The notes under the pieces are model-generated. The model saw nothing but the letters and a program-made list of their open reading frames with translations. It was not told where the DNA came from and ran no database searches. The translations under genes were made by a program, and so were the position numbers. Of a DNA stretch of 64,000 nucleotides, positions 1 to 64,000 are shown one piece after another (within the stretch, counting starts at the first letter, position 1; each line of letters begins with the position of its first letter). This stretch comes from Solobacterium sp. GTDB taxonomy: Bacteria > Bacillota_I > Bacilli_A > Erysipelotrichales > Erysipelotrichaceae. Location: positions 1 through 64,000 of the forward strand of contig JAFYHC010000059.1 of the NCBI GenBank assembly GCA_017539385.1, given 5' to 3'.

Positions 1-31
1 CCAATGCCGGTAAGTTAAGGCAATTGACAAA
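1..31. repeat. left terminal inverted repeat of the IS element
   Basis: Bases 1-31 are the exact reverse complement of 1761-1791. The match stops at base 32, which defines the inner limit of the repeat. The outer limit may extend before the window. Confidence 0.93.
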
Positions 32-144
32 CAAAACGAACTAAACTTGGTTCTCATCAATATGATGGGGACCTTTTTTTTGGAATTTGATTGAAATGAC
101 TTGACAACGCCATAAAAATCGGGGCCGCTTCGCGGCCGTCGTTA

Positions 145-173
145 AAGGTGAGGGATCAAGGAGGCCTCACCTT
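145..173 (+). promoter_or_regulatory. hairpin holding a Shine-Dalgarno sequence in its loop
   Basis: A 9-bp stem (AAGGTGAGG at 145-153, CCTCACCTT at 165-173) encloses an 11-base loop that contains AAGGAGG at 158-164. The stem ends exactly at an ATG at 174. A GC-rich hairpin lies just upstream (GGCCGC at 123-128 paired with GCGGCC at 132-137). Structures of this kind in insertion sequences often limit transposase translation from transcripts that enter from outside; that role here is inference. Confidence 0.55.
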
Positions 174-314
174 ATGAAACATATTTATACATCTGTACAA
201 GATCTGAAATGCATTGTTTTTAATTTGTCTGTGTGTTCATTGAAGAATTCTTTCTCTTTGTTTACGACGATTTCTGTGTCAATAACGGCGCCGAAGGTCT
301 GTTATGCTCAGTAA
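174..314 (+). CDS. short leader ORF overlapping the transposase start (46 aa)
   Basis: This is a 46-codon open frame with the best ribosome binding site in the element (AAGGAGG, 9 bases before its ATG). It ends with TAA at 312-314, inside the transposase gene, whose own ATG at 304 has only a weak ribosome binding site. The arrangement suggests that the leader couples translation to the transposase by termination and re-initiation. The peptide resembles no family I know and may have no function of its own. The two frames differ by +1, so a frameshift fusion is a less likely alternative. Confidence 0.4.
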   Translation: MKHIYTSVQDLKCIVFNLSVCSLKNSFSLFTTISVSITAPKVCYAQ

Positions 315-1638
315 TCCGCTCAGGCTTCTTGATCAGTACCTGAAAGCTGATCTTCACTGCCATATCGATCTGATCAGAGGTGATAATCCATCTTCTTTCA
401 CCCGGCAGAGGGTCATATCGATACAGGATCTTCTTCTGCAGATGTTAACCAGAAAAAACAGGACCCAATTTTCCGAAGTTATGGCTTATTATGATTCCAT
501 GAACAAATCGATGCCTGTTACTGAAAAAGCGTTCTTTACCGCCAGAAAGAAATTCAACCCTGAAGCTGTGCGCGTCATGTCCAATGAGTATATTGCAAAG
601 ATTTATGATGATTATGACGACAGTATAAAGAAGTGGAAGGATCTGGTCATATTGGGAATAGACGGCTCAAAATGCATTGTTCCGAACACGGATGAAAACC
701 GCCTGTATTTCGGTACACATGACAATGGTTCGGGCACCGCTCCTGCAATGGCACTGATATCAACACTGCATGATTCCATCAATAACCTGAAGCTCGATGT
801 TCAGGCCGATAGGATCGATGGAAATGAGAAGGATCTGGCACTCAGACATATCAATGAATACTGTGACAACTATCATCAGAAAGCGTTGTTTGTATTTGAC
901 AGGGGATATGTTTCGATCCGCATCATGGACAGAATCACGGAGCGCTCTCAGTATTTTCTGATGCGCTCAACAAGTGCTGCATACAAAAAGTATTTTGATC
1001 AGGTTGAAACCGGGGAAGACAAGGAACTAGAGATAACATTTGACAGAGTGAGTACCAATGATTACCGGAATGACAGAGCATTCCGGATCCACCTGCTCAA
1101 TACCACGTACAGATTCCGCTTCGCAAAAATAGTGATCGGAACAGATGAAGACGGCAATGAGAACGTGGAGTATCTGATAACAAATCTGCCGAAGGAAATT
1201 ATATCAACAGAAGAACTGAAAGAAGCTTACTGGCTCAGATGGGGCATTGAAACATCATATAACCGATTAAAAAACAGAATGGGGATGGAAGAATTCAGCG
1301 GGTATAAACCATACCTCATTCTTCAGGACATATATGCGGATACATGGATGTATAATCTTGTTTCGTTGAAAATCATGGAAGCGAATGAGACAAAACCTTT
1401 GGAGCAGAAAGACGGTGAATATACTGTCAGCAGGAACTTCAACAAATCCGCCGGTGTCTTGAAAACATATCTTTTGAAGTCTTTGATGACGGAAGATGAA
1501 TCAGAACAGACACGGCTGCTGGAATGCATAGACAATACTGTAACGAGCAGTCTTAACTGGGTGAAAAACGGTACCCGTTCTTTTGAGAGAAAGTCATCTG
1601 TAAATAAATCTGCAGTTTCTTACCGGAAAACATATTGA
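304..1638 (+). CDS. IS4-family DDE transposase (444 aa)
   Basis: This enzyme would catalyse cut-and-paste movement of the surrounding element. The DDE catalytic residues can be followed: Asp in the ILGIDGSK segment, Asp in LFVFDRGY, and Glu in a C-terminal block that matches the IS4 signature exactly (Tyr-2-Arg-3-Glu-6-Lys, in AYWLRWGIETSYNRLK). The length of 444 residues is normal for the family and no frameshift is seen. An in-frame stop at 283-285 makes the ATG at 304 the first possible methionine. Translation may be coupled to the short leader frame that overlaps it. Confidence 0.92.
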   Translation: MLSNPLRLLDQYLKADLHCHIDLIRGDNPSSFTRQRVISIQDLLLQMLTRKNRTQFSEVMAYYDSMNKSMPVTEKAFFTARKKFNPEAVRVMSNEYIAKIYDDYDDSIKKWKDLVILGIDGSKCIVPNTDENRLYFGTHDNGSGTAPAMALISTLHDSINNLKLDVQADRIDGNEKDLALRHINEYCDNYHQKALFVFDRGYVSIRIMDRITERSQYFLMRSTSAAYKKYFDQVETGEDKELEITFDRVSTNDYRNDRAFRIHLLNTTYRFRFAKIVIGTDEDGNENVEYLITNLPKEIISTEELKEAYWLRWGIETSYNRLKNRMGMEEFSGYKPYLILQDIYADTWMYNLVSLKIMEANETKPLEQKDGEYTVSRNFNKSAGVLKTYLLKSLMTEDESEQTRLLECIDNTVTSSLNWVKNGTRSFERKSSVNKSAVSYRKTY

Positions 1639-1712
1639 ACTAATAGCCTGCAAACCCGGAATGTTGTTTTCATAATGGTTATTTTCAAGACCTGTTACCT
1701 GGAATTTGATAA

Positions 1713-1756
1713 AAAAATCCGGTTATGTGATATATGTTCACACATAACCAGATTTT
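1713..1756 (+). terminator. hairpin after the transposase gene
   Basis: A long stem with one mismatch (AAAATC, C, GGTTATGTG paired with CACATAACC, A, GATTTT) lies between the transposase stop and the right inverted repeat. The A/T arms could end transcription in either direction and shield the element end. Confidence 0.55.
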
Positions 1757-1760
1757 AAAT

Positions 1761-1791
1761 TTTGTCAATTGCCTTAACTTACCGGCATTGG
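1761..1791. repeat. right terminal inverted repeat of the IS element
   Basis: Exact reverse complement of bases 1-31. The neighbouring host gene's stop codon starts 22 bases further on. Confidence 0.93.
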
Positions 1792-1812
1792 CCATATGAC
1801 CGAAACTCTTTT

Positions 1813-2682
1813 TTACTCCAATGGTGTCTGGTAGTAATTGCCGATGATGCGCTCAACCGCATTAACGGATATAAATGCATGCGGGTCAATTTCCAGTATG
1901 CATTTTTCTACATCACGCAGCTGATAGGTATTGATCGACAGCATCAACAGCGTATGGTCCTGGTGGCTGTAGGCGCCCTGGCAGGCAATGCGGGTAATGC
2001 CATGGCGGCAGATCTTGAATACACCGGTGCAGATCTCATCCGGCTTATCCGTAACAACGTGCAGGCGCGATACTTTGTAGCGCTGGTGCATCATTCCGAC
2101 GACTTCCTTGGATACATACTGGAAGATGATGGAATACAGTGCCTGGTTCCATCCATACAGATAGCCTGCGCATGCCAGCACGATGGCATTGAATGCAAAG
2201 ATATAATTCCATGTCGGACGGTGCAGACGCTGGGAAAGATCAATGGCAATGAAATCCGTGCCGCCGGTAGAACCATTGCTTTTCAATGTAATGCCTACCG
2301 CAAATCCATTCACCAGTCCGCCAAACACAGCGATCAGAAGCGGATCCTGCGTGATCACGGGCAATTGGATAATACCGGTCATAATGGATGACAGCGTATA
2401 CCATAATACGGAGTACAGGACAAACTTATGTCCGATCGTCTTATAGATGAATAATGTCGTCGCAATATTCAGAATGAAATAGACCACACTGAACGGAATG
2501 TTCAGACCAAACTGGTCAGCTGCGATCAGAGAGATCAGTCTTGATACACCGGCATAACCGCCCGGAAACAGGTTGCCGGAGCGGACAAAAACGACCATTC
2601 CGATGGAATAGATCAGCGCAGAAATAAATATTGCAGCGATGCGCGGCAGGTCTTTCCTGCCAAAACGAACCGTAGTTTTCAT
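1813..2682 (-). CDS. YitT family membrane protein (DUF161/DUF2179), 289 aa
   Basis: This is an integral membrane protein of the YitT family, of unknown transport role, common in Bacillota. The N-terminal two thirds holds five or so hydrophobic segments with the family's glycine-rich stretch (FPGGYAGVSRL). The C-terminal part is the soluble DUF2179 domain. The open frame runs further upstream, but the ATG at 2682 is chosen because it has a GAGGT ribosome binding site and begins the conserved region; the extra upstream residues would overlap a terminator. The insertion sequence ends 22 bases past its stop codon, so the gene itself is intact. Confidence 0.85.
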   Translation of the reverse strand: MKTTVRFGRKDLPRIAAIFISALIYSIGMVVFVRSGNLFPGGYAGVSRLISLIAADQFGLNIPFSVVYFILNIATTLFIYKTIGHKFVLYSVLWYTLSSIMTGIIQLPVITQDPLLIAVFGGLVNGFAVGITLKSNGSTGGTDFIAIDLSQRLHRPTWNYIFAFNAIVLACAGYLYGWNQALYSIIFQYVSKEVVGMMHQRYKVSRLHVVTDKPDEICTGVFKICRHGITRIACQGAYSHQDHTLLMLSINTYQLRDVEKCILEIDPHAFISVNAVERIIGNYYQTPLE

Positions 2683-2797
2683 AGGTACCTCTTTTTGTAC
2701 GTGCATATTCAGTGTAAACCAGGAAACAGTGAATGCAAGAAAAGAATGAAGCATTACTGCCTCATTCTTCATAAAGGGAAATCCATGGAAGAAGGAT

Positions 2798-2825
2798 TGA
2801 AAAAGCCATCCGGACGGGATGGCTT
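2798..2825 (-). terminator. Rho-independent terminator of the HPr-dehydrogenase gene
   Basis: A 9-bp perfect stem (AAGCCATCC and GGATGGCTT, loop of five) is followed on the minus strand by a run of T. It begins 17 bases after the stop codon. Confidence 0.85.
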
Positions 2826-2842
2826 CAATGCATTTCAGCGAA

Positions 2843-4141
2843 TTATTTGCACTCTGCTGCACCAAGATCAACACCCTGGTTGAAGTTGCGTGCGTTTTCA
2901 AGTGTAACAGCTGCGATTGCCTGCAGAGCTTCTCTTGTGAAGAATGCCTGGTGGGATGTCAGAACAACGTTCGGGAACATCAGCAGTCTTGCTGTAATGT
3001 CATTGACCAGGAAGTCATCGGAGTGGTCGGTGTAAACGTTGGCATCTTCGCCTTCATAGACATCCAGACCGACAGCGTGGAACTTGCCGTTCTTCAGTGC
3101 ATCGATCAGTGCTTCTGTATCGATCAGGCCGCCGCGTGCGGTATTGACCAGCATTGCGGTGTCTTTCATCTTTGCGATTGCATCTGCGTCGATCAGGTGG
3201 TATGTGCCCTTCGGGCCCATGATCAGCGGTGCGTGCAGGGAGATGAGGTCAGCCTTTTCAAGCAGTTCATCCTTTTCGACATAGGTCAGAAGACCTTCGT
3301 CAACGAGCTTCTGGTTCGGGAATGCATCCCAGCCGATTACGGTCATGCCGAAGCCTTTGCAGATGTGAGCCATGCACTGGCCGATCTTTCCGGTACCCAT
3401 GATGCCTGCGACTTTGTTGTGCAGGTCAACACCGAGCAGTCCGCTCAGAGCGAAGTTGTTGTCTTTGACCTTGTTAACAGCCTTGTGCATGCGGCGGTTG
3501 CAGGTCAGGATCAGTGTCATTGCATGTTCTGCAACTGCATATGGGGAATATGCCGGAACACGGGCAACACGGATGCCGCATTCTTTTGCAGCCTGCAGGT
3601 CAACGTTGTTGAAGCCGGCGCAGCGCAGCAGAATGAGTCTGACACCGCATTCATGCAGTTTTTCAACAGCACTCCGCGGGCATTCGTCATTCACGAAGAT
3701 ACATACGGCATCAAATCCCTTTGCCAGTCCGGCAGTTTCCGGTGTAAGACGGGCATTGAAATACTTGATATCGCAGTTGTATGCACCTTCACCTACATCT
3801 CTTGCCAGTTCGCTGAAGAAGATGCGGTCATAGTCTTTTGCACCGAAGAATGCAATTTTCAGAACCGGTGCTTCCTCATACCGCTTCAGTCTGTGATCCA
3901 GTTCATCCTTGATGATGGCCAGAGCAGCGTCTTCATCGCCGCCTTCTGCGCTGATTTCAAGAACGGAACCCTGCTGTGCATCCAGTCCGAGAATCTGCAG
4001 AACGTTGTCACCGTTGGCAGTGCGGCCGTTGCACTTGATGGTGATCTGCGACGGAAGCGATACACATGCCTGTGCAACAAAAGCAGCCGGACGTGCATGC
4101 ATTCCCAGAGGGCTTGTAATTTCGTACGTAATCTTTTTCAT
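2843..4141 (-). CDS. HPr domain fused to a D-2-hydroxyacid dehydrogenase (432 aa)
   Basis: Residues 1-85 are a complete HPr, the phosphocarrier of the sugar phosphotransferase system. The phosphorylated His falls exactly at position 15 (GMHARPA), but the regulatory Ser46 is replaced by Asn46 (NGRTANGDNV). After a linker of about eight residues, residues 94-432 are an NAD-dependent D-2-hydroxyacid (D-lactate type) dehydrogenase: NAD-binding GTGKIG at 249-254, catalytic Arg in NTARGG, Glu in DVYEGE and His in TSHQAF. The ATG at 4141 has a perfect AGGAGG. No frame break lies between the domains, so one polypeptide is expected. A plausible role is lactate production that senses PTS phosphorylation; this is inference. 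The gene is monocistronic. Confidence 0.9.
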   Translation of the reverse strand: MKKITYEITSPLGMHARPAAFVAQACVSLPSQITIKCNGRTANGDNVLQILGLDAQQGSVLEISAEGGDEDAALAIIKDELDHRLKRYEEAPVLKIAFFGAKDYDRIFFSELARDVGEGAYNCDIKYFNARLTPETAGLAKGFDAVCIFVNDECPRSAVEKLHECGVRLILLRCAGFNNVDLQAAKECGIRVARVPAYSPYAVAEHAMTLILTCNRRMHKAVNKVKDNNFALSGLLGVDLHNKVAGIMGTGKIGQCMAHICKGFGMTVIGWDAFPNQKLVDEGLLTYVEKDELLEKADLISLHAPLIMGPKGTYHLIDADAIAKMKDTAMLVNTARGGLIDTEALIDALKNGKFHAVGLDVYEGEDANVYTDHSDDFLVNDITARLLMFPNVVLTSHQAFFTREALQAIAAVTLENARNFNQGVDLGAAECK

Positions 4142-4281
4142 TTTTTCCTCCTGATTATTTACGTAAATGATGTCATGTAATCGGTTTCTATAAAAATGAT
4201 ACAACAATTCATGGCTGAAATATACGAAAATTACATATTGTCATAGTGATTTGTGTCATATCTTCCATATTGGATAAAGAA

Positions 4282-4306
4282 AAACGGCTGCTGTATGTCA
4301 GCCGTC
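4282..4306 (-). terminator. terminator overlapping the end of the MATE gene
   Basis: The stem ACGGCTG/CAGCCGT (4284-4290 and 4299-4305) is followed on the minus strand by TTTTTC. It overlaps the last codons and stop (4298-4300) of the gene it ends. Confidence 0.75.
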
Positions 4307-5653
4307 TACGTGCATGCGCAGGATCCAATTGCCTTTGCCGATACGCCATAAGCCCCAGATTGTTTTGAGAAGGTAATCGATCCGCAGGGACAGATAGATG
4401 AAGAACGGGTCCGCGTGCAGAACAAGTGCGGTCACGAAGCCGACCGGTATATTCACCAGCCAGCAGGTCAATAGATCCACCTTTGTGACAGCCGCTGCCT
4501 GTCCCCTGCCGCGCAGTATGCCTTTGCATACGATATTCTGCAAAGCCAGGAAGAACACGGCGATCGAAGCAGCGTTCTTGAGTTTTGCGGCAATGACAAG
4601 CGTTTCTTCACTCACTGCAAACATGGAGGTGATCCATGGTGCCAATACCTGTACCAGTACCGCCGCTGCAGCAGCGATCACCAGAGCGATGCGGATCAGC
4701 CGCCTTGCATATTCTTCGGCTTTGTCAAAGGCACCGGCACCGATCTCATGCCCGATCATGACCGAAGCACCCATGGAAAAGCCAAACAGGAACAATGAAG
4801 AGATCGTCCAGATATTGTGGACGATGGTATTGGCAGCGATGTAGTAGGCAGATACACGGCCGGTGATCATGGCTGCAGCAGATACATTGAGATTCTGCGT
4901 GACTTCCGAGATCACACTGGGTGTGCCCTGTTTCTTCATATCGCTCACCATGGACGCAGTGCTCTTGATTCCAAGATCTTCAAAGGCAAAGGGCAGTTTC
5001 TCATTATGGAAAAGATAATAGCCGACGATGAGGAATTCCACGATACGTGCAAACACCGTGGCACAGGCTGCCCCGCGCAGTCCCAGTGCCGGAGCACCGA
5101 GATTGCCGAAGATCAGCACCCAGTTGCCTGCCATATTGACAAGGCAGGCGATCGTGGACGTATAGAAACCCAGACGGTTGACACCGGCACTGCGCAGCAC
5201 CGTGACGATCGACTGGGTAAAGGACTGGATCAGAAAGGTCAAAGAGAGCACTTTCAGATAATGCTGTCCCTGCGCTATGATCTCTGCTTCATTGGTATAG
5301 ATGGAAAGAATGAAGGACGGAAAGAAGAACGCCGCAAGGAAAAATACAATATTCACCGGAATGGAAATGCGCAGAAGAAATGACAGCACTTCCTTCACTT
5401 TGTCCGGACGCCTGTTTCCCCAGGCCTGCGATGCGATGACCATTGCGGCATTGCTGAGGCCCATGAATACCGTCATATACAGAAACGGGAACTGACTGGA
5501 CAGGTTCACGGAGGACAGTGCCGTATCCCCCAGCCTGCCCACCATGACTGTATCGATCAGATTCACGATCATATTGACGGCGGACTGCAGGCCGACCGGC
5601 AGAGCGATGGCGATCAGTTTTCCATAGAATCCTTTTTCTTTCTCTGCATGCAT
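4298..5653 (-). CDS. MATE family efflux transporter (451 aa)
   Basis: This is a multidrug/toxin extrusion carrier expected to export organic cations in exchange for Na+ or H+. The length and about twelve hydrophobic segments fit the family, with the typical opening (LIAIALPVGLQSAVNMIVNLIDTVMVGRLG, quoted here in parts only: a helix followed by DTVMVGRLG) and the second-half repeat. The gene lies 24 bases downstream of the DJ-1 gene and is probably co-transcribed with it. Its substrate cannot be told from the sequence. Confidence 0.9.
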   Translation of the reverse strand: MHAEKEKGFYGKLIAIALPVGLQSAVNMIVNLIDTVMVGRLGDTALSSVNLSSQFPFLYMTVFMGLSNAAMVIASQAWGNRRPDKVKEVLSFLLRISIPVNIVFFLAAFFFPSFILSIYTNEAEIIAQGQHYLKVLSLTFLIQSFTQSIVTVLRSAGVNRLGFYTSTIACLVNMAGNWVLIFGNLGAPALGLRGAACATVFARIVEFLIVGYYLFHNEKLPFAFEDLGIKSTASMVSDMKKQGTPSVISEVTQNLNVSAAAMITGRVSAYYIAANTIVHNIWTISSLFLFGFSMGASVMIGHEIGAGAFDKAEEYARRLIRIALVIAAAAAVLVQVLAPWITSMFAVSEETLVIAAKLKNAASIAVFFLALQNIVCKGILRGRGQAAAVTKVDLLTCWLVNIPVGFVTALVLHADPFFIYLSLRIDYLLKTIWGLWRIGKGNWILRMHVDG

Positions 5654-5677
5654 ACCTATACAGTATACCGGGATTTG

Positions 5678-6292
5678 TTATTTCTGTGTGCAATTTGCCT
5701 CAGAGACAATGCTTTCTTTCAGAGCGCTGTACAGCATCTGTCTCTTTAACCCCTCTGCATCACCGCCTAATACTTCCACCAGTTTGTACGCAAACGAGAA
5801 GGTAGTAGCAGGTCCGCGGCTGGTGATCAGGTTTCCATCGGTAACGACCAGGTCTTCCATGTCTTCGGCTGCGTCCACATAGTCGGCATCCGCAAACATT
5901 GTTCTGTATTTGGCTCCCGGATAGGATGTCAGTTTTCTGCCCGTATGGACGCCAGCCTCTTTCAGCACCATCGGACCGGCACAGATGGCTGCCACGTATT
6001 TGTCTTCCTGCACAAATTTCCTGACCCAGTCAATGACCTCTCTGCAGTCTCTTAAATTGGCTGCACCGGGCATTCCGCCGGGAATGACGATCATATCATA
6101 GGAATCTTTTTCGGCTTCTGTGAGGCTCGTATCAGCCTTTACATAGATGTTATGGCCTCCCCGTACCATTTCGCCTTCGATCGATACTGTTTCTGCGTGG
6201 ATGCCGCCCCGGCGCAGGATATCCACGATGAACAGGGATTCCCCTTCTTCAAATCCATCGGCGAGAAGTACAGCTGCACGTTTTTTTTCCAT
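5678..6292 (-). CDS. DJ-1/PfpI family protein (204 aa)
   Basis: This belongs to the DJ-1/ThiJ/PfpI superfamily, whose bacterial members act as glyoxalase-like or protein deglycase/stress proteins. The conserved Glu of the active site is in DGFEEGE (about residue 15) and the reactive Cys is in AAICAGP, at the nucleophile elbow. The length is close to that of E. coli YajL. The ATG at 6292 is chosen for its AGGAGG; a longer frame upstream lacks one. It is the first gene of a likely two-gene unit with the MATE transporter, transcribed away from the next gene. Confidence 0.87.
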   Translation of the reverse strand: MEKKRAAVLLADGFEEGESLFIVDILRRGGIHAETVSIEGEMVRGGHNIYVKADTSLTEAEKDSYDMIVIPGGMPGAANLRDCREVIDWVRKFVQEDKYVAAICAGPMVLKEAGVHTGRKLTSYPGAKYRTMFADADYVDAAEDMEDLVVTDGNLITSRGPATTFSFAYKLVEVLGGDAEGLKRQMLYSALKESIVSEANCTQK

Positions 6293-6419
6293 GTGTTTAT
6301 TCCTCCTGTTTACGCACTTACTATAGTCATGATTTTTTCTGAGGCAAAGGAATTTCCACAATGTGGAAATCATGAGCATATGAGTATATTTTTATCTGCA
6401 AGGTCCATATACTGAGAAT

Positions 6420-7829
6420 ATGCTGCAATTCCAGAGATTCACACCGGCCGATACTGAAACAGTGCGGCCCTATCTGCATGCCAATACCACCGGCTTCAGT
6501 GATCTGACGCTCGGTTATTTTGCCATGTGGGGAGAGGAAATGGATATCCGCTGGTGCATCTATCATGACACACTGATCGCCAGCCAGACGATCAACGAAG
6601 CACCTGCTTTCTTTCCGCCTTTAGGCAAAGATCCCGCCGGTGCACTGGATGCGCTGATCGAATATGCAAAGGCAATGAATCTGCCTCTGCGCTTTTATGC
6701 CCTTAACGATGACATGGTGGAAACACTGAAGCAGGATGAACGCTTTGACAGTGTTCCGGCTGTATATGATCAGAGATGGAGTGATTATGTCTATTCCTTT
6801 GAAGCAGCTTCCACATTTAAGGGAAAGAAATTCAGCGGTCAGCGCAATCACATCAACCGCTATACAAGACTCTATGGGGAACCAACTGCCCGCTGGATGG
6901 AAGAAAGTGATCTGCCGGCTGTAGAAGCCATGCTGGAAGAATATGAGAAAGAGCACAGTGACCGCAGTCCGCTTGAAGAATCGGAACTGGAAGGAACACG
7001 CTATCTTCTCACCCATCTCAGCCAATTGCACCAGAAAGCAGCCTGTCTGATCGCCGATGACAGGATCGTTGCCTTCAGCATCGGTGAGATCATCGGCGAT
7101 ATGCTGTTCATTCATGCGGAAAAGGCACTGCGTTCCTATAAAGGCGTCTATCCCACCATGTACCGCTCGTTTGTGTGCCTGGTGCGGGATACATACGGAC
7201 CGTTATCATGGGTGAACCGGGAAGATGATTCCGGTGATCCGGGACTGCGTACGTCCAAGATGCAATACCAGCCGGTACGCCAGCTGCACAAATACTTTAC
7301 GCATCTCAATTCCCCTGCTCCAAATGCCCGCTATGATACGATCGATGCTTCCCCCGTCATCCTGACACCGTTCAAAGAGGAAGACCGCCATGCCTACTAT
7401 CTGCTGAATACCGACAAAGAGGTATCCCGCTGGTGGGGCTATGATTATGAAAGTGATCTGAATCTGACCGTGAAGATCGATGAAGACATCTTCTACGATA
7501 TGACCATTCAGGATATGGACAACGGTGACTCGGTCAACTATGCCATTCGTGAAAGCGAAGACGGCGAAATGGTCGGCGAAGTGATCTTATGGAATATGAC
7601 CATTAACGGTGATACGGAGATCGGATGCCGTCTGTTCCCAGAGTACCAGGGAAAAGGCTATGGCACAGCAGCGTTTACTGCCGCTGTCGGCTATATAAAA
7701 AACACTCTGCACCGGAAGCCCCGGGCAAAGTGCTATCAGGAAAATATTGCTTCGGCAGCGATGATACTCGCTTCTGGCCTGCAGTATTCTTCCCAGGATG
7801 ATACATTCTTCTATTATTCAGAACAGTAG
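6420..7829 (+). CDS. DUF2156 domain fused to a GNAT acetyltransferase (469 aa)
   Basis: Residues 1 to about 300 form a DUF2156 domain, related to the C-terminal aminoacyl-transferase part of phosphatidylglycerol lysyltransferases and FemX-like GNAT folds. Residues from about 310 onward are a second, ordinary GNAT N-acetyltransferase domain, with the acetyl-CoA loop in the segment FPEYQGKGYGTAA. Both halves are in one frame. The target is unknown; candidate roles are transfer of an amino acid or acetyl group to a small molecule or lipid. The gene stands alone between divergent and convergent neighbours and ends at a strong terminator. Confidence 0.82.
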   Translation: MLQFQRFTPADTETVRPYLHANTTGFSDLTLGYFAMWGEEMDIRWCIYHDTLIASQTINEAPAFFPPLGKDPAGALDALIEYAKAMNLPLRFYALNDDMVETLKQDERFDSVPAVYDQRWSDYVYSFEAASTFKGKKFSGQRNHINRYTRLYGEPTARWMEESDLPAVEAMLEEYEKEHSDRSPLEESELEGTRYLLTHLSQLHQKAACLIADDRIVAFSIGEIIGDMLFIHAEKALRSYKGVYPTMYRSFVCLVRDTYGPLSWVNREDDSGDPGLRTSKMQYQPVRQLHKYFTHLNSPAPNARYDTIDASPVILTPFKEEDRHAYYLLNTDKEVSRWWGYDYESDLNLTVKIDEDIFYDMTIQDMDNGDSVNYAIRESEDGEMVGEVILWNMTINGDTEIGCRLFPEYQGKGYGTAAFTAAVGYIKNTLHRKPRAKCYQENIASAAMILASGLQYSSQDDTFFYYSEQ

Positions 7830-7850
7830 GCACTTCGGTGCCTTTTTATT
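7828..7850 (+). terminator. Rho-independent terminator of the DUF2156-GNAT gene
   Basis: AGGCAC-TTCG-GTGCCT followed by TTTTATT. The hairpin includes the stop codon's last bases and the T run reaches the end of the convergent HAD gene. Confidence 0.88.
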
Positions 7851-8682
7851 CGCAGAGGCCAAAATGACGCAGTGCATTGGCAATGCCGTCTTCGTCCACA
7901 TTCGTTGTTACAAATTCAGCCAGTGCCTTTACTTCGTCCTGTCCGTTTCCCATGACGATGCCATGGCTGCACTCTTTGATCATTTCCAGATCATTGAGCG
8001 AATCGCCAAAGCCATACGTATCTGCCATATCACCCTGATAGTGGGTAACGACCATCAGCACACCGGTGCCCTTGTTTACATCGATCGGAGAGACCTCACC
8101 GCCGGAATTGGAATTATTGGACTGCGAATTGATCGGTACATACGTTGTCAGCGGTGCAATTGCCTTTTCAAATGTCTCCCTGTCTGCGCCCGGGAAATAC
8201 TGGACATTGATCTTGTAGATATCCTCTCCTGCGTATTTGTCCATCGGCAGGTTTCCGCAATTGAATACCGGATGAACCAGAAGCCGGTTGGCAATGGAAG
8301 CAGGAAGTCCCTCCAGACGGTCAAAGACCATCTTCCGCCATAACGGATCACTGAAGCCCTTCGCAAGACAGTGGATGTTGTATCCAATATGGCATTCGTC
8401 TGCCTTGTCGATAACAAACTTCGCGAGCTCCGGCGTAAAGACACGCTTCAATACCAGTTTGCCATTGAGTTCAAAGCCGGCACCGGATGAGAAGATCGCA
8501 CCATCCCGCTGGATGCCGAATGTCTCCTGGATCTCATAATACGGTCTGCCGGAGCAGATAAAAACAAGACTGCCGTTTTCCTGTGCCTTGCGGATCGCAT
8601 CCGATGCACTGCGGGGTACAGTCCCCGTCTTCGGATCGACGAGTGTTCCGTCGATATCAAAGAATAAATACTTCTGTTTCAT
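7846..8682 (-). CDS. Cof-type HAD hydrolase (278 aa)
   Basis: This is a HAD-superfamily phosphatase of the Cof/YidA type, expected to dephosphorylate sugar phosphates or cofactors in the cytoplasm. Motif I is DIDGT at residues 9-13, motif II is the Ser of FICSGRP, the type IIB cap lies in the middle, and motif IV is GFGDSLNDLEM near the C-terminus. The length is typical. An AGGAG ribosome binding site precedes the ATG. Its substrate cannot be assigned. Confidence 0.9.
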   Translation of the reverse strand: MKQKYLFFDIDGTLVDPKTGTVPRSASDAIRKAQENGSLVFICSGRPYYEIQETFGIQRDGAIFSSGAGFELNGKLVLKRVFTPELAKFVIDKADECHIGYNIHCLAKGFSDPLWRKMVFDRLEGLPASIANRLLVHPVFNCGNLPMDKYAGEDIYKINVQYFPGADRETFEKAIAPLTTYVPINSQSNNSNSGGEVSPIDVNKGTGVLMVVTHYQGDMADTYGFGDSLNDLEMIKECSHGIVMGNGQDEVKALAEFVTTNVDEDGIANALRHFGLCE

Positions 8683-8728
8683 ATATGTATACTCCTGTTT
8701 TTATTCTACCACTTTGGCAGGCAGATGA

Positions 8729-9049
8729 TTAGCATCCTTTCCGGTCCATACTGCAGGTCTGCATCAAAGAGGACTCCGGAATGAATACCGTATAGTTATT
8801 TTCTTTTAACCATGTCTCCCAGTCTGTCCATACCTTCTCATTTTCATCCACCAGCGCCGGCACACCGATATCCCTGACTTCCTTAAGATGGTCAAAGACC
8901 GGATCACCGTCACGCAGTTCCAGGAATGCACCAAGATTGCCGAGATTTGCAAGGATCTCAATGAATTCATAGGTGACATGATTGCGGTCCAGATTCTCTT
9001 TCAATACCATGCAGTACGGGCATTGTACACTTCCATAAACTTTGATCAT
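8729..9049 (-). CDS. glutaredoxin-like protein (106 aa)
   Basis: This is a small thioredoxin-fold protein with a CPYC redox motif at residues 10-13 (MIKVYGSVQCPYC), as in classical glutaredoxins. The family's cis-Pro is likely the one in IGVPALV. The C-terminal tail of about 25 residues carries two more cysteines and is unusual for a glutaredoxin. The start at 9049 has AGGAGA; the longer frame overlaps the upstream gene. It lies 11 bases after the lipase-like hydrolase gene and is probably co-transcribed with it. Confidence 0.83.
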   Translation of the reverse strand: MIKVYGSVQCPYCMVLKENLDRNHVTYEFIEILANLGNLGAFLELRDGDPVFDHLKEVRDIGVPALVDENEKVWTDWETWLKENNYTVFIPESSLMQTCSMDRKGC

Positions 9050-9060
9050 ATTCGTATCTC

Positions 9061-9867
9061 CTATTGTTCCATAAACTGATAGACTGCTTCCGCTGCAGCT
9101 TCCTGCTGCAGGGATGCATCGATCTCTGCTTCTTTGTCTCCGCTTTGTACACCATAATTGCCAAAACCGGCATGATTGCCGCCCTGGATCACACATTCCG
9201 AAGCAATCCCGGACCAGTTTTTCTTATCTTCTTCATAGGCTGTCCGGTCCAGTACGCCATCCAGACTGCCATAGATGGAAAGCATCTTATCTTCCGCATC
9301 CAGTGCCTTTGTCGGATATGCCGCAAACAGCACCACACCGTCGATCATCTCCGGATGTCCGGCCGCAAACAGCGCAGATGTCGTTCCACCCATGGAATGT
9401 CCGCCCACATACCAGTGTGCATGGGATCCCTTCCTGATCACACGTCCTGCACCGTTTACATCCAGCAGTGCAATATGCATCGGCACATCCAGCAGATAGC
9501 AGTCTTCCCCTTTTGCGGCGATCAGCGACAACAGCGGTGCATAGGCTTCCGATGCAACTTTCGCACCCGGATAGAAGATCAGTGCCTTCTCTGTACCGGG
9601 ACCGTCAAAATACCATACCCCGTTTTCTTTTGTCACCTGCACGGTTTCATTTCCATTGAGCGCTGCCATTGCTGTTTCATCTGCTTCGTAATATTTCGAG
9701 AGATAGGCAAACCCCATCGTACAAAGGATCATCAGTGAAACAACCACACTGAGCAGTGCCCGTGTCAGCATCTTCCAGCGCTTCCTGCCCCGGATCAGCC
9801 GTTCGATCAATACACCCAGCAGCAGTGATACTGCCGCCGCTGCGGCTGCCAATAATACATATTTCAT
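9061..9867 (-). CDS. membrane-anchored alpha/beta hydrolase (268 aa)
   Basis: Two hydrophobic segments lie in the first 60 residues (about 3-23 and 36-55). The rest is an alpha/beta hydrolase domain with the nucleophile elbow GHSMGG and a late His in GGNHAGFG, so a serine esterase or lipase acting at the outer face of the membrane is likely. The family is found widely in Bacillota without a known substrate. The glutaredoxin-like gene follows after 11 bases. Confidence 0.82.
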   Translation of the reverse strand: MKYVLLAAAAAAVSLLLGVLIERLIRGRKRWKMLTRALLSVVVSLMILCTMGFAYLSKYYEADETAMAALNGNETVQVTKENGVWYFDGPGTEKALIFYPGAKVASEAYAPLLSLIAAKGEDCYLLDVPMHIALLDVNGAGRVIRKGSHAHWYVGGHSMGGTTSALFAAGHPEMIDGVVLFAAYPTKALDAEDKMLSIYGSLDGVLDRTAYEEDKKNWSGIASECVIQGGNHAGFGNYGVQSGDKEAEIDASLQQEAAAEAVYQFMEQ

Positions 9868-9910
9868 ACATTCTTCCCCCGCCGCTCAGTATACACCTTC
9901 TGACCCAATG

Positions 9911-9950
9911 AAAAAACCGGTCCAGTGTCCCTGCGGACACCTGACCGGTC
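9911..9950 (-). terminator. terminator of the aldo/keto reductase gene
   Basis: A long stem (outer ACCGGTC/GACCGGT, inner AGTGTCC/GGACAC) is followed by TTTTTT on the minus strand. The plus side also has a short T run, so it may work both ways. Confidence 0.82.
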
Positions 9951-9962
9951 CTTTTGTTCGTA

Positions 9963-11078
9963 TTATTCGAATGCTTCTGCGATCTTGCCAAGCCATTCGG
10001 TAATATGAATGTGCTGCGGGCATTCGCCTTCACACTGCAGACAGCCAATGCAGTCGCCTGCTTTTCCGCCTTCCGCTGTCACACCGGCATAGCGGCGCTT
10101 TGCGTCTTCTTCCTGATGGAAGAGCATATAGCGGTTCATGACCTTGAACAGTTCCGGGATATTGATCTGCATTGGGCAGCCGCCGGTGCAGTAATGGCAC
10201 GCGGTGCACGGGATCTGCGGGATCTTCGCAAATGCTTCCTGAGCTTCCTTGATCACTGCCTGCTCTGCTTCATTGAGCGGCTGGAAGTCCTTCATATAGG
10301 ACAGGTTATCGTCCATCTGGGCAAGATTGGACATACCGGACAATACGATCTTTACATTCTCCAGACTTGCAACAAAGCGAATCGCCCACGAAGCGATGCT
10401 CATGGTATCGGAAGCCTTTTCCAGAATTTCTCTGACCGACTGCGGCGGGACCGCAAGCGTACCGCCCTTGACCGGCTCCATGACAACGACCGGCACATTG
10501 TATTTCACCGCTGTCTCATAGCATCTGCGGCTCTGTACGATCGGATCTTCCCAGTCCACATAGTTGATCTGCAGCTGTACGAATTCCGCTTCCGGATGTT
10601 CCTTCAAAAGACGGTCCAATAACTCTGGCGAACCATGGAAAGAGAAACCGATATGACGGATCTTTCCCTCTTCCTTTAACTGCTTCATATAGTCCCAAAG
10701 ACCATATGCATCATATATATCGACATTCTTTTCCGACAGGGCATGCAGAAGATAGAAATCGATATAGCCTGCACCCAGACGCTCCAGCGATACATTGATC
10801 TGGTTCTTTGCGTCTGCTTCATCCTTTGCGGCATTGGCATTCAGCTTGGATGTGATGAAGTAGGATTCACGCGGATGACGCTGCACCAGTGCAATTTTCG
10901 CTGCTTCTTCACTTCCCTCATACACATATGCCGTATCAAAGTATTTCAGCCCGGCATCCAGGAAACGGTCTACCATGACCGACATCTCATCGGTATTGAT
11001 CGTCTTGTCTTCATTGCGCGGAAGACGCATCAGTCCAAAACCGAGTTTGCCGATCTCTTCTCCACAGAATGTACTCAT
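9963..11078 (-). CDS. ferredoxin-type aldo/keto reductase (371 aa)
   Basis: The first 270 residues or so form an aldo/keto reductase barrel with the usual tetrad: Asp in KYFDTAYVYEG, the Tyr that follows, Lys in ITSKLN and His in FYLLHAL. The C-terminal 100 residues carry two four-cysteine [4Fe-4S] motifs (CTACHYCTGGCP and CIGCLQCEGECP). This architecture is common in anaerobes and implies electron transfer between the clusters and a flavin or NAD(P)H partner. A perfect GAGGAGG lies before the ATG. The substrate is unknown. Confidence 0.9.
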   Translation of the reverse strand: MSTFCGEEIGKLGFGLMRLPRNEDKTINTDEMSVMVDRFLDAGLKYFDTAYVYEGSEEAAKIALVQRHPRESYFITSKLNANAAKDEADAKNQINVSLERLGAGYIDFYLLHALSEKNVDIYDAYGLWDYMKQLKEEGKIRHIGFSFHGSPELLDRLLKEHPEAEFVQLQINYVDWEDPIVQSRRCYETAVKYNVPVVVMEPVKGGTLAVPPQSVREILEKASDTMSIASWAIRFVASLENVKIVLSGMSNLAQMDDNLSYMKDFQPLNEAEQAVIKEAQEAFAKIPQIPCTACHYCTGGCPMQINIPELFKVMNRYMLFHQEEDAKRRYAGVTAEGGKAGDCIGCLQCEGECPQHIHITEWLGKIAEAFE

Positions 11079-11149
11079 TGTATTCCTCCTCTTTCCATTT
11101 TCCGCATTCTAGCATATGTTCGCATGATCACAAAATCGTATGACCGTCA

Positions 11150-11824
11150 TTACCAGTGATGTTTCTTCTTTTCGGTAATATACCAGTCATAGAAGAAACT
11201 GCCGGTCTCTCCTTCTTTCGGATATGCCGTCTCAGGAATATCAATGATGCAGTGACCGTATCCATTGATGATCTGTGTACCGGACGGGTGTGAACGCTGC
11301 CGTACAAAATCCCCGTATTCCCGGTGCACATGCCCATGGAACAGATATGCCGGATGATACTTTTCCAGCAGATCATTGAAGCAGTCAAATCCCCGGTGGG
11401 CCCAGTCTTCCAGATTGCCATACCCATTTGCCGGTGCATGCGTCAGAAGAATGTCAAAGCCGCCGGTAAACAGCAGCGTCCCGCTCAGTTTGCGGATCCG
11501 CTTTTCCATTTCTGCCTCGGTATACATGTCTTTGCTTTGTTTATAGCGGTATGATCCGCCAAGACCCAGGATCCGCAGGCCGTGATAGTTATATACCTGG
11601 TCATCGATATCGATGCATCCTTCCGGCGCATGCGTATCATAGTGTCCGTCATGGTTGCCCCGCACATACAGCAGCGGCACATTGACCATGGTCGTCAGAA
11701 ATTCCAGATAGTCTGCGCGCAGATCCCCGCATGACAGGATCAGTTCCACCCCTTCGGTTTTCTTCGGACTGTAATAATCCCACAGGGATGCTTCTTCCGC
11801 GTCCGCTATGACCATGATTTTCAT
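11150..11824 (-). CDS. metallophosphoesterase, YfcE-like (224 aa)
   Basis: A calcineurin-like phosphoesterase with the motifs SCGDLRADY, VRGNHDG, LTHAPANG and FHGHVH. The first metal-binding motif, normally Asp-x-His, reads Asp-Ala-Glu here (IADAEEAS), an unusual change that could affect the choice of metal. Its start overlaps the end of the BMP-like gene by four bases (ATGA), so the two are translationally coupled and probably work together. The substrate is unknown. Confidence 0.85.
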   Translation of the reverse strand: MKIMVIADAEEASLWDYYSPKKTEGVELILSCGDLRADYLEFLTTMVNVPLLYVRGNHDGHYDTHAPEGCIDIDDQVYNYHGLRILGLGGSYRYKQSKDMYTEAEMEKRIRKLSGTLLFTGGFDILLTHAPANGYGNLEDWAHRGFDCFNDLLEKYHPAYLFHGHVHREYGDFVRQRSHPSGTQIINGYGHCIIDIPETAYPKEGETGSFFYDWYITEKKKHHW

Positions 11825-13650
11825 GATATTTCCTTTTTCTGCGGCGGCAGTACACCGATCACATTATCGCAGAGCCAGTCCATGGCAAGGATCTGCTTCT
11901 GTGTGAAGCGTGCATCATACGGTCCTTTGACCGGACCGTTCTGACTGTGCAGTTCCCCGTCAAAAGGATCCAGCCTGCCCTGCTTCAAAGCAGAACGCAG
12001 CAGCTGAACAAGCTTGCGCGATGAATATGGCAGTGAGCCGGACACATTCACATCCAGCACATCTGCGCTCATTCCCCACCATAAGCTGACCGGTTCCTCT
12101 GTCTTCACCGTTCCGTCCGCATATGGCTTCAGCATTTTTGTATAGTAATTGCCCCAGTTGATGACCGGAACAGCAAGACGCACCGGTCCTTCTTCAGACA
12201 GTGTATAGATGCCATATTCAATACTGCCGCTGCCGATATCCGGAAGCGCTGTGCTGCAGAATACCGATATGCCCAGCTTCTGCATCTCCTGCTGCCAGTC
12301 CGCATCCAGATTCTCCTTCCAGGACAGGATGATTTCCGTACGCGGATCGACCATGGCCGCCCCGATTGCAAATGCATTGATGTTGGCAATAGCTCCGCTT
12401 TCATACGATTCCGCAAGATATGCGATCCGGTGTGAATCCGCAAAGATTGCCGCCAGCACGCCAAGTACAAAATATGCTTCATACATGCGGATGCCATAGA
12501 CCGGCAGCGCTTTGTGCGATGTATTCAGCGAACAGTTAAATACATTCTTTTCCGGATGGCGCACGGCATATTTATAGGCCTCTTTGTATTGCGACGGGGA
12601 TGTCGTCAGGATCACGCTGCAGTTGTTTCCCGCTTCATTCAATGCCCTGCCAAGACTCTCCGCATCCCCGCAGTTTTCATACTTTTCTGTCACGATACTG
12701 CCATCCAGCCTTTTTTCCAGCAGGATCCTTCCCAGCTCATGCTCAAATACAGATGCGGACGAAGAAGCGTCACTGTCATAGATGAATGCCGCATGAAGCG
12801 TCTTTGCACCAAGCGGGAACGGCAGGACTTTTCTGAGATCCAGTACAGAGCTCTCTTCCTCCTGCGGATTCTCCGCAATAGAAAGATCTTTCTTCTCTTT
12901 TTTCAGTGCCGGCTTCATCTTAAGGATCGCCTGATCCAGCTGTGTCTCATTCATTCCCCGCAAAGTGTCCAGGCCATAGACCGTGCATGCGGACAGAAAT
13001 ACATCTCCTGCAGGAAGTGCACTCTCTTCCGTATTCCGCTTTGTATATGCCTTGCTGAAACGGTAATACAGTGCCTTTAAGCGCCGCTTTGTCTCATCAC
13101 TCCACTTCTGTTCCAGATCTTCCCCAAGCATCCTGGCCAGCGCTTCATAGCTGCCGGTCTTGGAGAATTCCGGTTCATACAGTCCGCTGACCCGGTAGAA
13201 CGCCAGAAACTCATCGTACAGCGGATCATGTTCCGAAGGAAGAATACGCGTCACTTCCGCAAGGATCACCGGCATCTTCAGATACTTCATGACCGAAACA
13301 CGCTTATTGCCTTCTTTTACATAGAAGCGGTGTTTGTATTCCGTCACCGTCACTGCATCGGTGATTCCCTCTTCTTCCTGGTATTTGTACAGTGCATTCC
13401 ATTTTGCTGCAAACTCCGTATGCTGTTCCGCACATGGCAGGAAATTGCAGGCAAACATATTTCCTCTGGCATTTGTTACGGTCCCAACGACCTGCGCCAG
13501 CGGTATTTCCATGACTCCCAGATACACGCCGGACGCCGCAGTGCCGATCTGGTCTTCCAGTGCCGGTATATATGGATACTCTCCATGCAGCACTGCTTTG
13601 CGGATCGCTTTATCCGCCTCTTTTTTTACTTTTGCATATACATCTGCCAT
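11821..13650 (-). CDS. cytoplasmic BMP/PnrA-like protein with a ParB-like N-terminus (609 aa)
   Basis: Residues from about 285 to 500 match the BMP (basic membrane protein, PnrA-like nucleoside-binding) fold, with the characteristic block GIRMYEAYFVLGVLA and the NINAFAIGA segment. The first 250 residues are different: a KEGNKRVSVMKYL segment resembles the EGN-R core of ParB/sulfiredoxin-like domains. There is no signal peptide or lipobox, so unlike normal BMP proteins it should remain in the cytoplasm and cannot feed an ABC importer directly. It may sense a nucleoside-like ligand; this is inference. It is translationally coupled to the phosphoesterase. Confidence 0.78.
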   Translation of the reverse strand: MADVYAKVKKEADKAIRKAVLHGEYPYIPALEDQIGTAASGVYLGVMEIPLAQVVGTVTNARGNMFACNFLPCAEQHTEFAAKWNALYKYQEEEGITDAVTVTEYKHRFYVKEGNKRVSVMKYLKMPVILAEVTRILPSEHDPLYDEFLAFYRVSGLYEPEFSKTGSYEALARMLGEDLEQKWSDETKRRLKALYYRFSKAYTKRNTEESALPAGDVFLSACTVYGLDTLRGMNETQLDQAILKMKPALKKEKKDLSIAENPQEEESSVLDLRKVLPFPLGAKTLHAAFIYDSDASSSASVFEHELGRILLEKRLDGSIVTEKYENCGDAESLGRALNEAGNNCSVILTTSPSQYKEAYKYAVRHPEKNVFNCSLNTSHKALPVYGIRMYEAYFVLGVLAAIFADSHRIAYLAESYESGAIANINAFAIGAAMVDPRTEIILSWKENLDADWQQEMQKLGISVFCSTALPDIGSGSIEYGIYTLSEEGPVRLAVPVINWGNYYTKMLKPYADGTVKTEEPVSLWWGMSADVLDVNVSGSLPYSSRKLVQLLRSALKQGRLDPFDGELHSQNGPVKGPYDARFTQKQILAMDWLCDNVIGVLPPQKKEIS

Positions 13651-13709
13651 AACAATTTCTCCTTGTACGGCTTCCCATCTTACTGTGTCCTTCCGTTTTA
13701 TACAACCAG

Positions 13710-13756
13710 AAAAACAAAAACCGCCGGATCATTTCTGCCGCTGGTCCGACGGTCTT
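13710..13756 (-). terminator. terminator of the GH32 gene
   Basis: A nine-pair stem (ACCGTCGGA with TCCGGCGGT, one G-T pair) is followed on the minus strand by TTTTTGTTTTTC. It closes the sucrose/fructan transcript. Confidence 0.8.
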
Positions 13757-13798
13757 TGTGATTCAGACCGGAAGGGTCGGTCTGTTATTCACGAATGA

Positions 13799-15292
13799 TT
13801 ATGTACGGTCCATCAGATCATACTTTTCTACATCCATCAGGACTTTGCCGTCCGAATAGAAGCAGATCTGATCTGCCGCAAGATCGGTATACAGGACATT
13901 GGTCATGACCTGTTCACCGTCATTGATAAAGACCTCAGAACTGTAGCGGTCCAGCAGGAGCCGCAGCTTCAGTTTGCCGTTGCGGTTGCGGACAAAGAAA
14001 TGACGGTCATGCATGACAGCTACGCGCGTTCCGGAATTGGACCGGTCAAATTCAAGCCGGTTTTCCCGCGGCCGGTAAACGATCGACGTATAGTAGTTTT
14101 CGTTTACGGCAAACCGCATTTCGAACTTTGTATAACTGCCGAATGTTTCCGGATACAGTTCGATCGTCAGATCGATCGTACGTCCGCGAATCGCATCCAG
14201 TGTGATCATGTCACCAACAAGAACATGGTTATAGATGACCTGATGCGTACGGAACTGTTCGATTTCACGAACCGGCTTCTGGATCAGTCTTTCATTGACG
14301 ATGGAGATTTCTCTTGGCAGCGTCATCATGCCAAGCCATGGCAGTGCAGGATCGGTAAACTTGATCGTATCCCAGTTCTGCATCCAGGCAATCATGACAC
14401 GCCGTCCATCCGGTGTCAGAACAGTCTGTGTCGCATAGAAGTCAATACCGTAATCGACAGTCATATCCGCCTTCGGCGTCATCTTGCATGTTTCTTTGTC
14501 GTAGTCACCGACGATGCACACGGTCTGATTGCCGCAGTTGAAACGCGGTGTCTGCAGTACATCCTGCGGAGACATCAGCAGAACATATGTGCCGTCCAGT
14601 TCAAAGAAATCCGGACATTCCCACATCTTACCCATCGTGCCGTCATTTTCCAGAAGCGTACTGCGGTAATCGTAATGAATACCATCCTTACTGGTAAAAT
14701 ACAGAACACGGCCATGGGTAAAGTCTTTATCCACACCATTGACTGCTACGCATCCATACGTACCATCCTCTTCTCTCCAGATCTTTGGATCACGGAAATC
14801 ATGCGGATTGGTATCGGCAGGAATCCCACTTAAGTCAATGACAGGATTGCTTTCATACTTTTCGTAATCTACACCATCACCGATCGCGACACACTGTACC
14901 TGGAAAAAGACGCCTTTTTCCGGACTACCGTCAAGATTCACGCCTGTGTACAAAAGCAGATGTCTGCCGTCGCCCGTTTCAACAGCACTGCCGGAGAAGC
15001 AGCCATCTTTATCCGGAGCACTGTCCGGTGCAAGCGCAGCCGGTTTGAATTCCCAATGGAGAAAATCCTTTGTTACAGCATGGCCCCAATGCATCGGTCC
15101 CCACTTTTTTGCATACGGATAATACTGATAAAAGAGATGGTAGCATCCGTTGTACCAGGAAAAACCGTTCGGATCGTTCATCCATCCGATACGAGGGGTC
15201 AGATGATACAGAGGACGCAGGATCGGATCGACACGGTCCCCTTTCTCTTCTTCGTATTTCCTGGCTTTTATAAGTGCAGAGCTTTGATTCAT
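13799..15292 (-). CDS. GH32 sucrose-6-phosphate hydrolase / fructan hydrolase (497 aa)
   Basis: This is a glycoside hydrolase of family 32, releasing fructose from sucrose, sucrose phosphate or fructo-oligosaccharides. The nucleophile block is WMNDPNG, the transition-state block is FRDPKIW and the acid/base block is ECPDFF. There is no signal peptide, so it acts inside the cell. The ATG at 15292 has GGAGG five bases upstream. Upstream on the same strand lie an ABC importer's binding protein and permeases rather than a PTS, which favours free sucrose or fructo-oligosaccharide as substrate. Confidence 0.92.
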   Translation of the reverse strand: MNQSSALIKARKYEEEKGDRVDPILRPLYHLTPRIGWMNDPNGFSWYNGCYHLFYQYYPYAKKWGPMHWGHAVTKDFLHWEFKPAALAPDSAPDKDGCFSGSAVETGDGRHLLLYTGVNLDGSPEKGVFFQVQCVAIGDGVDYEKYESNPVIDLSGIPADTNPHDFRDPKIWREEDGTYGCVAVNGVDKDFTHGRVLYFTSKDGIHYDYRSTLLENDGTMGKMWECPDFFELDGTYVLLMSPQDVLQTPRFNCGNQTVCIVGDYDKETCKMTPKADMTVDYGIDFYATQTVLTPDGRRVMIAWMQNWDTIKFTDPALPWLGMMTLPREISIVNERLIQKPVREIEQFRTHQVIYNHVLVGDMITLDAIRGRTIDLTIELYPETFGSYTKFEMRFAVNENYYTSIVYRPRENRLEFDRSNSGTRVAVMHDRHFFVRNRNGKLKLRLLLDRYSSEVFINDGEQVMTNVLYTDLAADQICFYSDGKVLMDVEKYDLMDRT

Positions 15293-15326
15293 AATTCCCT
15301 CCAAAAAGTCATACGCATGAATTATA

Positions 15327-15359
15327 CAGATATCCGCCCCAAATAGGAGCGGATATCTG
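15327..15359 (-). promoter_or_regulatory. 11-bp perfect inverted repeat between binding protein and GH32 genes
   Basis: CAGATATCCGC and GCGGATATCTG enclose an 11-base loop. The minus-strand T run after it is poor, so this is more likely an mRNA-stabilising hairpin, partial terminator or operator that sets the GH32 level relative to the transporter. Confidence 0.5.
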
Positions 15360-15406
15360 CAACCCGACTAACTGTACTTTAAATTCAGTTAATTGACAAT
15401 GATTAA

Positions 15407-17098
15407 TTATTTGTAATATTCGTCAACGTACTTCTGATATACAGCAATGAAGTCGTTCAGTTTGTAGCCTTCCAGCTGCTTCTGCAGTTCATTGAACTTG
15501 TCATCTGTGAAGCCGTTCATGATACCGTCAGCACGAGCAGCCTTAATAGCCTTATCAATATCTGTGTTGAGGTTGGATGCAGTCTTTACATCGTTTTCTG
15601 TCATGAATACGTTCGGTAATACATACTTCATATTCATATCCGGTGTGTAGACATCCTTGATCCAGTTCAGTCTGTACTGAGCATCATCCGGGCATGTAAC
15701 GTATACATTATAGTAGCTGTCGAGGATAGCCAGCGGGCCGCCGACACATTCAGCTTCACGTACTTCTACCGGGGACTTGTCGCCAAGCGGAGCGTGCTGC
15801 AGCATGTCTTCGCCGTTAGCGTTCTTACCCATTACGAAGATGTCGAATCCATCGTCTTCACCGTAAGTACCCCAGTTGTTCTGCGGGGACTGCATCGGAT
15901 CATACATCTGGTCGAGCCAAGCGCAGATCAGAGCCGGGTTCTTTGCATTACATGTAACAACGCAGCGGCCGCGGTCGAAACCGGATGTGTAGGAACCTGT
16001 GGCTGCTGTGATGTTTCTTGTGTCAGCTGTCAGTGCAGGGAGCGGTACCCAGCTCTTGCCGGCAATCAGATCATCCATGGAAACAGCTGCGATATTTGCA
16101 ACGTCCCAGGAGAAGCAGACGCCATAACGTCCGGATTTACCCTTGGATACATATTTGGACCAATCCTGTGTCCAAGCTTCTTCGTCGATCAGCTTTTCTT
16201 CATACAGTTTGTGCATCCACTGAACGCCCTTCTTCCAGCCTTCTGTTGTAGCCGGGCAGACAACCTTCTTGTCATCTGTAACGATAAGGTGCTTACCCTG
16301 GTCCGGGTCACCATAGCCTTCGCCGAAGCCGTTTGTCAGAATAACGCTGTCTTCGTTGCCGCCGCCCATGATGAAGGACATCGGGATAATGTCGCCTTCG
16401 ATACCGAATTCTTTCTTCAGAGCATCAGCGTTGTCGCGGAATGCGATCAGAGCTTTTTCGAAGTCATCAACTGTGGTCGGAACCGGCAGTTTCAGGAAGT
16501 CGAGCCAAGCCTTGTTGATGAACGGCATGTTACCAACAGTCTGGATAGCTGTCTTTTCAGCACCGAGCTGTTCGATCCACGGCAGAGCCCAGATGTGCCC
16601 GTTTTCATCTTCGCACATTGTTCTGTATTCCGGAGCCTGTTCGAATACCTTCTTCAGGTTCGGCATGTACTTGTCAATGTATTCTTCAACGTTGATGATA
16701 ACGCCCTGTTTTGCATACTTCAGCAGTTCTGTGTCACCGAAACCAGCAGAGAATACGAATTCAGGAAGTGTCTTCAGTGTGGCCATTTCATTAGTGATCT
16801 TGTCGCCCCACTGGTCGCTCTGGATTGCTCTCCAGTCAACATGAACGTTTGTCTTTTCTTCAAGACGCTTGAAGATCGTACGGTTGTTCGGTTCAGATTC
16901 AGAACCTACCGGATAGCTTATCAGACCTGTGATTGTTGCTTTTTCCTTGAGCGGGAATGCAAGATCTGCCGGATCGACATCGAGACCAGCGCTGCCAGCG
17001 CCCTGGTTTCCGCCGCCACCGCCGCAGCCTGCGAGCAGAGCAGCAGCCATTGTCAGCGTGAGAGCAATTTTACTACCTTTGTTAAATAATTTCGACAT
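15407..17098 (-). CDS. sugar ABC transporter solute-binding lipoprotein, LplA/YtcQ type (563 aa)
   Basis: A signal peptide ends in the lipobox LLAGC with the lipidated Cys at residue 25, followed by a glycine-rich tether. The large size and domain layout match the extracellular binding proteins that serve LplB/LplC-type permeases for oligosaccharides. It stands first to bind substrate outside the membrane for the two permeases encoded upstream. With the GH32 enzyme next to it, sucrose or fructo-oligosaccharides are the likely ligands. Confidence 0.9.
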   Translation of the reverse strand: MSKLFNKGSKIALTLTMAAALLAGCGGGGGNQGAGSAGLDVDPADLAFPLKEKATITGLISYPVGSESEPNNRTIFKRLEEKTNVHVDWRAIQSDQWGDKITNEMATLKTLPEFVFSAGFGDTELLKYAKQGVIINVEEYIDKYMPNLKKVFEQAPEYRTMCEDENGHIWALPWIEQLGAEKTAIQTVGNMPFINKAWLDFLKLPVPTTVDDFEKALIAFRDNADALKKEFGIEGDIIPMSFIMGGGNEDSVILTNGFGEGYGDPDQGKHLIVTDDKKVVCPATTEGWKKGVQWMHKLYEEKLIDEEAWTQDWSKYVSKGKSGRYGVCFSWDVANIAAVSMDDLIAGKSWVPLPALTADTRNITAATGSYTSGFDRGRCVVTCNAKNPALICAWLDQMYDPMQSPQNNWGTYGEDDGFDIFVMGKNANGEDMLQHAPLGDKSPVEVREAECVGGPLAILDSYYNVYVTCPDDAQYRLNWIKDVYTPDMNMKYVLPNVFMTENDVKTASNLNTDIDKAIKAARADGIMNGFTDDKFNELQKQLEGYKLNDFIAVYQKYVDEYYK

Positions 17099-17158
17099 AA
17101 TAACTCCTATTGTTTTTCTACGAAATTTTATTTATTCAGTTGTCAGATTCTAATGTAA

Positions 17159-18070
17159 TTAACCCTTAACAGCACCCGCCATGATACCGTTATCGAAATA
17201 CTTCTGGAAGAACGGATACATGATCATCAGCGGAACGCTGGAGATAATAATTGTTGCGTACTTGAGCAGTTCAGCAAGACGTGCACGTTCTGCTGTACTC
17301 TGCATGTCAGAAACCATGCCGGGATCCGGCTGGCTCTGAATCAGGATCGAACGAAGAACAAGCTGCAGAGGCTGCTTGGATGCACTGTTCAGATAAATCA
17401 GGGCATCGAAGTAACTGTTCCACATACCGACAAACTGCCACATGGAAATTGTTGCAATGATCGGTGTACATACCGGCAGCAGGATCTTGAAGAAATAAAC
17501 CATTTCATTCGCACCGTCGATTTCTGCAGCTTCCTGCAGGTCACGCGGAATTCCCATGTAGTATGTACGTGCGATGATCATGTTCCAGACGCTGAATGCG
17601 GGAGGAATCAGAATCGCCCAGATCGTATCCAGCATTCCCAGGTTACTGATCAGCAAGTATGTCGGGATCAGGCCGCCGCCGAAGAACATTGTGATAACGA
17701 ATAAGGTATTGAAGAATCCTTTACCTTTGAAATCCGGCCGTGACATCGGATATGCCGCGAGTAAGGTGATGACGACCGAAATAATCGTGAACAGAATAGA
17801 ATAAATGAGTGCGTTTTTGAAACCGACCCAGATCTGGGAGTTGCCCAGAACTCGTTCATACGCTGTCAGTGTCCATTTGTTGAAATCAAATGTAAGACCT
17901 TTGTTCTGCAGTGTAACCGGATCAATGAACGAAGCCAGGATGATATAAACCATCGGCAGAATGATTGCGACTACAAACAAGCCAAGGAGTATGTAACCGA
18001 TGATAAGAATTGTCTTATCTTCAATCGGATACTTAGAAAACTCGCTTTTTTTCTTCTTATTTTCCATCAT
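17159..18070 (-). CDS. sugar ABC transporter permease, LplC/YtcP type (303 aa)
   Basis: An inner-membrane permease with six predicted helices and the EAA loop that contacts the ATPase (EAAEIDGANEMVYF). The start of about 20 charged residues is cytoplasmic. It is encoded between its partner permease (10-base gap) and the binding lipoprotein. No ATPase is in this operon; the MsmK-type ATPase at 21975, or the ones at 39742 and 45614, could energise it. Confidence 0.92.
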   Translation of the reverse strand: MMENKKKKSEFSKYPIEDKTILIIGYILLGLFVVAIILPMVYIILASFIDPVTLQNKGLTFDFNKWTLTAYERVLGNSQIWVGFKNALIYSILFTIISVVITLLAAYPMSRPDFKGKGFFNTLFVITMFFGGGLIPTYLLISNLGMLDTIWAILIPPAFSVWNMIIARTYYMGIPRDLQEAAEIDGANEMVYFFKILLPVCTPIIATISMWQFVGMWNSYFDALIYLNSASKQPLQLVLRSILIQSQPDPGMVSDMQSTAERARLAELLKYATIIISSVPLMIMYPFFQKYFDNGIMAGAVKG

Positions 18071-18079
18071 TCACCTCGG

Positions 18080-19021
18080 TCAGATACCCTTACCTTCATT
18101 CATTCCCTGAACGATCTTATTCATCGAGACAAGAAGGATAACATTGATTACGGTGTTAAACAGACCTACAGCTGTGGAGAAACCGTAGTCACCGTCAAGA
18201 AGACCTTTCTTATACACGTAAGTCGAAATGATTTCAGATGATGACATGTTCATATCCGTCTGCAGAGCATATGCTTTTTCAAAGCCGATACTCATGATGT
18301 TACCAACAGCCATGATGAACTGAATCAGTACCGTATCCTTAATCGCCGGCCATTCAACCGCCTTGATCTGCTGAATAATGTTCGCACCGTCAATGACTGC
18401 AGCTTCCTTCAGTTCCTTGCTTGCGTTAGAAAGCGCAGCAGTGTAAATGATGGAAGCCCAGCCTGCACCCTGCCAGATACCCGAAGCGATGTAGATCGTA
18501 CGGAAAGCTGACGGCATTGTCATGAAGTTAATCTGTGTTCCGAGCAGGGAATTGACCATTCCGGTCGGAGAAAGAAGAATTCTGACGATACCGCAGAGGA
18601 CGATGACCGAAATGAAATTCGGCATGTACAGAACAAGCTGTATCCTCTGCTTTGTTTTGGTGCTGAGAATGCGATTCAGCAGGAATGCGAGCAGAATCGG
18701 GATTGGGAAACCCCAGAGTAATCCGAAGACACTCAGTTTGAGAGTATTCATCAGATATCTCATGAAGTCCGGCGAAGAAAGGAATCTGGCAAAGTGTTCC
18801 ATGCCAACCCATTCACTTCCGAGAATACCTCTGATCGGGTTGTATTCCAAAAATGCAATCAGAATACCGCCCATCGGGATATAACGGAAGATAATAGTCA
18901 GCAGGAACGCCGGCATGATAAACAGCGCATACAACTGCCAATGCTGCCGAACATAAACGAAAAAATTGTGCAGCTTTGAACTTTTAGCAACTGAAGCCGT
19001 GCTCCCTGATGCTTTTCCCAT
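18080..19021 (-). CDS. sugar ABC transporter permease, LplB type (313 aa)
   Basis: The second permease of the sucrose/fructan importer, with six helices and the EAA loop (EAAVIDGANIIQQI). The ATG at 19021 is chosen because AGAGGAGG precedes it; a longer frame reaches into the promoter region. It is the first gene of the transcript that continues through the second permease, the binding protein and GH32. Confidence 0.9.
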   Translation of the reverse strand: MGKASGSTASVAKSSKLHNFFVYVRQHWQLYALFIMPAFLLTIIFRYIPMGGILIAFLEYNPIRGILGSEWVGMEHFARFLSSPDFMRYLMNTLKLSVFGLLWGFPIPILLAFLLNRILSTKTKQRIQLVLYMPNFISVIVLCGIVRILLSPTGMVNSLLGTQINFMTMPSAFRTIYIASGIWQGAGWASIIYTAALSNASKELKEAAVIDGANIIQQIKAVEWPAIKDTVLIQFIMAVGNIMSIGFEKAYALQTDMNMSSSEIISTYVYKKGLLDGDYGFSTAVGLFNTVINVILLVSMNKIVQGMNEGKGI

Positions 19022-19116
19022 TGAATTCCTCCTCTTAACAGGAACCTGTAACACATACCGGCACGCCGCGGCAGAAAATGTGCATCGATATGCATTCACG
19101 CTCCTAAGACAATCCC

Positions 19117-19146
19117 ATAGTAGCACTGCCTTTTTTTGTCAGTCAA
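19117..19146 (-). promoter_or_regulatory. promoter of the sucrose/fructan operon
   Basis: On the minus strand TTGACT (19141-19146) and TACTAT (19117-19122) are separated by 18 bases, a near-consensus sigma-A promoter. It lies about 95 bases before the first permease gene. Operator-like sequences lie just upstream of the -35 box. The interval 19022-19381 holds no gene. Confidence 0.75.
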
Positions 19147-19155
19147 CGCTAAAAT

Positions 19156-19169
19156 TGTGCATTTGCACA
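19156..19169. promoter_or_regulatory. palindrome TGTGCA-TT-TGCACA, likely LacI-family operator
   Basis: A perfect 6-bp palindrome with a two-base centre lies 10 bases upstream of the -35 box of the sucrose/fructan operon. Its right half, ATTTGCACAT (19161-19170), recurs exactly at 19282-19291 inside the promoter of the divergent lacI-type gene, which suggests one regulator acts on both promoters. Confidence 0.55.
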
Positions 19170-19175
19170 TTTTTT

Positions 19176-19189
19176 TGAATACGCTTACA
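19176..19189. promoter_or_regulatory. cre-like CcpA site upstream of the sucrose/fructan operon
   Basis: TGAATACGCTTACA matches the cre consensus TGWAANCGNTNWCA at 13 of 14 positions. It lies next to the TGTGCA palindrome, between the two divergent promoters, and could mediate carbon catabolite control. The LacI-family regulator next door could also recognise it. Confidence 0.55.
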
Positions 19190-19276
19190 TTTGTGCGTTT
19201 AACCCTTTTCCTTATATAATTGTCTCATATATGTTGAAAAGGGATCAATTTCTCTGATTGGTTTTTTGTTAATGAT

Positions 19277-19305
19277 TTGTCATTTGCACATAACAATGCT
19301 AGTAT
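19277..19305 (+). promoter_or_regulatory. promoter of the lacI-type regulator gene
   Basis: TTGTCA (19277-19282) and TAGTAT (19300-19305) with a 17-base spacer. The spacer contains the half-site ATTTGCACAT also found in the divergent operon's palindrome, which suggests autoregulation. Confidence 0.7.
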
Positions 19306-19381
19306 GTTTTCGTAGTATCTTTATTTTGTAAACATTGTGCCTTTTCAGGGAACAGGGTAAAATAAAGATCAGAGTAGACGT

Positions 19382-20437
19382 ATGCAGAAAACAAGAAAAG
19401 TAACAATTCAGGATATTGCCGATGCGCTTGGCATATCACGAAATACCGTATCCAAAGCCATCAATAATACAGATGGAATTGCGGAAGCGACCCGTGACAA
19501 GATCCTGCAGAAAGCCGTGGAAATGGGCTATAAGCAGTTCTCCTATGTAACTTCCGTGGCAGCGGTTGCCCGCCAGCAGGAAGAGGTTCTTGAGGAACAG
19601 GATACAGTCGGAGAAATTGCTCTTTTCACTACGTTCTATCTGCCGAACAGTCACTTTGGCTCAATGATGCTGGACAAGTTCCATCTGGAGATTTCTCAAA
19701 TCGGCTTCACAATGTCCATTCACCGCGTCACGGATGATGATATCCGGAATCTGCGCTTCCCGAAAACATTTAATGCAGAAACGGTCAAAGGCATACTCTG
19801 TCTGGAATTATTTGATTATAACTACAGCAAAATGCTCTGCAGCAGCGGCATTCCCCTTCTGCTAGTCGATGGGCCTTCCAGGTTCGGCGGACTGAAGCTG
19901 GACTGTGACATGCTGCTGATGGACAATCTTTCGGAAGTATTCGGTTTCACCAACCGGATGATCAGCCGCGGATTGACCCGCATCGGCTTCATCGGTGACT
20001 TCATGCACTGCCAGTCATTCTATGAACGGTATATGGCATTTATGACTGCCATGATGATGGCAGGTGTCCCGGTCGATCAGAACTTCGTACTGACACCGCC
20101 GGTAGGTGATGACGATGCATTCGCAAATGCTCTGGAATCGCTGAATGATTATCCGGATGTATTCATCTGTGCCAATGATTTCATTGCCATTGATGCCATG
20201 CAGATACTCTTCCAGAGAAACCGCAGTCTGATGAAGAAGATACGCTTTTTCGGATTCGATGACAGTCATGAATCCCGTATATTCTATCCTTCCCTCTCAA
20301 CGGTGCATATCCATTCACAGTCGATGGCCTACTCCGCTGTACAGTTATTAATATCAAGAATGAAATCACCAAATATGGAAAGCCGCACGGTCTATGTTGC
20401 GACTGACGTCGTGCTGCGTGATTCCACGGAATTCTGA
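19382..20437 (+). CDS. LacI family transcriptional regulator (351 aa)
   Basis: The N-terminal helix-turn-helix is typical (VTIQDIADALGISRNTVSKA, residues 8-27). The rest is a periplasmic-binding-protein-like ligand domain. It is divergent from the sucrose/fructan importer operon and shares operator-like sequences with it, so it probably controls both that operon and itself. The sugar effector is unknown. The DUF624 gene follows after 12 bases, so the two are co-transcribed. Confidence 0.92.
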   Translation: MQKTRKVTIQDIADALGISRNTVSKAINNTDGIAEATRDKILQKAVEMGYKQFSYVTSVAAVARQQEEVLEEQDTVGEIALFTTFYLPNSHFGSMMLDKFHLEISQIGFTMSIHRVTDDDIRNLRFPKTFNAETVKGILCLELFDYNYSKMLCSSGIPLLLVDGPSRFGGLKLDCDMLLMDNLSEVFGFTNRMISRGLTRIGFIGDFMHCQSFYERYMAFMTAMMMAGVPVDQNFVLTPPVGDDDAFANALESLNDYPDVFICANDFIAIDAMQILFQRNRSLMKKIRFFGFDDSHESRIFYPSLSTVHIHSQSMAYSAVQLLISRMKSPNMESRTVYVATDVVLRDSTEF

Positions 20438-20449
20438 GGTGAACAGTAA

Positions 20450-21106
20450 ATGAATATTTTCTCTTATGACAGCAAATTCAGTCAGCTGCTGATCAAGATC
20501 AGTTACGGATGCTGGCTCAATCTGCTGTGGATGATCTGCAGTCTGCCGATCATAACGATCGGTGCTTCTACGACTGCACTGTATGATGTATGCCTGCGCA
20601 TCGCAGAAGAGCGCGAGCATAATGTAACAAAGCAGTTCTTTACCGCATTCAAAAATAACTTCAAACAGTCGACACGCCTGTGGCTGATCCTTCTGGCAGC
20701 CGGTCTTGTACTTGGGGCAGACGGTTATATCGTACATAATCTGCGCAGTTCATCCGTCGGACTGCCGGCTGTGTTCTGGACATTGAATCTTGCGCTGCTG
20801 ATTGCTGCAGCAGTAGTATATACGATCGTTCTTCTGTATATATTCCCTTTGATCGCACGTTTTGAAAACAACGACAAAGCCATGCTGAAGAACGCATTCC
20901 TGTTCGGGATCCGGTATTTATTCAATACCATCCTTATGTTTGCGATCCACTTTGCCATGTTTTTTGCAATAGTGAGCATATTTACGCCGCTGATACTGTT
21001 TGGTGAGGGCATTGTTGCACTGATCTGCTCTAACTTCCTCATCTACGTATTCGGCACTGCTGCTGTCGAGCCGTCTGTGCAGGATGAAAGCCGCGGAGAT
21101 TCCTGA
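20450..21106 (+). CDS. DUF624 (YesL-like) membrane protein (218 aa)
   Basis: An integral membrane protein with about five hydrophobic segments and the DUF624 pattern near the N-terminus (WLNLLWMICSLPIITIGAST). Family members are nearly always found beside LplABC-type sugar importers and are of unknown function, possibly helping the importer assemble. It ends on the first base of the next gene (TGATG overlap), so the two are coupled. Confidence 0.85.
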   Translation: MNIFSYDSKFSQLLIKISYGCWLNLLWMICSLPIITIGASTTALYDVCLRIAEEREHNVTKQFFTAFKNNFKQSTRLWLILLAAGLVLGADGYIVHNLRSSSVGLPAVFWTLNLALLIAAAVVYTIVLLYIFPLIARFENNDKAMLKNAFLFGIRYLFNTILMFAIHFAMFFAIVSIFTPLILFGEGIVALICSNFLIYVFGTAAVEPSVQDESRGDS

Positions 21107-21843
21107 TGCAGAGGACGAATAAAGAGCGCCGTGTGGCAAAAGATGCATTCCGCCGCATGAACAAGGCAGAGAAGATCGACTATATCTTCACTTACTACAA
21201 ACTTCCCATTTTCACCGTATGCGTAGTACTGGCTCTGTTCCTTCAGGCAGGGATCCATGCCCTGACTAAAAAGGACCCGATCCTGTATAACGCATATGCT
21301 AATGTATCGTTCGGAGATACTCTTCGCGAAGAGCTCACCGACGGATATCTGGCTTATTCCGGAAAAAATCCTAACAAGTTTGAAATCACAGAATATCCGG
21401 ACCTGTATCTGTCGGAGGATGCCTCTGGTGAAAACCATCAGTACGCATACGCATCCAGGATCAAAGTGCTTGGTTCAATCAGCGCCAAGCGCATGGACAT
21501 CGTCTTCATGAACAAAGAAGCTTATGATCTGATGTCTGAGAGTGGATTACTGGCGGATCTGAAGAGTATTCAGGAAATCGATGCATCGTTGTACAAACGG
21601 CTGGAACTTTACCTGACAGACAATACCGTTATCCTCGAAGATAACTCCGTAGAGTTTGACCTTGGTGAGGCAAGTGTATATTCAGCCGTGACGGAAGAAC
21701 AGACCAATGCGGTCAATGTTACTTCCCTTCCACTGATCCATCGCGCGCAGACAGACGGCGACGTCTATGCAGCGATCATTGCGAACAGTCCCCGGATCAC
21801 GGAGGCATTGTCCTATCTGGACTACCTTCTTTCAGCAGACTGA
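21106..21843 (+). CDS. single-pass membrane protein of unknown function (245 aa)
   Basis: I do not recognise the family. About 30 basic and polar residues are followed by one hydrophobic segment (residues about 34-52) and a 190-residue soluble domain expected outside the cell. That domain has no cysteine and no clear catalytic motif. A weak resemblance to part of a solute-binding protein is possible (end segment SPRITEALSYLDYLL). The start overlaps the stop of the DUF624 gene, so the pair probably work together beside the sugar importer. Confidence 0.7.
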   Translation: MQRTNKERRVAKDAFRRMNKAEKIDYIFTYYKLPIFTVCVVLALFLQAGIHALTKKDPILYNAYANVSFGDTLREELTDGYLAYSGKNPNKFEITEYPDLYLSEDASGENHQYAYASRIKVLGSISAKRMDIVFMNKEAYDLMSESGLLADLKSIQEIDASLYKRLELYLTDNTVILEDNSVEFDLGEASVYSAVTEEQTNAVNVTSLPLIHRAQTDGDVYAAIIANSPRITEALSYLDYLLSAD

Positions 21844-21974
21844 GCGCAGCGGTCTGCCCGTATGCAGGACCGCCATTGAACGGTGAAACACCGTGCCAGT
21901 AAGTCAGAGCCTTTTCGATACCATACGGCGGCTGACTTCATAATTCTTTCAATAGAGAAAGGGGCAAAATAAGT

Positions 21975-23171
21975 ATGGCAACAGTAACACTCAAACACAT
22001 CCAGAAGATCTATCCGAACACTGAAGCACCGTCAAAGAAAAAGAAGAAGAAGGAAGAAGCACCTGTCGAAGAGAAGAAGTACAAGCTGAAAGTCACAGAA
22101 GAAGGCGTAGTAGCTGTTGATGACTTCAACCTTGACATCGCCGATAAGGAATTCATCGTTCTCGTTGGTCCGTCCGGATGCGGAAAATCCACGACACTGC
22201 GCATGGTCGCAGGTCTGGAAGAGATCACACGCGGTGAACTGTACATCGATGGAAAACTGGTCAACGATGAGCCGCCGAAAGACAGAGACATTGCCATGGT
22301 CTTCCAGAACTATGCTCTGTATCCGCACATGACTGTCCGTGAAAACCTGGAATTCCCGCTGAAGCTGAGAAAGGTTCCGAAGGCTGAGATCGACCAGAGA
22401 GTCAATGACGCAGCTGAGATCCTTGGCATCATGCAGTTCCTTGACAGAAAGCCGAAAGCTCTGTCCGGTGGTCAGAGACAGCGTGTCGCAATCGGCCGTG
22501 CAATCGTCCGTGAACCAAAAGTTCTTCTGATGGACGAGCCGCTGTCTAACCTGGATGCAAAACTCAGAAACCAGATGCGTGCTGAGATCATCAAGCTCAG
22601 AAAGCGTATCAACACAACATTCATCTACGTTACCCATGACCAGACCGAAGCTATGACACTGGGCGACAGAATCGTCATCATGAAAGACGGCGAAGTCCAG
22701 CAGATCGGTACACCGCAGGAAGTCTTCAACAATCCGGTCAACACATTCGTTGCAGGATTCATCGGTATGCCGCGCATGAACATGTTCGGCGGCAAGCTGC
22801 TGAAGAGAAACGGCGAATACTGCGTACAGATCCAGGATTCGATCATTCAGATTTCCAAGGACAAGCAGAAGAATCTAGCCGCTCATAATATTGGCGAACG
22901 TGATGTTGTTGTCGGCGCAAGACCGGAACACATTATCCTGGACAATGTCGACGGCGCAATGATCGACGGTGTCGTAGAAGTCAGCGAAATGATGGGTTCT
23001 TCCGTGCATCTGCACCTGAACTCCCTTGGCAGAGACTGCATCATCATCGTTCCGACACTTGACCTGAAGGATAACTCCGCTCTCGAAACTGGTGCAAACG
23101 TTAAGTTCACAATCGTTCCGAACGCGATCCACGTATTCGATCCGGAGACCGGCAAGAATCTGGAATTCTGA
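21975..23171 (+). CDS. sugar ABC transporter ATP-binding protein, MsmK/UgpC type (398 aa)
   Basis: The ATPase has Walker A GPSGCGKST, signature LSGGQRQR, Walker B LLMDEPLSNLDAK and a C-terminal TOBE-type regulatory domain. An insert of about 30 residues rich in Lys and Glu (about 18-45, including six lysines in a row) separates the first strand from the rest of the nucleotide-binding domain; the other two MsmK-type ATPases in this window lack it. It is transcribed with the lacI cluster and is the likely energiser of the nearby permeases, possibly shared between importers. Confidence 0.92.
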   Translation: MATVTLKHIQKIYPNTEAPSKKKKKKEEAPVEEKKYKLKVTEEGVVAVDDFNLDIADKEFIVLVGPSGCGKSTTLRMVAGLEEITRGELYIDGKLVNDEPPKDRDIAMVFQNYALYPHMTVRENLEFPLKLRKVPKAEIDQRVNDAAEILGIMQFLDRKPKALSGGQRQRVAIGRAIVREPKVLLMDEPLSNLDAKLRNQMRAEIIKLRKRINTTFIYVTHDQTEAMTLGDRIVIMKDGEVQQIGTPQEVFNNPVNTFVAGFIGMPRMNMFGGKLLKRNGEYCVQIQDSIIQISKDKQKNLAAHNIGERDVVVGARPEHIILDNVDGAMIDGVVEVSEMMGSSVHLHLNSLGRDCIIIVPTLDLKDNSALETGANVKFTIVPNAIHVFDPETGKNLEF

Positions 23172-23193
23172 TTTATCCGCTGCTCATACAGAA

Positions 23194-23219
23194 AGTACAC
23201 GTGCAAACGTGTACTTTTT
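23194..23219. terminator. bidirectional terminator between the ATPase and CdaR genes
   Basis: AGTACACGT and ACGTGTACT (loop GCAA) followed by TTTTT on the plus strand. It serves the ATPase gene and sits directly at the 3' end of the convergent regulator gene. Confidence 0.88.
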
Positions 23220-24292
23220 CATGTGCGCTCCTGTTTTTCCATTAACAGTGCCAGATACAGTGCTGCTGCATCATGGAACAGACGCGGATCCCATCCGCAG
23301 GCTTCTTTGATCCGCTCCAGCTGATACTGCAGCGTATTTTTATGAATGTGCAGGCTTTCGGCTGTATCTTTTAATGACATCTGCTCCTGGTAGTAGATGG
23401 ACAGCAGTTCTTTCTGACGGTCATTCAGTTCCGATAACGTACGGTTCAGGAATGCCTTGCGGACATGTTCAGAAACATTGGAAAGCAGAAACGTCAGCGG
23501 CAGTGTATCAAATATGCCGAAGTGGCCTTCCATGCTCTTCTGGGTAATGCGTGCTTCCTGATAGGAGCGGGATATGCGGTTGATGCTGTAGGGTCCGCCA
23601 ACTGCTACGGCAGCGATATCCGCTAGCTTCTTCCAGCTTTCGGCATGTTCTTCAAACATGCGGCTGCTGATGAGAATGATGAATGTACCGGGATAGTCAA
23701 AGATACGGACCATTTCCTTCCATTGGGACAGCCATGTATCGATCCGGTTTTCCAGGGAATTTGCATGGGTATTTTTTATGTCACGGCGTGCGGTGATCAG
23801 GATCATGCGGTATGTCATCTTTTCGTTCAGATGATGCACCTGCAGGAATTCCTTCAGCAGTTTTTCGTTGACCGCCTCCCCTTCCATCATCTGATGCAGT
23901 ATGTATGTATTCTGCATGCGCCGTACTTCGAGAGACTGTTCCAGGTCTTTTTCTTTCAGGATCAGCCGCATGATGCGCACGGCCAGCTGACCATAGCGGC
24001 GTACTTCTTCCGGTTTTCCGGTAATGCCGATGATGCCGACAAGTACGTGATGAAAATAAAACGGTATATTGACACCGGGCTGTGTTCCTTCATACTGACC
24101 GGTTTTTTCCACTTCGATCGTTTCCCCGCTCTGTCCGGCAAGATGGCCTACTTCATGGTAGGTCCCGATCCGCGTTGGGTCTGTGGATGCCATGACGATG
24201 CCGCGCTCTGTAATGTAGTTAATATCATATCCGCAGGTCTCTTTTACGGTTTCTACGATCTGCTGGGCAAGTTCCTGTTTCATTCCTGCCAT
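23219..24292 (-). CDS. CdaR-type carbohydrate diacid regulator (357 aa)
   Basis: The N-terminal 130 residues match the putative sugar diacid recognition domain of CdaR (E. coli regulator of glucarate/galactarate/glycerate use). The C-terminal 60 residues are a PucR-type helix-turn-helix (SLKDTAESLHIHKNTLQYQL). It is divergent from glycerate kinase and a GntP-type permease and probably activates them when glycerate or a sugar acid is present. The start at 24292 follows AAGGAG; the upstream frame has no ribosome binding site. Confidence 0.88.
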   Translation of the reverse strand: MAGMKQELAQQIVETVKETCGYDINYITERGIVMASTDPTRIGTYHEVGHLAGQSGETIEVEKTGQYEGTQPGVNIPFYFHHVLVGIIGITGKPEEVRRYGQLAVRIMRLILKEKDLEQSLEVRRMQNTYILHQMMEGEAVNEKLLKEFLQVHHLNEKMTYRMILITARRDIKNTHANSLENRIDTWLSQWKEMVRIFDYPGTFIILISSRMFEEHAESWKKLADIAAVAVGGPYSINRISRSYQEARITQKSMEGHFGIFDTLPLTFLLSNVSEHVRKAFLNRTLSELNDRQKELLSIYYQEQMSLKDTAESLHIHKNTLQYQLERIKEACGWDPRLFHDAAALYLALLMEKQERT

Positions 24293-24322
24293 GACTATTG
24301 TTCTCCTTACTAATATTTTATT

Positions 24323-24386
24323 TATAGAATACTGTATTTTTATTATATATAACATATGGTTCTGTATGAATAACTTGTATTCTATA
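24323..24386. promoter_or_regulatory. 10-bp inverted repeat in the cdaR/glycerate kinase intergenic region
   Basis: TATAGAATAC (24323-24332) and GTATTCTATA (24377-24386) are exact inverted copies 44 bases apart in the 117-base divergent promoter region. They are candidate half-operators for the CdaR-type regulator. The region is AT-rich, so chance is possible. Confidence 0.45.
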
Positions 24387-24409
24387 GACAGAAATAAAGG
24401 AGAAAAGAT

Positions 24410-25549
24410 ATGAAAGTCGTAATCGCTATTGACTCTCTGAAAGGCTCACTCTCATCACTGGAAGCCGGTGATGCGATCCGTCAGGGAATTCTTCTGGCAG
24501 ATCCAACCGCACAGGTACTTGTACGTCCGCTGGCTGACGGAGGCGAGGGAACGGTGGAAGCACTGACGCTTGGCATGGGCGGCCAGCTGCAGAAGATCAT
24601 GGTTACCGGTCCGCTCGGATCCCCGACAGAAGCTGCCTACGGCATCCTGAATGACGGTACAACAGCCGTCATGGAAATGTCCGCTGCAGCAGGCATCACG
24701 CTTGTTGCGGACAAAGACCGCAATCCGCTTCTTGCGACCACCTATGGTGTCGGCGAAATGATCGCAGATGCCATCCGCAAAGGATGCCGCCACTTTATCA
24801 TTGGCATCGGCGGCAGTGCTACAAATGACGGCGGTGCAGGCATGCTGCAGGCACTTGGCTATGGTCTGCTGGACGAAAACGATGCACCGATTCCCTTCGG
24901 CGCAGCCGGTCTGGAAAAACTGAAGAAAATTACAAAGGACCATGTCAGTCCGGTATTGGCAGAATGCGATTTCCGCATTGCCTGCGATGTGACCAATCCG
25001 CTGTGCGGAGAGAATGGATGCAGTGCCATCTACGGTCCGCAGAAAGGCGCAGATCCATCCATGATCATGGCAATGGACAGATGGCTTGGTGCCTATGCGG
25101 ATCTGGCTGCAGAGAGCTTTGAAAAGGCTGATAAGAACTTCCCGGGAACCGGTGCTGCCGGTGGTCTGGGATTTGCCTTCCTGACCTTTACAAATGCTGT
25201 ACTGGAGTCCGGCATCGATATCGTACTGCGTGAGACAGCATTAGAAGACTATGTAAAAGATGCAGACATTGTTGTCACCGGTGAAGGACGCCTGGATGGA
25301 CAAACCGTCTATGGCAAAGCACCGATCGGTGTAGCAAAGACAGCGAAGAAATTCAACCGTCCGGTCATCGCCTTCAGCGGTGCTGTTACAGAAGATGCGG
25401 TTGCCTGCAACCAGCATGGCATTGATGCCTTCTTCCCGATCCTGCGCCGCATCAGCACGCTGCAGGAAGCAATGGATCCCTCTGCCGCAAGACAGAACAT
25501 GATTGATACAAGTGAACAGGTATTCCGGCTGATCCGGACAATGAGGTAA
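24410..25549 (+). CDS. glycerate kinase, GlxK/GarK family (379 aa)
   Basis: This enzyme phosphorylates D-glycerate with ATP to give 2- or 3-phosphoglycerate. The N-terminus (DSLKGSLSSLEAG) and the block LADGGEGT are family hallmarks, and the length of 379 is standard. AAGGAG lies eight bases before the ATG. It is followed after five bases by a GntP-type permease, so uptake and phosphorylation are encoded together under a CdaR-type regulator. Confidence 0.93.
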   Translation: MKVVIAIDSLKGSLSSLEAGDAIRQGILLADPTAQVLVRPLADGGEGTVEALTLGMGGQLQKIMVTGPLGSPTEAAYGILNDGTTAVMEMSAAAGITLVADKDRNPLLATTYGVGEMIADAIRKGCRHFIIGIGGSATNDGGAGMLQALGYGLLDENDAPIPFGAAGLEKLKKITKDHVSPVLAECDFRIACDVTNPLCGENGCSAIYGPQKGADPSMIMAMDRWLGAYADLAAESFEKADKNFPGTGAAGGLGFAFLTFTNAVLESGIDIVLRETALEDYVKDADIVVTGEGRLDGQTVYGKAPIGVAKTAKKFNRPVIAFSGAVTEDAVACNQHGIDAFFPILRRISTLQEAMDPSAARQNMIDTSEQVFRLIRTMR

Positions 25550-25554
25550 TTAAA

Positions 25555-26817
25555 ATGGAAGCACAGTTTACAACTCTTGGCGCCCTTCTGGGCCTTGTGA
25601 TCGCTATCGTTCTTATTATTAAGAAAGTACAGCCTGCGTACTGCCTGATCCTGGGTGCACTGATCGGCGGACTGATCGGAGGCGGCGGACTGGTCAATAC
25701 CGTCAATACCATGGTCAGCGGCGCATCTTCCATGATGTCCAGTATCCTGCGTATTCTGACCAGCGGCATCCTTGCCGGCACTTTGATCAAGACCGGCTCT
25801 GCCCAGAAGATCGCTGAATCGATCGTCAATACACTTGGTGAATCCCGCGCAGTCACAGCCATCGCCATTGCCACAATGATCATCTGTGCTGTCGGCGTCT
25901 TCATTGATATCTCCGTCATCACCGTAGCACCGATCGCACTTGCCATCGGTGAAAAGGCAAACCTCTCCAAGAAAGGCGTTCTGCTTGCCATGATCGGCGG
26001 CGGAAAGGCTGGCAATATCCTTTCTCCCAATCCCAATACGATCGCCGTTTCCGAAGCCTTTGCACAGGATCTGACATCCGTCATGATGAAGAACCTGATC
26101 CCAGCAGTATGTGCACTTGCTGTTACGATCCTGCTGGCATCCCGCCTGGTAAAGGCGAATGATTCCAAGATCACCAAAGCAGATCTCGATGAAAGCGGCG
26201 AACAGAACCTGCCGTCCTTCCTGGCTGCTGCAGCCGGTCCGCTCTTCGTCATCCTGATGCTTGCGCTGCGTCCGCTTGCAGGCATTACGATCGACCCGTT
26301 AATTGCCCTCCCGGCCGGCGGTATCCTGTGTGCCATCGTTACCGGTCACGCAAAAGATATCACTGCCTGCGCAGAATATGGCTTATCCAAGGTCATCGGC
26401 GTTTCGATCCTGCTGATCGGCACCGGTACGATTGCCGGCATCATTAAGGCATCTGCCCTGCAGAACGATGTCACGGCCCTGCTGGAAGCGATGCATATGC
26501 CTGCATTCATCCTTGCACCTCTTGCCGGTATCCTGATGGCTGGTGCAACTGCCTCTACAACAGCCGGTGCTACTGTCGCTGCTCAGACCTTCTCCGGTAC
26601 GCTTCTTGATGCCGGTGTCCCAGGCCTCTCTGCTGCAGCCATGATCCATGCCGGCGCAACTGTCGTAGACTCCCTGCCCCATGGTTCCTTCTTCCATGCG
26701 ACTGGCGGATCGGTCAATATGTCGATCTCTGAACGCATGAAGCTGATCCCATACGAAGCAATGGTCGGTCTGACCAGCACGATTGCCGCAACGATCCTCT
26801 ATCTGATCGCCGGCTGA
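25555..26817 (+). CDS. GntP-family (gluconate/glycerate) permease (420 aa)
   Basis: A multi-span carrier of about 420 residues with the glycine-rich and polar segments of the GntP family of proton-coupled sugar acid transporters. Next to glycerate kinase, D-glycerate is the likely substrate; gluconate is possible. It ends just before a strong bidirectional terminator. Confidence 0.87.
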   Translation: MEAQFTTLGALLGLVIAIVLIIKKVQPAYCLILGALIGGLIGGGGLVNTVNTMVSGASSMMSSILRILTSGILAGTLIKTGSAQKIAESIVNTLGESRAVTAIAIATMIICAVGVFIDISVITVAPIALAIGEKANLSKKGVLLAMIGGGKAGNILSPNPNTIAVSEAFAQDLTSVMMKNLIPAVCALAVTILLASRLVKANDSKITKADLDESGEQNLPSFLAAAAGPLFVILMLALRPLAGITIDPLIALPAGGILCAIVTGHAKDITACAEYGLSKVIGVSILLIGTGTIAGIIKASALQNDVTALLEAMHMPAFILAPLAGILMAGATASTTAGATVAAQTFSGTLLDAGVPGLSAAAMIHAGATVVDSLPHGSFFHATGGSVNMSISERMKLIPYEAMVGLTSTIAATILYLIAG

Positions 26818-26831
26818 TCCACAGTATATAA

Positions 26832-26877
26832 AACATCCCGGATGCCTCTGATTCCCTTGGCATCCGGGATGTTTTTT
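26832..26877. terminator. bidirectional terminator between the GntP permease and KtrA genes
   Basis: A perfect 15-bp stem (26832-26846 with 26859-26873) is flanked by A and T runs on both sides. It reaches the stop codon of the convergent ktrA-like gene. Confidence 0.92.
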
Positions 26878-27544
26878 AATCCAGATTCAATGCTGCAATG
26901 CGTGTCGCATCGGCTGCGATCGTCAGGTAATCCTGCGCAGTCAGTATCGTGTCTTTGTTGATATTGATATCAACTTTCTTCGTATCCTCTTTGCGGATTC
27001 CGATGATATTGACACCATAGATCTCTCTCAGATTCAGTTCAGAGATCTTCCTGCCCTGCCACAGCTCCGGTACTTTGATTTCCATGATAATAAAATCACT
27101 GGTGACCTGATAGATATCGGTGATCTTGGGATTGATCAGGGAAATGCCGACACGCTGTCCCATCTCATTCTCCGGCTGTATCACCGTATCTGCACCGATG
27201 CTTTCCATGACGAACTTATAGCGCTCATTGTTGGCCTTGGCAATGATCGTCGGCACACCGAGTTCCTTCAGATTCAAGATCGTTATGACACTGGCTTCCA
27301 GCGAAGACCCCATGGACAGGATCGCCACATCCGCATCCCGTACACCGGCTTCCTTGAGCATTTCAATATCACGGGAGTCTGCACATACGGCATGCGGAAC
27401 GACTTCTGCGATCTCCTGTACAGCCAGCGGATCTTTATCGACAACGATCACATCCACGCCGGCATTGGCAATGGTCGTTGCTACGGCGGTGCCGAAATTT
27501 CCCAGGCCGATAACAACATATAATTTAGAATTCAGATCCGGCAT
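26876..27544 (-). CDS. potassium uptake regulator KtrA/TrkA (222 aa)
   Basis: This is a cytoplasmic RCK-domain protein that gates the KtrB channel in response to ATP/ADP or NADH. Rossmann motif GLGNFG is at residues 13-18, with the following acidic residue in VIVVDKDP, and the RCK_C domain fills the last 80 residues. The length is standard for KtrA. It follows the ktrB-like gene after 16 bases. Confidence 0.93.
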   Translation of the reverse strand: MPDLNSKLYVVIGLGNFGTAVATTIANAGVDVIVVDKDPLAVQEIAEVVPHAVCADSRDIEMLKEAGVRDADVAILSMGSSLEASVITILNLKELGVPTIIAKANNERYKFVMESIGADTVIQPENEMGQRVGISLINPKITDIYQVTSDFIIMEIKVPELWQGRKISELNLREIYGVNIIGIRKEDTKKVDININKDTILTAQDYLTIAADATRIAALNLD

Positions 27545-27560
27545 AACACTCCTCCTTTAA

Positions 27561-28985
27561 TCAGCCGATGATAATATCCGCATCCGGGTACGACGCATGA
27601 CTGCGGGCACGCGGTGCCTTGTGGAACGCCGTATATAGACTCAGCGGTCCCAGTCTTCCAATAAACATCAGAACCATGATCACTGCCTTCCCCAGCGTTG
27701 ACAGCGATGCCGTGATCCCGGTCGATATGCCTACTGTGGCAATGGCGGAAAACGCCTCAAAGATCAGCGACAGCAGCAGCTTTCCCGGTTCAAAGATACA
27801 CAGCAGCATGATTGCGACATAGAGGATTCCCACATACAGCGACAATATCATAAACGCATGTTTCAACAGGTCCGGTGAGATGCGGCGGTGTTCCACGACC
27901 GCATCTTTTTTATCTTCATTCAGCGAGTTTCTGGCTGTGGCATATAATACCGCTGCCGTTGTTGTCTTGATACCGCCTGCCGTACCGCCGGGCGATCCGC
28001 CTACCAGCATGAACCCGCACATCAGCAGCAGCGTCGGCCTGGAACATCTGCCGATCACGACGGTCGCAAAGCCTGCTGTACGCAGCGTCACCGACTGAAA
28101 CATACATGCCAATAATCCTTCGGCCTTGCCCATCGATGCCAGTGTGCCGGAATTATCCCCTTCCAGTATGGCAAACAGTACAGTACCCAAAACCAGCAGT
28201 ACAGCCGTTGTTTTTAATACGATACGTGCATGGACGGAAAGATACCGGTGCCGGCGGCGGAATACATTTCCGCTGTTCAGACGGCTTTTGATCAGATCAT
28301 ACAGTTCAAACCATACCACAAAGCCAAGACCGCCTGTCACGATGAGCAACATCACTGTCATATTGACCAGAGGATCACCGGCAAACATCACCAATGAATC
28401 CGAAGCGATACAGTCAAATCCTGCATTGGTAAATGCCGATACGGCTAAAAACAATGCATTGAACAGGCCTGTCCCCATGCCATAGATCTGCGTCATGCGC
28501 AAAGAAAGCAGCACGAAGCCGATTCCCTCAAAGACGATCGTATACAGCATGATCCTGCGGATATAGCGCGGTACATCGTACAGATCGCTCTTTCCGGCTG
28601 TTGCGGCAAACAGCTTCTTTTCCACCGTATCCATGCGCCGCCGTGTCTGCTGCATTAATACAGCAATGATCGTCATCGGACCAAGTCCCCCTGCCTGCAT
28701 CAGCAGAATGAGAACGATTCTGCCAAACAGGCTGTACTGTTCTGCCACCGTAACAGTCGACAGCCCGGTCACGCATACCGCACTCACTGCAACAAACAGA
28801 TTATCCAGATACGGTACTTTCGGCCGCAGATTTGCGATCGGCAGGTTCAGAAGAAAAGAACCGGTCAGAATCAGTGCAAGAAACGAATACAAAAGAAGCT
28901 TCTCCGGTCTGTTTGAGCGGGCAAGCCGTTCTGCCGGTGACAGTCTTCTTCGCCATAGATGCAGTGTCTGTAACGGTTCATTCAT
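27561..28985 (-). CDS. potassium transporter KtrB/TrkH family (474 aa)
   Basis: This is a Trk/Ktr superfamily channel with four M1-P-M2 repeats; selectivity-filter glycines can be seen in AVCVTGLSTV, FTNAGFD, LRTAGFATV and IATVGIST. An N-terminal cytoplasmic extension of about 35 residues rich in arginine precedes the first helix. The start at 28985 has a GAAGGA ribosome binding site. It forms a potassium uptake unit with the KtrA gene that follows. Confidence 0.92.
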   Translation of the reverse strand: MNEPLQTLHLWRRRLSPAERLARSNRPEKLLLYSFLALILTGSFLLNLPIANLRPKVPYLDNLFVAVSAVCVTGLSTVTVAEQYSLFGRIVLILLMQAGGLGPMTIIAVLMQQTRRRMDTVEKKLFAATAGKSDLYDVPRYIRRIMLYTIVFEGIGFVLLSLRMTQIYGMGTGLFNALFLAVSAFTNAGFDCIASDSLVMFAGDPLVNMTVMLLIVTGGLGFVVWFELYDLIKSRLNSGNVFRRRHRYLSVHARIVLKTTAVLLVLGTVLFAILEGDNSGTLASMGKAEGLLACMFQSVTLRTAGFATVVIGRCSRPTLLLMCGFMLVGGSPGGTAGGIKTTTAAVLYATARNSLNEDKKDAVVEHRRISPDLLKHAFMILSLYVGILYVAIMLLCIFEPGKLLLSLIFEAFSAIATVGISTGITASLSTLGKAVIMVLMFIGRLGPLSLYTAFHKAPRARSHASYPDADIIIG

Positions 28986-29082
28986 ACATGCATTCCTTCT
29001 GCCTTTAAGTGTAAATGCTTTCTCTCTCAGCGACAAACTGTTCGCATGAATTTCACATTAAAATTTGTCCTGCAATTGAAAA

Positions 29083-29112
29083 AGCACATCCCGGTTCATA
29101 CCGGAATGTGCT
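29083..29112 (-). terminator. terminator of the hexuronate operon
   Basis: The stem AGCACAT-CCCGGT/ACCGG-AATGTGCT with a short loop is followed by TTTTTC on the minus strand, 10 bases after the glucuronate isomerase stop. Confidence 0.85.
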
Positions 29113-29122
29113 CTATTGCTTC

Positions 29123-30556
29123 TTACAGGTGGAAATAGCGGGCAGCGTTTGTATAGCTGATGCCTTCTACGATCTTCTTCAGAGAAGCTTCGTAGTTCGG
29201 ATATTCACCATTCTCTACCCAGTTGCCGATCAGGTTGCACATGATACGGCGGAAGTAATCATGACGTGCATAGGACAGGAAGCTTCTCGAGTCTGTCAGC
29301 ATGCCTACAAAGTTGCCTAACAGTCCCAGATTTGCAAGTGCACGCATCTGGTCTTCCATACCGCTCTTTGTATCATTGAACCACCATGCAGAACCAAGCT
29401 GGATCTTGCCTGGTACTTCATCTCCCTGGAAGCATCCCAGCAGTGTTCCGAGCAGTTCATTATCTGCCGGGTTCAGCGAGTAGACAATTGTCTTCGGGCA
29501 TTCACCGTTCAGATCCAGAGCAGATAACAGATCAGCGATGCTCTGACCGCATGTATTCTGTGCGATCATATCGAAACCGGTATCCGGTCCCAGACGTCTG
29601 TACATACGCTCATTTGCATTTCTGTGGCAGGAGAAGTGCAGCTGCATTGCTATGTCAAGACGGTGATACGCCTTGCCCAGTTCCAGCAGAACAGCTGTCT
29701 GATAGATCTCTGCTTCTTCAACAGTGATCGGTTCACCAGCCATTGCCTTTGCATAAACGGCATTGACTTCTTCTGGTGTTCCCTGGCGGAACGGGATATA
29801 GTCCAGACCATGGTCACTTGCACGGCATCCCATCTCATGGAAGAACTCCAGACGTTCCAGCAGAGCATTGATGACATCATCTGCAGTTGCCAGTGTCTCT
29901 TTACCTACGCTCTTAGCCAGCTGTGCAATGTATTCCTTAAAGCCTTCCTTGTTGATGTTGAGGGCTTTGTCCGGACGGAAGGACGGGCATACCTTTACGC
30001 TGATGGAAGGATCTTCCGCGATCTTCTTATGCCATTCCAGAGAATCGATCGGATCATCTGTTGTACCGATGAAAGCAACATTGGACTGACGGATCAGACC
30101 GCGTACTGTCATGTTCGGATCATTCTGCAGCTTGTCATTGCACTTGTTCCAGATTGCTTCCGCATTGTCAACTGTCAGCGGTTCTTCAACACCGAAATAC
30201 TTGTGCAGTTCGGCATTGCACCAGTGATACATCGGGTTGCCGATTGCCATTTCCAGTGCTTCTGCAAACTTCAGAAAACGCTCGAAGTCTGGCTTGTCAC
30301 CGGTGATGTAGTCTTCGGATACACCATTGGAGCGCATGACTCTCCACTTGTAGTGGTCACCGAAATACGTTCCGTCCGGGTTCTTTCCGCCCAGCCATAC
30401 TTCTGCCAGGTTGTTGAACCGGCGGTCTTCGTAGATTTCCTTCGGCGAAATGTGGCAGTGGTAGTCCACTAACGGCATCTTATCAGCATAATCGTGGAAA
30501 AGATGCTGTGCTGTTTCTGTCTCCAGAAGGAAGTTCTTGTCCATAAATGGTTTCAT
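29123..30556 (-). CDS. uxaC: glucuronate/galacturonate isomerase UxaC (477 aa)
   Basis: UxaC converts D-galacturonate to D-tagaturonate and D-glucuronate to D-fructuronate. It belongs to the amidohydrolase-like fold; the metal-binding HCH is in LVDYHCHISP near residue 33. The length agrees with the family (about 470). It is the last gene of the hexuronate transcript, 13 bases after a sugar kinase gene. It is the first enzyme for the galacturonate released by the pectin-degrading enzymes encoded upstream. Confidence 0.95.
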   Translation of the reverse strand: MKPFMDKNFLLETETAQHLFHDYADKMPLVDYHCHISPKEIYEDRRFNNLAEVWLGGKNPDGTYFGDHYKWRVMRSNGVSEDYITGDKPDFERFLKFAEALEMAIGNPMYHWCNAELHKYFGVEEPLTVDNAEAIWNKCNDKLQNDPNMTVRGLIRQSNVAFIGTTDDPIDSLEWHKKIAEDPSISVKVCPSFRPDKALNINKEGFKEYIAQLAKSVGKETLATADDVINALLERLEFFHEMGCRASDHGLDYIPFRQGTPEEVNAVYAKAMAGEPITVEEAEIYQTAVLLELGKAYHRLDIAMQLHFSCHRNANERMYRRLGPDTGFDMIAQNTCGQSIADLLSALDLNGECPKTIVYSLNPADNELLGTLLGCFQGDEVPGKIQLGSAWWFNDTKSGMEDQMRALANLGLLGNFVGMLTDSRSFLSYARHDYFRRIMCNLIGNWVENGEYPNYEASLKKIVEGISYTNAARYFHL

Positions 30557-30569
30557 AGTCTTTGTCCTC

Positions 30570-31655
30570 TTATCTCTTAATATCGTAATTCATGTTCATC
30601 AGGTTGCGGATACTTTCCACATCATCGACGATATTTCCGTCACCGTGGATCGTATGCTTGATGACACTTGATGCTACAGCAAAGTTTACCATATCCATTG
30701 GTTTATATCCATTCATCATTGCATAGATCAGGCCGCTTGCGAATGCATCACCGCCGCCGACACGGTCCAGAATGTTGAATGTAAACATACGGCTTTCAAA
30801 TGTATGTCCCTGATACCACATATATGCCATCAGGCTGTTTTCACTTCCTGAATGGGCATAGCGCACATGACGGGCAATGCATTTGATATTCGGATACTGA
30901 CGTACAAATGCCTGGAAGACTTCATCCTGCTCTTCATAGCTCGGATGCATATCCAGTCCGTCTTTATAGTCACCCTTGGATGGGTCTTCCGGATCTCTGT
31001 AGAGATGATACGGTTCAATTCCAAACAATACATCGACATATGGAAGACACTGTGTGCAGTAATCACGTGCTTCTTCCCATGTCCATAGCAGCGAGCGGAA
31101 GTTGCCGTCAAAGCTGACGGTAAGTCCCTTCTCTTTTGCTTTCTTCATTAAGCGCAGTGTGAACTCTGCACAGCTTTTGCTTAATGCCGGAGTAATGCCG
31201 CTGAGATGCAGCCAGTCATATCCTTCCAGCAGTGCATCTTCATCGATGGATGAGAAATCAAACTCTGCAATTGCACTGTGCTTGCGGTCGTAGGTGACCC
31301 GTGACGGGCGGATTCCGTATCCGGTCTCCAGATAGTAGACACCCATACGATGCGTCGGTGTCTGCTCAGGGGTGGAGAGAATGACCGGTGTGCAGTGTAC
31401 ATCATTGCTTCGAAGCATACGGACTGCACTCTTGCCCAGTGAGTTATCCGGTACGACACTGAAGAATGTACTGTCTACTTTCAGGTTGGCAAGTGCCAGA
31501 GCAATATTCGCCTCACTGCCTCCGTAGCTGATCTCAAAGTTGGTTGCCACCCGGATCTTGTTGTAATTGGGCGGGGTAAGGCGCATCATGACTTCCCCGA
31601 AGGTAATGAACCGTTTCCCTGTATATTCATTCAGCAGAGGATTGTGATGCATCAT
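30570..31655 (-). CDS. PfkB-family sugar kinase, second KDG kinase-like (361 aa)
   Basis: A ribokinase-type kinase with the PfkB anion-hole and catalytic Asp block (LDRVGGGDAFASG). It is clearly related to the adjacent kinase but differs widely and has an N-terminal extension of about 15 residues. It may phosphorylate 2-keto-3-deoxygluconate or a related keto-sugar such as 5-keto-4-deoxyuronate products. The start at 31655 follows AGGAG and overlaps the upstream gene's terminus region by position only (22-base gap). Confidence 0.85.
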   Translation of the reverse strand: MMHHNPLLNEYTGKRFITFGEVMMRLTPPNYNKIRVATNFEISYGGSEANIALALANLKVDSTFFSVVPDNSLGKSAVRMLRSNDVHCTPVILSTPEQTPTHRMGVYYLETGYGIRPSRVTYDRKHSAIAEFDFSSIDEDALLEGYDWLHLSGITPALSKSCAEFTLRLMKKAKEKGLTVSFDGNFRSLLWTWEEARDYCTQCLPYVDVLFGIEPYHLYRDPEDPSKGDYKDGLDMHPSYEEQDEVFQAFVRQYPNIKCIARHVRYAHSGSENSLMAYMWYQGHTFESRMFTFNILDRVGGGDAFASGLIYAMMNGYKPMDMVNFAVASSVIKHTIHGDGNIVDDVESIRNLMNMNYDIKR

Positions 31656-31677
31656 AATCGTATTCTCCTGTTCTTTC

Positions 31678-32706
31678 TCAGCGCTGGATCCGTCCTGATC
31701 CGTCACCGCCGGCAAGCTTTTCAACTTCCGCTACGGTCATCATGTTGTAATCGCCTTCGATCGTATGCTTGAGAGCAGATGCCGCAACTGCGAATTCGAC
31801 GGTATCCTGCGTGCTCTTATGGTTCAGAAGTGCATAGATCAGGCCGCCGCCGAAGCTGTCACCGCCGCCGACACGATCGATGATACGCAGCTCATACTTC
31901 TTCGAGAAGCAGTATTCACCGCTCTCTGCATCGTACAGCATTGCGCTCCAGCCATTGTCGGATGCACTGTGGGATTCCCGCAGTGTGATCGCTACTTTTT
32001 CAAAGTGGAATGTATCAGCCAGCTGTCTTGCAACGGACTTATAGCCTTCTCTGTTCAAAGAACCGCCATAGATATCGGTCGCTTCTGCTTCAATGCCGAA
32101 GACGTCTTTTGCATCTTCTTCATTGGCGATGCAGACATCCACATACTGGCACAGATCGCTCATGGCTGCTCTTGCTTCTTCACGTGTCCACAGTTTTCCG
32201 CGGTAGTTCAGATCACAGGAAATCTTGATTCCCTTTGCCTTGGCTGCCTTGCATGCTTCGCGGCAGATCTCGACAACATTCGGTCCCAGTGCCGGTGTAA
32301 TACCGGTAAAGTGGAACCATTCCGTACCGTCGAAGATCTCATCCCAGTTGAAGTCTTCCGGCTTTGCCAGCTGGATCGCACTGTTGGCACGGTCATAGAT
32401 GCATACGCTTCCGCGCTGGGAAGCACCCTTTTCGTTGTAATAGATACCGACACGGTCGCCGCCGCGGACGATCTTTGTCGTATCAACGCCATCCCCGCGC
32501 AGACTGTTGCCAGCTGCCTGTCCGATGGCATGTGCCGGCAGTTTTGTAACAAACGCTGCATCGATGCCATAGTTGGCCAGAGAAACCGCTACGTTGGCTT
32601 CTCCGCCGCCGAATGTGAATTCCAGGGCATTTGCCTGGACGAAACGTTCATAGTTGAACGGCTGCAGGCGAACCATCAGTTCGCCGAATGTAACGACTCT
32701 GCTCAA
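31678..32706 (-). CDS. kdgK: 2-keto-3-deoxygluconate kinase KdgK (342 aa)
   Basis: KDG kinase phosphorylates 2-keto-3-deoxygluconate to KDPG, the substrate of the aldolase encoded just upstream. The PfkB block RVGGGDSFGGG with its catalytic Asp is intact and the start (VVTFGELMVRLQP) is typical of KdgK. The start is two bases after the stop codon of the aldolase gene, so the pair is tightly linked. The length is normal. Confidence 0.9.
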   Translation of the reverse strand: MSRVVTFGELMVRLQPFNYERFVQANALEFTFGGGEANVAVSLANYGIDAAFVTKLPAHAIGQAAGNSLRGDGVDTTKIVRGGDRVGIYYNEKGASQRGSVCIYDRANSAIQLAKPEDFNWDEIFDGTEWFHFTGITPALGPNVVEICREACKAAKAKGIKISCDLNYRGKLWTREEARAAMSDLCQYVDVCIANEEDAKDVFGIEAEATDIYGGSLNREGYKSVARQLADTFHFEKVAITLRESHSASDNGWSAMLYDAESGEYCFSKKYELRIIDRVGGGDSFGGGLIYALLNHKSTQDTVEFAVAASALKHTIEGDYNMMTVAEVEKLAGGDGSGRIQR

Positions 32707-32708
32707 GG

Positions 32709-33350
32709 TCAGCCTCTGATCCGGTCAACGATCTCTCTGGACTGTCTGCACAGTTCTTTGATCTTGTCCCAGTTTCCGTTTTCAATGTCGTCTGCCTTAA
32801 CCATGTAGGAACCGCCGCATGCAGCGATGATCGGGCAGCTGAGGTATTCTTCCAGATTCTTTAAGGAGATGCCGCCTGTCGGCATAACTTTGAACATCGG
32901 GAACGGTGCGTTCATAGCCTTGATCTTTGCCAGACCGCCGGACTGTTCTGCCGGGAAGAATTTAACTACTTCATAGCCATACGGAAGAGCCATCTGGTAT
33001 TCTGTCGGAGTTGTAACACCCGGGAAGTACTGGATATTCAGTTCTGCGCACTTGTCAGCCAGTACAGCGCTGAAACCCGGTGAAACGATAAACTGTGCAC
33101 CGGCATCAACAGCTGCCTGTACCTGTGCTTCTGTCAGGACGGTACCTGCACCGACGATCATTTCCGGGCATGTCTCTTTCATGATCTTGATTGCCTTGTC
33201 TGCGCCTGCAGCACGGAATGTAACTTCCGCTACCGGTAAGCCGCCTTCGCACAGTGCCTTTGCCAGCGGGGCAGCATCTCTTTCCGGATTGTTCAGTTTG
33301 ATGACCGGTACGACACCGATCTTAGCAATAGCTTCATTCAGCTGATTCAT
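32709..33350 (-). CDS. eda: KDPG/KHG aldolase Eda (213 aa)
   Basis: This class I aldolase splits 2-keto-3-deoxy-6-phosphogluconate into pyruvate and glyceraldehyde-3-phosphate. The Schiff-base Lys is in VVKFFPAEQ, the catalytic Glu in the VTFRAAG region, and the phosphate loop in MPTGGIS. The length matches the family. It completes the Entner-Doudoroff-like end of the uronate pathway. Confidence 0.95.
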   Translation of the reverse strand: MNQLNEAIAKIGVVPVIKLNNPERDAAPLAKALCEGGLPVAEVTFRAAGADKAIKIMKETCPEMIVGAGTVLTEAQVQAAVDAGAQFIVSPGFSAVLADKCAELNIQYFPGVTTPTEYQMALPYGYEVVKFFPAEQSGGLAKIKAMNAPFPMFKVMPTGGISLKNLEEYLSCPIIAACGGSYMVKADDIENGNWDKIKELCRQSREIVDRIRG

Positions 33351-33377
33351 GATACTAATTCCTCCTGTGTTTTCTGA

Positions 33378-34232
33378 TTATAGCTGTCTGTACAGCGTCT
33401 CCAGCATGATCCTTGCCTTTTCCGCATTGTCATTGCTGGTATTTTCCAGTGTTGTCTGGATATACGGCTTGCGTGTCTTGATGAACTTCAGAATATTGGT
33501 ATAGTCCATCATGCCCTCTCCGGCCGCAATGCTCTTGAGATCATCGCCTTCCGGTACAAAGTCTTTCAGATGCACGACGGCGATCCTGTCACAGAGCAGG
33601 TCCATCGTTTCTGCAAAGATCTCTTCCCGTTTTTCCATATTGCCCGGATACAGCAGATTGACCGGATCGAATATGATGCGCAGGTTTCTCGAACCAATGG
33701 CATCAATGACGGTTTTTGCCCGTTCGGCATTGTAGACGATATGCTTCCATACCGGTTCAATTGCTACGCTGACACCGTATTTTTCCGCACATTCCACGAC
33801 CGGCGCAAGACCTCTGATGAAGGTTTCCAGTGCTTCTTTGGAATGTGTATTGGCATCGAATTTGTACTCTGCGTTGGGAGCACCGGTCTCGGTACCGACG
33901 ACCGATGCCCCAAGCAGAGAAGCTACGCGTATGTTGCCATAGTATTTGGACTGGATCTCCTGGAGCTTCGTGGGATCCGGGTGTGCCAGATTCAGATAGC
34001 ACCCCAGTACCGCTACATCCAGGCCATACCGGTCAAAGACACGCTTTGTATACCGGCCCAGTCCTTCTGTCAGTGCCGCATCATCAAATGTGATGCCGGA
34101 CATTACTTTGGAATACGCCAGATGGACGCACGAGAATCCCTCTCCCTGTGCTTTTTTCGCGCGTTCTTCCATCGTTTTGAATTGTGGATCGAGGGATGCA
34201 TTAACGTCATGAAGACGGATGCCTAACTGCAT
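33378..34232 (-). CDS. sugar phosphate isomerase/epimerase, TIM barrel (284 aa)
   Basis: An AP-endonuclease-2-like xylose-isomerase-type barrel with metal ligands expected in VAIEPV (Glu), IIFDPVNL (Asp) and VVHLKDF (His). Such proteins epimerise or isomerise keto-sugars, and some act on D-tagatose or uronate derivatives. Its place between altronate dehydratase and KDPG aldolase suggests a step in uronate use, but the substrate cannot be named. It is not a canonical enzyme of the Ashwell pathway. Confidence 0.82.
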   Translation of the reverse strand: MQLGIRLHDVNASLDPQFKTMEERAKKAQGEGFSCVHLAYSKVMSGITFDDAALTEGLGRYTKRVFDRYGLDVAVLGCYLNLAHPDPTKLQEIQSKYYGNIRVASLLGASVVGTETGAPNAEYKFDANTHSKEALETFIRGLAPVVECAEKYGVSVAIEPVWKHIVYNAERAKTVIDAIGSRNLRIIFDPVNLLYPGNMEKREEIFAETMDLLCDRIAVVHLKDFVPEGDDLKSIAAGEGMMDYTNILKFIKTRKPYIQTTLENTSNDNAEKARIMLETLYRQL

Positions 34233-34264
34233 GGTATTTCTCCTTTCCCGTGCGCCTTGTTTTT

Positions 34265-35737
34265 TTACAGGACGACGCCGTCCTTGAAGATCGAAATTTC
34301 GCGGAAGCCCTTGCGCTCAGAACATGTCTGTGCGCCGGAAGCTGTCTTCAGCACCAGTTCCAGAAGGTCTGCTGCAGCTTCATCCAGTGTCTTATCACCA
34401 TCTGCTACAGCACCGGCATTGAAGTCGATCCAGTTTGCTTTCTTTGTTGCAAGCGGTGTATTTGTTGCAATCTTCATCGTCGGAGCCGGTGCACCAAACG
34501 GTGTGCCGCGTCCGGTCGTGAACAGGATCATATGTGCACCTGCTGCTGTCAGAGCAGTAGCTGATACCAGGTCATTGCCCGGACCATACAGCAGATTCAG
34601 ACCCTTTGTATGTACAGACTCGGCATATCCGATGACATCAGCGATCGGTGCACTGCCGCCCTTCTGCACACAGCCGCAGGATTTATCTTCCAGCGTTGTG
34701 ATGCCGCCCTGCTTGTTGCCTGGGGACGGGTTGTCATATACGACTTCGTTGTGTGAAATGAAGTAATCCTTGAATCCATTCAGCATGTTGGAAGCTTTCT
34801 GGAAGACTTCCTCATTGACGCAGCGGTCCAGCAGGAAGCTTTCTGCGCCGAACATTTCCGGTACTTCCGTCAGGATGGTCGTTCCGCCCATCGCTGTCAG
34901 CAGATCCGAGAAGCGTCCTACCGTCGGATTGGCAGTGATGCCGGACAGTCCGTCCGAGCCGCCGCACTTCATACCGACGACCAGCTCACTGGCAGGAATC
35001 TCTTCCCGCTTGAACTGCGAAGCGAATGCAGCGCATTCTTCCAGCAGCTTTCTGCCGGCTTCGAATTCGTCTTCTACGTGCTGGCAGGTCAGGAATTTGA
35101 CACGGTCCGGATCATAGTCACCCAGTTCTGCAAGGAACTGCTCATGGGTCAGATTCTCACAGCCCAGGCTCAATACCAGTACAGCACCGGCATTTGGATG
35201 ACGGGTCAGCGCCGCAAGAAGCTTGCGGGTCTGGGCATGGTCATGACCGGTCTGCGAGCAGCCAAACGGATGTGTGAATGTATACAGACCGTCGATGCTT
35301 CCGGTTACCAGATCCTGGTTCTCACGAACCATTGTCTTGGCAATGTCATTGACACAGCCAACGGTCGGAATGATCCAGATCTCATTGCGTACTGCGGCTC
35401 TGCCGTCTTTGCGGCGGTAGCCGAGGAATGTACGCGGCGGGATCGGCTGCAGTTGTACATTGCGCGGGCAGTATGTATATCCCACTTCACCGGACAGATT
35501 GGTTGCCATGTTATGGGTATGTACCCAGTGACCTGTTTCAATGTCTGCTGTCGCATGTCCAATCGGAAGACCGTATTTAACAACCGTCTCACCTGCTTTG
35601 ATCGGACGCAGTGCTGCTTTATGTCCCTGCGGAATATCTTCCTGGATCGTTACACCCTGGAACTCTGTTCCTTTCTGGATCGGATGCAGAGCGACTGCGA
35701 CATTGTCATCCGGATGGATGCGGATGAAATCAAGCAT
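34265..35737 (-). CDS. uxaA: altronate dehydratase UxaA (490 aa)
   Basis: UxaA removes water from D-altronate to give 2-keto-3-deoxygluconate, using Fe2+. The N-terminal SAF domain (to about residue 95) and the C-terminal catalytic domain are joined as in E. coli UxaA, and the conserved cysteine and histidine pattern (MKCGGSDGLSG) is present. Its start overlaps the last codons of uxaB by eight bases, so translation of uxaA may depend on ribosomes reaching the uxaB end, which an in-frame UGA may hinder. Confidence 0.94.
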   Translation of the reverse strand: MLDFIRIHPDDNVAVALHPIQKGTEFQGVTIQEDIPQGHKAALRPIKAGETVVKYGLPIGHATADIETGHWVHTHNMATNLSGEVGYTYCPRNVQLQPIPPRTFLGYRRKDGRAAVRNEIWIIPTVGCVNDIAKTMVRENQDLVTGSIDGLYTFTHPFGCSQTGHDHAQTRKLLAALTRHPNAGAVLVLSLGCENLTHEQFLAELGDYDPDRVKFLTCQHVEDEFEAGRKLLEECAAFASQFKREEIPASELVVGMKCGGSDGLSGITANPTVGRFSDLLTAMGGTTILTEVPEMFGAESFLLDRCVNEEVFQKASNMLNGFKDYFISHNEVVYDNPSPGNKQGGITTLEDKSCGCVQKGGSAPIADVIGYAESVHTKGLNLLYGPGNDLVSATALTAAGAHMILFTTGRGTPFGAPAPTMKIATNTPLATKKANWIDFNAGAVADGDKTLDEAAADLLELVLKTASGAQTCSERKGFREISIFKDGVVL

Positions 35738-37241
35738 TTGCTTCTCCCTTCACAGCGTCTGCGTAAACGGACAGAACACCATTGTCACGGATCTGCTGCA
35801 GTGCCTGAGCAGCGGCCTCTTCGAAGCCCTCTACTGTTGTCAGATCCATGCCCCACATACGCTCGTCTTTCATGACAGCGTGGGTCAGTGTCTTTGCATC
35901 ATCGTTTCTGTGATCATAGTAGAATTCCAGAACGAAGCGGTCATCATTGATCGTATAGGTATTGCCGGCTGCTCTCTTGCAGACAAGACCCTTGTCTGTC
36001 AGTTCCTGAATATCATTGGAATAGAATGCCATGTAAGCAGCGAAGCTTGCTGTCAGGCACGGCGGCAGCTGTTTCTTTTCTTCTACATACTCCAGGAAGC
36101 TCGGCAGATCTCTTGCACGTCACTTGGAGGTCGAGTTCAGAGAAATGCTCATGAGTTCATGGTTAACGAACGGGTTGTTGAAGCGGTCCTGTACAGCACC
36201 GGCAAAGGCATACAGATCATCCTTGTCCAGCGGCAGTGTCGGAATCACTTCGTCATACAGCATCGTATTCATGAATTTCAGAACGGTCTCATTTTCCATG
36301 CACTCACGGACGATATCGAAACCAGCCAGATATGCACCGAGAACAAATCCTGTATGGGCACCATTCAGAATACGTACTTTGCGCTTCTTATATGGTGTAA
36401 CATCCGGTACGACCGGGCAGTTGAGTCCTGCCTTCTTAAACGGCAGTTTCTCTTCCAGCCATGCCGGTCCTTCAATATTCCAGACACCGAAGACTTCGCC
36501 TACATCGATCAGAGCATCGCTGTAGCCATTTTCTTCTTCCAGACGTGCAACTTCCTGCGGATCACGGATACGTCCTGGAACGATACGGTCAACCAGTGTG
36601 GAGCAGAATGTGCAGTCTTCATTGACATAGCGGCGGAAATCTTCTTCCAGTCCCCACTGATCGATATACTGGTTGACGCACTTGAGCAGTTCTTTACCAT
36701 TGTTGTCGATCAGTTCGCAGGACAGGATCACCAGTCCGCTCTGCTTTGCCTGCCATCTTGCATAGAGGCACTGTGTCAGCTTGCCCGGGAAAGAAGAACA
36801 CGGACGGTCATTCAGCTGGCATTCCGGTACATAGACGATGCCTGCTTCTGTTGTATTGGATACGACATATTCGAGATCCGGTGATTTTGCGACTTCCAGC
36901 ATCTTGTCGAAATCCGCATCTTCATACGGATTCAGGCAGCGGGAAACGACGGAGATGACACGCTTGCGGTCAACCTTTTCACCATTCTCTCTGCCGCGCA
37001 GATACAGTGTGTACAAGCCTTCCTGCTCATTGATAATGTCATGCAGGAAACCGCTGATCGGAGTGACAAGAACGCATTTTCCATTCCATCCTGCCTTCTC
37101 ATTCGAGACATCGAACCAATAGTCTGCAAATGCACGCAGGAAGTTTCCTTCACCGAACTGCAGTACTTTTTCCGGTGCATCTTTCAGGATATATCCCTTA
37201 TAGCCGGATTCTTCCAGTACTGCATAGTTTAACTTTTTCAT
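35730..37241 (-). pseudogene. uxaB: tagaturonate reductase UxaB, interrupted by an in-frame UGA
   Basis: UxaB reduces D-tagaturonate to D-altronate with NADH. From the ATG at 37241 (AAGGAGA upstream) the frame gives 373 residues of normal UxaB and then TGA at 36120-36122 (SLNSTSK, stop). The same frame continues past it, without any shift, for 129 more residues that are plain UxaB C-terminus (RARDLPSFLEYVEEKK, then FAAYMAFY) and ends at 35730. Family members have an aromatic residue, Phe or Trp, at this position, so a single G-to-A change in TGG would explain it. The next base is C, a context that favours readthrough. A sequencing error, a recent pseudogene or leaky readthrough are all possible; the total of 503 codons is full length. 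Confidence 0.88.
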
Positions 37242-37270
37242 AATGTTTTTCTCCTTTATGCTTTCCTTGT

Positions 37271-37300
37271 AAAAAAGTGAAGATACATACGTACCTTCAC
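37271..37300 (-). terminator. terminator/attenuator between the esterase gene and uxaB
   Basis: On the minus strand a 10-bp stem (GTGAAGGTAC with GTATCTTCAC, loop GTAT, one G-T pair) is followed by TTTTTT. It lies after the esterase stop and only 29 bases before the uxaB start codon, leaving no room for a promoter in between. Confidence 0.78.
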
Positions 37301-37308
37301 GATGTTGC

Positions 37309-38088
37309 TCAGGGCACGTACTCAAATCTGCGGTTGATCCACATTTTGCAAAGAGGCACCCACATCCGGCAGAATTCATCCGGTGCTTCAACCTCCTGCG
37401 TGCATGTAGATATCCCATGTACGCCTGTTTCAAATTTGTGATATGCAAACGGAACGTGGTTCTTCTGCAGTGCTTCTGCCAGCATCAGGCTGTTTTCCGG
37501 CGGCACGCTGTCGTCCGCTCCCCCATGCCATACAAAGCACGGCGGGAAGGAAGAAGTGACACGTGCGGGAATATGCAGTTTTTCTGCCATAACCGGATCT
37601 CCTCCTGTTACCCAGTGAACCGATTCTGCATGCGCAAATTCTTTTGTACTGATCACCGGATAGCAGAGAATCAATGCATCCGGACGTACATCCGGTGAAA
37701 ATCCAAGTTCCGGATCATTCCACAATGCACCAAGACTCGCTGCCAGATGCCCGCCGGCAGAGAACCCCATCACAGCGATCTTATGCGGATCGATGTGCCA
37801 TTGTTCACTGTTTGTGCGTACCGTTTCTACCGTCTTCGCCAACTGCTTCAGCGGACGGAATTCCTTAGCATCCTCTCTGGTTGAATACTCCGGCATAAAT
37901 ACCTGATATCCCATGGAAAGGAATTCGAAGGCAACCGGATCTTTTTCCCGCGGTGACAGCCACTGGTATGCCCCGCCGGCACAGATGATGACGGCAGGAC
38001 GTACCTTATGAACTATTAATCTGTCGTGATCTTCCTGCAGATAGCCGCACACCTGTGCGCCTTCTGCAGTGAAGTGAATCGTCTGCAT
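37309..38088 (-). CDS. alpha/beta hydrolase, carbohydrate esterase-like (259 aa)
   Basis: A cytoplasmic esterase of the acetyl-xylan/BD-FAE-like alpha/beta hydrolase group. The nucleophile elbow is GFSAGG, the Asp is likely in GGADDSVP and the His in GVHGIS. No signal peptide. Its place in the pectin island, one base after kduD-type gene's end, suggests removal of acetyl groups from imported oligogalacturonides. The exact ester is inferred. Confidence 0.82.
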   Translation of the reverse strand: MQTIHFTAEGAQVCGYLQEDHDRLIVHKVRPAVIICAGGAYQWLSPREKDPVAFEFLSMGYQVFMPEYSTREDAKEFRPLKQLAKTVETVRTNSEQWHIDPHKIAVMGFSAGGHLAASLGALWNDPELGFSPDVRPDALILCYPVISTKEFAHAESVHWVTGGDPVMAEKLHIPARVTSSFPPCFVWHGGADDSVPPENSLMLAEALQKNHVPFAYHKFETGVHGISTCTQEVEAPDEFCRMWVPLCKMWINRRFEYVP

Positions 38089-38885
38089 TACGGCTGCTTG
38101 CCGATGTATGCCAGGATGCCGCCGTCAACGTACAGGATCTGTCCGTTTACGAAATCCGAAGCATCCGAAGCAAGGAATACTGCCGGTCCCTGCAGGTCTT
38201 CCGGTGTTCCCCAGCGTGCTGCCGGTGTCTTGGCAACGATAAACTGGTCAAACGGATGACGGGATCCATCCGGCTGTTTTTCACGCAGCGGAGCAGTCTG
38301 CGGCGTAGCAATGTAGCCCGGACCGATGCCGTTGCACTGAATGTTGTATTCGCCGTATTCCGAGCAGATGTTCTTTGTGAGCATCTTTAATCCGCCCTTT
38401 GCTGCAGCGTAAGCCGATACAGTTTCACGGCCCAGATCAGACATCATCGAGCAGATGTTGATGATCTTGCCATGTCCCTTCTTGATCATTCCCGGGATGA
38501 CTGCCTTGGAAACGATAAACGGGGCATTCAGGTCAATGTCAACGACCTGGCGGAAATCAGCAGCGCTCATCTCGGTCATCGGGATACGCTTGATAATTCC
38601 TGCATTGTTGACAAGGATATCGATCGTTCCGACTTCTTTTTCGATGTCGGCGACCATAGCTGCTACTTCTTCTTCCTTTGTGACATCGCAGACATAGCCT
38701 CTTGCTTCAATACCCTTTTCACGGTAGCTTGCAAGTGCTTTCTGTCTGGATTCTTCACTGCGGCAGTTGAAGCAGATGGTTGCACCGGCAGATGCAAATG
38801 CTTCAGCAATTGCAAAGCCGATTCCATATACCGCACCGGTAACCAGTGCGACCTTTCCGTCAAGACGGAATGCATTCATGTTCAT
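38088..38885 (-). CDS. kduD: 2-keto-3-deoxygluconate dehydrogenase-type SDR, KduD (265 aa)
   Basis: A short-chain dehydrogenase: cofactor motif TGAVYGIG (residues about 16-23), NNAG, and catalytic Ser, Tyr and Lys (SAYAAAKG). With KduI encoded just upstream (11-base gap), it most likely reduces 2,5-diketo-3-deoxygluconate to KDG. A gluconate 5-dehydrogenase role (IdnO-like) is the alternative. Its stop codon overlaps the first base of the esterase gene. Confidence 0.87.
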   Translation of the reverse strand: MNMNAFRLDGKVALVTGAVYGIGFAIAEAFASAGATICFNCRSEESRQKALASYREKGIEARGYVCDVTKEEEVAAMVADIEKEVGTIDILVNNAGIIKRIPMTEMSAADFRQVVDIDLNAPFIVSKAVIPGMIKKGHGKIINICSMMSDLGRETVSAYAAAKGGLKMLTKNICSEYGEYNIQCNGIGPGYIATPQTAPLREKQPDGSRHPFDQFIVAKTPAARWGTPEDLQGPAVFLASDASDFVNGQILYVDGGILAYIGKQP

Positions 38886-38896
38886 TGGTTTGCCTC

Positions 38897-39742
38897 CTAC
38901 AGAAGCTCATTCGGCTTCAGGTTATCCATATCATCGAAGGCCTGGTTCTCGCCGCCCATTGCCCAGATGAATGTATAGTTCGATGTACCGCAGCCGCTGT
39001 GGATCGACCACGACGGTGAGATGACCGCATCGAAATTCTTCATAACAAGATGCCGTGTTTCATGCGGCTGTCCCATCAGATGAATGACTGCTTCATCATC
39101 CGGAATTTCGAAGTATGTATAGACTTCCATGCGTCTTTCATGGGTGTGGCTCGGCATTGTATTCCATACACTGCCTTCTGCCAGCTGTGTCAGTCCCATG
39201 GAGAGCTGGCATGTCTCCAGTACATCCGGATGGATGAACTGGTTGATCACGCGCTTGTTGGAGTTCTTTACATCACCTGTCGGACGGTGATTTGCTTTTT
39301 CAAAAGACAGGAATGTTGTCTTGCATTCTTTGTGCGCCGGTGTGGAAGCCAGATAGAACTTCGCCGGATTTTCCGGATCTTCACTCTCAAAGTAAACTTC
39401 CTTTACACCCTTGCTGATGTATAGACAGTCCTCATACGTCATTTCATAGCGGACGCCGTCAGCTGTGATGGCACCCTTTCCGCCGAGGTTGAATACACCG
39501 GCTTCGCGCCGTTCCAGGAAATACTCCGTACCGAAGTTTGCCCAGATATCGATGCCTTTGTCGATCGATACTTTCTCATGGACCGGCATGATGCCGAGGA
39601 TGACCATGCGGTCAACGTGCGAATAGGTCGCCCTGACCGTGTCTGCCACATAAAGGTCCGTGATCAGGAACTCGTTCCGCAGTTCTTCTGTGGTATAGCG
39701 CTTTACATCATTCGGATTGGCTGAATAACGGATATCCATCAT
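38897..39742 (-). CDS. kduI: 5-keto-4-deoxyuronate isomerase KduI (281 aa)
   Basis: KduI isomerises 4-deoxy-L-threo-5-hexosulose uronate, the product of unsaturated galacturonide cleavage. The cupin metal site is visible in MPSHTHERRMEVYTYF (His, His and Glu), with another His near LMGQPHETRH. The length of about 280 is exact for the family. It starts on the last base of the ATPase gene and precedes kduD. Confidence 0.94.
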   Translation of the reverse strand: MMDIRYSANPNDVKRYTTEELRNEFLITDLYVADTVRATYSHVDRMVILGIMPVHEKVSIDKGIDIWANFGTEYFLERREAGVFNLGGKGAITADGVRYEMTYEDCLYISKGVKEVYFESEDPENPAKFYLASTPAHKECKTTFLSFEKANHRPTGDVKNSNKRVINQFIHPDVLETCQLSMGLTQLAEGSVWNTMPSHTHERRMEVYTYFEIPDDEAVIHLMGQPHETRHLVMKNFDAVISPSWSIHSGCGTSNYTFIWAMGGENQAFDDMDNLKPNELL

Positions 39743-40836
39743 TATTGAACAGCCTCCGTCGGGATGACTTCTTCCGTCTCTGCATCAAACAGATACATGC
39801 TTCTGTACGGAATATAGAATGTGAAGTCTGTATCGATCTCCGGTGTATCATGCGGGTCAACCTTCAGGATCGCCTTGTCTTCACCGGCAGTGATATATAC
39901 GTTCGTATTGTCACCGAGCATTTCTGTCAGTTCGACCTGTGCAACAGCCTTAGCACCATCGTGTTCTGCTGTCAGTTCGATCGATTCCGGACGGAAGCCG
40001 AAGATGATCTCTTTGCCTTCGTACTGCGCAGCCTTCTTGCCGAGCAATTTGTTGAGATCGATCGTATTGTCGCCGAACTTGATAACGCCCTTGGTCATCT
40101 TTTCGCGGACAAAGTTCATCGGCGGTTCACCGATAAATCCGGCAACGAATACATTGACCGGGTTGAAGTACAGTTCATACGGTGTACCGATCTGCTGTAC
40201 ATAGCCGTCCTTCATAACGACGATCCGGTCAGCCAGTGTCATGGCTTCGGTCTGGTCATGTGTAACGTAGATCGTCGTTGCACCGGTCTCACGATGGATC
40301 TGTGCGATTTCCGAACGCATGGTTACACGCTGCTTCGCATCCAGGTTGGACAGCGGTTCGTCCATCAGGAAGATGCCTACCTTACGGATAATGGCACGGC
40401 CGATGGCAACACGCTGTCTCTGTCCGCCGGACAGCGCACGCGGCAGACGATCCAGATAATCGGTCAGACCGAGGATCGCTGCTGTCTTCTTGACCTTTTC
40501 TTCGATCACTTCTTCGTCAACACCCTGCAGGGTCAGTCCGAAGGCGATATTGTCGAAAACGGTCATCTGTGGATACAGAGCGTAACTCTGGAATACCATC
40601 GCAACCTCGCGTTCACGCGGACCAAGTTCATTTGCACGGTTTCCATTGATCAGGAAATCACCGTTTGAAATATCCTCAAGACCGGCGATCATGCGCAGTG
40701 TCGTGGATTTACCGCATCCGGACGGACCGACAAATACGATGAATTCACCCTTGTCGATCTCCAGATTGAAATCATGTACTGCATGATATCCGTTCGGATA
40801 GATCTTATTGATATTTTTCAGTGTTATGTATGCCAT
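39742..40836 (-). CDS. sugar ABC transporter ATP-binding protein, MsmX/UgpC type (364 aa)
   Basis: A multi-sugar ATPase with Walker A GPSGCGKST, signature LSGGQRQR, Walker B FLMDEPLSNLDAK and a C-terminal TOBE/OB region. It lacks the Lys-rich insert of the ATPase at 21975. It is encoded between the AraC regulator and KduI and overlaps kduI by one base. Together with the ATPase at 45614 it gives the pectin island two candidate energisers. Confidence 0.93.
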   Translation of the reverse strand: MAYITLKNINKIYPNGYHAVHDFNLEIDKGEFIVFVGPSGCGKSTTLRMIAGLEDISNGDFLINGNRANELGPREREVAMVFQSYALYPQMTVFDNIAFGLTLQGVDEEVIEEKVKKTAAILGLTDYLDRLPRALSGGQRQRVAIGRAIIRKVGIFLMDEPLSNLDAKQRVTMRSEIAQIHRETGATTIYVTHDQTEAMTLADRIVVMKDGYVQQIGTPYELYFNPVNVFVAGFIGEPPMNFVREKMTKGVIKFGDNTIDLNKLLGKKAAQYEGKEIIFGFRPESIELTAEHDGAKAVAQVELTEMLGDNTNVYITAGEDKAILKVDPHDTPEIDTDFTFYIPYRSMYLFDAETEEVIPTEAVQ

Positions 40837-40882
40837 AGAATATCGCCTCCTAGCGTATGGTTGTATGACAGTTCATTTGTTG

Positions 40883-41665
40883 TTACAGGTATATCTTCGT
40901 ACTGTCTGAATCAGCTGCCTGCGGCGGCGAAGACTCTTTCTTATAGTTCTTCGGCGACACGCCATAGCGTGATTTAAACAGTTTCGAGAAATACAATGGG
41001 TCGCTGAATCCGCACTGTCGGGATATCTGCGTAATATTCATGTTTTCCCCGCCCATGGCAAGGTTCTTTGCGGCATTTTCCAGACGCTTCTGCGTCAAAA
41101 ACTGCCGCGGAGTCATTCCCATCTCCTGCTTGAAGATTCTCTTGAGATACTCTGTACTGAATGAGAATGTCTGCAGAGCACTGTTGAGATCATAATTGGG
41201 ATCCGGGAAATTCTTCAGGATATTGTCTGTGATCTGACGGACGATATCACTGTATTTTTCTTCTCCGTTGATCATGACTTCCAGCATCGTAACGACCAAC
41301 TGGCTGTAGATCGGCAGGATCAACTGGCTGTCCTGTTCATTACTGGAATAGTAATAGAACATCGCCTGGAACGCATTGCGCAGATGCTCATTCTTCAGAC
41401 CGGACAGAACGATCGGTCCGTCAAAATTGAATGAACAGTTGGCAAGAACAATATGAATATTTGTGAATCCGTGATCGCTGCGGTTGGTATGCGGGATCAT
41501 CGGCGGAATGATGGTGATGCTGTCTTCCCCATAGACCATTTTGCGGTCCGGGAAGATCAACTCACCGCCGCCGGATGTGCAGTAGATCAGCTCCCAGTTT
41601 TTATGCAGATGTTTTGTGACAGAATAGGTCAGAGTATGCCTTCCGGCATAAATGATGTCATTCAT
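40883..41665 (-). CDS. AraC family regulator of the pectin island (260 aa)
   Basis: The N-terminal half is a cupin-type sugar sensor (HLHKNWELIY) and the C-terminal 100 residues hold the two helix-turn-helix motifs of AraC proteins (LNITQISRQCGFSDPLYFSKLF region). It starts four bases before the end of the GH105 gene (ATGA overlap), so it is part of the pectin operon and probably activates it in response to an imported galacturonide. Confidence 0.92.
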   Translation of the reverse strand: MNDIIYAGRHTLTYSVTKHLHKNWELIYCTSGGGELIFPDRKMVYGEDSITIIPPMIPHTNRSDHGFTNIHIVLANCSFNFDGPIVLSGLKNEHLRNAFQAMFYYYSSNEQDSQLILPIYSQLVVTMLEVMINGEEKYSDIVRQITDNILKNFPDPNYDLNSALQTFSFSTEYLKRIFKQEMGMTPRQFLTQKRLENAAKNLAMGGENMNITQISRQCGFSDPLYFSKLFKSRYGVSPKNYKKESSPPQAADSDSTKIYL

Positions 41666-42801
41666 TCTTCCCTCTTCTGACGCTTGACCTCTGTATATGC
41701 GAGTACAAACGGAGCAACTCCCTTGGCATCGTTTTCAACGACTGGCTCCGAAATGTAATATTCGTATGATCCGTCCCGACGTCGGTTGTTCTCCGGTCCA
41801 AGACCTGCGACCAGACAGATTCCGCCAAGATTCAGACCGGTATCTGTAAATGTCAGATACTTGTCCATGATTCCCTGGAATGTCTTTTCGCCCAGTTCTG
41901 CATACGAAGCATCCAGAATGCCCAGACGGCTTCCCTTCAGCATTGCATATGCCATCATGGCAGAACCGCTTGTTTCAAGATAATTGCCTTCCCGATGCGG
42001 CATATTCGGCACCTGCCAGTACATGCCGGTTTCTTCATCGGCATACTTCCGCATCGATGCCATCAGATCAGTGAATACCGGAATCAGAGCATTCCGCTCT
42101 TCTTCTTTCTGCAGGATCTCAGCAAGGTCTGCCATTGCTACAGCAAACCAGCCAAGTGACCTGAGCCAGAAATTCCTGGAACAGCCGGTCTCAGGATCTG
42201 CCCAGAAGGCAGTCCGCGACGCATCATAACCGTGATAGTACAGACCCGTTTCCGGATCTTTCATTTTCTTTTCTACATTGAGGATCTGACTTACCGTATC
42301 CTTGCAGCTGCCTGTTCCGAAATTGGTCTCATACAGAGCCAGGAACGGCTGTGCCATGTAAATGCCGTCCAGCCATACCTGATTCGGATAGATTGCCTTA
42401 TGCCAGAAGTTTCCTTCGAAGGTACGCGGCTGATCATCCAGCTGTCTGCGCAGCGTATCTGCAGCAAGACGGTACTTTTCCTTGCCGGTCTTGCGATACA
42501 GTTCAAACAGGACTCTTCCTTCATTGATATCGTCCAGATTTGCCTTATCTGCTTCCAGCGTCAGAATGGAACCATCTTCCTGAACATAATAATCTGCAAC
42601 CTGTTCGGCAAAATCACCATAGCGGTCATCACCGGTGATTCTTGTCATCTCCACAAGAGCCGTCAGCATACAACCATCGATATAGTTCCAGTTTCCTTTT
42701 TTGCCCTCCCGCAGTTTTTCGAGATTCCACATCGTTTTTTCCGGTGTGGATTCTTCAACTAACCGCAGAACATATGCATCAATTCTGCTGTAATCGCTCA
42801 T
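41662..42801 (-). CDS. GH105 unsaturated galacturonyl hydrolase (379 aa)
   Basis: A YteR/YesR-type glycoside hydrolase of family 105, an alpha/alpha-barrel enzyme that removes the unsaturated uronic acid from the non-reducing end of pectin fragments made by lyases. The length is right and the family segments MNEVWLDG-like (here YPNQVWLDGIYMAQPFL) with its catalytic Asp are present. It has no signal peptide. The frame overlaps the GH28 gene by four bases (ATGA). Confidence 0.88.
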   Translation of the reverse strand: MSDYSRIDAYVLRLVEESTPEKTMWNLEKLREGKKGNWNYIDGCMLTALVEMTRITGDDRYGDFAEQVADYYVQEDGSILTLEADKANLDDINEGRVLFELYRKTGKEKYRLAADTLRRQLDDQPRTFEGNFWHKAIYPNQVWLDGIYMAQPFLALYETNFGTGSCKDTVSQILNVEKKMKDPETGLYYHGYDASRTAFWADPETGCSRNFWLRSLGWFAVAMADLAEILQKEEERNALIPVFTDLMASMRKYADEETGMYWQVPNMPHREGNYLETSGSAMMAYAMLKGSRLGILDASYAELGEKTFQGIMDKYLTFTDTGLNLGGICLVAGLGPENNRRRDGSYEYYISEPVVENDAKGVAPFVLAYTEVKRQKREE

Positions 42802-44342
42802 GCATCAAACTCCTTTACTGTAAGTTCATCGTAGTTCTTTGCCTGGATCGGTTCCCCTTCGTGTCCTTTCATGGAGACATTGTTCAGCACGATCTCGCGG
42901 ACATTTTCAAACACAAGACCCGTGCGGCAATGCGGCTTTGCAAATTCCATCATCGCCGGTACAGCCGGTTCTGCATTTTCCGCAAAACGGATGCGGATAT
43001 TTTCAAATTCCACTTTTTCGATCGGGCTTTCCGGCAGACCGTCGATCCAGCACGCTGCAGCTTCGGCATCGATGCATTCCATGTTGCGGAATGCAAAGTG
43101 TCCCATGTGCGGCGTTCTTTCATCGACCGGCAGGGCCTTTCTGCTCCATACGTATTCCGAATGGGCATCCGGATCCACGCAGTTGTACCACATATTGATA
43201 ACGATCGGGGTCTTGACATGTTCCATGCGGATATTGTCAAACACGACCTCATTGATAATGCTGTCTTTGCCTCTGCCGCGGCGTGTCTTAATACGCAGAC
43301 CGCGGTCGGTCGCACGGAACAGACACTGTGTGACTGTCACATTGCGGATACCCGCAGACAATTCACTGCCCAGCGTCAGTGCACCGTGTCCGAATTCCAT
43401 CAGACAGTTGCGGATGGTATGATCTTCTGCCGGCACTTTGTACTTCTGTGCCATATCGAACTTACCGGATTTTACTGCAATGCAGTCATCACCGACAGAG
43501 AATTTGCAGCCGATGATATCGACATTCTTGCAGCTTTCCGGATCGATCGCATCGGTATTCGGTGAGATCTTCGGAGCAGTGATAAAGCAGTCCAGGAACG
43601 CAATGTTCTCAGAAAAATACGGATGGAGATGCCACGATGCACTGTTGGCAACCGTTACGCCATGCAGCGTAATGTTTTTGCATCTGTTCAGGAATACAGC
43701 ACGCGGACGCTTTGCCGGAAAAGAATTGAAATCCTTCCACCAGTCCCCGTTCTGTGCGTTTCCGTCGATTCTGCCCTGTCCAACGATAGCGACATCGTTT
43801 ACATAGCAGCCATGAATCAGCGACTGGTAGCAGGGCTGCTCAATGCCTTCAAAACCGGCAAACGGCATATCTCCTGCAATCGCAGGAATGATTGGATACC
43901 GCTCACGTTCCACAGAACCGAGCAATACCGCTCCTTCTCCAAGTTCAATCGTAATATGGCTGCGCAGTGTCAGCGGCAATGTCAGATACGTTCCTTCCGG
44001 GAAGTACAGCCTTCCGCCATCCGGCAGCATATTGATCGCTGACTGAATGACCGCTGTATCCTCATGAACGCCGTCTCCATATGCGCCAAACTCTTTGATG
44101 CTGACGCAGCATGCTTCCGCTGCCGTTTTAAACGGCACTGTTTCCGTCTTCTCTGCAGTGATCACTTCTGCATCATAGGATGTATCCGGCTGAAGACCAA
44201 AGATCGAAAATACATTGTTTGTTCCGGTATATACCGTACGTCCTTCCAGACGGACAGTATATTCTTCATCCTGGCAATAAGGGACAGTGTTATCAAATTC
44301 AAAGCATACAGAACTGCTTCCCGTATACAGAATATGGATCAT
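42798..44342 (-). CDS. GH28 (exo-)polygalacturonase (514 aa)
   Basis: Family 28 hydrolase that cuts saturated polygalacturonate. The catalytic signatures are all visible: NTDAID, VGDDCIAVKSG, GHGALTLGSE and LRIKTRRGRG. The N-terminal 95 residues form an additional beta domain typical of the exo-acting bacterial forms. No signal peptide is present, so it works on imported oligosaccharides, which agrees with an exo mode. Confidence 0.93.
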   Translation of the reverse strand: MIHILYTGSSSVCFEFDNTVPYCQDEEYTVRLEGRTVYTGTNNVFSIFGLQPDTSYDAEVITAEKTETVPFKTAAEACCVSIKEFGAYGDGVHEDTAVIQSAINMLPDGGRLYFPEGTYLTLPLTLRSHITIELGEGAVLLGSVERERYPIIPAIAGDMPFAGFEGIEQPCYQSLIHGCYVNDVAIVGQGRIDGNAQNGDWWKDFNSFPAKRPRAVFLNRCKNITLHGVTVANSASWHLHPYFSENIAFLDCFITAPKISPNTDAIDPESCKNVDIIGCKFSVGDDCIAVKSGKFDMAQKYKVPAEDHTIRNCLMEFGHGALTLGSELSAGIRNVTVTQCLFRATDRGLRIKTRRGRGKDSIINEVVFDNIRMEHVKTPIVINMWYNCVDPDAHSEYVWSRKALPVDERTPHMGHFAFRNMECIDAEAAACWIDGLPESPIEKVEFENIRIRFAENAEPAVPAMMEFAKPHCRTGLVFENVREIVLNNVSMKGHEGEPIQAKNYDELTVKEFDA

Positions 44343-44354
44343 GGTAATACCTCT

Positions 44355-44990
44355 TTACCGTGCACCCGCTTTTGCTTTTTTGATCACGCGCTGCAGGTAA
44401 TGCTTTATTTCTATAAACAGCAGATCGAATCCCAGATAGGCCAGACCGAATAAGATCGGTTCTACTCCCAGTACGATTCTGTCTGTCTGCCCCGATACCA
44501 TTGCGGCACCGGCATTAATCATGGAATAGAACGAATAGACGAAGAACATGACCAGGCACGCATACAGGATATTCAGTATGAAACTGCTGTATCCCCGTAC
44601 ATTGACCATGATCCACCGCTCATTCTCTCCCTTTTGTTTTTCAAAGAAACGCAGTGCATTGTTGGTCAGCAGGTCCGTTACGATTCCCATCGCAATGGAT
44701 GTCACCAGCAATGTATCCAGGATATCGGCAAAATACATGCCCAATCCCCAGATAAAGAAGAAACAGACAGCACCGGAAAACCACCACTTGATGAAAAGCA
44801 TCTTTGCCCAGCCCGGAATATGGATCTTGGAGCGGGAGTAATACTTCCGCAGTTCCTCTTCCGATACGACCGGTGAGTTCTCTTCATTTGCTTCAACCAG
44901 TTCCTGAACGGCTTTTTTCTTCAGATGATAAAAATCCGCTTCTTTTTCAATCTCCGGTTTCTGGTTTACTCTCGCTTTCTTTTTCTTCAT
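44355..44990 (-). CDS. membrane protein of unknown function, about four helices (211 aa)
   Basis: I do not recognise the family. A charged N-terminal tail of about 70 residues rich in Lys and Glu is followed by four hydrophobic segments (roughly residues 72-95, 100-118, 137-160, 178-198). AAAGGAG lies before the ATG at 44990. It is encoded in the pectin importer operon after another four-helix protein, so a link to the importer is likely. Confidence 0.75.
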   Translation of the reverse strand: MKKKKARVNQKPEIEKEADFYHLKKKAVQELVEANEENSPVVSEEELRKYYSRSKIHIPGWAKMLFIKWWFSGAVCFFFIWGLGMYFADILDTLLVTSIAMGIVTDLLTNNALRFFEKQKGENERWIMVNVRGYSSFILNILYACLVMFFVYSFYSMINAGAAMVSGQTDRIVLGVEPILFGLAYLGFDLLFIEIKHYLQRVIKKAKAGAR

Positions 44991-45059
44991 GCACGCTCCT
45001 TTACTCATACAGCCCGGACAGACAGCAGTGCTGTCTGTCCGCTGTATGCAAATATCGGT

Positions 45060-45617
45060 TTATTCGCCTGAAATGTCGATTGCGGCCATCGAACCGTTGT
45101 CTTCGACTTCGATCGAAGTCTTGATCTTGCGCAGCATCTTCGTGTAGACCGGAAGAAGTGCGATCAGAACAAGCGTGACGACCAGAAGGATCAGATGGAC
45201 ACGCAGGTAGTATTCGGCATATGCAATATAGATCGTGTTCTGTGTGACAACGATCGGGTTAACCGCACGTGTCAGAGAAGCATAGATCTGCTGCAGATAA
45301 TACCAGTCTGCGAACGCAATAATTGCAAACATGCCGATCAGTACGCAAAGCATGATTTTATTAACAGGCTTGCGGTACTGGAATGTATTGATGAATGCCA
45401 TATACGACAGGATGGAGAACAGCATGGTGCAGAATCCTGCAAAGCCCATGCCAGGTCCCTGGATCTTCGCTGTCGTGTTGGAAATAGATGTCAGATGCAG
45501 TGCATAGTACAGGAAAGTGATCACCAGAGCGCACATCGGAATATTGAACGGCTTGCGCTTCAGGGCAACCAGGAAGTGTCTCCAGAGTTCCTTTATACCG
45601 CCATTCGTTTTCTTCAT
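45060..45617 (-). CDS. membrane protein of unknown function, four helices (185 aa)
   Basis: I do not recognise the family. About 28 polar residues precede four hydrophobic segments (about 27-45, 58-80, 87-108 and 137-160) and a short acidic C-terminal tail. Its first bases overlap the ATPase gene's stop codon (ATGA), so it is made in step with the ATPase. A role as an accessory subunit of the pectin importer is plausible but inferred. Confidence 0.75.
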   Translation of the reverse strand: MKKTNGGIKELWRHFLVALKRKPFNIPMCALVITFLYYALHLTSISNTTAKIQGPGMGFAGFCTMLFSILSYMAFINTFQYRKPVNKIMLCVLIGMFAIIAFADWYYLQQIYASLTRAVNPIVVTQNTIYIAYAEYYLRVHLILLVVTLVLIALLPVYTKMLRKIKTSIEVEDNGSMAAIDISGE

Positions 45618-46690
45618 ACATTACCTCCGCGGATCGCATTCGTTGTTTCTTTATCAAAGAAATGCTTTCTGTCAAACGAGAATGTTGCTGTATCGCCGTT
45701 GCTGTAGTCGAACCAGCCCTTCAGCTTAGCCGTCATATGAACGTTTGTATCGCCGATATTGCCATGTACAAGCGTATTCATACCGAGGTTTTCATTCATC
45801 GTTACTTTGACAGGAATATCATTGCCAAGCGTGATATTTTCCGGACGGACACCGAGAACGATCTCCTTGCCGTCATATCCGGCAAGTGTCTGCTTTTCTT
45901 CCGGTGTAAGGGAAACCTTGAATCCATTTCCTTCGAGAGTATCACCCTTAACTGTGACATCGAAGAAGTTCATCGGCGGTAAGCCGATAAAGCTTGCTAC
46001 GAAGATGTTAGCCGGGCTGTCATACAGTTCCAGAGGTGTACCGACCTGCTGTACATGACCCATCGACATACATACGATACGGTCAGCCAGTGTCAGAGCT
46101 TCTGTCTGGTCGTGTGTAACATAGAGCATTGTAGCCTTCAGACGCTTGTGGAGCAGAAGGATCTCACGACGTGTAGAACCTCTCAGCTTTGCGTCCAGGT
46201 TGGACAGCGGTTCGTCGAACAGGAAGACTTTCGGGTTACGGACGATGGAACGTCCCATGGCAACACGCTGTCTCTGTCCGCCGGACAACTGTGCCGGCTT
46301 CTTGTTCAGCTGGCTTGTCAGACCGAGGATCTCAGCTGCAGCCAGAACCTTCTTATGGATGACATTCGGGTTTTCCTTACGGAGTGTCAGCGAGAATGCC
46401 ATGTTTTCGTAGATCGTCATATGACCGTACAGAGCATAGCTCTGGAATACCATTGCCATATCTCTGTCTTTTGCCGGAGCATCGGTAATATCCTTGCCAT
46501 CGAGCAGGAGCTTACCATTGGAGATGTCTTCCAGACCTGCGACCATGCGCAGTGTTGTGGACTTGCCGCATCCGGACGGACCGACCAGAACGATCAGTTC
46601 ACCGTCTTTGACATCCAGATTAAAGTCATAGACTGCCTGTACATTATTATCGTAGATTTTATCGATATGCTGTAAGCTTAACTCTGCCAT
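45614..46690 (-). CDS. sugar ABC transporter ATP-binding protein, UgpC/MsmX type (358 aa)
   Basis: The second ATPase of the pectin island: Walker A GPSGCGKST, signature LSGGQRQR, Walker B FLFDEPLSNLDAK, and a C-terminal regulatory domain. It lies between two four-helix protein genes inside the operon of the lipoprotein-dependent importer and is the most likely energiser of the LplB/LplC-type permeases encoded upstream. Confidence 0.93.
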   Translation of the reverse strand: MAELSLQHIDKIYDNNVQAVYDFNLDVKDGELIVLVGPSGCGKSTTLRMVAGLEDISNGKLLLDGKDITDAPAKDRDMAMVFQSYALYGHMTIYENMAFSLTLRKENPNVIHKKVLAAAEILGLTSQLNKKPAQLSGGQRQRVAMGRSIVRNPKVFLFDEPLSNLDAKLRGSTRREILLLHKRLKATMLYVTHDQTEALTLADRIVCMSMGHVQQVGTPLELYDSPANIFVASFIGLPPMNFFDVTVKGDTLEGNGFKVSLTPEEKQTLAGYDGKEIVLGVRPENITLGNDIPVKVTMNENLGMNTLVHGNIGDTNVHMTAKLKGWFDYSNGDTATFSFDRKHFFDKETTNAIRGGNV

Positions 46691-46703
46691 AACTCAATCT
46701 CTC

Positions 46704-47192
46704 CTATGCGGTCTCACCGATGGACTTCAGGTGTTCACTCAGTTCTTTGTACTTCTTCAGGTTAATGAGGCCTGCAGCGATCAGAGCAACACCGGAGATC
46801 ACAAGATAGATCACTACCGTTGTGAACTGTCCGTTGCCCATAACACCTACTGCAACATCATTCACTTCCGTCATGGCATTGTGTGCCTGCATCGGAAGAA
46901 TGAAGATACGTACGAACTGCATAATGCCCAGTCCCAACAGTGCATATGAATATTCGTTCTTGTAGTTTTTAACGCCTTCCGATGCAAGGAATGCAATCAG
47001 AAGGAAGATCAGATTGTAAACGATCGAAACACCAATCTTGAAATTGTAGTAATACGTGCCGACGTCAGATTTGTAAATGTTCACAAAGAAGAAGACGTCG
47101 AACAGGATTCCAAGATAGCAAAGTCTTGAGGACTGCGTATTCTTAATGAACCGCATCCGGTCACGGGCGATCGTGCGTTCATCCTGTGTCAT
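46704..47192 (-). CDS. membrane protein of unknown function, four helices (162 aa)
   Basis: I do not recognise the family. Four hydrophobic segments (about residues 26-43, 51-70, 78-95 and 117-138) are flanked by charged tails. The ATG at 47192 overlaps the stop of the upstream gene (ATGA). The longer frame is only an upstream extension of the neighbour's region. It is encoded between another four-helix protein and the ATPase. Confidence 0.75.
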   Translation of the reverse strand: MTQDERTIARDRMRFIKNTQSSRLCYLGILFDVFFFVNIYKSDVGTYYYNFKIGVSIVYNLIFLLIAFLASEGVKNYKNEYSYALLGLGIMQFVRIFILPMQAHNAMTEVNDVAVGVMGNGQFTTVVIYLVISGVALIAAGLINLKKYKELSEHLKSIGETA

Positions 47193-47779
47193 TCCAGAAC
47201 TCTCCTTCCTTCTTCGATCAGGCTGTTTTCTTCTTTCATCAGACGGAACTTCCATACAGCATTTGCAACGAGCGCGCATGCAACGATGAGCAGAATTGCA
47301 AATACAAGGTAATGAATGTCAAACCAGAATGTAGATTCTGTATAGAGCGTTCCCCACTTATCCGCATGTGTCTTCAAGGCAGCAAAGTCAACCTGTTTCC
47401 ACTGTCCTTTGAAGGCCTGAATATAAATGTGCGCAAATACACTGAGATATACGGAAGCGGCTGCGAATATACCGGTCGCTGCATAATTGCCGATGTAGTA
47501 TTTGCGGCGCGAATGTGTGTTTGTGATGAACAGAAAAGCAGCCAGAAGAATCAGCACAATACTGTAATTGAGGAACACTTTATTGAACGCCTGCATATTG
47601 TAATAAACGATCGAACCGGGCACATCTGTCTGTGTAATATCCAGCGGATTTCTCATCGTATCGTACAGAGCGTCATAAAGGTCGGTCATGATCCCAAGTG
47701 CATACAGGAATACGATCGCACTTGCGATGATCGCAGCAAAGCATAAGATGCGCTGCACAGTCAACTGTTTCTTGTACAT
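47189..47779 (-). CDS. membrane protein of unknown function, four helices (196 aa)
   Basis: I do not recognise the family. Four hydrophobic segments (near residues 10-30, 67-86, 96-118, 150-172) and a 40-residue outward loop can be seen. The start is uncertain: ATG at 47779 has a weak AGGG, while an ATG at 47803 (204 aa) has no good ribosome binding site. It follows the binding protein gene after a spacer with two strong hairpins, and is coupled to the next gene. Confidence 0.72.
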   Translation of the reverse strand: MYKKQLTVQRILCFAAIIASAIVFLYALGIMTDLYDALYDTMRNPLDITQTDVPGSIVYYNMQAFNKVFLNYSIVLILLAAFLFITNTHSRRKYYIGNYAATGIFAAASVYLSVFAHIYIQAFKGQWKQVDFAALKTHADKWGTLYTESTFWFDIHYLVFAILLIVACALVANAVWKFRLMKEENSLIEEGRRVLE

Positions 47780-47850
47780 GGTGACCCTGAATGAGTACTG
47801 CATCGGTTAAGATGCGTCTCATATTTTCCTTTCTGTCCCCTTTTCATGAT

Positions 47851-47926
47851 CAGAACAGCTTACAGGGGATTACCGGCTGTTCTGTGATTCATTCGAATCT
47901 CCTCCCGGGGAGTCAGGCTCCCCGGG
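47851..47926 (-). promoter_or_regulatory. two strong hairpins after the binding-protein gene
   Basis: A 9-bp GC-rich stem (CCCGGGGAG and CTCCCCGGG, 47904-47926) and a second 9-bp stem (CAGAACAGC and GCTGTTCTG, 47851-47884) lie in the 150-base spacer after the binding protein gene. Neither has a T run, so they are not clear terminators. Such hairpins often stabilise the 3' end of the abundant binding-protein message while allowing less downstream expression. Confidence 0.55.
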
Positions 47927-47953
47927 TGAAGATATAAATTAGGCCAGTCTTAA

Positions 47954-50089
47954 TTATTTGGAGTTGTAGAACTGGACATCACGCTGCCAAGCATCTTCCT
48001 TGATCTGCAGATACTGATCGCAGTGCCAGGACTTGCTGATGGTGTCAACAGTTGTAGCAGCATCCTTCATTGTTGCATCCGGATAGCCGCCGACGATCAT
48101 CTGAACGAGCAGGTTGTCGTCGCCCTTGGAAGAGGAGAACTTCTCTCTCAGTTCTGTGTAGCTGTCGATCATGTCGTTTTCCTGCTTTGTTGTCGGCAGA
48201 ACGGTTGGAACAGATGTGTACCAGCTGTTTTCAGCAAGAGCGAGTTCCGGATGTTTGATAACGCCTAAACGGATAGCCTGGGAGAGCTTGCCTGCGCCTT
48301 CCTGACCGATGTCAGTTGTGCACTGGTATTCGAATGCCTGGTTCTTAACGAAGGACAGTGTGGATCCCAGATAGAATCTAGCGAAGTTCGTGTAGTTGCC
48401 GGAAGCCAGTTTCCACAGGTCTTCTTTTGTCTTGTCAGCGATGACCGGCATCTGTGTGCCGTTGAAGTCGAATGTTTCGTAGGAGCCGTCAGCCTTTGTC
48501 TTGATGAATGCATCCGGACCATAGGACAGCAGGACCATTCCTCTTGGGCTGTAAGCGAAGTCGATCAGTGCAAGAGCTGCATTCAGCTTGTTCTGGTCAG
48601 CATCAGCAGATGCCTTGGAGATTCCCCAACCATCTGTCTTAACAGAACGCCAGGACTCTGTGAAGTGCATGTAGACACCGTCGTTGTTTGTGCCGTCATA
48701 CCAGCGAGCAACCGGGATCATGACTGCCATGAACTTTTCGCCCTGATCCTTCTGCAGTTTTGTTTCGTTCAGAATTGTCTGAGTCTGGTTGTAGTCATAT
48801 TCCATGAAGCCCATGTCATTTTCGAGATATGTGCTGGAGCTTTCGGAAGACATATCCAAGAATGCCTTGGAGATCAGGCCTTCCTTAGCCATAGCGTTCA
48901 TACGTTCGAGAGCTTCATATGTAGCTGTTTCTGTTCTTGCATCATGGAGAGCTCCATCAGCACCGACATACAGATATTCCTGTCTGGATTCCATACCGCG
49001 GACGCCGAAGAGAACGCCAGTGAAACGGATGAGGTCGCAGCGGCGGGAGTTGTTGTCTTCTTCTCTGGAGAACAGACCCTGAACACTGTCTTTGCCATTG
49101 AGTGTCTGCGGGTTGGAAACGACGCAGCGGAGCAGTGCAACGAGTTCATCTGCATCCCATGCTGCATTCTGGCCGGCGAACAGGTCAGAACGCTTTGTTC
49201 CATAGTAACCGCCATATGCTTCATCGATATATTTACGGAACATGTTGACAGCTGCAACACCATCGAGGGAACCAGCTGCGTTCATGTTAGCAACGATGTT
49301 GCCTGCTGCATCATAGTCTTTTGTGACTGTTTCTGTACCGGAAGCGTCAGCCTTTGCAACTGTTACTTCAACCTTACCGGATGTCGGCATATACGGCTGA
49401 TAAACAGCTGCTGCCAGTGTGTTGCTTGCAGAAGCGGAGAAGTCTCCCTCACCATCGAGGAGCTTTTCGATCCAGTCAACACGCATCAGCGGCATACGTT
49501 CGATATCGTTAACACCATCGAAGTACGGGCTGAAGTAGATAGCACCGGTGGATGTGTTACCTGTGATAGACAGGCGAACGATTGGGTTAGCTTCCAGATA
49601 TGCCTTGAAGTTCGGCATCTGATCCAGATACTGGCCAATATTAACAAGGCTTCCTGCTTCACCATTCTGTGTCAGCAGTGCAGCTGTACCGGAGATCATG
49701 TCAACTTCTGCAAGACGCTCTTTCCAGTATTCGAATTCTTTTGCTGCGGAGTTGCCCTGGTATTTATCTTCAAACTTAACGTTCAGTTCTTTTTCAACCT
49801 GCTGCCAGGTCGGCTTCAGATCGCCTGTGTTGTATGTAACACCATCAGCGAGTGTGATTCCCTGTCCTGCTGTTTCAGCATCGAAGAACAGACCTGTCTT
49901 TGTGCTGTTGTAGCCGGTAGCCATGCGCAGGACTGTACCCGGTTCGTACTCAAGAGTGGACTGCTGGCCTTCGCCGGACGGAGTATCTCCGCCGCCCTGT
50001 GTGCCAGGTTCTACATGGATGCTCGGACCGCAACCTGCAAGAAGCGACAGGCCGAGAAGAGCTGCTGTAATTTTCTTAAAGTTTTTCAT
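47954..50089 (-). CDS. solute-binding lipoprotein of the pectin-oligosaccharide importer (711 aa)
   Basis: The signal peptide ends in LLAGC with the lipidated Cys at residue 20, followed by a Pro/Gly/Gln-rich tether. The very large size, over 700 residues, is like that of LplA/YtcQ-type binding proteins for long oligosaccharides. It lies just after the two LplC/LplB-type permease genes. The neighbouring pectin enzymes suggest that it binds oligogalacturonides or methyl-esterified forms outside the cell. Confidence 0.88.
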   Translation of the reverse strand: MKNFKKITAALLGLSLLAGCGPSIHVEPGTQGGGDTPSGEGQQSTLEYEPGTVLRMATGYNSTKTGLFFDAETAGQGITLADGVTYNTGDLKPTWQQVEKELNVKFEDKYQGNSAAKEFEYWKERLAEVDMISGTAALLTQNGEAGSLVNIGQYLDQMPNFKAYLEANPIVRLSITGNTSTGAIYFSPYFDGVNDIERMPLMRVDWIEKLLDGEGDFSASASNTLAAAVYQPYMPTSGKVEVTVAKADASGTETVTKDYDAAGNIVANMNAAGSLDGVAAVNMFRKYIDEAYGGYYGTKRSDLFAGQNAAWDADELVALLRCVVSNPQTLNGKDSVQGLFSREEDNNSRRCDLIRFTGVLFGVRGMESRQEYLYVGADGALHDARTETATYEALERMNAMAKEGLISKAFLDMSSESSSTYLENDMGFMEYDYNQTQTILNETKLQKDQGEKFMAVMIPVARWYDGTNNDGVYMHFTESWRSVKTDGWGISKASADADQNKLNAALALIDFAYSPRGMVLLSYGPDAFIKTKADGSYETFDFNGTQMPVIADKTKEDLWKLASGNYTNFARFYLGSTLSFVKNQAFEYQCTTDIGQEGAGKLSQAIRLGVIKHPELALAENSWYTSVPTVLPTTKQENDMIDSYTELREKFSSSKGDDNLLVQMIVGGYPDATMKDAATTVDTISKSWHCDQYLQIKEDAWQRDVQFYNSK

Positions 50090-50131
50090 ATTTTCCCTTC
50101 CTTAATGATTATGAAAATGTTTTGTTTTTGA

Positions 50132-51022
50132 TTATTCTTTGACGCCGCCGACGTTAACGCCCTTGGCAAAGTATTTCTGAATGAACGGATAGATAACAAG
50201 GATCGGAACGATCGAGCAGATGATCAGTGCATAGATCACTGAGTCACTTGCATAGGATTCGTTCCAGCCAGCCATTGTTTCCGGATCAGTGAACTGTTCC
50301 AGACGCAGCCGGATAAATACCTGCAGCGGATGTTCATTCTGGTTGGATATCATCTGTCTTGCCCAGAAGTAACCGTTCCATCTCGAGATACCGAAGAACA
50401 GCGCAACTGTTGCAATCGTAGATTTGGACATCGGCAGATAGACCTGACGGAGAACCTGCATTTCTGTAGCACCGTCAACGATCGCTGCTTCTTCAATCTC
50501 AGACGGTACGCCTTCAAATGCGTTACGGAGCAGGATGATGTTCATTGCCGCCATACCCATGGCAATAACGACAAGCCACTTATCATCCACGATACCCATG
50601 GCATTGAATACATCCTTGGTAGCCAGATAGTTCAGATACTGTGGAACAATACCGGCAGAGAACCACATGGTGAATACCAGGAAGAAGTTGAAGAATGTTC
50701 TGAAGAGCAGTCTCTTCTTTGACAGAGCATAGGCACCCAGGATGGCAACGACCATGGACCAGATGGTACCGAACAGTGTCAGGAACAATGTGTTGGAATA
50801 GGAGTTCCAGAACATATTGTCACTGAACATTCTCTTGAAGGCATCGAACTGGATGTCCTTCGGGAACAGTACGACGGAGCCGTATTCAACTGCGGAGCGT
50901 CCGGAGATGGAAGCTGCAACCGCATATACGAACGGATACAGACAGCACAGAGCAAACACAGTCAGCATTGTGTAGCTCAGGATCTTAAAGATCAGTTCTG
51001 ATATTTCAAGTTTTCTTTTCAT
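50132..51022 (-). CDS. pectin importer ABC permease, LplC/YtcP type (296 aa)
   Basis: A six-helix inner-membrane permease with the EAA loop (EAAIVDGATEMQVLRQVYLP) that docks with the ATPase. It lies 13 bases after the companion permease gene and 43 bases before the binding lipoprotein gene. Confidence 0.92.
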   Translation of the reverse strand: MKRKLEISELIFKILSYTMLTVFALCCLYPFVYAVAASISGRSAVEYGSVVLFPKDIQFDAFKRMFSDNMFWNSYSNTLFLTLFGTIWSMVVAILGAYALSKKRLLFRTFFNFFLVFTMWFSAGIVPQYLNYLATKDVFNAMGIVDDKWLVVIAMGMAAMNIILLRNAFEGVPSEIEEAAIVDGATEMQVLRQVYLPMSKSTIATVALFFGISRWNGYFWARQMISNQNEHPLQVFIRLRLEQFTDPETMAGWNESYASDSVIYALIICSIVPILVIYPFIQKYFAKGVNVGGVKE

Positions 51023-51034
51023 GAAATTCCTCCG

Positions 51035-52090
51035 TTAGTAGAGCGACGTGTTGGATGCTGTCTTGGCAATCTTATTGGCACCGATGACCAGGAGCATACC
51101 GATGACGTTGTTCATCATTTCTGCGGCAGCTGCGATACCTGTGCCGCCGCCGGACTGCATACCGTTGCGGTGTGCAAATGTCGAAACAACGTCAGCTGTC
51201 ATATAAGTTTTTGTGTTGTACAGCAGCAATACTTTTTCATAACCGACATTCAGCAGGTTACCGATACGGGTAATCAGCATGATGACGATCGTGGACAGAA
51301 TGCTCGGCAGTACGACATAGCGCATCTGAGCCATCTTGTCTGCACCGTCGATCTGTGCTGCTTCGTAACTGGTCGGTGAGATCGCAATGATCGCTGCGAA
51401 GAATACGATGGAATCGTAACCTGCGCCCTCCCAGATACCGCTGATCTGATAGATCGAGCGGAAGAATGCCGGGTTATTCAGAAGACCCGCATTTGCAACA
51501 TCTCTGCTGATAAGTCCAAGTCCTGCAAGGAACCGGCTGACGATACCCATTTCGGTTGTCAGGGAGCCCTGCTTGACAAGCATCGTTACCAGAGATGCCA
51601 TGACGACTGTCGACATGAACTTCGGAAGATACGTCAGAACCTGAAATACGCTTCGAGCGATGTTCGAACGAACTTCGTTGAAGAATAACGCCAGGATGAT
51701 CGGAATCGGGAATCCGAAGCACAGGCCGTAGAAGCTTAACAGGAATGTGTTGCGCAGAGCTCTCCAGAAGTCAGTGGAAAGTCCGTCTCCTGCAAACAGC
51801 AGCCGTTTGAAGTACGAGAAGCCGGAGAACAGCTGTTCGGAAACCGGCAATACATTGTCGGAAACCTTGAAGCAGCCCAACAGTTCGTACATCGGGAAGT
51901 AACGCCAAAACAGGAATACAAGGATCATCGGGACAAGCATCAGATACAAACGCCAGTCCTTTGCGACCGTCAGGAGTACGTGATGCCAGTAGTGTTTTTC
52001 TACGTCATCGCGCACGGCCTGTTCAGGATCGATCTTATACGCCCCTGTTTCTTTGTCTAAGATGAGAAAATCTGCCGCCTTAGCCTTCAT
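51035..52090 (-). CDS. pectin importer ABC permease, LplB/YteP type (351 aa)
   Basis: A permease with a long cytoplasmic N-terminus of about 55 residues before the first helix and the EAA loop (EAAQIDGADKMAQMRYVVLP). Its ATG overlaps the stop codon of the upstream membrane-protein gene (ATGA), so the two are translationally coupled. Confidence 0.92.
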   Translation of the reverse strand: MKAKAADFLILDKETGAYKIDPEQAVRDDVEKHYWHHVLLTVAKDWRLYLMLVPMILVFLFWRYFPMYELLGCFKVSDNVLPVSEQLFSGFSYFKRLLFAGDGLSTDFWRALRNTFLLSFYGLCFGFPIPIILALFFNEVRSNIARSVFQVLTYLPKFMSTVVMASLVTMLVKQGSLTTEMGIVSRFLAGLGLISRDVANAGLLNNPAFFRSIYQISGIWEGAGYDSIVFFAAIIAISPTSYEAAQIDGADKMAQMRYVVLPSILSTIVIMLITRIGNLLNVGYEKVLLLYNTKTYMTADVVSTFAHRNGMQSGGGTGIAAAAEMMNNVIGMLLVIGANKIAKTASNTSLY

Positions 52091-52671
52091 TGTGAACCTC
52101 CTTTTTCTGCTTTCTCCTTAGCGGAAAGGCGAAGCAAGTAGTGTCTTTGGTCCTCGTAGACTCCGTCCAGCCTTCCGGCTATCCAGACTACAATGAACGT
52201 AAACAACATTGAGATACTGTCTGTTGTGTAAAAACCGATCACGCTTTGCGGGGAAGCTTTCAGCACCAGAGCCGCAAGCGCTCTGCCCGTCTGCATGAGA
52301 AGCAGAACCAGCAGCGGGAAGACCTTTCCGAACATCCCGGTGCGTGCGCGTTCTTTTCCGATCTTCAGAAGCAGCGGTACAGCAAGCACGGATAACATGT
52401 TGCCGATACAATAGATCAGATACGATTGCAGCATTGCACCGGACGCCATACAGAATGCAGTCCCGGCCAGAAACGCATGAAAGCAGCCCCACCATCCCCA
52501 GCGCATATATACAATGGATGTCACTGCAGCAGCGACAGACACGGTATATGGCTGGCCAGGAAACCAGGTATTGGCTGCTTTCACCGTCAGAAACTCACAG
52601 ACAACAAGTATAAAAGCAAGAATCGTTAGATCAATCTGCCTGTATTCTTTAAACGTTCTCTGCTTCTGCAT
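52087..52671 (-). CDS. ECF S-component-like membrane protein (194 aa)
   Basis: A small integral membrane protein with five or six helices and a polar C-terminal tail. Its overall pattern is like the substrate-binding S components of ECF transporters (helix pairs, aromatic MRWGWWG turn near residue 60), but I see no signature that names a ligand. The start at 52671 has GAGG five bases upstream. It is the first gene of the pectin importer transcript and overlaps the first permease gene by four bases. An accessory role for the importer is possible. Confidence 0.65.
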   Translation of the reverse strand: MQKQRTFKEYRQIDLTILAFILVVCEFLTVKAANTWFPGQPYTVSVAAAVTSIVYMRWGWWGCFHAFLAGTAFCMASGAMLQSYLIYCIGNMLSVLAVPLLLKIGKERARTGMFGKVFPLLVLLLMQTGRALAALVLKASPQSVIGFYTTDSISMLFTFIVVWIAGRLDGVYEDQRHYLLRLSAKEKAEKGGSQ

Positions 52672-52814
52672 CATAGCCTCTTTCGTTCTGACCCTGCCCC
52701 GCGGATGACGGTCTTTCGTCACACAAAAAGTCAGTCGTCTCAAATCGTTATCTTAATTATGAAAAAAGCGACTTTTAAAGTACATGGATAAAATAATGCA
52801 AAACATGGTCAAAA

Positions 52815-52858
52815 CCGACTATTTCTTTAATCTTTGTGCATATGGAGAAAATAGTCGG
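52815..52858. promoter_or_regulatory. 10-bp inverted repeat in the pectin divergent promoter region
   Basis: CCGACTATTT (52815-52824) and AAATAGTCGG (52849-52858) form an exact inverted repeat. A related direct copy, CGACTTTTAAAG, lies at 52769-52780. They lie between the pectin importer operon (minus) and the pectin methylesterase gene (plus), and TATACT at 52860-52865 fits a -10 box for the latter. They are candidate sites for the AraC-type regulator. Confidence 0.5.
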
Positions 52859-52896
52859 GTATACTGCAGACAGGTAAGCATGTAAAGGAGGACGAC

Positions 52897-53751
52897 ATGA
52901 AAATTACACCCCAGGATTCCCTGCAGGAAGCGTTCGACAAAGCCCGCCCGGGTGAAACAATCGAACTGGCCGAAGGAATCTACCGTACAAAATGCAAACT
53001 CAGCGTCCCCGGCGTCACCCTGCGCGGAGCCGGGATCGATAAAACCGTGATCGTATATGATGATTATGCCAACAAGATCGCAGTAGACGGAAAAGAGTAC
53101 AATACATTCCGTACATGGACGCTTGCCGTTGTCAGTGACGGCGTCACGATTGAGGACATGACGATACAGAATGATGCCCTTCATCCCGAAATAAAAGGGC
53201 AGGAAGTTGCCCTTACCGTATATGGCGACGCCTTCACAATGAGGCACTGCCGGCTGGTATCCACACAGGACACATTGTTCGCCGGACCCCTCCCGGACGA
53301 CCTTATTGAGAGGTATGACGGCTTCCTGACCGATGATTTGCGTCAATGTAAGCGCTGTCGGCAGGTTTATACAGACTGTAAGATCGAAGGAACGGTCGAT
53401 TTTATCTTCGGATGCGCCGAAGCACTGTTTGAAAACTGTGAGATCCGCTCGCTCAACGATGCCCGTCATGTCGGCTATGCTGCAGCACCTGCACATGCCC
53501 TTTCCCAGACCGAAGGATTCACCTTCCGCAAGTGCATCTTCACGTACGAAGAAGGCGTTGATGCCGGATCGATCTACCTTGCCCGGCCATGGCGTGACTA
53601 TGGGCTGTGCGTCTTTGAAGACTGCACATATGGTGCGCACATCCACCCGCTTGGCTTTGACAAATGGAACGATACCAACCGTGACCGCACTGCCCGCTTT
53701 ATCGAGATCCCGCCTGTGCCCGGACGGGTGAAATGGGTCCGCACCCGTTAG
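52897..53751 (+). CDS. cytoplasmic pectin methylesterase, CE8 (284 aa)
   Basis: A pectinesterase that removes methyl esters from galacturonate units. The family motifs are GQEVALTV, STQDTLF (Gln), VDFIFG (catalytic Asp) and ARPWRDYG (Arg). The protein is only 284 residues, lacks a signal peptide and starts right at the beta-helix, so it should act in the cytoplasm on imported oligosaccharides. GGAGG lies before the ATG. It is divergent from the importer operon. Confidence 0.92.
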   Translation: MKITPQDSLQEAFDKARPGETIELAEGIYRTKCKLSVPGVTLRGAGIDKTVIVYDDYANKIAVDGKEYNTFRTWTLAVVSDGVTIEDMTIQNDALHPEIKGQEVALTVYGDAFTMRHCRLVSTQDTLFAGPLPDDLIERYDGFLTDDLRQCKRCRQVYTDCKIEGTVDFIFGCAEALFENCEIRSLNDARHVGYAAAPAHALSQTEGFTFRKCIFTYEEGVDAGSIYLARPWRDYGLCVFEDCTYGAHIHPLGFDKWNDTNRDRTARFIEIPPVPGRVKWVRTR

Positions 53752-53804
53752 TGCATGCATGTTCTGCAGCAATAACACATATACATATATGTAAATTTTC
53801 GAAA

Positions 53805-53818
53805 TGAAAACGTTTACA
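53805..53818. promoter_or_regulatory. perfect cre (CcpA) site between convergent genes
   Basis: TGAAAACGTTTACA agrees with the cre consensus at all 14 positions on both strands. It lies after the pectin methylesterase gene, where no divergent promoter is evident. A roadblock to readthrough or an unseen antisense promoter are the options. Confidence 0.7.
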
Positions 53819-53834
53819 GAAAGAATGAAAAAAC

Positions 53835-53866
53835 ATGGACATTTTCAACATGCCCATATTTTTTTG
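53835..53866 (+). terminator. terminator after the pectin methylesterase gene
   Basis: ATGGACAT and ATGCCCAT (one mismatch) with a seven-base loop, then a run of T. It is weaker than the others in this window. Confidence 0.55.
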
Positions 53867-53913
53867 TGAATTAATTATCGTATTCATTCATGGATGAGTT
53901 CTTGAATATTAAA

Positions 53914-55293
53914 CTATTTTATGTCGGTATTTTCTGCTTGCATCCGTGAAAATGCCTCTTTGCATGCAATGAAATATGCCGTATTCATGGCAATGGCTGT
54001 CAGGATCCACGACAGCGGATAAACCAGCATCAGCGTGCCCGGTGAGCGGAAATGCGGGAAGACAAGAAACACATACAGCAGCCGGAATGCACACGTGCCG
54101 ACGATGGAAATGACGGCCGGCACCATGGAGCGGTTCATCCCGCGCAGTGCCCCGGCGGTGATCTCATACGTCCCGCACAGGAAATGCACCACAAAGGCAT
54201 ACCGGATGCGGTACATGGCATAGCGGATGACTTCTGCATCCGTTGTAAACAATTGGATCAGGATATTGCGTGAAGCAAACATGGCCGCAATCAGCACCAG
54301 GTCGGCCGAAAGACCGATACCCATGGACAGCTGCCATACACGCCTGCAGCGGGAGGCATCCCCTGCCCCATAGTTCTGCGAAGTAAATGTCACGCACGTC
54401 TGGGCAAATGCATTCAGCAGACAATACGAGATGAAATCAAAATTCTGTGCCGCGGTCATGCCGGCGATGCAGTCCGCACCAAAGCTGTTGACCGCCGACT
54501 GTATCACCACATTGGATAATGAGAAGACCATCCCCTGCACACCCGCCGGCAGACCGATCTGGAGCAGTTTCTGCAGATACTCCCTTCGTATTTTCAATTG
54601 ACGCGGTATGAAGCGGAACTCATCTGTCTCCTTCATCAGAAAGAACACGACCAGCGATCCGCTCAGACAGTTGGACAATACTGTTGCCAATGCCACGCCG
54701 ATCACATGCAGATGAAAGACGACAACAAAGATCAGATTCAGCACCACATTCACAACACCTGCCAATGTCAGCGCCAGAAACGGACGCCGGCTGTCGCCGC
54801 GGGAGCGCAGTATGGCGGAGCCGAAGTTATACAGCATGATCATCGGCATGCCGCAGAAATAGATGCGCAGATACAACACAGCCAGGGCAATGACATCTGC
54901 CGGTGCTCCCATCAATGTGAGGATCGGCCGTGCGATCACAATGCCGGCAGCGAGCAGAAACACACCGGAAACAAGCGCTACCGCCATAATGGTATGCACT
55001 GCTTCACTGATTTTTTCCCGGTGTCCGCTTCCCAACAGATTTGCCGTTACCACGTTGGCGCCGACCGAAAGACCGGTAAATAGTGACACCAGCAGTCCGA
55101 CGACCGACGAATTCGAACCAACCGCCGCCATGGCCTGCGGATTGGTAAAGCGGCCGACAACGGCAAGATCTGCAGCATTGAACAATTGCTGCAGCATGCT
55201 GCTGAGTGCCAGCGGCAGTGCAAAGAGAATGATCTTCATGGCTAATGGACCATGGATCATATCGATTTCATGCTTTCCTTTTGACATATGCAT
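53914..55293 (-). CDS. MATE family transporter, NorM/DinF-like (459 aa)
   Basis: A second MATE efflux carrier, with a length and layout (twelve helices in two halves) normal for the family. It shows the FNAADLAVVGRF block near the N-terminus and the repeat block near residue 260. It is not closely similar to the MATE protein at 4298. It is transcribed toward the pectin methylesterase gene. The substrate is unknown. Confidence 0.88.
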   Translation of the reverse strand: MHMSKGKHEIDMIHGPLAMKIILFALPLALSSMLQQLFNAADLAVVGRFTNPQAMAAVGSNSSVVGLLVSLFTGLSVGANVVTANLLGSGHREKISEAVHTIMAVALVSGVFLLAAGIVIARPILTLMGAPADVIALAVLYLRIYFCGMPMIMLYNFGSAILRSRGDSRRPFLALTLAGVVNVVLNLIFVVVFHLHVIGVALATVLSNCLSGSLVVFFLMKETDEFRFIPRQLKIRREYLQKLLQIGLPAGVQGMVFSLSNVVIQSAVNSFGADCIAGMTAAQNFDFISYCLLNAFAQTCVTFTSQNYGAGDASRCRRVWQLSMGIGLSADLVLIAAMFASRNILIQLFTTDAEVIRYAMYRIRYAFVVHFLCGTYEITAGALRGMNRSMVPAVISIVGTCAFRLLYVFLVFPHFRSPGTLMLVYPLSWILTAIAMNTAYFIACKEAFSRMQAENTDIK

Positions 55294-55378
55294 TTCCCCC
55301 GCGCATCGGCATTATCCCTTTTTTGACCTGTGAAAACAATTCAAATGCACATGCATACGCATAAGCAGAACTGATATG

Positions 55379-55404
55379 AAAAAGACCACCCGCTACAGGT
55401 GGTC
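55379..55404 (-). terminator. terminator of the MMPL/heptad-repeat operon
   Basis: GACCACC and GGTGGTC (loop of seven) followed on the minus strand by TTTTT. It begins 16 bases after the stop codon of the repeat protein gene. Confidence 0.88.
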
Positions 55405-55419
55405 CCTTGTATCTCTGGT

Positions 55420-58089
55420 TTATTCACCGGCATCCATCTTGAAGATGAACTTCGTAGATGTCTTTTCATTGTCCGCTGCACCGGCAAAGCTGGTATACGC
55501 ACTCTGTCCGCTGAATACGGTATGCAGACGTGCAAGAACATTGTCCAGTTCATCTCCCAGTACAGATGTCAGACGGTCAATGCCTTCGCTCTTGAACTGT
55601 TCCAATCCTTCCAGCAATGTACGCATGCCATCATCCAGCGTACCGGCACCGTCATACAGCTGATCTGCGCCATCCGCAAGCTTTGATGCACCATTCTTCA
55701 ATTCCTCTGCACCGCCGGCTGCTGTGCCAATGCCTGCATCCATGCTTGTCATGCCGTCACGCACCTGCTTTGAACCATCGGCCAGCTGCGCCGCACCATC
55801 ATGCAGTGCTGCAGCACCGTCTTTCAGACGGCCGGTATTGTCATTCAGCTGTGTCATGCCCTGCTGCAGTGTGGCGGCTCCGGCATTGACTTTGTCCGCG
55901 CCATCATACAGAGCATCTGCACCGTTCTTTAATGCATCGGTTCCTTCTTTCAGCTGCTTTGCACCGGTATCCAGGGTAAGTGCCCCATCTGCCAGCTGTG
56001 CGGTACCGTCCGCTACCTGACTGACACCGTTTTCCAATGCGGCTGCGCCATTCTGCAGTGCACCGATGCCGCTGTTCTCATCTGCCAGCTGCGCAGTACC
56101 GTTCTTCAGCTTATCCAGTCCCTGTGACAGTTGTCCAAGTCCGTTGGACGCAGATTCTTTCATCTCTCCTGCGCCGGCCGCAAGATCATCGAGTCCGGTA
56201 TTGACTTGTGATGCTGCGGTCTGCAGTGATTCAAGATTTGCGGCCAGTACATCGCTTCCTTCGCTCTTTAATGCTCCTGCTGCTTCCGCCAGTGCGCCAG
56301 CACCCTGGGATGCATCAGCGTTCAAAGCATTGCGGATCGCATTTCCCGCACCGGCTTCGGCAGTCCTGGCACCTTCCAGGTTTCCTTTTGCTGTCTGCAG
56401 TGCCATTGCGATTTCTGCTTTTTCTTCTTCACTCAGACCTTCCAGCGCATTCACTGCATTCAATGCAGTATCGATATAGCTTTCTGCTTCATTGATATAG
56501 GCCGTGCCGCCTTCGGCTGCACCGGCAAGCTGTTCTGCCTGCGATGCAAGAGAATTCTGCAGCGATTGTGCACCTGCCTGCAGTTCCAGGATCTTTTCTC
56601 CCAATGATACGGATCCTGCATGGAGCTGATCAATACCGGCTGCCATGGCACCGGTGCCTTCTCGGACGGAGGATAAGCCGCCGCTCAGACTGTCAAATCC
56701 CTGTCCGATCTGCTCGGCAAACGATGCTGTTCCTTCCTGCATCTGTCCGAGGCCTCCATCTACCTGATGAATGCCTTCTGAGAGCTGATCCGCACCTGCT
56801 TTCAAAGCACCTGCTCCGTCTTTCAGTCCGGATGCGCCATCCCGCAGTAATGCGCTCTTTTCTTTTAATTCACCGGTGCCTGCAGACAGCTGGGATGCGC
56901 CATCCTGCACCTGCTTGCTGCCGTCAGTCAGTGCCGCGCTTCCGTCTTTCAGAGAAGATGTGCCTTCCTGCAGACTGTCACTTCCGTCTTTCAGCTGCTG
57001 GATGCCTGTCGCTGCTTCCTGTACGCCGCTCTGCAGCGCATCAGTGCCGTCTTCAAGCTCCTGTGCGCCATCCGCAAGCGAAGCAGTACCTGTCTTAAGC
57101 TGGGATGATCCGGCTTTGATCTGTTTCAGGCCATCCCCCAGTGTACCTGCACCGTTCTTTAATGCTGTACCGCCTTCAGCGACCTGCTTTGTACCATCCT
57201 TCAATGCTGAAGAACCGTCTTTGAGCTGCTTTGCACCGCTGACCAGTGCATCTGCACCATCTGAAAGCTTCTTCATATCAGACGCAAACGACAGGTTCAT
57301 ATCACTAGTATCCAGCAATGAACTGATATCGCTTGTCGCAACACTCATGACCATGCTCATGGCAAAGTCTGTAACATCACTTTCTACCACGATCTGTTCC
57401 GGGATATTGATTTCTTTCAGTTTTGCATACAGTTCATCGCCCGGATCCAGTGCCAAGGCATCGCGGAAATCCGGGAATGCCATGCCTACAACGAATGTAT
57501 TTTTGCCTTCGCTGACCGCCTTGCCGTTAGTAACGGATACATTGCGGAAATGCTCTGCCGGCAAAGACATGCCGGTCAGTACCGCAAACGGCACTTTTAC
57601 TTTCTGCTCTCTTCCCTGGATCGTTACGGTCGTTTCCGCTTTGTTTTCGTAGTCAAAGCAGATCGTGACATGACCGCTTTTTCCTTTCAGTTCTTCCGGT
57701 GTGATCGTCTTGCCATCCAGGGTATATGTTACTTTCATGGATACCGGCACTTCCTGATCACTCTTGCCCTGATAATAGATATCATTGCCATCGGCCTGCC
57801 ATGTCAGTGTATGATCGCTGCCGGCTGTGAATGTTTCATCTCCGTTGACATTTTCAATATCTGTCAGCGTGGAGACATCATGTATTTCTTTTGCTTTGGC
57901 TGTATTCTTCAGCCATTCACTGACGATGACATCATTGGTATTGCCGGATGCATCGGTAATGATATATACCGTCTCATTCTTTTCTGTATCCTGCGCTGTG
58001 CTTTCTTCATTTTCTGCATATATATGCGTCATGACCGGCTGGCTTGCAATCATGCAGGCTGCCAGGACACTGCTGAATAACTTCTTCAT
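55420..58089 (-). CDS. secreted heptad-repeat (LxxG) protein, partner of an MMPL transporter (889 aa)
   Basis: A signal peptide (residues 1-27, ending near HIYAEN) precedes a 240-residue N-terminal domain that resembles the YhgE/Pip type. From about 265 to 870 the chain is made of repeats with seven-residue spacing of the form L-x-x-G, mostly with DG or KDG (for example SSALKDGTKQVAEG). An alanine-rich interlude without the pattern lies at about 525-660. There is no transmembrane segment or sorting motif at the C-terminus. The gene follows the MMPL transporter gene after 15 bases. Confidence 0.82.
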   Translation of the reverse strand: MKKLFSSVLAACMIASQPVMTHIYAENEESTAQDTEKNETVYIITDASGNTNDVIVSEWLKNTAKAKEIHDVSTLTDIENVNGDETFTAGSDHTLTWQADGNDIYYQGKSDQEVPVSMKVTYTLDGKTITPEELKGKSGHVTICFDYENKAETTVTIQGREQKVKVPFAVLTGMSLPAEHFRNVSVTNGKAVSEGKNTFVVGMAFPDFRDALALDPGDELYAKLKEINIPEQIVVESDVTDFAMSMVMSVATSDISSLLDTSDMNLSFASDMKKLSDGADALVSGAKQLKDGSSALKDGTKQVAEGGTALKNGAGTLGDGLKQIKAGSSQLKTGTASLADGAQELEDGTDALQSGVQEAATGIQQLKDGSDSLQEGTSSLKDGSAALTDGSKQVQDGASQLSAGTGELKEKSALLRDGASGLKDGAGALKAGADQLSEGIHQVDGGLGQMQEGTASFAEQIGQGFDSLSGGLSSVREGTGAMAAGIDQLHAGSVSLGEKILELQAGAQSLQNSLASQAEQLAGAAEGGTAYINEAESYIDTALNAVNALEGLSEEEKAEIAMALQTAKGNLEGARTAEAGAGNAIRNALNADASQGAGALAEAAGALKSEGSDVLAANLESLQTAASQVNTGLDDLAAGAGEMKESASNGLGQLSQGLDKLKNGTAQLADENSGIGALQNGAAALENGVSQVADGTAQLADGALTLDTGAKQLKEGTDALKNGADALYDGADKVNAGAATLQQGMTQLNDNTGRLKDGAAALHDGAAQLADGSKQVRDGMTSMDAGIGTAAGGAEELKNGASKLADGADQLYDGAGTLDDGMRTLLEGLEQFKSEGIDRLTSVLGDELDNVLARLHTVFSGQSAYTSFAGAADNEKTSTKFIFKMDAGE

Positions 58090-58104
58090 TTTGCTTGCCT
58101 CCTT

Positions 58105-60162
58105 TTAACCTCTCTCCGGGAGAGTTGTTTTTGTAATCACTCTGTCGAATGTGATCAGTACAGCCGGCAGAATAAACAGTACGCAGATCATACTGATCAG
58201 TGCGCCGCGCGACATCAGCGTGCACAGGGAACTGATCATATCAATGTTGGAATACAGGCCGACGCCGAACGTTGCCGCAAAGAATGCCAGCGCACTGACG
58301 AAGACAGACTTTGCACTTTCATCGACTGCCTTTGTGACTGCTTCTTTGACCGGTACGCCGGCAGTACGCTCACGCCGGTAGCGGGTCGTGATCAGAATGG
58401 CATAGTCGACCGTCGATCCCAGCTGGATCGTACCGATGACGATCGATGCAATAAACGGAATCCTTGTGCCGGTGTAGGCCGGAATGCCCATATTGATCAT
58501 GATGCCGAATTCGATAACTGCCACCAGCAATGCCGGTAACGACAGTGAACGGAAGACCGCTGCAATGATCAGGAAGATCACACCGATCGATACCATACTG
58601 ACGGTATTGAAATCGTGGTCGGTGATCTCGATCAGATCTTTTGTACATGGCGCTTCCCCGATCAGCATGCTGTTGGGATCGTATTTCTTGGTGATCACAG
58701 TCAGATCATCGATCTGTTTGTTTACTGCTTCACTGGCCACCTCATATTCCGAACCGATCAAGAGCAGCTGCCAGTCTTTGCTCACAAGTGCAGAACGCAG
58801 TTTTTCCGGTATCAGTATGTCCGGGATCGCTGGATCTTTGACCGTATGCAGGCCAAGCACAAACTTGATGCCGTCCTGCTGTTCGATCTCATCTGCCATG
58901 GCCAGCACCTGCTTTTCCGGGATATCAGCCCGCATCAGCAGCATATGCGTGGAGTTCATGGCAAACTTCTCTTTCAGTTTTTCATTTGCCTGTATGCTGT
59001 CCAGATCACGCGGCAATGAGGAATCCAGGTTGTAATACACCGGTGTATTCCGATAGCCGTGCACCACCGGCACCAGCATCACCAGCGCCAGTACCAGCAT
59101 GATTTTTTCATGTTTTACGCTGAAGCTGCCCAGTCCCTTCAGATCCGGTAGAAGCGCCTTGTGCCGTGTTTTGCGCAATGGCTTATCAAGGATCAGGATC
59201 ATTGCCGGCAATACGGTCAGACAGCAGATCACACCAAGCAGCACCCCCTTTGCCATGACAATACCAAGATCCAGTCCCAGTGTGAAGCTCATAAAGCACA
59301 GGGCAATGAATCCGGCAATCGTTGTCACGGAGGAACCGATGACCGAAGACATCGTATCTTCGATCGCATGCTCCATGGCATCTTCGATCTCTTCCGTTTC
59401 GGTATAGTGCTCATAGCTGTGCCACAGGAAGATCGAATAGTCCATCGTGACACCCAACTGCAATACGGCAGCCAGCGCCTTTGTCACATAGGAGATCTGT
59501 CCCAGAAACAGATTCGTTCCCAGATTATAGACAACTGCCATCCCGATACTTGCCAGAAAGACAAACGGGATCAGCCAGCTGTCCATCGCCAGCATCAATG
59601 TGATCGCACACAGGATTACTGCCACCATGACATAGACCGGCGCTTCGGCCTCTGCAAGTGCCTGGGTATCTACCAGCACAGCCGTCATACCGCTGACAAA
59701 ACAGCGCTCATCCGCTTTTGTACGGATCGTACGCACCGCATCCATCGTTCCTTCTGCCGAAGACGTATCGTCAAACAGCACCATCATCATCGTTGCATCG
59801 CCATTATTGAATGCGTCGTAAAACTTCTGCGGCAGAACTTCCATCGGTATGGACGGGTCCAGAAGACTGTCATACCAGATGACATCTTTTACGTGGTCCA
59901 CCTGTTCGATCTCTTTCTTTAACGCAGCAGTTTCTTTCTCCTGCATGCCTTCCGTCACCAGGAGAGAGAACGCTCCGGTTCCAAAATCTTCTTTCAGGAT
60001 ATCCTGCCCTTTCATCGTATCGATCTCATCCGGCAGATAGGTCAGCAGATCATAATTGACCTTTGTGCGGACATAGCCGATCACGGAAGGAATCAGCAGG
60101 AAAAGAGCGGTAAGAAAGATGACCATTCTCTTTTTTACAATACACTTACTGAATCCTGACAT
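58105..60162 (-). CDS. MMPL/RND-family transporter (685 aa)
   Basis: A two-fold repeat of about six helices with a large extracellular domain in each half, as in the MMPL family of lipid or drug exporters. The proton-relay Asp-Tyr pairs are present in both halves (MDYSIFLWHSYEHY and STVDYAILITTRYRRE). The ATG at 60162 follows GGAAG; two upstream methionines lie in the operator region. It is probably an exporter working with the repeat protein, repressed by the divergent TetR regulator. Confidence 0.9.
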   Translation of the reverse strand: MSGFSKCIVKKRMVIFLTALFLLIPSVIGYVRTKVNYDLLTYLPDEIDTMKGQDILKEDFGTGAFSLLVTEGMQEKETAALKKEIEQVDHVKDVIWYDSLLDPSIPMEVLPQKFYDAFNNGDATMMMVLFDDTSSAEGTMDAVRTIRTKADERCFVSGMTAVLVDTQALAEAEAPVYVMVAVILCAITLMLAMDSWLIPFVFLASIGMAVVYNLGTNLFLGQISYVTKALAAVLQLGVTMDYSIFLWHSYEHYTETEEIEDAMEHAIEDTMSSVIGSSVTTIAGFIALCFMSFTLGLDLGIVMAKGVLLGVICCLTVLPAMILILDKPLRKTRHKALLPDLKGLGSFSVKHEKIMLVLALVMLVPVVHGYRNTPVYYNLDSSLPRDLDSIQANEKLKEKFAMNSTHMLLMRADIPEKQVLAMADEIEQQDGIKFVLGLHTVKDPAIPDILIPEKLRSALVSKDWQLLLIGSEYEVASEAVNKQIDDLTVITKKYDPNSMLIGEAPCTKDLIEITDHDFNTVSMVSIGVIFLIIAAVFRSLSLPALLVAVIEFGIMINMGIPAYTGTRIPFIASIVIGTIQLGSTVDYAILITTRYRRERTAGVPVKEAVTKAVDESAKSVFVSALAFFAATFGVGLYSNIDMISSLCTLMSRGALISMICVLFILPAVLITFDRVITKTTLPERG

Positions 60163-60180
60163 CGTTTCACTTCCTTTTTT

Positions 60181-60226
60181 GACCATCGGTCGATTTTTAT
60201 TGTATACATTTTCGACCATTAGTCAA
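60181..60226 (-). promoter_or_regulatory. MMPL operon promoter with two TetR-type operators
   Basis: On the minus strand TTGACT (60221-60226) and TACAAT (60199-60204) are spaced by 16 bases. Palindromic sites GACC-ATC-GGTC (60181-60191) and GACC-ATT-AGTC (60214-60224) flank the -10 box and overlap the -35 box. The adjacent TetR gene is the obvious repressor. Confidence 0.75.
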
Positions 60227-60286
60227 TATTTTTAATGAAAAATATGATATGATTTTTACAGAACACAGGATTGGACCGGAACACAT

Positions 60287-60880
60287 ATGAAAGCAGATGG
60301 AAAAGCAGCACAGAACAAACTGAAAAAAAAGACCTCTCTGATGGAGGCCGCATTCACCCTGTTTACCGAAGAAGGCTTCCAGAATACGACGATCGCACAG
60401 ATCGCTGAGAAAGCCGGGATCGGAAAAGGAACATTTTATTTCTACTTTGAGGATAAATATGATATCCGCAACAAGATCATCATTGCCAAATCCACCGAGA
60501 TCCTCAATGCATCTCTCTTGGCCATACCTTCTGATGCCGTTCATTTTGAAGACAAGGTCATTGCGGCTGCGGATTATATCATTGACCGTCTGGCAGCGGA
60601 TAAGATCCTTCTGCGTTTCATTCATAAGAATCTGAGCTGGGCACTGTTGGAAAATAACCGGGAACTGTCTGAGAGCTTCCGCGGCATTCTCGAACATGCC
60701 CAGAAAGATGTATCCGTTCGCTACAGTGACCCGGTCACGATGCTGTATATGGTTATTGAACTGCTCAACAGTGCATGTTATTCTCCCATCCTGTATGGTT
60801 CACCCCTTCCCCTTGATGCACTGAAGCCGAAGTTGTTTGCATCGGTACGCGCCATCATGCATACTTTTGAGATTCACTGA
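60287..60880 (+). CDS. TetR family transcriptional regulator (197 aa)
   Basis: The helix-turn-helix lies in the first 60 residues (TTIAQIAEKAGIGKGTFYFYF). The C-terminal ligand domain is about 130 residues and hydrophobic, as in repressors of drug or lipid exporters. It is divergent from the MMPL operon, and two palindromes in the shared region are likely its operators. A terminator directly follows its stop codon. Confidence 0.92.
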   Translation: MKADGKAAQNKLKKKTSLMEAAFTLFTEEGFQNTTIAQIAEKAGIGKGTFYFYFEDKYDIRNKIIIAKSTEILNASLLAIPSDAVHFEDKVIAAADYIIDRLAADKILLRFIHKNLSWALLENNRELSESFRGILEHAQKDVSVRYSDPVTMLYMVIELLNSACYSPILYGSPLPLDALKPKLFASVRAIMHTFEIH

Positions 60881-60901
60881 AGGCCATCGGCCTTTTTTTT
60901 T
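60880..60901 (+). terminator. terminator of the tetR gene
   Basis: AAGGCC-ATC-GGCCTT followed by eight to nine T. Its stem begins on the last base of the TetR stop codon and its T run leads straight into the open frame of the next AraC-like gene. Confidence 0.88.
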
Positions 60902-61038
60902 CGGAAACCGATGCCGGCAAGGTCATCCAGAAGCACAATTGCTATTCCCCTGCCTTCGAACATTTCCACACATATTTTGAAGCATTCTATGTCTATGAAG
61001 GCACGTGCGTACATGAGGTCGGCGGCGAATCGAAAACC

Positions 61039-61758
61039 ATGCATCTGGGGGATTTCTGCCTCATTCCGCCCGGTGTCTCCCACAAGATCTCCGTGCAGAA
61101 TCAGAGCATTGTCATTGTCATGATCCTGTCTTCCCAGGTCATTGAAAATACATTCCGCAATCCTGCGTTCTACAAGGATAACCTGCTGTCGGATTTCTTT
61201 CTGCACAATATGCGGTTTTCCTACGGCAATGACAATCTGACCTTTCATACCGGAAATGATCAGGAACTGCGGAATATCCTGATCCAGATGATGCTGGAAA
61301 GCATTAATAAATACCGGGAATACGACGCTGTCCTTTCGGCCTACTTCTCCCTGTTTTTTGCCAAGCTTATCCGTCACTATAAACGCACGATCGACCGTCC
61401 CGGCACCGGTTCCCGCAAAGCATCGATGGCCATGGAGATCACTTCCTACATTCAGGAAAACCATACCGATCTCACGTTGCATGCACTGGCTGAGCGCTAT
61501 CACTATACGCCGGAGTATACTTCCCGTTTTATCCGCGAAACGACCGGAAAGACATTCTCCGAAATACTCACGGATGCCCGCATGAAACATGCGGCATCCC
61601 TGCTGAAGTCAACCAATCTGACAGTAACGGAAGTCGCCTATCAGGTCGGCTATGAGAATCCGGAAAACTTCATCCGCACCTTCCGCCGCCGCTATCAGAA
61701 AACACCGACCGGATACCGGAAAGATCTGAGCCGGGAATACCATAGGCAGAATACCTGA
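61039..61758 (+). CDS. AraC family regulator lacking a normal start (239 aa from first ATG)
   Basis: The C-terminal half is a complete AraC DNA-binding domain (LTVTEVAYQVGYENPENFIRTF). The frame has no ATG, GTG or TTG before the ATG at 61039, yet it stays open upstream back to 60871, and the translated stretch is a good cupin sensor domain (EHFHTYFEAFYVYEG, with the His-x-His). With it the protein would be about 285 residues, a normal length. The frame is cut off by the TetR terminator. No promoter is visible between the terminator and the gene. It may be a remnant, use a rare start, or be expressed without its first 46 residues. Confidence 0.72.
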   Translation: MHLGDFCLIPPGVSHKISVQNQSIVIVMILSSQVIENTFRNPAFYKDNLLSDFFLHNMRFSYGNDNLTFHTGNDQELRNILIQMMLESINKYREYDAVLSAYFSLFFAKLIRHYKRTIDRPGTGSRKASMAMEITSYIQENHTDLTLHALAERYHYTPEYTSRFIRETTGKTFSEILTDARMKHAASLLKSTNLTVTEVAYQVGYENPENFIRTFRRRYQKTPTGYRKDLSREYHRQNT

Positions 61759-61763
61759 CCATC

Positions 61764-61789
61764 AAAAAAGCCCTTATGAGGGCTTTTTT
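61764..61789. terminator. bidirectional terminator between the AraC-like and GH2 genes
   Basis: Stem AAAAAAGCCCT and AGGGCTTTTTT with loop TATG; A and T runs on both sides serve both convergent genes. Confidence 0.92.
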
Positions 61790-61800
61790 GATACATCCGG

Positions 61801-63993
61801 TTATTTGTGAATTTTCTGCAGTGTTGTATTGATTGCACGGCGGATATTCATACTGAGATTCGGACCGGCAAGATCGAGGAAATGTTCGAAATCCATGTCG
61901 CAGTCCATAAGTCTGGAAGGATCTGCGCGGTATTCCTTTAGTGCTGCATCTTCTCCCGGGCTTTCCGTATTGACGGCACGCATGACGATTTTGCGTGCTT
62001 CTTCATTCTTTACAAGATCTGAGATTTTGTCTCTGAGGGAAAAGCAGTCTTCCTTCAGACCGGAAGAATCAAACCAGTTCAGAATGCTTGGTCCGTCATA
62101 GACGTAAGCAGGATTGGGTTCACTGACATGACGGATTTCCATCTGATCGCTGTCATGTGCGGTGCGTGCTTCAATAGTATGCTTTGCATCGATCGGTACA
62201 GAGAAGCGGAAGATGCGGCTGCCGTGCTGTGTTTCCAGCAGGATGCTGTCTTTGTATAAAGAAACTTCCGGTTCATTGGAATAGACCGTAATGCGCACGG
62301 TGTCTTCCGCATGATCAGTGAAGCGGCGTCCGCATACATGGACAAACGGTTCATCGGACCAGTATGCCTTGTACAGATAGTAAACATCCTTGCGGATCTT
62401 GCGGTCCATTGTGACGATGCCTTTCTGGTTGACACCCGGTGTGCCGCCTTCGTTGCGTGCATCTGCCGCAAAGTCAAACATATTCCATGCATACGTGCAC
62501 CAGAGCCACGGTCTCTGTTCGATCATATTGAGAATGTATTCGTGGTAGACCATCTGGTATTCTTCCGTGTAATCACCACGGGACGGCGCAGCGGAATGGA
62601 AGGCAGGATTGGTGTCGCAGCCATACTCGGTAAAGCCAAGCGGGAGAGACGGATGCAGGCGGTGCGTCTCATCCAGGAATTCCCCGTTCTTTTCCAGGCC
62701 TTCGGCATACCAGCCGAAATAGAGGTTATAGGCACCGGTATCCGCGATATCGATAAAGCTGCTCTTCTTGTCCAGAAGCATTACATGCGCCATGGTCGTC
62801 GGTCTTGTCGGATCCATATGATGCACGAAATCATTCAGGTCCACATGGTTTTCCGTCATGCCTTCTTTCATGCCCTGCATCGTGATCTCATTGGACAGTC
62901 CCCATACAACGATGGACGGGTGGTTGTAATTCTGGGTGATCAGTTCACGCATCTGTGAGAAGGTATTTTCACGTCCGTCCGGCATATGTTCGGAAATATA
63001 CGGGATCTCAGCCCATGCAACGATGCCGTATGCATCGCACAGGTCATAGAACTTCTGGGCATGCTGGTAATGGGCAAGACGGATGCTGGTGGCACCCATC
63101 TCATAGATGAGACGGAAGTCTTCCTCATGCATTGCATCGGTAATGGCATTGCCGCAGCCTTTGCGGTCCTGATGACGCGATACCCCGCGCAGCGGATAGC
63201 TCTTTCCATTCAGGAAGAAGCCTTCGTCGGCATCGATGCGGAATGTGCGGCATCCGAATTTCTGTTCGATGCAGTCCTGCTCTCTGCCGTCTTTGTTTAA
63301 TACTGCCTTTGCTGTATAGAGATAGGGATCCTTGCGTCCGTTCCAGAGATGTGCATCTTTGATGCAGAAGACAAACTGCGCATGACCATCGATACTGTCT
63401 GCTGTCTTTGTTTCACCATTTACGCTTACACTGACCGTGCCGTCATTCTGCCATGTTTCAACCGTCACTTCGTAATCACTGCCTTTGCATACCGGTGTGA
63501 TCTTCATGCCGGGCGTACCATCTTTTACCAGTTCAAAGTGCGTTTCCGGCACCAGGATCAGATTTACGCCGCGGTACAGTCCGCCATAGAATGTGAAATC
63601 CGCATTCTGCGGGTATACCCGTTCATTCTTGCTGTTATCTGCCCGTACGCTCAGCAGCTTCTTGCCGCTTCTTACGGCATCGGTAAGATCGACGCGGAAT
63701 GTAGAATAGCCGCCGTCATGGTGGGCAAGATGCAGCTCATCCATGTAGATATCACCGCTGCTGTTGCAGGCAGGGAAATCCGCAAACAGACGCATGCCCT
63801 CCGGCAGTTCCGTATCGATAACACGCGTATATACAGCCTGTCCGCGCCAGTAGTCATTGCCTCCATCCTGGCCGTCCAGTGCATTCCATGTATGCGGCAG
63901 AGTGACGCTTTCCCACTCTTGCGGATAGACAGACGGGATCTCTGCTTCTTTGCAGAATTTCCAGCCGTCATTGATCGTCAGAATCGTTCTCAT
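61801..63993 (-). CDS. GH2 beta-galactosidase/beta-glucuronidase (730 aa)
   Basis: A family 2 glycoside hydrolase with sugar-binding, immunoglobulin-like and TIM-barrel domains in order, plus about 130 C-terminal residues. The acid/base Glu is in GLSNEITMQG and the nucleophile Glu in LGFTEYGCD. No signal peptide, so it acts inside the cell. AGGAAA precedes the ATG at the window edge. Beta-galactosidase is the likely activity, but the family also includes beta-glucuronidases. Confidence 0.9.
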   Translation of the reverse strand: MRTILTINDGWKFCKEAEIPSVYPQEWESVTLPHTWNALDGQDGGNDYWRGQAVYTRVIDTELPEGMRLFADFPACNSSGDIYMDELHLAHHDGGYSTFRVDLTDAVRSGKKLLSVRADNSKNERVYPQNADFTFYGGLYRGVNLILVPETHFELVKDGTPGMKITPVCKGSDYEVTVETWQNDGTVSVSVNGETKTADSIDGHAQFVFCIKDAHLWNGRKDPYLYTAKAVLNKDGREQDCIEQKFGCRTFRIDADEGFFLNGKSYPLRGVSRHQDRKGCGNAITDAMHEEDFRLIYEMGATSIRLAHYQHAQKFYDLCDAYGIVAWAEIPYISEHMPDGRENTFSQMRELITQNYNHPSIVVWGLSNEITMQGMKEGMTENHVDLNDFVHHMDPTRPTTMAHVMLLDKKSSFIDIADTGAYNLYFGWYAEGLEKNGEFLDETHRLHPSLPLGFTEYGCDTNPAFHSAAPSRGDYTEEYQMVYHEYILNMIEQRPWLWCTYAWNMFDFAADARNEGGTPGVNQKGIVTMDRKIRKDVYYLYKAYWSDEPFVHVCGRRFTDHAEDTVRITVYSNEPEVSLYKDSILLETQHGSRIFRFSVPIDAKHTIEARTAHDSDQMEIRHVSEPNPAYVYDGPSILNWFDSSGLKEDCFSLRDKISDLVKNEEARKIVMRAVNTESPGEDAALKEYRADPSRLMDCDMDFEHFLDLAGPNLSMNIRRAINTTLQKIHK

Positions 63994-64000
63994 TTTTCCT

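What the first reader, a model, noticed from the sequence alone, without database searches (positions are those of the whole stretch)
2843..4141. HPr phosphocarrier fused to a D-2-hydroxyacid (lactate) dehydrogenase
One uninterrupted polypeptide joins a full HPr domain to a D-lactate-type dehydrogenase. His15, the site phosphorylated by Enzyme I, is in place, but Ser46, the HPr kinase target, is Asn. This looks like a sensor fused to an end-product enzyme: PTS phosphorylation could tune lactate formation to sugar flux, while escaping HPr kinase. The domain lengths, the short linker and the perfect ribosome binding site argue against an artefact. I know of no described enzyme of this type, but cannot search.
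Basis: partly seen in the sequence, partly recalled or inferred. Interest (0 to 1): 0.78.

Follow-up and report, generated by a model that had tools for sequence, protein, structure and literature searches.

The report
Sugar-uptake sensor fused to lactate enzyme
Many rumen and gut bacteria carry a single protein that joins the phosphate-relay protein of their sugar-uptake system to the enzyme that makes D-lactate, suggesting that sugar uptake directly controls or positions lactic acid production, which no paper we could search describes.

Summary
Window 2843-4141 (-) is one intact 432-aa protein: a complete HPr domain (residues 1-80), a 12-aa linker and a complete fermentative-type D-lactate dehydrogenase. 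It is not an artefact. The same fusion occurs in 85 distinct sequences, including cultured isolates (Kandleria vitulina DSM 20405, Floccifex porci, NK3D112), and forms one clade across Erysipelotrichaceae and relatives, Lachnospiraceae and Oscillospiraceae. His15-Ala-Arg17 is invariant (78/78). Ser46 is replaced, mostly by Asn (Ser in 1/78), although HPr kinase and a separate Ser46 HPr are present in the same genome. HPr is under purifying selection (dN/dS about 0.10) and the linker length is nearly fixed. Two related genomes carry the split form, a homologous HPr gene directly upstream of ldhD. One genome carries the fusion beside ptsI and an EIIBCA gene. The best-supported reading is that the HPr domain is a PTS-status module acting in cis on D-LDH through His15 and insulated from HPr kinase. 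That architecture is shown; that phosphorylation changes activity, and in which direction, is inference. Tethering to Enzyme I is the main rival. I found no description in the open-access library. New variant of a known kind.

The parts
2843..4141 (-). hpr-ldhD fusion gene, 432 aa plus stop
4147..4152 (-). ribosome binding site AGGAGG, 5 nt from ATG
   Evidence: sequence
3902..4141 (-). HPr domain, residues 1-80 (PF00381)
   Evidence: beta-alpha-beta-beta-alpha-beta-alpha, pLDDT 90-95
4097..4099 (-). His15 codon, the Enzyme I phosphorylation site; invariant in 78/78 fusions
4004..4006 (-). Asn46 codon, in place of the HPr kinase target Ser46
3863..3898 (-). linker, residues 82-93: 12 aa in 69 of 78 fusions, variable in sequence
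2846..3862 (-). D-lactate dehydrogenase domain, residues 94-432 (PF00389/PF02826)
3134..3136 (-). catalytic Arg336
   Evidence: invariant 78/78; role from family knowledge
3047..3049 (-). catalytic Glu365
   Evidence: invariant 78/78; role from family knowledge
2951..2953 (-). catalytic His397
   Evidence: invariant 78/78; role from family knowledge

Best explanation
A bona fide fused enzyme in which a dedicated HPr domain serves as a built-in PTS-status module for a fermentative D-lactate dehydrogenase. Proposed cycle: Enzyme I~P phosphorylates His15 when PEP/pyruvate is high; when PTS sugars flow in, phosphate drains through free HPr and EIIs and the fused HPr becomes dephosphorylated. The His15 face, remodelled in the fusions and in the split homologue, then interacts differently with the LDH domain and changes its activity, most plausibly giving higher LDH activity when dephosphorylated, so lactate formation follows PTS flux. 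Loss of Ser46 removes the HPr-kinase/CcpA branch. Shown: the architecture, the conserved His15 motif, Ser46 loss, purifying selection, single origin, the split operon and the presence of Enzyme I. Inferred: phosphorylation, effect on activity, and direction.
For: Complete HPr plus complete D-LDH. His15/Ala16/Arg17 invariant in 78/78; catalytic Arg336/Glu365/His397 invariant. HPr dN/dS about 0.10 and LDH 0.054. Enzyme I in 36/37 and HPr kinase in 35/37 genomes carrying the fusion or split form. A separate HPr in 34/34 fusion genomes sampled; the own genome's separate HPr has Ser46. Split hpr-ldhD operon in two genomes of one genus: its HPr shares A23, Q24, V27, G44, V47, L48, L51 with the fusions, scoring 8 of 14 signature positions against 0-6 for 69 free HPrs, and its LDH lies next to the fusion clade. 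EIIBCA-ptsI-fusion gene cluster in G069. No L-LDH (PF02866) found in the window's genome. Precedent: E. coli proteins that recognise dephospho-HPr read the phosphorylation state of His15 (PMC6763467), and related D-LDHs are allosteric tetramers activated by FBP/Mg2+ (PMC4230899).
Against: No biochemistry. The Enzyme-I-facing surface has fewer basic residues than free HPrs (mean 1.85 against 3.57 of 14 face positions), which could weaken phosphorylation by Enzyme I. Only one of 34 fusion genomes places the fusion next to ptsI, and no neighbour is conserved across lineages. The AlphaFold model has pTM 0.72 and gives no trustworthy HPr-LDH arrangement. Conservation of His15 would also be expected for tethering or phosphate transfer.
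Confidence: 0.5

Rival explanations
1. Tether or channel: HPr docks D-LDH onto Enzyme I, whose reaction releases pyruvate, so that PTS-made pyruvate is captured for NADH reoxidation; phosphorylation matters only for docking and release.
For: Enzyme I makes pyruvate as it phosphorylates HPr (established). His15 motif conserved; near-fixed linker length; one EIIBCA-ptsI-fusion gene cluster.
Against: Basic residues used for Enzyme I docking are depleted. Enzyme I turnover is fast and pyruvate diffuses freely; pyruvate kinase makes pyruvate too. The split form would need HPr to bind LDH separately.
Confidence: 0.2
2. HPr is a structural or allosteric part of the LDH that no longer takes phosphate; His15 is kept for packing.
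For: Remodelled His15 face with loss of basic residues and fusion-specific hydrophobic or neutral residues.
Against: His15 and Arg17 are invariant in 78/78, whereas all 16 free paralogs here that lost His15 kept Ser46: residue 15 is lost when phosphorylation is not needed.
Confidence: 0.13
3. The HPr domain works as an ordinary extra phosphocarrier for EIIs and the LDH is a passenger; or HPr~P passes its phosphate to a residue of the LDH.
For: Complete HPr; in G069 the fusion sits where relatives have ptsH next to ptsI.
Against: All 34 sampled fusion genomes have separate HPrs. The fusion HPr differs strongly from free HPrs. Loss of basic face residues is not expected for a general carrier.
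Confidence: 0.12
4. Assembly, frameshift or chance artefact.
For: None; a split two-gene form exists in another lineage.
Against: 85 distinct fusion sequences in one clade, several from cultured isolates, constant length, purifying selection.
Confidence: 0.01

Closest known systems
Tetrameric fermentative D-LDHs of Fusobacterium nucleatum, Pseudomonas aeruginosa and E. coli LdhA (PDB 5z21, 5z20, 5z1z)
   Same: Whole catalytic part: 44-48% identity over the aligned D-LDH structures, Z about 30-31 with rmsd 6.4-8.8 over 313-328 residues; catalytic Arg/Glu/His kept. These enzymes are allosteric (PMC4230899).
   Different: They have no HPr domain; the fusion clade has its own LDH substitutions and short insertions.
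HPr (PtsH)
   Same: Fold, His15-Ala-Arg17 motif, length.
   Different: Covalently fused to a dehydrogenase; Ser46 replaced; remodelled helix-1/helix-2 face.
PTS fusions: FPr/FruB, multiphosphoryl transfer proteins, DhaM, IIAMan-HPr (PMC2405797)
   Same: HPr domain inside a larger polypeptide.
   Different: In those the partner domains are PTS or phosphoryl-transfer domains; here it is a fermentation enzyme.
Proteins controlled by dephospho-HPr in trans (E. coli MtlR, Rsd, glycogen phosphorylase; PMC6763467)
   Same: Proposed logic: activity reads the phosphorylation state of HPr His15.
   Different: There HPr acts in trans and the partners are unrelated to LDH; here the link is covalent and its effect untested.

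Membership tests
HPr (PF00381 / TIGR01003) | Profile match over the full domain above the curated cut-off | tested here: met
   72.1 bits against 23 (Pfam); 65.1 against 47.9 (TIGR01003)
HPr (PF00381 / TIGR01003) | Phosphorylatable His15 in the HxR motif | tested here: met
   HAR invariant in 78/78
HPr (PF00381 / TIGR01003) | Accepts phosphate from Enzyme I | not testable with these tools
   Enzyme I present in 36/37 genomes; needs an assay
Gram-positive HPr as HPrK/CcpA regulator | Ser46, the HPr kinase site | tested here: not met
   Asn in 72/78, Ser in 1/78
Fermentative D-lactate dehydrogenase (D-2-hydroxyacid dehydrogenase family) | PF00389 and PF02826 with catalytic Arg, Glu, His and the GxGxxG NAD motif | tested here: met
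Fermentative D-lactate dehydrogenase (D-2-hydroxyacid dehydrogenase family) | Pyruvate as the main substrate, NADH-dependent | not testable with these tools
   Closest characterised enzymes are pyruvate-reducing D-LDHs; no NCBIfam D-LDH equivalog cut-off is reached
Multiphosphoryl transfer protein / FPr / DhaM | HPr fused to EI, IIA or another PTS domain | tested here: not met
   Only HPr and D-LDH domains found

The most novel reading that the evidence does not exclude
A fermentation enzyme with a built-in PTS phosphorylation sensor: Enzyme I reversibly phosphorylates His15 of the fused HPr and so switches D-lactate production directly, as a covalent short-cut between sugar uptake and end-product formation that has spread by gene transfer among rumen and gut Bacillota.
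Probability: 0.42. Interest if true: 0.78.

Novelty: new variant of a known kind. Interest (0 to 1): 0.64.

Why it matters
It would be a PTS signal hard-wired by gene fusion into a central fermentation enzyme, giving a one-protein test of whether HPr phosphorylation controls end-product choice. The carriers are mostly rumen and gut bacteria. Sharpea and Kandleria, lactate producers of this order, are linked to low-methane sheep, and a Sharpea D-LDH gene was 12-fold higher in expression in such animals (PMC5069950); whether that Sharpea gene is this fusion was not established here, but Kandleria vitulina does carry the fusion. Control of lactate formation bears on methane yield and acidosis.

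Tried and rejected
Assembly or frameshift artefact: rejected. HPr borrowed from the organism's own ptsH: not supported, the own HPr lies in another part of the HPr tree (small domain, weak support). Conserved operon partners: none across lineages, 60-odd loci. Rex or cre operators upstream of the fusion: no clear enrichment over shuffles across 77 upstream regions; only the split operon L164 has a Rex-like site with 1 mismatch among the loci inspected by eye. Further split operons among about 50 LDH-only loci: none besides L164 and L233. HPr-LDH arrangement from the AlphaFold model: not usable (pTM 0.72); the structure comparison covered only residues 92-432. Literature: no paper on an HPr-LDH fusion in the open-access library; subscription papers are not covered.

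Full report
Observation. The minus-strand ORF 2843-4141 encodes 432 aa with AGGAGG five bases before the ATG. Pfam finds PTS-HPr at residues 4-79 and both D-2-hydroxyacid dehydrogenase domains at 122-423. NCBIfam agrees on the HPr family and on relatedness to D-LDHs, below any D-LDH equivalog cut-off. The nearest solved structures are tetrameric D-LDHs of F. nucleatum, P. aeruginosa and E. coli. An AlphaFold2 model from 40 fusions gives a canonical HPr (pLDDT 90-95) and a D-LDH fold, but with pTM 0.72 the arrangement of the two is not trustworthy.

Not an artefact. Close relatives and a genome-collection scan returned the same architecture in 88 full-length loci, 78 distinct at 60-97% identity, lengths 430-436 with one of 443. 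They include isolates: Kandleria vitulina DSM 20405, Floccifex porci and Erysipelotrichaceae NK3D112. Most other records are MAGs from ruminant gut. Taxonomy of MAGs is as titled by the depositors. Within the window's GTDB phylum the fusion appeared only in the same order (11 of 392 genomes); in the family of G064, a record titled Lachnospiraceae, in 6 of 200 including G064 itself, plus one split form; in the family of G078, titled Oscillibacter, in 2 of 200 including G078.

Origin. In a tree of LDH domains all 85 distinct fusions form one clade (SH-aLRT 99). The single row inside it without HPr, L080, is a fusion cut by its contig end: it starts at residue 71. Erysipelotrichaceae, Lachnospiraceae and Oscillospiraceae sequences interleave, which points to one fusion event followed by transfer between lineages (inference). 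The HPr tree, with few columns and weak support, also keeps the fusion HPrs together and away from the own genome's free HPr.

A split form. In G497 (L164) and G866 (L233), of one genus, an 86-aa HPr gene lies 102 and 80 bp upstream of a 334-aa D-LDH gene on the same strand; in L164 each gene has its own ribosome binding site. The split LDH branches next to the fusion clade. The split HPr shares A23, Q24, V27, G44, V47, L48 and L51 with the fusions: 8 of 14 fusion-signature positions, against 0-6 for 69 free HPrs and 7-14 for fusions. Two genes that are adjacent in one lineage and fused in another are classical evidence of a functional link. Whether split or fused came first is not resolved.

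The HPr domain. His15, Ala16, Arg17, Gly13, Asp69 and Glu70 are invariant in 78 fusions. Position 46 is Asn in 72, Asp in 2, Arg, Gly and Lys in 1 each, and Ser in 1 (L085). HPr kinase is present in the own genome and in 35 of 37 genomes examined, so Ser46 was lost despite the kinase. Among free paralogs, the 16 that lost His15 all kept Ser46, the opposite specialisation. dN/dS is about 0.10 for HPr and 0.054 for LDH among close relatives. The linker is 12 aa in 69 of 78 while its sequence varies. Basic residues on the Enzyme-I-facing surface fall from a mean of 3.57 in free HPrs to 1.85 (the list of face positions is from general knowledge of EI-HPr complexes); I read this as remodelling towards a new partner, but it could also weaken Enzyme I docking.

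PTS context. Enzyme I is found in 36 of 37 genomes carrying the fusion or split form (no match in G073, a draft). All 34 fusion genomes sampled have at least one separate HPr. In G069 (L047/L237) the order is EIIBCA, ptsI, fusion, on one strand, 174 bp between ptsI and the fusion, while several others (for example G071, G076) have ptsH beside ptsI. Elsewhere no neighbour is conserved. The window's genome (85% complete) shows no L-LDH.

Mechanism. Established background: Enzyme I transfers phosphate from PEP to HPr His15, and HPr is mostly dephosphorylated during uptake of PTS sugars; proteins such as MtlR and Rsd read that state (PMC6763467). Related D-LDHs are allosteric tetramers whose cooperativity is altered by FBP and Mg2+ (PMC4230899). 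The simplest combination is an LDH whose activity is tuned by the phosphorylation state of its own HPr domain, more active when dephosphorylated. The steps 'phosphorylated', 'changes activity' and 'direction' are inference. Tethering to Enzyme I is the main rival, followed by a structural role and by an extra phosphocarrier.

Novelty. Known HPr fusions join PTS or phosphoryl-transfer domains (PMC2405797). I found no description of HPr fused to a dehydrogenase, within an open-access library only. Both parts are known families; their combination and the implied cis regulation make it a new variant of a known kind.

Noticed in passing
L114, L115, L119, L127, L199, L201, L204, L205, L207, L210, L220, L225, L229, L230 (the HPr match in each): Crh-like free HPr paralogs in fusion-bearing genomes: residue 15 is Glu, Asp, Ile or other instead of His, but Ser46 is kept in all; a possible clostridial counterpart of Crh with, mostly, an acidic residue at the phosphorylation site.
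   Followed up: partly
L164:1483-2850 and L233:1483-2828: Split hpr-ldhD operon, with a Rex-like operator (1 mismatch) overlapping a -35-like sequence upstream of L164's HPr gene.
   Followed up: partly
L237:1526-6697 (same as L047): EIIBCA - ptsI - HPr-LDH gene cluster; the ptsI-fusion gap holds short repeats of GGGATTAGG type in both orientations.
   Followed up: partly
L065: MAG record titled Erysipelothrix rhusiopathiae whose fusion groups with Lachnospiraceae-titled sequences; the label is probably wrong.
   Followed up: no
window 304-1638 (+): Transposase with a DDE_Tnp_1 domain, 444 aa, near the end of the window.
   Followed up: no
window 2846-3862 (-): fusion residues 103, 108, 117, 242, 256, 267, 271, 273, 283, 290, 309, 312, 355, 364, 371, 407, 419, 421, 430: LDH positions nearly fixed in fusions and different in LDH-only relatives; candidates for an HPr-LDH interface or for changed allostery.
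   Followed up: no
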